Origin: Candidatus Latescibacterota bacterium
GTDB taxonomy: Bacteria > Latescibacterota > UBA2968 > GCA-2709665
NCBI GenBank assembly: GCA_030746455.1
Contig: JASLMQ010000450.1
Coordinates: 1-10,860, forward strand
Direction: 5' to 3'
Length of the DNA: 10,860 nt
This document shows positions 1-10,860 of the stretch, piece by piece; the first letter of the stretch is position 1; each line of letters opens with the position of its first letter. Under the pieces are notes generated by a model, which made no database searches, was not told the DNA's origin, and saw nothing but the letters and a program-made list of their open reading frames with translations. The position numbers and the translations under genes are program-made.

Positions 1-459
1 CGCGTCAAGCCGGGTCGGACGGTCTACGCGGTGCCGAGCCTGGGCAGCCGGCTCTTCGAGGTGCCCAAGCTCCGCGGACAGACCCTGCGCCAGGTCCGGA
101 GCGCGGTGCAGCAGAGCGGGCTGATCGTGGGCGAGATCACCGAGGAGCCCCACAGCCGGGTGAAGGAAGGACTCGTCTCCAGCCAGAGCCTTGCCCCTGG
201 AGAGAAGGTGGCGCGGGACACGCCCATCGACATCGTGATTAGCACGGGTCCGCCCCGGGAGCTGGTGCCGATGCCCAATCTGGTGGGACAGACGCTCGCC
301 CGGGCGCGTAAGGACCTGGCCACGCTCGAGCTCCGGCCGAACGTGCGCTACTCGTTCAGCACCTCGTTCCTGCCGAATACGGTGATACGGCATGTGCCGG
401 CGGCGGGGGATTCGATCAAGCGGGGTGCGAGAGTGGAATTGATCGTCTGCAAGCTCTGA
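1..459 (+). CDS. PASTA-repeat protein, C-terminal part (5' end outside window)
   Basis: The reading frame is open from the first base, so the start lies upstream; 152 residues are visible. The visible part is built of PASTA repeats: the tail of one (about residues 1-15), a full one beginning at VPKLRGQTL (about residues 20-82) and a last one beginning at MPNLVGQTLARA (about 88-152), which ends the protein. PASTA domains bind peptidoglycan fragments or beta-lactams in Ser/Thr kinases and class A penicillin-binding proteins, but short stand-alone PASTA proteins also occur. No kinase or transpeptidase domain is in view, so which parent this is cannot be decided. It would act outside the cytoplasmic membrane, presumably anchored by an N-terminal segment not seen here. 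It lies on the same strand as rpe, with about 130 bases between them. Confidence 0.85.
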   Translation, partial: RVKPGRTVYAVPSLGSRLFEVPKLRGQTLRQVRSAVQQSGLIVGEITEEPHSRVKEGLVSSQSLAPGEKVARDTPIDIVISTGPPRELVPMPNLVGQTLARARKDLATLELRPNVRYSFSTSFLPNTVIRHVPAAGDSIKRGARVELIVCKL

Positions 460-464
460 TGGCG

Positions 465-553
465 GACGACGGACGACAGACCACTGACGACGGCAGAACC
501 GGCCTCGCGGCGCATTGGTTTCTTCTGTCGTCCATCGTCTGTGGTCCGTCGTC
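465..553. repeat. GAC-rich imperfect inverted repeat after the PASTA gene
   Basis: Arms 465-498 and 520-553 are reverse complements at 28 of 34 positions, separated by 21 bases. Each arm is itself made of short GAC/GGAC units (for example GACGACGGACGACAGACCAC), so it is partly low-complexity. It starts five bases after the PASTA stop codon and could fold into a long hairpin that ends or protects the upstream transcript. There is no T-run after it, so an intrinsic terminator is not proven. It may equally be one copy of a dispersed intergenic repeat. Confidence 0.6.
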
Positions 554-592
554 TTGGTAAGAGGCCACGCAATCTGAGGAATGGGCTTTCCA

Positions 593-1255
593 ATGGTCAA
601 GATCGCTCCATCATTCCTGTCGGCTGATTTTCGGACGCTGGAGCACGAGGTGCGTGCGGTGGAGGCCGCGGGCGCGGAATACATCCATCTGGACGTGATG
701 GACGGCCATTTCGTGCCCAACCTGACGTTCGGGCCGCTCGTTGTGGACGCGGTGCGCAAGCTCACGGGGCTCACGCTGGACACGCACCTGATGATCACCG
801 ATCCCGGCCAGTACCTCCAGCCGTTCGCCGACAGCGGCGCGGATATCCTGACGGTGCACGTGGAGATCGATGCCGACCTCCCCGAACTGCTGGGCCGGAT
901 CCGCGACGCGGGGATGCGGTCCGGCGCGTCGGTGAAGCCCGCCACGCCGGCGGACGTGCTGTTTCCCCTGCTGCCGAGCCTAGACCTCGCCCTGGTGATG
1001 TCCGTGGAGCCGGGTTTCGGCGGGCAGTCGTTCATGCCCGAGTCTCTGCCCAAGGTGCGCGCGCTGAAGGACGAGATCGCGCGGCAGGGGACCGGCACCG
1101 AGATCGAGATCGACGGGGGGATCGGGACGGACAACGCAGGGGAGGTGGCAGCGGCGGGGGCGGAGGTGCTGGTGGCGGGGTCGTCGGTCTTCCGGGATGG
1201 GAAGGTGAGTGAGAACGTTGCAGCACTGAGACGGGCAGCGGAGGGGGCAAACTGA
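593..1255 (+). CDS. rpe: Ribulose-phosphate 3-epimerase
   Basis: Interconverts D-ribulose 5-phosphate and D-xylulose 5-phosphate in the cytosolic pentose phosphate pathway (and Calvin cycle where present). The TIM-barrel signatures appear in order: APSFLSADF near the N-terminus, YIHLDVMDGHFVPN (residues 30-43), THLM, VHVE, VMSVEPGFGGQ, IDGGI and VAGSSVF. His32, Asp34, His65 and the Asp of IDGG are the expected metal ligands and catalytic acids. At 220 residues it is full length. An in-frame ATG at 581 would add four residues but abuts the GAGGA at 576-580. The ATG at 593 gives the usual MVKIAPS start with a Shine-Dalgarno 12 bases upstream, so I prefer 593. It sits between a PASTA gene and a long non-coding stretch. 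Confidence 0.95.
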   Translation: MVKIAPSFLSADFRTLEHEVRAVEAAGAEYIHLDVMDGHFVPNLTFGPLVVDAVRKLTGLTLDTHLMITDPGQYLQPFADSGADILTVHVEIDADLPELLGRIRDAGMRSGASVKPATPADVLFPLLPSLDLALVMSVEPGFGGQSFMPESLPKVRALKDEIARQGTGTEIEIDGGIGTDNAGEVAAAGAEVLVAGSSVFRDGKVSENVAALRRAAEGAN

Positions 1256-1326
1256 AAAGTACGGCCTGATCTGCCTCAGTGGTAGGGCGAAACCTGGGGA
1301 ACCCGAGGCTCAACTGCCAACACGCC

Positions 1327-1351
1327 CTCGCACGGGTGAAGCCCGTGCGAG
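1327..1351. repeat. REP-like hairpin 1
   Basis: Perfect 10-bp stem CTCGCACGGG / CCCGTGCGAG with a TGAAG loop, 72 bases after the rpe stop. It may end the rpe transcript, but no T-run follows. Its form resembles dispersed bacterial intergenic palindromes. Confidence 0.7.
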
Positions 1352-1407
1352 ATGGCCCCCTGTGGAAGGGAGGCGGACGGGAACGTTACGGGCGGTAGTG
1401 GCCCAAT

Positions 1408-1432
1408 TTCCCCCCTTTCGTAAAGGGGGGAA
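1408..1432. repeat. Poly-C/poly-G hairpin of a widespread intergenic type
   Basis: Perfect 11-bp stem TTCCCCCCTTT / AAAGGGGGGAA with a CGT loop, followed by another AAGGGGGG block at 1436-1443. This C6T3...A3G6...AAGGGGGG pattern is a dispersed repeat known from many unrelated bacterial genomes and is often mis-translated as protein with PPL-KGG strings. Here too it opens false frames on both strands. Confidence 0.75.
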
Positions 1433-1572
1433 TACAAGGGGGGATAGAGCGCAAGACGCGATCGCGTGCACGATTCGCTCCGAACGGGATACCACGACCT
1501 TGAGTCGTTCCAGCCACCCGGGGTTCGTGCTCGCAACACAGCTACTCGGATAGGGCCACCGAAGGCCGTAAT

Positions 1573-1621
1573 GCAGGGCCGCACCACCTGACGTCTCCAA
1601 CCAGACGCGGTGCGGCCCTGC
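1573..1621. repeat. Long nested hairpin
   Basis: Outer perfect 13-bp stem GCAGGGCCGCACC (1573-1585) / GGTGCGGCCCTGC (1609-1621). Inside it, a second stem CGTCT (1592-1596) / AGACG (1603-1607) has a CCAACC loop. The nested form suggests a folded RNA or a REP/BIME-type element rather than a protein-binding site. Confidence 0.75.
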
Positions 1622-1759
1622 GTTGGCGTACGGGCAGACGCCCGAGGTTGAGAGGTCTGGTACTGCCTCCCGGACCCTATTCGCCAATCTGCTCCTGCGT
1701 ACCTGGAAAAACGGGCACGATTCGGACCTTTCTGGAGTAGCGTCTTCGCCATTTCGTTG

Positions 1760-1788
1760 TTGCACAAAGCCCTGGGCTCCTGTATATT
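1760..1788 (+). promoter_or_regulatory. Sigma70-type promoter of ffh operon
   Basis: -35 TTGCAC (1760-1765), 17-bp spacer, -10 TATATT (1783-1788), preceded by TG. Transcription should start near 1795, leaving a leader of about 42 bases before the ffh ATG. In the leader, CCCCG (1817-1821) can pair with CGGGG (1825-1829), which partly covers the Shine-Dalgarno GGGGAGG (1826-1832). Confidence 0.75.
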
Positions 1789-1837
1789 ATCAGGTCTTGC
1801 GCCGATATGACCACCCCCCCGATCCGGGGAGGCCCGA

Positions 1838-3166
1838 ATGTTCGATCACCTGACCGAAAAGCTCGAAGGGGTCTTCAAGAAGCTGCGCGGTCACGGGAAG
1901 CTGACGGAAGCCAATATCGAGGAGGCGCTCCGTGAGGTGCGCCGGGCGCTGCTCGAGGCCGACGTCAACTACAAGGTCGCCCGGTCGTTCATCACGCGGG
2001 TGAAGGAACGGGCCATCGGGCAGGAGGTGTTCCGGAGCATCACGCCGGGACAGCAGGTGGTCAAGGCGGTCCACGAGGAGCTCGTCCACCTGATGGGCGA
2101 TGCCCACCAGGAGCTCAACCTGCCGGGCCCGCCGCCGAACGTGGTGATGGTGGTGGGGCTACAGGGCTCGGGCAAGACGACGCTGTGCGCGAAGCTGGCG
2201 CGTATGCTCAAGTCCAAGGGACGGCGGCCGCTGCTGGTGGCGGCGGACGTGTACCGGCCCGCGGCGATCGAGCAGCTGTGCGTGCTGGGCGAGTCGGTGG
2301 AGGTTCCGGTCCACCGCGCCCCCGAGGGCACCGATCCGGTCGACATCTGCACCGCGGCGGTGGAGCGGGCGAAGTCGGAGAACCTGGACCCGGTCATTCT
2401 GGATACGGCGGGCCGGCTCCACGTGGACGACGAGCGGATGGGCGAGGTGGAGGGGATCCGCGAGGCGGCGTCTCCGGCGGAGATCCTGTTCGTTGCCGAC
2501 GGGATGACGGGCCAGGACGCCGTGAACGCGGCGTCGGCCTTCCACGAGCGGCTGGCGTTCACGGGCGTGGTGCTCACGCGGCTGGACAGCGACACGCGGG
2601 GCGGCGCGGCGCTCTCGATCCGAGAGGTGACGGGCGTCCCGATCAAGTTCGCGGGCGTGAGCGAGAAGGTGGATGGCCTGGAGCCGTTCCACCCCGACCG
2701 CATGGCCTCCCGCATCCTGGGGATGGGCGACATCGTCACCCTGGTGGAGAAGGCGGGGGATGCGGTTGACGAGGAACAGGCGCGCGACCTCGAGAAGAAG
2801 CTCCGCACGGCCACGTTCACGTATGACGACTTCCTGGAGCAGCTCGACCAGGTCCGAAAGATGGGACCGCTGAATCAGCTGCTCGAGATGATCCCCGGCG
2901 CGGGGAAGGCGCTGCAAGGCATCCAGGTGGACGACGATGCGTTCGTCCACATCGAGGCGATCATCCAGTCGATGACGGCTGAGGAACGGGGGAACCCCCA
3001 GATCCTGAACGGCAGCCGACGTCGACGGATCGCGCGTGGCAGCGGAACCCGCATCCAGGATGTGAACCGGTTGGTGAAGCAGTTCGGAACGATGCAGAAG
3101 ATGATGAAGCGGATGGGGAAGATGGACAAGCGGGGCCGCGGAATGCCGATGCCCCTTTTCGGATAG
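1838..3166 (+). CDS. ffh: Signal recognition particle protein Ffh (SRP54)
   Basis: GTPase that binds SRP RNA and signal peptides of nascent chains and docks with FtsY at the membrane. The N domain covers about residues 1-95. The G domain carries Walker A GLQGSGKTT (107-115), DVYRPAAIEQL, the DTAGRLHVD switch (189-197), TRLDSDTRGGAALS (247-260) and SEKVDGLEPFHPDRMASRILGMGD. The methionine-rich M domain follows, with MIPGAGKALQ, the SRP-RNA-binding NGSRRRRIARGSG (391-403) and the MQKMMKRMGKM helix. At 442 residues it is full length. The G4 motif reads TRLD rather than the more common TKLD, and a Ser replaces Gly before EK in the closing loop; these look like lineage variants, not damage. GGGGAGG lies five bases before the ATG. 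It is first of a close-packed run with rpsP, rimM, trmD and rplS. Confidence 0.97.
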   Translation: MFDHLTEKLEGVFKKLRGHGKLTEANIEEALREVRRALLEADVNYKVARSFITRVKERAIGQEVFRSITPGQQVVKAVHEELVHLMGDAHQELNLPGPPPNVVMVVGLQGSGKTTLCAKLARMLKSKGRRPLLVAADVYRPAAIEQLCVLGESVEVPVHRAPEGTDPVDICTAAVERAKSENLDPVILDTAGRLHVDDERMGEVEGIREAASPAEILFVADGMTGQDAVNAASAFHERLAFTGVVLTRLDSDTRGGAALSIREVTGVPIKFAGVSEKVDGLEPFHPDRMASRILGMGDIVTLVEKAGDAVDEEQARDLEKKLRTATFTYDDFLEQLDQVRKMGPLNQLLEMIPGAGKALQGIQVDDDAFVHIEAIIQSMTAEERGNPQILNGSRRRRIARGSGTRIQDVNRLVKQFGTMQKMMKRMGKMDKRGRGMPMPLFG

Positions 3167-3187
3167 CGGTATCAGGAGGAGGACGGT

Positions 3188-3517
3188 TTGGTCAGAATTC
3201 GTTTGAGGCGTATGGGTAAGAGGAACGCGCCCTTCTATCGGATGGTTGCCGCCCACGACACTAAGCCTCGGGACGGCCGGTTCCTCGAAATTCTTGGGTA
3301 CTACGACCCAAAGAGGCAGCCTGAGATCCTCGAGCTGAAGGAAGAGCGGGTGATCCACTGGCTCTCGAAGGGTGCCTCGCCCAGCGACACCGCGCGGAGC
3401 CTGCTCCGGAAGAAGGGGATCCTCAAGCGCTGGCACGACAGCCGCGTTGGAACGACCGAGGAGACCGCAGAGGCCGAGGGCGGCACCGAGGCAGAAGCAG
3501 CCACGGCCGAGAGCTAG
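3188..3517 (+). CDS. rpsP: Small ribosomal subunit protein bS16
   Basis: Structural protein of the 30S subunit that binds 16S rRNA during assembly. The N-terminus MVRIRLRRMGKRNAPFYRMV and the segment DGRFLEILGYYDPK are diagnostic, followed by VIHWLSKGASPSDTARSLLRKKGI. At 109 residues it is longer than the E. coli protein. The extra part is an acidic, low-complexity tail rich in Glu, Ala and Thr (about residues 90-109), as seen in several phyla. Translation must start at TTG 3188: a strong AGGAGGAGG (3175-3182) lies five bases before it and no ATG or GTG fits the conserved start. It lies 21 bases after ffh and three bases before rimM. Confidence 0.96.
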   Translation: MVRIRLRRMGKRNAPFYRMVAAHDTKPRDGRFLEILGYYDPKRQPEILELKEERVIHWLSKGASPSDTARSLLRKKGILKRWHDSRVGTTEETAEAEGGTEAEAATAES

Positions 3518-3520
3518 GAT

Positions 3521-4045
3521 TTGGCGCAGCTCCCCCCGGACGCGGGAGACTTCGTCGCCGTCGGGAAGGTTCAGAAGCCGAGGGGAATCCGAGGCGAGGT
3601 GTACTTCTTCCCGCTGACGGATTTCCCCGAGCGATTCGACGGCCTCGAGACGATCGTGGTGGAGAAGCCCGACGGCAGCCGCTCCTCCCTCGATGTAGAC
3701 GGCGTCCGATTCTACGGCAAGCGGCCGACGATCAAGTTTCGCGGGGTCGGAACACCCGAGGCCGTGGACCGGTTCCGGGGCAGCCTTCTGCTGGTCCCGC
3801 GCGATCAGGTCCACCCCCTTCCCGAAGACACGTTCTACGTCTTCGAGGTGGTGGGGCTGAAGGTCGAGACGGAGGACGGAGAGGCGGTGGGGCAGGTGAA
3901 GGATGTGTTGAGCCTCCCGGCCAACGACGTCTACGTGGTGGAGCGTGAGGGGAAGGAGTTGCTCCTTCCCGCGGTACGCGACGTGATGCAGGTGGACCTG
4001 GAGGGCGGACGCGTGATCGTCCGCGGCGTCGAAGACCTGTTGTAA
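3521..4045 (+). CDS. rimM: Ribosome maturation factor RimM
   Basis: Assists 16S processing and assembly of the 30S head near bS16/uS19. The N-terminal RimM domain starts at [29 protein letters not shown] (begins at residue 11) and runs through [14 protein letters not shown]. The C-terminal PRC-barrel domain runs from about residue 100 ([13 protein letters not shown]) through [17 protein letters not shown] to [11 protein letters not shown]. At 174 residues it is the usual size. The start is TTG 3521, three bases after the rpsP stop; the AGGA overlapping that stop is very close, so translation is probably coupled to rpsP. It has the usual rpsP-rimM-trmD context. Confidence 0.95.
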
Positions 4046-4056
4046 GGCCCATGTCC

Positions 4057-4761
4057 ATGCGCATCGATGTTCTGACCATATTCCCGAGCCTCATTCGGGA
4101 CGTTCTTTCATATAGCATCCCCGGACGCGCGATCAAGTCGGGCCTGGTGGATGTGCAGGTGACCGACCTGCGGGATTTCACGGAGGACGTCCATCGCACG
4201 GTGGACGACACCCCGTACGGCGGCGGCGCGGGAATGGTGTTCAAGCCCGAGCCGATCGCGCAGGCGCTCAAGTCGATCGGCGACGGGGAGGCACCCAGGC
4301 CGGTGATCTTCCTGACGCCCGAGGGCCGGCGGTTGGACCAGGCCATGGCCAACCGGCTGTCGCTGGAGCCGCGCCTGGTGTTCCTGTGCGGGCGTTACCG
4401 CGGGATCGACGAGCGGATCCGCGAGCGGTACGTGACCGAGGAGATCTCGGTCGGCGACTACGTGCTGAGCGGCGGGGAGCTTCCGGCGCTGGTGCTGATC
4501 GACGCGGTGGTGCGGCTGATCCCCGGGGCGGTGGGCGATGCCGAGTCGGCCCTGGAGGATTCGTTCCAGGACGGGCTGCTGGACTGCCCGTGGTACACGC
4601 GGCCGCACACGTTCGAGGGGCTCGAGGTCCCGGACGTGCTGACGGGCGGGAACCACCGCGAGATCGCCGAGTGGCGCAGGGAGCAGGCGATCCAGCGGAC
4701 GCGTGAGCGACGACCGGACTTATTGGAAGAGCAATCGCAGGGGGAAACAGATAAGTACTGA
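4057..4761 (+). CDS. trmD: tRNA (guanine37-N1)-methyltransferase TrmD
   Basis: Uses S-adenosylmethionine to methylate G37 beside the anticodon of tRNAs with G36, preventing +1 frameshifts. It is a SPOUT-fold dimer. Signatures are [10 protein letters not shown] at the start, [26 protein letters not shown], the knot segment [12 protein letters not shown] and [25 protein letters not shown]. They are followed by [16 protein letters not shown], which holds the catalytic Asp (residue 168 from this start). Trp stands where many homologues have His in PHYTRP. An in-frame ATG at 4051 would add Met-Ser. I chose 4057 because MRIDVLT is the family start and AAGG (4044-4047) is then nine bases upstream. 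It begins 11 bases after rimM. Confidence 0.95.
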
Positions 4762-4782
4762 TTAGGAGAGGAAAACGGTACC

Positions 4783-5202
4783 ATGGACGCAGTGATGAAG
4801 GCATTGGCCGAAGACCAGATCCGGACCGATCATCCCGAATTCGGGGCGGGCGACACCGTTCGCGTGCACGTCCGCGTGATCGAGGGTGAGAAGGAGCGGA
4901 CCCAGGTTTTCGAGGGCGTTGTGATCCAGCGCCGGGGGGGTGGGATTCAGGAGACCTTCACGGTTCGCAAGATCGCCGTGGGTGGTGTTGGGGTCGAGCG
5001 GATCTTTCCGCTGAACTCGCCGCGCATCGCGCGGATCGAGCCGATCCGGCGCGGGCAGGTGCGCCGGGCGCGAATCACCTACCTGCGCGAACTTCGCGGA
5101 CGGGCGGCACGGATCACGGAGAAGCGCACGGCTCGACCCGACAAGCCGGTGGTGCCGGTCGAGGGCACGGCAGAGGAGCAGACTGCCGAATCCGAGGAGT
5201 AG
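4783..5202 (+). CDS. rplS: Large ribosomal subunit protein bL19
   Basis: 50S protein at the 30S-50S interface. The family pattern is clear: [26 protein letters not shown] (residues 21-46), [38 protein letters not shown] and [12 protein letters not shown]. At 139 residues it has an extended tail rich in Glu and Pro beyond the conserved core, which ends near residue 110. A good Shine-Dalgarno AGGAGAGG (4764-4771) precedes the ATG by 11 bases. The gene lies 21 bases after trmD, and the next small membrane gene starts one base after its stop, so the operon clearly continues. Confidence 0.97.
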
Positions 5203-5203
5203 C

Positions 5204-5530
5204 ATGGCACGCCCCCGCAGCAAACCGCGCTCTCGCGACCGGGCTCGGGGTGCCCGAAGGGCGCAGACGGGAACGCCCCAGGTCCCGCGGAAGCTGCCCT
5301 ACACGCGGCGGAACTGGATCGTGTTCGCCGCCGGGATCGGCACGATCCTGATCGGGTATGTGTGCCTTTCGCGGCCGCCCGTGGATGGATTCATGTCGCT
5401 GACGCTGGCGCCCATTCTGCTCGTGCTGGGCTACTGCGTGCTGATTCCGATCGCTTTGCTGCTGGGACCGGGGCAAGCCGATCAGGACGAGAAAGGGGCG
5501 GAACAGCCTGGACAGAACGTGGGCGGTTAG
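5204..5530 (+). CDS. Small two-helix membrane protein, DUF3098-like
   Basis: The 108-residue product has a strongly basic N-terminus (about residues 1-36, many Arg), then two hydrophobic segments: WIVFAAGIGTILIGYVCL (about 38-55) and LTLAPILLVLGYCVLIPIAL (about 66-85). A short acidic/polar tail ends in Gly. The layout LPYTRRNW...IGYVCL...TLAPILLVLGY resembles the DUF3098 family of small inner-membrane proteins, whose role is unknown; I rank this as likely, not certain. The start is one base after the rplS stop, with GAGGA just upstream, so it is probably translationally coupled. Its last three codons and TAG stop (5528-5530) lie inside the tRNA-Val gene that starts at 5521, an overlap of 10 bases. 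Confidence 0.75.
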   Translation: MARPRSKPRSRDRARGARRAQTGTPQVPRKLPYTRRNWIVFAAGIGTILIGYVCLSRPPVDGFMSLTLAPILLVLGYCVLIPIALLLGPGQADQDEKGAEQPGQNVGG

Positions 5531-5597
5531 CTCAGCTGGTTAGAGCGCCTGCCTTACAAGCAGGGGGTCACTGGTTCGAGTCCAGTATCGCCCACCA
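5521..5597 (+). tRNA. tRNA-Val (anticodon UAC)
   Basis: A complete cloverleaf: acceptor stem GGGCGGT pairs with ATCGCCC, D arm GCTC/GAGC, and anticodon stem CCTGC/GCAGG around loop CTTACAA, giving anticodon TAC. The T arm is ACTGG-TTCGAGT-CCAGT, with discriminator A and an encoded CCA. Its 5' end overlaps the coding end of the preceding membrane protein gene by 10 bases, and I see no separate promoter in front, so it is probably cut from the rpsP-rplS operon transcript. Everything from 5552 on is duplicated at 10593, so the present 3' half probably came in with the island. Confidence 0.97.
5552..5597 (+). repeat. attL: 3' half of tRNA-Val
   Basis: Identical over 46 bases to 10593-10638. Extending leftwards (5546-5551 against 10587-10592) gives CGCC matching, then two mismatches (TG against CA). 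Crossover therefore fell at or right of 5552, the edge of the anticodon loop. Confidence 0.9.
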
Positions 5598-5611
5598 ATA
5601 TATCGAGATAA

Positions 5612-5649
5612 AACAATGGCTTGCGCATGGACACGTGCAAGCCATTGTT
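5612..5649 (+). terminator. Hairpin just after tRNA-Val
   Basis: Perfect 13-bp stem AACAATGGCTTGC (5612-5624) / GCAAGCCATTGTT (5637-5649) with a 12-base loop, 15 bases after the tRNA CCA. Only TTG and a later TTT follow, so the U-tract is weak and termination may be partial. As it lies inside the island, the element may supply the new transcript end for the tRNA and the operon in front of it. Confidence 0.55.
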
Positions 5650-5658
5650 GCGTTTGGA

Positions 5659-5682
5659 CGCCTGCTAGAAGGCAGGCGGTCA
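5659..5682. repeat. Hairpin resembling the tRNA-Val anticodon arm
   Basis: CGCCTGC (5659-5665) and GCAGGCG (5672-5678) form a perfect 7-bp stem around TAGAAG. The same CGCCTGC...GCAGG-GGTCA frame occurs in the tRNA anticodon arm (5546-5570), with 17 of 18 positions outside the loop identical and a loop one base shorter. This may be a secondary recombinase core site or an old att remnant. Confidence 0.4.
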
Positions 5683-6240
5683 ATACGCTGCTGCTTCCCC
5701 GAAGGACCAGAGGGGATGTGTGTCCAGGCCCTGAAGATACCAGCCAATATACTGTCTTACAATAGATTCGCCGAATGACAGGCTGGTCACCGGGACGACG
5801 TTGCCTACATCAACTGAATAGGGTCTGCCAGAATCGATCGTCTGAACCCTCCGAGTAGTGTGTTACATTATGTGTTACAGACTGTGAACCATCGGACGAG
5901 ATTCTCCCTGCTTCTCGCTGCCGAGTTCCAGAGGTCCAATGAGAACAGGTATGGCCTGGGCTGAGGGAGTGGCGGAGCCGTAGTCGAAGTGTCTGGCGTG
6001 ACATTAGCGGGCGCGTGTTCCGACGTGGCAGGACTGGATTGGGACTGTGACTTCCTGTTGGGGATGAGGACCAGAAGGTTTCGGCGGTCCGTGGGTAAGC
6101 GGTCAGCATTGATGTATGGAGGGAGCTGGCCCCTGCCTCTTGCTTCCGCGCTGAAGGACCACCCAGCAGCAGATGGGGATTCGGCTCCGCACCCGAGGCT
6201 CCCTCGTCCTGGATACGGGGCTCAGGACCTTGCGGGGGTC
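5683..6240. other. Gene-free stretch at the left end of the island
   Basis: About 560 bases without a convincing gene. Short open frames on both strands show no recognisable domain, and one of them (around 5989-6315) runs over the promoter and Shine-Dalgarno of the next gene. This is where an integrase usually lies in tRNA islands, but I could not find a tyrosine recombinase pattern (R...HxxR...Y) in any frame. The only notable element is the paired TGTGTTAC motif at 5859-5879. Confidence 0.5.
5859..5879 (+). promoter_or_regulatory. Paired TGTGTTACA motif, possible recombinase arm site (left)
   Basis: TGTGTTACA-TTA-TGTGTTACA: two direct 9-mers starting 12 bases apart, 262 bases after attL. 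CTCCG lies 10 bases before and GTGAACCA shortly after. The same arrangement is found at the right end (10535-10554). Confidence 0.4.
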
Positions 6241-6269
6241 TTGCAATTTAGGAATCAGATTCCTATATT
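6241..6269 (+). promoter_or_regulatory. Promoter of the ATPase gene
   Basis: -35 TTGCAA (6241-6246), 17-bp spacer, -10 TATATT (6264-6269). Transcription should start near 6276, giving a leader of about 36 bases. GGAG (6301-6304) lies seven bases before the ATG. No promoter is visible before the next gene, so this one may also drive the primase-helicase. Confidence 0.7.
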
Positions 6270-6311
6270 TCCTGAAACGGCAACCGGATACCTCATTCGA
6301 GGAGAACGTGA

Positions 6312-7484
6312 ATGATCCCGCGATTGCTCGGCGACCACCTTTTGTCCCTTTCCCAGGGCTTTCCCATCCTCTCACTGACAGGCCCCAGGCAGTCTGGGAA
6401 GACCACCCTTGTGAGGGCGCTCTTCAGGGATCATGCCTACGTGACCCTCGAGAACCTGGACGAGAGATTGGCTGCTGAAGAGGACCCGCGTCGGTTCCTG
6501 AGGGCATATGAGGGAACCGGGCTTATTATCGACGAAGCACAGAGGGTGCCCGATCTCTTTTCGTACCTCCAGGGCATCGTCGATGAATCGGACCAGATGG
6601 GTAGGTTCATTCTGACCGGATCCCAGAACTTCCTCCTACTGGAGAAGATCACCCAATCACTCGCCGGTCGTGTGGGAATCTGCAATCTTCTGCCCTTCGG
6701 ATTGCCCGAGCTCGCGTCGGTCGGTTGTGTGCCAGACTCTCTGGATGAGGCCCTCTTTACGGGTGGCTACCCGGTCCTGTATGACCGAGGTCTATCTCCG
6801 AGAGACTACTTCCCTTCCTACATCCAAACATACATCGAACGCGATGTCCGAAGCATAACCAACGTCGTGAATTTGGGCACTTTCCAGAGGTTTGTCCGAC
6901 TGTGTGCGGGGCGAACGGGGCAGTTGCTGAACATGTCGAGCATCGCACAAGAGTTGGGCGTGAACTACAAGACCGTTCGCTCATGGCTTTCTGTTCTCGA
7001 AGCCAGCTATATCGCTTTCACGCTGTCTCCTCATCACCGCAACTACAGCAAGCGCGTGGTCAAGCAGCCCAAGCTTTACTTCTACGACACCGGGTTGCTC
7101 TGCGCCTTGCTCGAGATCCACTCCGCCGACCAGATCGCGAACCACTACCTGAGGGGACAGATCTATGAGAGCTTCGTTGTGGCGGAATATCTGAAGAGCA
7201 GGCATAACGCGGGACTCCGGCCCAACGCCTTCTTCTGGCGAGACAGCTCCGGACATGAAATCGATCTACTACTGGAGGATGGTCCTGTGTACCGTGCAGT
7301 TGAGATCAAGTCGGGAGAGACTCTGCATGGAGATCTCTTCCGCGGATTGCAGTACTTCCAGAAGCTGTCTTCGATATCTCGGGATTCCTGCTATCTCGTC
7401 TATGGGGGAGAACGCAGTCAATCGAGACGAGACGGGCAGATTCTGGGCTGGCGAGACGTCGACAAGTTGCGGATCGGAGGATGA
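6312..7484 (+). CDS. AAA-type ATPase with DUF4143 (PD-(D/E)XK-like) C-terminal domain
   Basis: 390 residues, the typical size of the large prokaryotic ATPase family with a DUF4143 end. The AAA core has Walker A GPRQSGKTT (24-32), Walker B LIIDEAQ (71-77) and sensor-1 LTGSQN (101-106). The family motif YIERDVR (174-180) follows, then a winged-helix segment SSIAQELGVNYKTVRSWLSVLEASYI (about 209-234) that could bind DNA. The C-terminal domain has YESFVVAEYLK (285-295), HEIDLLL (315-321) and AVEIKSG (329-335); Glu286, Asp318 and Glu331-x-Lys333 form a complete PD-(D/E)XK-type set, so nuclease activity is possible. The role of this family is not established; some members lie near toxin-antitoxin or defence genes. 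It is the first gene of the island, with its own promoter, and 120 bases separate it from the primase-helicase. Confidence 0.9.
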   Translation: MIPRLLGDHLLSLSQGFPILSLTGPRQSGKTTLVRALFRDHAYVTLENLDERLAAEEDPRRFLRAYEGTGLIIDEAQRVPDLFSYLQGIVDESDQMGRFILTGSQNFLLLEKITQSLAGRVGICNLLPFGLPELASVGCVPDSLDEALFTGGYPVLYDRGLSPRDYFPSYIQTYIERDVRSITNVVNLGTFQRFVRLCAGRTGQLLNMSSIAQELGVNYKTVRSWLSVLEASYIAFTLSPHHRNYSKRVVKQPKLYFYDTGLLCALLEIHSADQIANHYLRGQIYESFVVAEYLKSRHNAGLRPNAFFWRDSSGHEIDLLLEDGPVYRAVEIKSGETLHGDLFRGLQYFQKLSSISRDSCYLVYGGERSQSRRDGQILGWRDVDKLRIGG

Positions 7485-7604
7485 AGACTGCCCACGAGCT
7501 TCTTGTAGCGGTGGCTGTCTGCCCCATAGCGGTGTCTGTGAAACACGGCGCTTGTCTGACGTACTGCAGATCGTGACCGCGAACACGCCGAGGGACCGTC
7601 CAGG

Positions 7605-10106
7605 ATGAGTAACCGGCCCCGAGAGGAATTGCGGGTGCAGCTTGCCGAGGAGGAGGCCCGACTCGCAGAACTGGAGGCCGAGCGTGAGCGGACACGCGAG
7701 CGGATCGCGGCACTCAAGCTGCGGATCTCTGGTTGCGATGAGAAGGATCCCTCGGTCAGTGCTGAAGCATCTCCGACACAGTCGTCCGTCTCGGCAACTC
7801 CGAGGACATCGGCCGAGAAGATCGCGCTCTTCCGGCAGCTGTTCCGCGGGCGTCCAGACGTGTACCCGAAACGCTGGGTCAATGACGCCAAGGGAACCAG
7901 TGGCTATTCGCCCGCTTGTGCCAACGAGTGGGTTCGTGGCGTCTGTGAGAAGCCCCGGGTCAAGTGCGGCGAGTGCCCAGGCAAGGCGTTTCTCCCGGTG
8001 GACGACGACGTGGTGCGCGACCACCTGAAGGGACGTCACGTGGCCGGCGTCTATCCCCTGCTCGATGACGAGACATGCTGGTTCCTTGCAATCGACTTCG
8101 ACAAGGGCGCGTGGCAGGATGACGTGACGAGTTTCCTGGACACCTGCCATAGAATGGGGGTGCCGGCTGCTGTGGAGAGGTCGCGCTCTGGTGAGGGTGC
8201 TCATGTCTGGTTCTTCTTCACCGCGCCGGTTCCGGCCAACGTCGCTCGGAAGATGGGCTGCTATCTGCTGACGGAGACGATGCAGCACAGGCACGAGCTC
8301 CCGATCCACTCCTACGACCGTCTGTTCCCCAGCCAAGATACGATGCCCCGTGGCGGCTTTGGGAACCTCATTGCCTGGCCGTTCCAGGACGAACCCCGCC
8401 AGCGTGAGAACACGGTGTTCGTGAATGAGGATTGGGTGCCATATGCGGATCAATGGGCATACCTGGCGTCGATTCAACGGATGGCGCCAGCCGACGTTGA
8501 GTCGCTGGCGCGTGACGCGACCCTCAAGGGCCAGGTCCTCGGGATTCGGTCGGTGGAGTCAGAGGAGGATCGTGCCGTAGAGGACCTGCTGACGGACTCC
8601 GCGTCAAGTCTGTCCGAGAAGGCCGCAATCACGGGTCCGATTCCTGCCTGCATCCACGCGGTACTGGCTCAGGTTCTCCTCGTAGAGAAGAACGGTTTGC
8701 CACCCCAGCTCCTGAACCAGATCAAACGTCTTGCGGCATTCCAGAATCCCGAGTTCTACAAGAAGCAGGCGATGCGGCTGTCTACAGCCGTGACCCCGCG
8801 GGTCATCAGCTGTGCCGAGGACCTGCCGGACCACATCGGCCTTCCGCGGGGCTGTCTGCAAGATATTGAGGGACTCCTCGGCGACCTCGGGATCTCGCTA
8901 GAGATGGAGGACAGACGCTCGGCTGGCAACCCGCTGGACCACACCTTCCAGGGTACTCTCACTCCGATTCAGCAGGAAGCCGCACGCGGCATCCTGGCGC
9001 ACGACACGGGTGTGGTTGTCGCTCCTCCCGGATCGGGCAAGACCGTGATCGGCGCGCATCTGGTTGCCGAGCGGGCCCGCAACACGCTCGTCCTCGTCCA
9101 TCGAACACAGCTGTTGGATCAATGGGTCGCGCAGCTGGCCTTGTTCCTGAACATAGACGCAGATCAGATCGGACAGATCGGTGGCGGGAAGCGGAAGCCG
9201 AATGGTTCCTTGGATGTGGCCATGCTTCAGAGCCTGGTCCGGCGTCGCGACATTGGGGGCGCTGTGGGCGACTATGGCCACGTGATTGTTGACGAGTGTC
9301 ATCACGTACCGGCCGTGTCGTTCGAGCGCGTTCTGCGGCAGGTCAAAGCCAAGCACATGACCGGACTGACGGCCACGCCGCGACGCAGAGACGGTCACCA
9401 CCCGATCCTGCAGCAACAGCTCGGGCCTGTCCGCTTCATCATTGATCCGAAGGGCCAGGCCTCAAGTCGGCCGTTCGAGCACCGGCTGATCGTGCGTGAT
9501 ACAGGCTTCAGGCTGACGGAGCCCAGCCCCAATCCGACCATCCAGGGGATCTATCATGAGTTGGCGTTGGATGAGGATCGCAACACACTCATCCTGGACG
9601 ACGTGATCGCGGCTCTGGAGGAGGGTCGATCCCCGCTGCTGTTGACCGAGAGGAAGGACCATCTGCAAATCCTCGCCGATGGCCTCAGAGGCGCTACTCG
9701 AAATCTGATCGTGATGCAAGGAGGGATGAAGGCGACGGAGCGACGCGCTGTCCAGGAGGCCCTTGCCCGGATCAGGGATGAGCAGGAGCGACTGGTCCTC
9801 GCGACGGGACGGTTCATCGGTGAGGGGTTCGATGATTCACGTCTCGACACGCTGTTTCTGGCGATGCCGGTTTCCTGGAGAGGGACTCTGGTGCAGTATG
9901 CCGGTCGCCTTCAACGACGACATCAGAGCAAGAGAGAGGTCCGAATCTACGACTACGTGGACCGGAACGTGCCCATGCTCGCCCGCATGTTCGACAGGCG
10001 CATGCGGGGGTACCGCAGCATGGGCTACTCCCTCAGGGAGCTCGACTCGGCGGGCCATGCAGACGAGGGCTATGTTGTCGAGTACGACGAAGGGATGATA
10101 GAATAG
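7605..10106 (+). CDS. Primase-helicase fusion (TOTE-type archaeo-eukaryotic primase + superfamily 2 helicase)
   Basis: 833 residues. A charged coiled coil (about 6-42) and a Ser/Thr-rich linker (to 66) precede a zinc-binding-like stretch with Cys114, Cys121 and Cys124. The primase-like domain follows: FLAIDFD (160-166, metal-binding Asp164/Asp166), RSGEGAHVWFFF (194-205, His200) and GGFGNLIAWPFQ (250-261). This matches the archaeo-eukaryotic primase domain described from TOTE conflict systems. After a linker domain with NPEFYKKQAMRL (381-392) comes the helicase: APPGSGKT (473-480), VDECHH (562-567), TGLTATPRRRDG (586-597), TGRFIGEGFDD (734-744) and motif VI QYAGRLQRRH (764-773). All key residues are present, so it should be active. 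Likely nucleic-acid defence or conflict, inferred from the domain pair and island setting. GAGGG (7590-7594) precedes the ATG by 10 bases. No nuclease domain is seen in this protein; the upstream gene could supply one. Confidence 0.9.
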   Translation: MSNRPREELRVQLAEEEARLAELEAERERTRERIAALKLRISGCDEKDPSVSAEASPTQSSVSATPRTSAEKIALFRQLFRGRPDVYPKRWVNDAKGTSGYSPACANEWVRGVCEKPRVKCGECPGKAFLPVDDDVVRDHLKGRHVAGVYPLLDDETCWFLAIDFDKGAWQDDVTSFLDTCHRMGVPAAVERSRSGEGAHVWFFFTAPVPANVARKMGCYLLTETMQHRHELPIHSYDRLFPSQDTMPRGGFGNLIAWPFQDEPRQRENTVFVNEDWVPYADQWAYLASIQRMAPADVESLARDATLKGQVLGIRSVESEEDRAVEDLLTDSASSLSEKAAITGPIPACIHAVLAQVLLVEKNGLPPQLLNQIKRLAAFQNPEFYKKQAMRLSTAVTPRVISCAEDLPDHIGLPRGCLQDIEGLLGDLGISLEMEDRRSAGNPLDHTFQGTLTPIQQEAARGILAHDTGVVVAPPGSGKTVIGAHLVAERARNTLVLVHRTQLLDQWVAQLALFLNIDADQIGQIGGGKRKPNGSLDVAMLQSLVRRRDIGGAVGDYGHVIVDECHHVPAVSFERVLRQVKAKHMTGLTATPRRRDGHHPILQQQLGPVRFIIDPKGQASSRPFEHRLIVRDTGFRLTEPSPNPTIQGIYHELALDEDRNTLILDDVIAALEEGRSPLLLTERKDHLQILADGLRGATRNLIVMQGGMKATERRAVQEALARIRDEQERLVLATGRFIGEGFDDSRLDTLFLAMPVSWRGTLVQYAGRLQRRHQSKREVRIYDYVDRNVPMLARMFDRRMRGYRSMGYSLRELDSAGHADEGYVVEYDEGMIE

Positions 10107-10130
10107 CCGGATTCCGTTTGTACGGCTGGC

Positions 10131-10159
10131 TTGACGTTCCGTCGTCGAGTCTGTATATT
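10131..10159 (+). promoter_or_regulatory. Promoter of the UPF0175-like gene
   Basis: -35 TTGACG (10131-10136), 17-bp spacer, -10 TATATT (10154-10159), preceded by TG exactly as in the ffh promoter. Transcription should start near 10166, leaving a leader of about 55 bases. The small gene is therefore expressed apart from the primase-helicase, whose stop codon is only 24 bases upstream of the -35. Confidence 0.75.
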
Positions 10160-10207
10160 CCAATGCTTGCGCTATTCACGCTCTGCCGACGCAAGGAGAT
10201 ACGCGAG

Positions 10208-10234
10208 CGCGAAGCATAGCGATGGCGCTTCGCG
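10208..10234 (+). promoter_or_regulatory. Inverted repeat enclosing the start codon of the UPF0175-like gene
   Basis: CGCGAAGC (10208-10215) and GCTTCGCG (10227-10234) are a perfect 8-bp inverted repeat. The ATG (10222-10224) lies in the 11-base loop. The only good Shine-Dalgarno, AAGGAG (10193-10198), is 23 bases before the ATG, further than normal. The repeat could be an operator for autoregulation or an RNA hairpin that brings ribosome site and start codon together. Confidence 0.45.
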
Positions 10235-10476
10235 GTCAGCCACTTGGCGATGTGGAGTTGACAGATGAGCAGTTGACGGCGGAGATCAGGACGCTGGCTG
10301 CTGTCAAGCTCTACGAAATGGGGCGGGCTTCCAGCGGCCGTGCTGTTGAGCTGTCCGGCCTGCCCCGGATCGAGTTCCTGGACCGCCTGGGACGGTACAA
10401 CGTCTCGCCATGCCAGACCACTCGGGAGGAGCTGAAGTCAGAGGTCGGGGGGCCACGTGCCGACCTGGGTCGGTGA
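10222..10476 (+). CDS. UPF0175-family protein (antitoxin-like), without visible toxin
   Basis: 84 residues. The segment LTDEQLTAEIRTLAAVKLYEMGRASSGRAVELSGLPRIEFLDRLGRYNVS (about 13-62) matches the UPF0175 pattern of a helical stretch, LALKLYEEGRIS-like motif and a helix-turn-helix-like GKAAELAG-WEF segment. UPF0175 proteins are often the DNA-binding antitoxins of DUF3368 PIN-domain ribonucleases encoded just downstream. Here only 116 bases remain before the right island repeat, and no PIN gene fits, so it is an orphan or the toxin was lost. The usual N-terminal strand (an MKTVTI-type opening) is missing; residues 1-12 look unlike the family. The frame is open upstream but has no better ATG, GTG or TTG. 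It has its own promoter. Confidence 0.7.
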   Translation: MALRGQPLGDVELTDEQLTAEIRTLAAVKLYEMGRASSGRAVELSGLPRIEFLDRLGRYNVSPCQTTREELKSEVGGPRADLGR

Positions 10477-10534
10477 TACGTCGTCGATCTGTTACTCAAT
10501 AGGCCTCATCAGGCCCCATGGAATACTCCGGTGC

Positions 10535-10554
10535 TGTGTTACAATGTGTGTTAC
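10535..10554 (+). promoter_or_regulatory. Paired TGTGTTAC motif, possible recombinase arm site (right)
   Basis: TGTGTTACA-ATG-TGTGTTAC, with the same 12-base start-to-start spacing as the left copy. CTCCG lies nine bases before and GTAAACCA shortly after. It lies 38 bases before attR. In a circular form the two motifs would flank the att core on both sides. Confidence 0.4.
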
Positions 10555-10592
10555 GTGCCCGTAAACCACTGCAAATAAAGGATCATCGCCCA

Positions 10593-10638
10593 CCTTACAA
10601 GCAGGGGGTCACTGGTTCGAGTCCAGTATCGCCCACCA
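10593..10638 (+). repeat. attR: displaced 3' half of tRNA-Val
   Basis: Exact 46-bp copy of 5552-5597, including anticodon loop, variable loop, T arm, acceptor 3' strand and CCA. The preceding bases (ATCGCCCA) cannot restore the 5' half, so it is not a working tRNA. It marks the right edge of the island. Confidence 0.9.
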
Positions 10639-10660
10639 TCAAACAACACCAAACTCCATC

Positions 10661-10692
10661 AGCCCCGAGGCGAGTCAGGTCGCATCGGGGCT
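10661..10692 (+). terminator. Hairpin after the displaced tRNA fragment
   Basis: 13-bp stem with one mismatch, AGCCCCGAGGCGA (10661-10673) / TCGCATCGGGGCT (10680-10692), loop GTCAGG, 22 bases after the CCA. No T-run follows. Before integration it would have directly followed tRNA-Val, so it is probably the original transcript end of the tRNA and its operon. Confidence 0.45.
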
Positions 10693-10860
10693 CTGCTGAT
10701 TCCACACACGGCATTCGAAGGATCTACCGAACACGCCTTGGTGTTGTCTCAGGTTGTCGGAAACACCCAGAGCGCAAGAGCAGCTGCGGTGCCTGTTGAG
10801 CCTGCAAGGGCAGACTCCGACCCTATCAGTGTACGGTGATCCTGCAAGCGTTGACCGGCC
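10693..10860. other. Chromosome right of the island, nothing recognised
   Basis: The last 168 bases hold no gene, RNA or clear repeat that I can support. An open frame crossing the tRNA fragment into this part is only read-through of RNA-gene sequence. Confidence 0.4.

Follow-up and report, generated by a model that had tools for sequence, protein, structure and literature searches.

A tRNA-Val island without an integrase gene and with candidate attachment sites at both ends in a Latescibacterota-like bacterium

Introduction

Much gene content comes and goes beside tRNA genes with no visible means of movement. The window analysed here, a stretch of 10,860 nucleotides from a Latescibacterota-like bacterium, raises this question in a compact form: how did a unit of three genes come to lie between two copies of a tRNA-Val 3' half, and what, if anything, could move it again? 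We consider it probable, and hold with good confidence, that positions 5552-10638 are an integrase-less tRNA-Val(tac) island with complete attachment sites that would be movable only by a helper integrase.

Results

ARAGORN calls a single tRNA in the window, tRNA-Val(tac) on the forward strand at 5521..5597. It is completed by the left copy of a forward-strand repeat of 46 exact bp (5552..5597, the attL core), while the right copy (10593..10638, the attR core) gives no tRNA call, in agreement with the first-pass annotation, which had described it as an orphan 3' half. A repeat finder recovered the same identical stretch, with a spacing of 5041 bp between copies, and extended the similarity leftwards to 5546-5597 against 10587-10638 (52 bp, 96%); 52 bp with two adjacent changes is the better description of the repeat. 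Both mismatches, at 5550-5551, fall in the 5' strand of the anticodon stem. That annotation had placed the crossover at or right of the anticodon loop from these mismatches, which are real but insufficient on their own. The comparison with other copies is what locates it: in the right copy of locus L154 and the middle copy of L155 the match to the tRNA begins only at the anticodon loop (CTTACAA, 5553..5559, forward strand), and we therefore place strand exchange in or beside this loop. Anticodon-loop sites are described as a known class among tRNA-gene islands (PMC4383910).

A hairpin directly 3' of the tRNA (5612..5649, inverted repeat I1) is probably an island-borne terminator; judged by eye, hairpins occupy the matching place in L200, L234, L236, L237, L238 and L241 and are absent in L240. 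Another hairpin, seen by eye to the right of attR (10661..10692), may have terminated the tRNA gene before the insertion. GC content falls from 66.0% in the left flank to 59.5% in the island, and GC3 from 80.0-90.5% to 69.1-74.5%. The tRNA-Val 3' half, with up to nine mismatches, occurs in 6 of 80 loci fetched through TrmD (L001, L003, L004, L005, L006 and L079), in a single copy each within the flank examined. Among the TrmD-fetched loci there was no match to the 222 bases that follow the right copy, and no viral-contig record held the exact 46-mer.

The unit thus has the intact tRNA and the displaced fragment in one orientation that Islander looks for, and lacks the integrase gene that Islander expects between them. 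Pfam found no integrase in the three genes or in a further island ORF of 108 aa, and a profile of 79 integrases of the family described below had no match up to E 10 in the six frames of the island. Since the island shows no trace of an integrase, the case for its descent from an integrase-bearing element is built on the end pairs, their spacing and the site. The missing integrase and the paired repeats at both ends are the more interesting facts of this locus, and go beyond the first-pass annotation.

A second, shorter repeat, TGTGTTACAnnnTGTGTTAC, lies at 5859 and 10535 and marks both island ends; with up to two mismatches it has no further occurrence in the window and no match in 200 dinucleotide shuffles. 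At these two places, on the forward strand, stand a left pair, TGTGTTACA-TTA-TGTGTTACA (5859..5879), and a right pair, TGTGTTACA-ATG-TGTGTTACG (10535..10555). The pairs are GTTAC repeats at 12-bp spacing, one pair per island end and in the same orientation. The pattern GTTACn7GTTAC occurs in the window at 5862 and 10538 only; among 50,000 shuffles of the 350-bp end segments, 4 contained it for the left end and 1 for the right. By comparison with integrase-bearing loci, we infer that the pairs are candidate arm-type sites of an integrase. As a universal integrase mark the TGTGTTACA pair does not serve, a tyrosine recombinase being present in 2 of 19 viral-contig motif records. The exact TGTGTTACA pair occurs in none of 64 Latescibacterota genomes, and we accordingly have no integrase whose arms match.

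The likeness that matters is to a family of tyrosine integrases at Latescibacterota tRNA loci. In L200, a tRNA-Asp is followed by a pair and then by a tyrosine integrase of 410 aa; the start of the same integrase is present in L201, and in L202 a pair again adjoins an orphan tRNA-Asp 3' half. Members of the family directly adjoin tRNA-Val(tac) in L234, L236, L274 (start only, at a contig end) and L239 (decayed), and elsewhere adjoin Val(gac), Arg(tct), Arg(acg), Glu(ctc), Pro(tgg) and Asp. The exact form GTTACAN6GTTACA was found at 31 places in the 64 genomes, a count that taken alone is no enrichment over the 68 places of a reversed control (summed table). Among the 30 places examined, nine follow a complete same-strand tRNA at a distance of 80-221 bp, one follows a tRNA-Val 3' half where a contig ends, and one is a right end. 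The exact pair is present in 5 of 10 tRNA-adjoining integrase loci found by protein, and one integrase-bearing locus at tRNA-Val(tac) has it. The list of family integrases also includes a protein named Gemmatimonadota, and in a search run without a positive control the family was found in 0 of 162 genomes from the class to which G084 belongs (E 1e-40).

Set against this family, the window has the 12-bp-spaced GTTACA-type pair 3' of a same-strand tRNA, at 265 bp from the tRNA end the longest distance beside those of the nine loci with a complete tRNA. The first GTTACA of its right pair and the anticodon loop in the right copy lie 56 bp apart; pairs occur in 6 of 8 right ends examined, at 55-57 bp from the loop, and are absent from the right ends of L154 and of the middle unit of L155. 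What the window does not have is a family integrase directly after the left pair.

This architecture bears on two further possible origins of the repeat. Two contigs with a common tRNA-Val 3' half could have been falsely joined, for the window is a short contig standing by itself and an assembler could be misled by a repeat of this length. An artefact of this kind would nevertheless leave unaccounted for the same-orientation pairs at both ends, the right at the family distance and the left near it, and a like structure lies inside one long contig of G057; we judge it very improbable. Homologous recombination or slippage at the tRNA sequence could have made the duplication without an integrase, and 46 bp of identity could serve rare events, but the end pairs and the likeness to integrase-bearing loci would then be unexplained, and we give this origin slightly less credence still.

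The first-pass annotation had named two copies of the tRNA fragment in relatives lacking the three genes as a finding that would count against an island. Such copies do occur, in G049, G056 and G057, with other units between them, which speaks for a hotspot. In the sister island of G056 the pair is kept, as is a 52-codon integrase start with two stops; matches to ZacABC and IetAS occupy the position expected for the remainder of the integrase. Three units that differ in cargo have about 110 bp of their right ends in common. Between G046 and G057 these 110 bp, in which no ORF is listed, are 84.4% identical, compared with 70.6% for trmD DNA, and further inward, over 290 bp, the similarity is gone. 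The right end of the window island shares only 44.5-47.7% identity over 110 bp with its counterparts in G046, G056 and G057. In G057, tandem units with separate 3'-half copies lie inside one 6.53-Mb contig.

These units leave two accounts of what the island now is. It may be a dead remnant, whose own integrase was lost by deletion, which has been immobile since, and whose intact ends reflect no more than youth. Family integrases are often broken, truncated or decayed at these sites (L239, L196/L156, L268, L275, L281 and L285, with an early stop in L275 and L281), the best matches to the family in G046, G049, G056 and G057 (8.8e-7 to 2.1e-9) are at the level of Xer, and the above-cut-off Pfam matches of the three window genes include no integrase, relaxase or phage family. 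A remnant fits less well with pairs intact at both ends, with full identity of the 46-bp copies, of which the right one serves no tRNA function, and with right ends that are common to lineages with different cargo and closer than trmD, as movement of units or ends would produce. We find this account nearly balanced, leaning a little against it.

The other account is that integrase-free units are regularly mobilised in trans by family integrases, as MITEs are by transposases. The right end common to three islands with unrelated cargo across lineages, the tandem units of G057 and the pairs at their usual spacing point this way. An intact family integrase was nevertheless found in 0 of 4 genomes with integrase-free tRNA-Val(tac) units (genome completeness not given), and many family integrases are themselves broken; we hold regular mobilisation to be a real possibility that falls somewhat short of our assent.

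The 5041-bp unit with three genes described at first pass is borne out, all three having family matches. On the forward strand these are an AAA_14 plus DUF4143 ATPase (6312..7484) with Walker A and B patterns, recognised by Pfam and by PADLOC (PDC-S01); an AEP-TOTE primase fused to an XPB/RadD-like SF2 helicase (7605..10106, 833 aa); and a small UPF0175 protein (10222..10476; PADLOC PDC-S70, weak), with no toxin gene recognised adjoining it. In the second, a primase domain is joined to an SF2 helicase with the catalytic motifs in place, as expected of AEP-TOTE (LAIDFD, SGEGAH, DECH and APPGSGKT). Judged by these families, the island appears to carry a self-contained defence or conflict module centred on the TOTE primase-helicase, and its three foreign genes perhaps serve to fight invading DNA.

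The TOTE protein proved too common to serve as a handle on related islands, with at least 7,998 matches and 288 plasmid records; viral contigs held no relatives, nor did 1,579 phage records at 80% coverage. Of the TOTE regions found in Latescibacterota by Pfam profile, 13 were compared, two of which (L258 and L260) have no tblastn match to the window protein. All 13 lack tRNAs and exact GTTACA pairs, and none matches by tblastn (1e-3) the window AAA_14 or UPF0175 protein or the L200 integrase. Three plasmid neighbourhoods among the 288 records, whose gene tables are incomplete, show no gene named as AAA_14/DUF4143- or UPF0175-like. The regions and neighbourhoods viewed thus lend no support to the trio as a conserved operon. 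Our literature searches returned no relevant paper on TOTE conflict or primase systems, and none on such islands in a search on Latescibacter integrases.

Discussion

We propose, as the most likely origin of the island, insertion by a tyrosine integrase of the L200/L234/L236 family. This enzyme would bind to the GTTACA-type arm repeats, paired at 12-bp spacing close to both island ends, and its strand exchange would take place in the anticodon loop; the integrase was presumably lost in this lineage. Chromosomal XerC/D are another conceivable mover. With complete attachment sites, core and arms, but no integrase gene, the island would be fixed on its own. Should a cognate integrase arrive on another incoming element, it could release the unit as a circle of 5,041 bp and leave the tRNA gene whole; to judge by the sites, the island may move in trans.

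A broader scheme, which we raise tentatively and rather doubt, is that in Latescibacterota integrase-free tRNA cassettes, each made of cargo, for defence or otherwise, between standard attachment ends of an arm pair and a tRNA 3' half, are captured, swapped and spread in trans by a tRNA-targeting tyrosine-integrase family. If true, the cassette system would be a tRNA-based counterpart of integron cassettes and MITEs, invisible to island finders that demand an integrase. The attachment ends are readable and tied to a defined integrase family, which makes the travel of defence genes on the enzymes of other elements testable.

The window island restores its tRNA gene and has the displaced 3' fragment at its far end, like the anticodon-loop class of islands sought by Islander and TIGER (PMC4383910). 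Both searches require an integrase gene (PMC4383910, PMC12424338), so that the window unit would be missed by them; the pair-plus-tRNA signature offers a way to count such units. CIMEs, which have lost integration and transfer genes and retain attL and attR according to PMC5704250, resemble the window island in its candidate attL and attR without integration or transfer genes. They differ in that CIMEs are there described as relics of ICEs or IMEs, whereas here we recognise no relic of conjugation genes, of an ICE or IME or of an integrase, and units with different cargo have right ends in common. CALIN cassette arrays and MITEs, which PMC11389934 describes as recombination or transposition sites without an enzyme, moved in trans, likewise resemble an island that has candidate sites and no enzyme of its own, but the window sites are candidate tyrosine-integrase tRNA attachment sites with arm-like pairs rather than attC sites or transposon ends.

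Tycheposons are tRNA-bounded elements with a tyrosine recombinase, unlike the window island (PMC10872708). The Pseudomonas tmRNA islands I23, I44 and I55 share putative or shown defence cargo and an absence of autonomous-transfer genes, but encode their own tyrosine integrase (PMC12595487). The Dehalococcoides ssrA tandem islands also comprise many units bounded by copies of an RNA-gene end; PMC3146451 aligns 28 direct repeats and says that 16 units have the integration module. They differ from the present units by a serine recombinase, a site in the tmRNA T-loop and reductive dehalogenase cargo.

A tRNA-Val island without an integrase

The tRNA-Val with a duplicated 3' half proposed in the first-pass annotation was borne out: tRNA-Val(tac) occupies 5521-5597, and copies of its 3' half lie at 5552-5597 and 10593-10638, exact over 46 bp and extending to 52 bp when two adjacent mismatches are tolerated. 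Directly at the left boundary of the right copy, ATCGCCCACC (10585-10594) repeats part of the tRNA 3' end. Upstream genes, presumably rpsP, rimM, trmD and rplS from their sequence, precede the tRNA, and the nearest TrmD records are from Latescibacterota (locus L001, 78%).

The island (GC 59.5% vs 66.0% in the left flank) encodes an AAA_14/DUF4143 ATPase (PADLOC PDC-S01, E 7e-100), an AEP-TOTE primase fused to an XPB/RadD-like helicase, with both primase and helicase motifs found, and a UPF0175 protein at 10222-10476 (PADLOC PDC-S70, weak, E 1e-5); we take PDC to mean phage-defence candidate. No toxin gene was recognised next to the UPF0175 gene. The island contains no integrase gene, and a profile built from 79 integrases of the family described below found no remnant in its six frames; the same search does detect remnants in two other loci, L239 and L156.

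Relatives at the tRNA-Val locus

Among 80 loci fetched through TrmD, six (L001, L003, L004, L005, L006 and L079) hold the tRNA-Val 3' half (at most 9 mismatches), each as a single copy in the flank covered. Neither the 222 bases right of the window's right copy nor the left 714 bases of its island matched any of the 80 (blastn, E 0.01). The 3'-half pattern was matched in 36 of 64 Latescibacterota genomes, with a tac-type loop in 32 (row count). In three genomes, two or more tac-type halves lie near one another on a single contig: in G049 they bound a 5.5-kb unit, in G056 an 11.3-kb unit (L156, oriented 706-11157), and on the 6.5-Mb contig of G057 tandem units of 2.8 and 11.4 kb (L155, oriented 3404-17651). 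A fourth genome, G046, has two on separate contigs. The integrase-bearing tRNA-Val(tac) locus of G062 (L290) showed no second 3' half (at most 9 mismatches) in 18.6 kb read rightward. By eye, a degenerate extra tRNA-Val fragment, part of a stem-loop, is visible in L163 (G046; oriented about 6390-6420), and a degenerate extra 3' end about 80 bp past the last copy in L154 (G049) and L164; these fragments suggest earlier insertions there.

Paired repeats near the unit ends

Each island end has two TGTGTTACA-like repeats in a 12-bp period, at 5859 on the left and 10535 on the right; the rest of the window has none. The looser GTTACn7GTTAC arose 4 and 1 times in 50,000 shuffles of the 350-bp end segments. 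Across 1.72 Mb of loci, with 21 viral loci left out, the places with TGTTACAn5TGTTAC were two in the window and the left ends of the tRNA-Val units of G056 (present twice, as L148 and L156) and G046 (L163), and no others. Exact GTTACAN6GTTACA occurs at 31 places across the 64 genomes, eight of them one tandem repeat in G070, and the reversed control at 68 (our sum), so the count as such carries no meaning. The informative feature is position, not number: at nine of 30 examined places a complete tRNA on the same strand precedes the pair by 80-221 bp, and a tenth left pair (L196, G056) follows a contig-terminal tRNA-Val 3' half. The window's left pair lies 265 bp from the tRNA, farther than in the other left-pair loci. 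In two viral contigs (L091, L106), by eye, a TGTGTTACA pair sits just behind an apparent integrase C-terminus, on the opposite side of the integrase compared with Latescibacterota.

At right ends, six of the eight orphan 3' halves examined carry the pair (0-2 mismatches), and its distance to the anticodon loop is 55-57 bp (56 in the window). The right ends of L155, L156 and L162 were located via the tRNA half; those of L202 and L269, the latter the one further right end obtained when a T-loop was sought to the right in 14 motif loci, were located via the motif, which leaves spacing as the only informative feature of these two. The two right ends lacking a pair, L154 and the middle of L155, belong to the same permease unit, whose right end recurs in L154 without a pair and which is possibly a different kind of unit.

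The right ends of G046, G056 and G057 are 80.0-95.4% identical across 110 bp, and the adjoining 290 bp on the inner side 32.5-45.1%, with many gaps; for trmD DNA the values are 70.6% between G046 and G057 and 92.9% between G056 and G057. Greater similarity in an end that has no listed ORF than in trmD points to transfer from one lineage to another. Against these ends, the window's right end reaches just 44.5-47.7% identity across 110 bp; it would therefore belong, if it does so at all, to a different arm specificity.

A tRNA-associated integrase family

L200 and L201 came up when the phylum was searched with a related pair. In L200, tRNA-Asp is followed after about 210 bp by the pair and then by a 410-aa tyrosine integrase; L201 has the same order with the integrase start only, and L202 a matching right end adjoining an orphan tRNA-Asp 3' half. 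Downstream of the intact gene, L200 5244-5501 holds another piece of a family integrase, C-terminal and 66% identical. The family is compact: among the best 120 of 199 matches, 116 proteins stand at 40-100% identity, and the next match scores 60 bits, down from 222. In a 20-member alignment, R248, R362, H385 and Y394 are among the invariant columns; we take these four to be catalytic. The N-terminal part matched no Pfam arm-binding domain, so arm binding is what we infer.

Protein searches placed family integrases beside tRNA-Val(tac) (L234, L236, L274, whose contig ends inside the integrase, and the decayed L239), Val(gac) (L238/L275), Arg(tct) (L240, L241), Arg(acg) (L243/L281), Glu(ctc) (L237/L276) and Pro(tgg) (L285, broken). 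At L235 and L242, the covered sequence contains no tRNA. Five of the ten tRNA-adjacent loci, a set that excludes L200 and L201, have an exact GTTACA pair ahead of the integrase (L237, L238, L243, L274, L285). By eye, variant 12-bp pairs precede it in L241 and L234 and an 11-bp pair in L240, and no clear pair is seen in L236 and L239. Our preferred reading of the window unit is a tRNA-Val island belonging to the L200/L234 integrase family, minus the integrase. Searches of open-licence papers turned up no account of this family, nor of such units, in Latescibacterota. TIGER and Islander need an integrase gene (PMC12424338, PMC4383910), and integrase-free tRNA units therefore go uncounted there.

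Integrase loss and cargo

A full-length integrase follows two of the ten left pairs (L273, the same as L200, and L276), one open to the contig end another two (L274 and L282, the same as L201), a broken or truncated one five (L275, L281, L285, L268, L196), and none one (L263); the window is an additional case without. Integrase-free units may be dead relics or may still be moved in trans. The intact pairs and the identity of the two 46-bp copies speak for recent function. The frequent decay of the integrase speaks for relics or a helper from outside, as does the fact that G046, G049, G056 and G057, the genomes with other integrase-free units, show no intact family integrase. In how it works, the window unit may resemble a CIME (PMC5704250) or another hitcher (PMC11389934); no ICE or IME relic was recognised in the island.

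In the G056 unit the left pair is retained; about 35 bp beyond it lies a 52-codon integrase start with two stops, 78% identical to the integrase P0128 over 50 residues. The cargo of this unit gives PADLOC matches to two adjacent defence systems (ZacA, ZacB, ZacC and IetA, IetS). In L293 (2970-5994), tRNA-Asp, a pair and a decayed integrase start are followed by AbiEi/AbiEii matches. Defence-like genes behind a lost integrase thus recur, at two loci here. After the integrase start of L293, an ORF resembles, by eye, part of an IS3-type transposase. The cargo of such units is not uniformly defence-like: the 2.8-kb unit of G057 holds one MacB/FtsX permease gene, and units of that genome also carry genes that look, by eye, outer-membrane-like.
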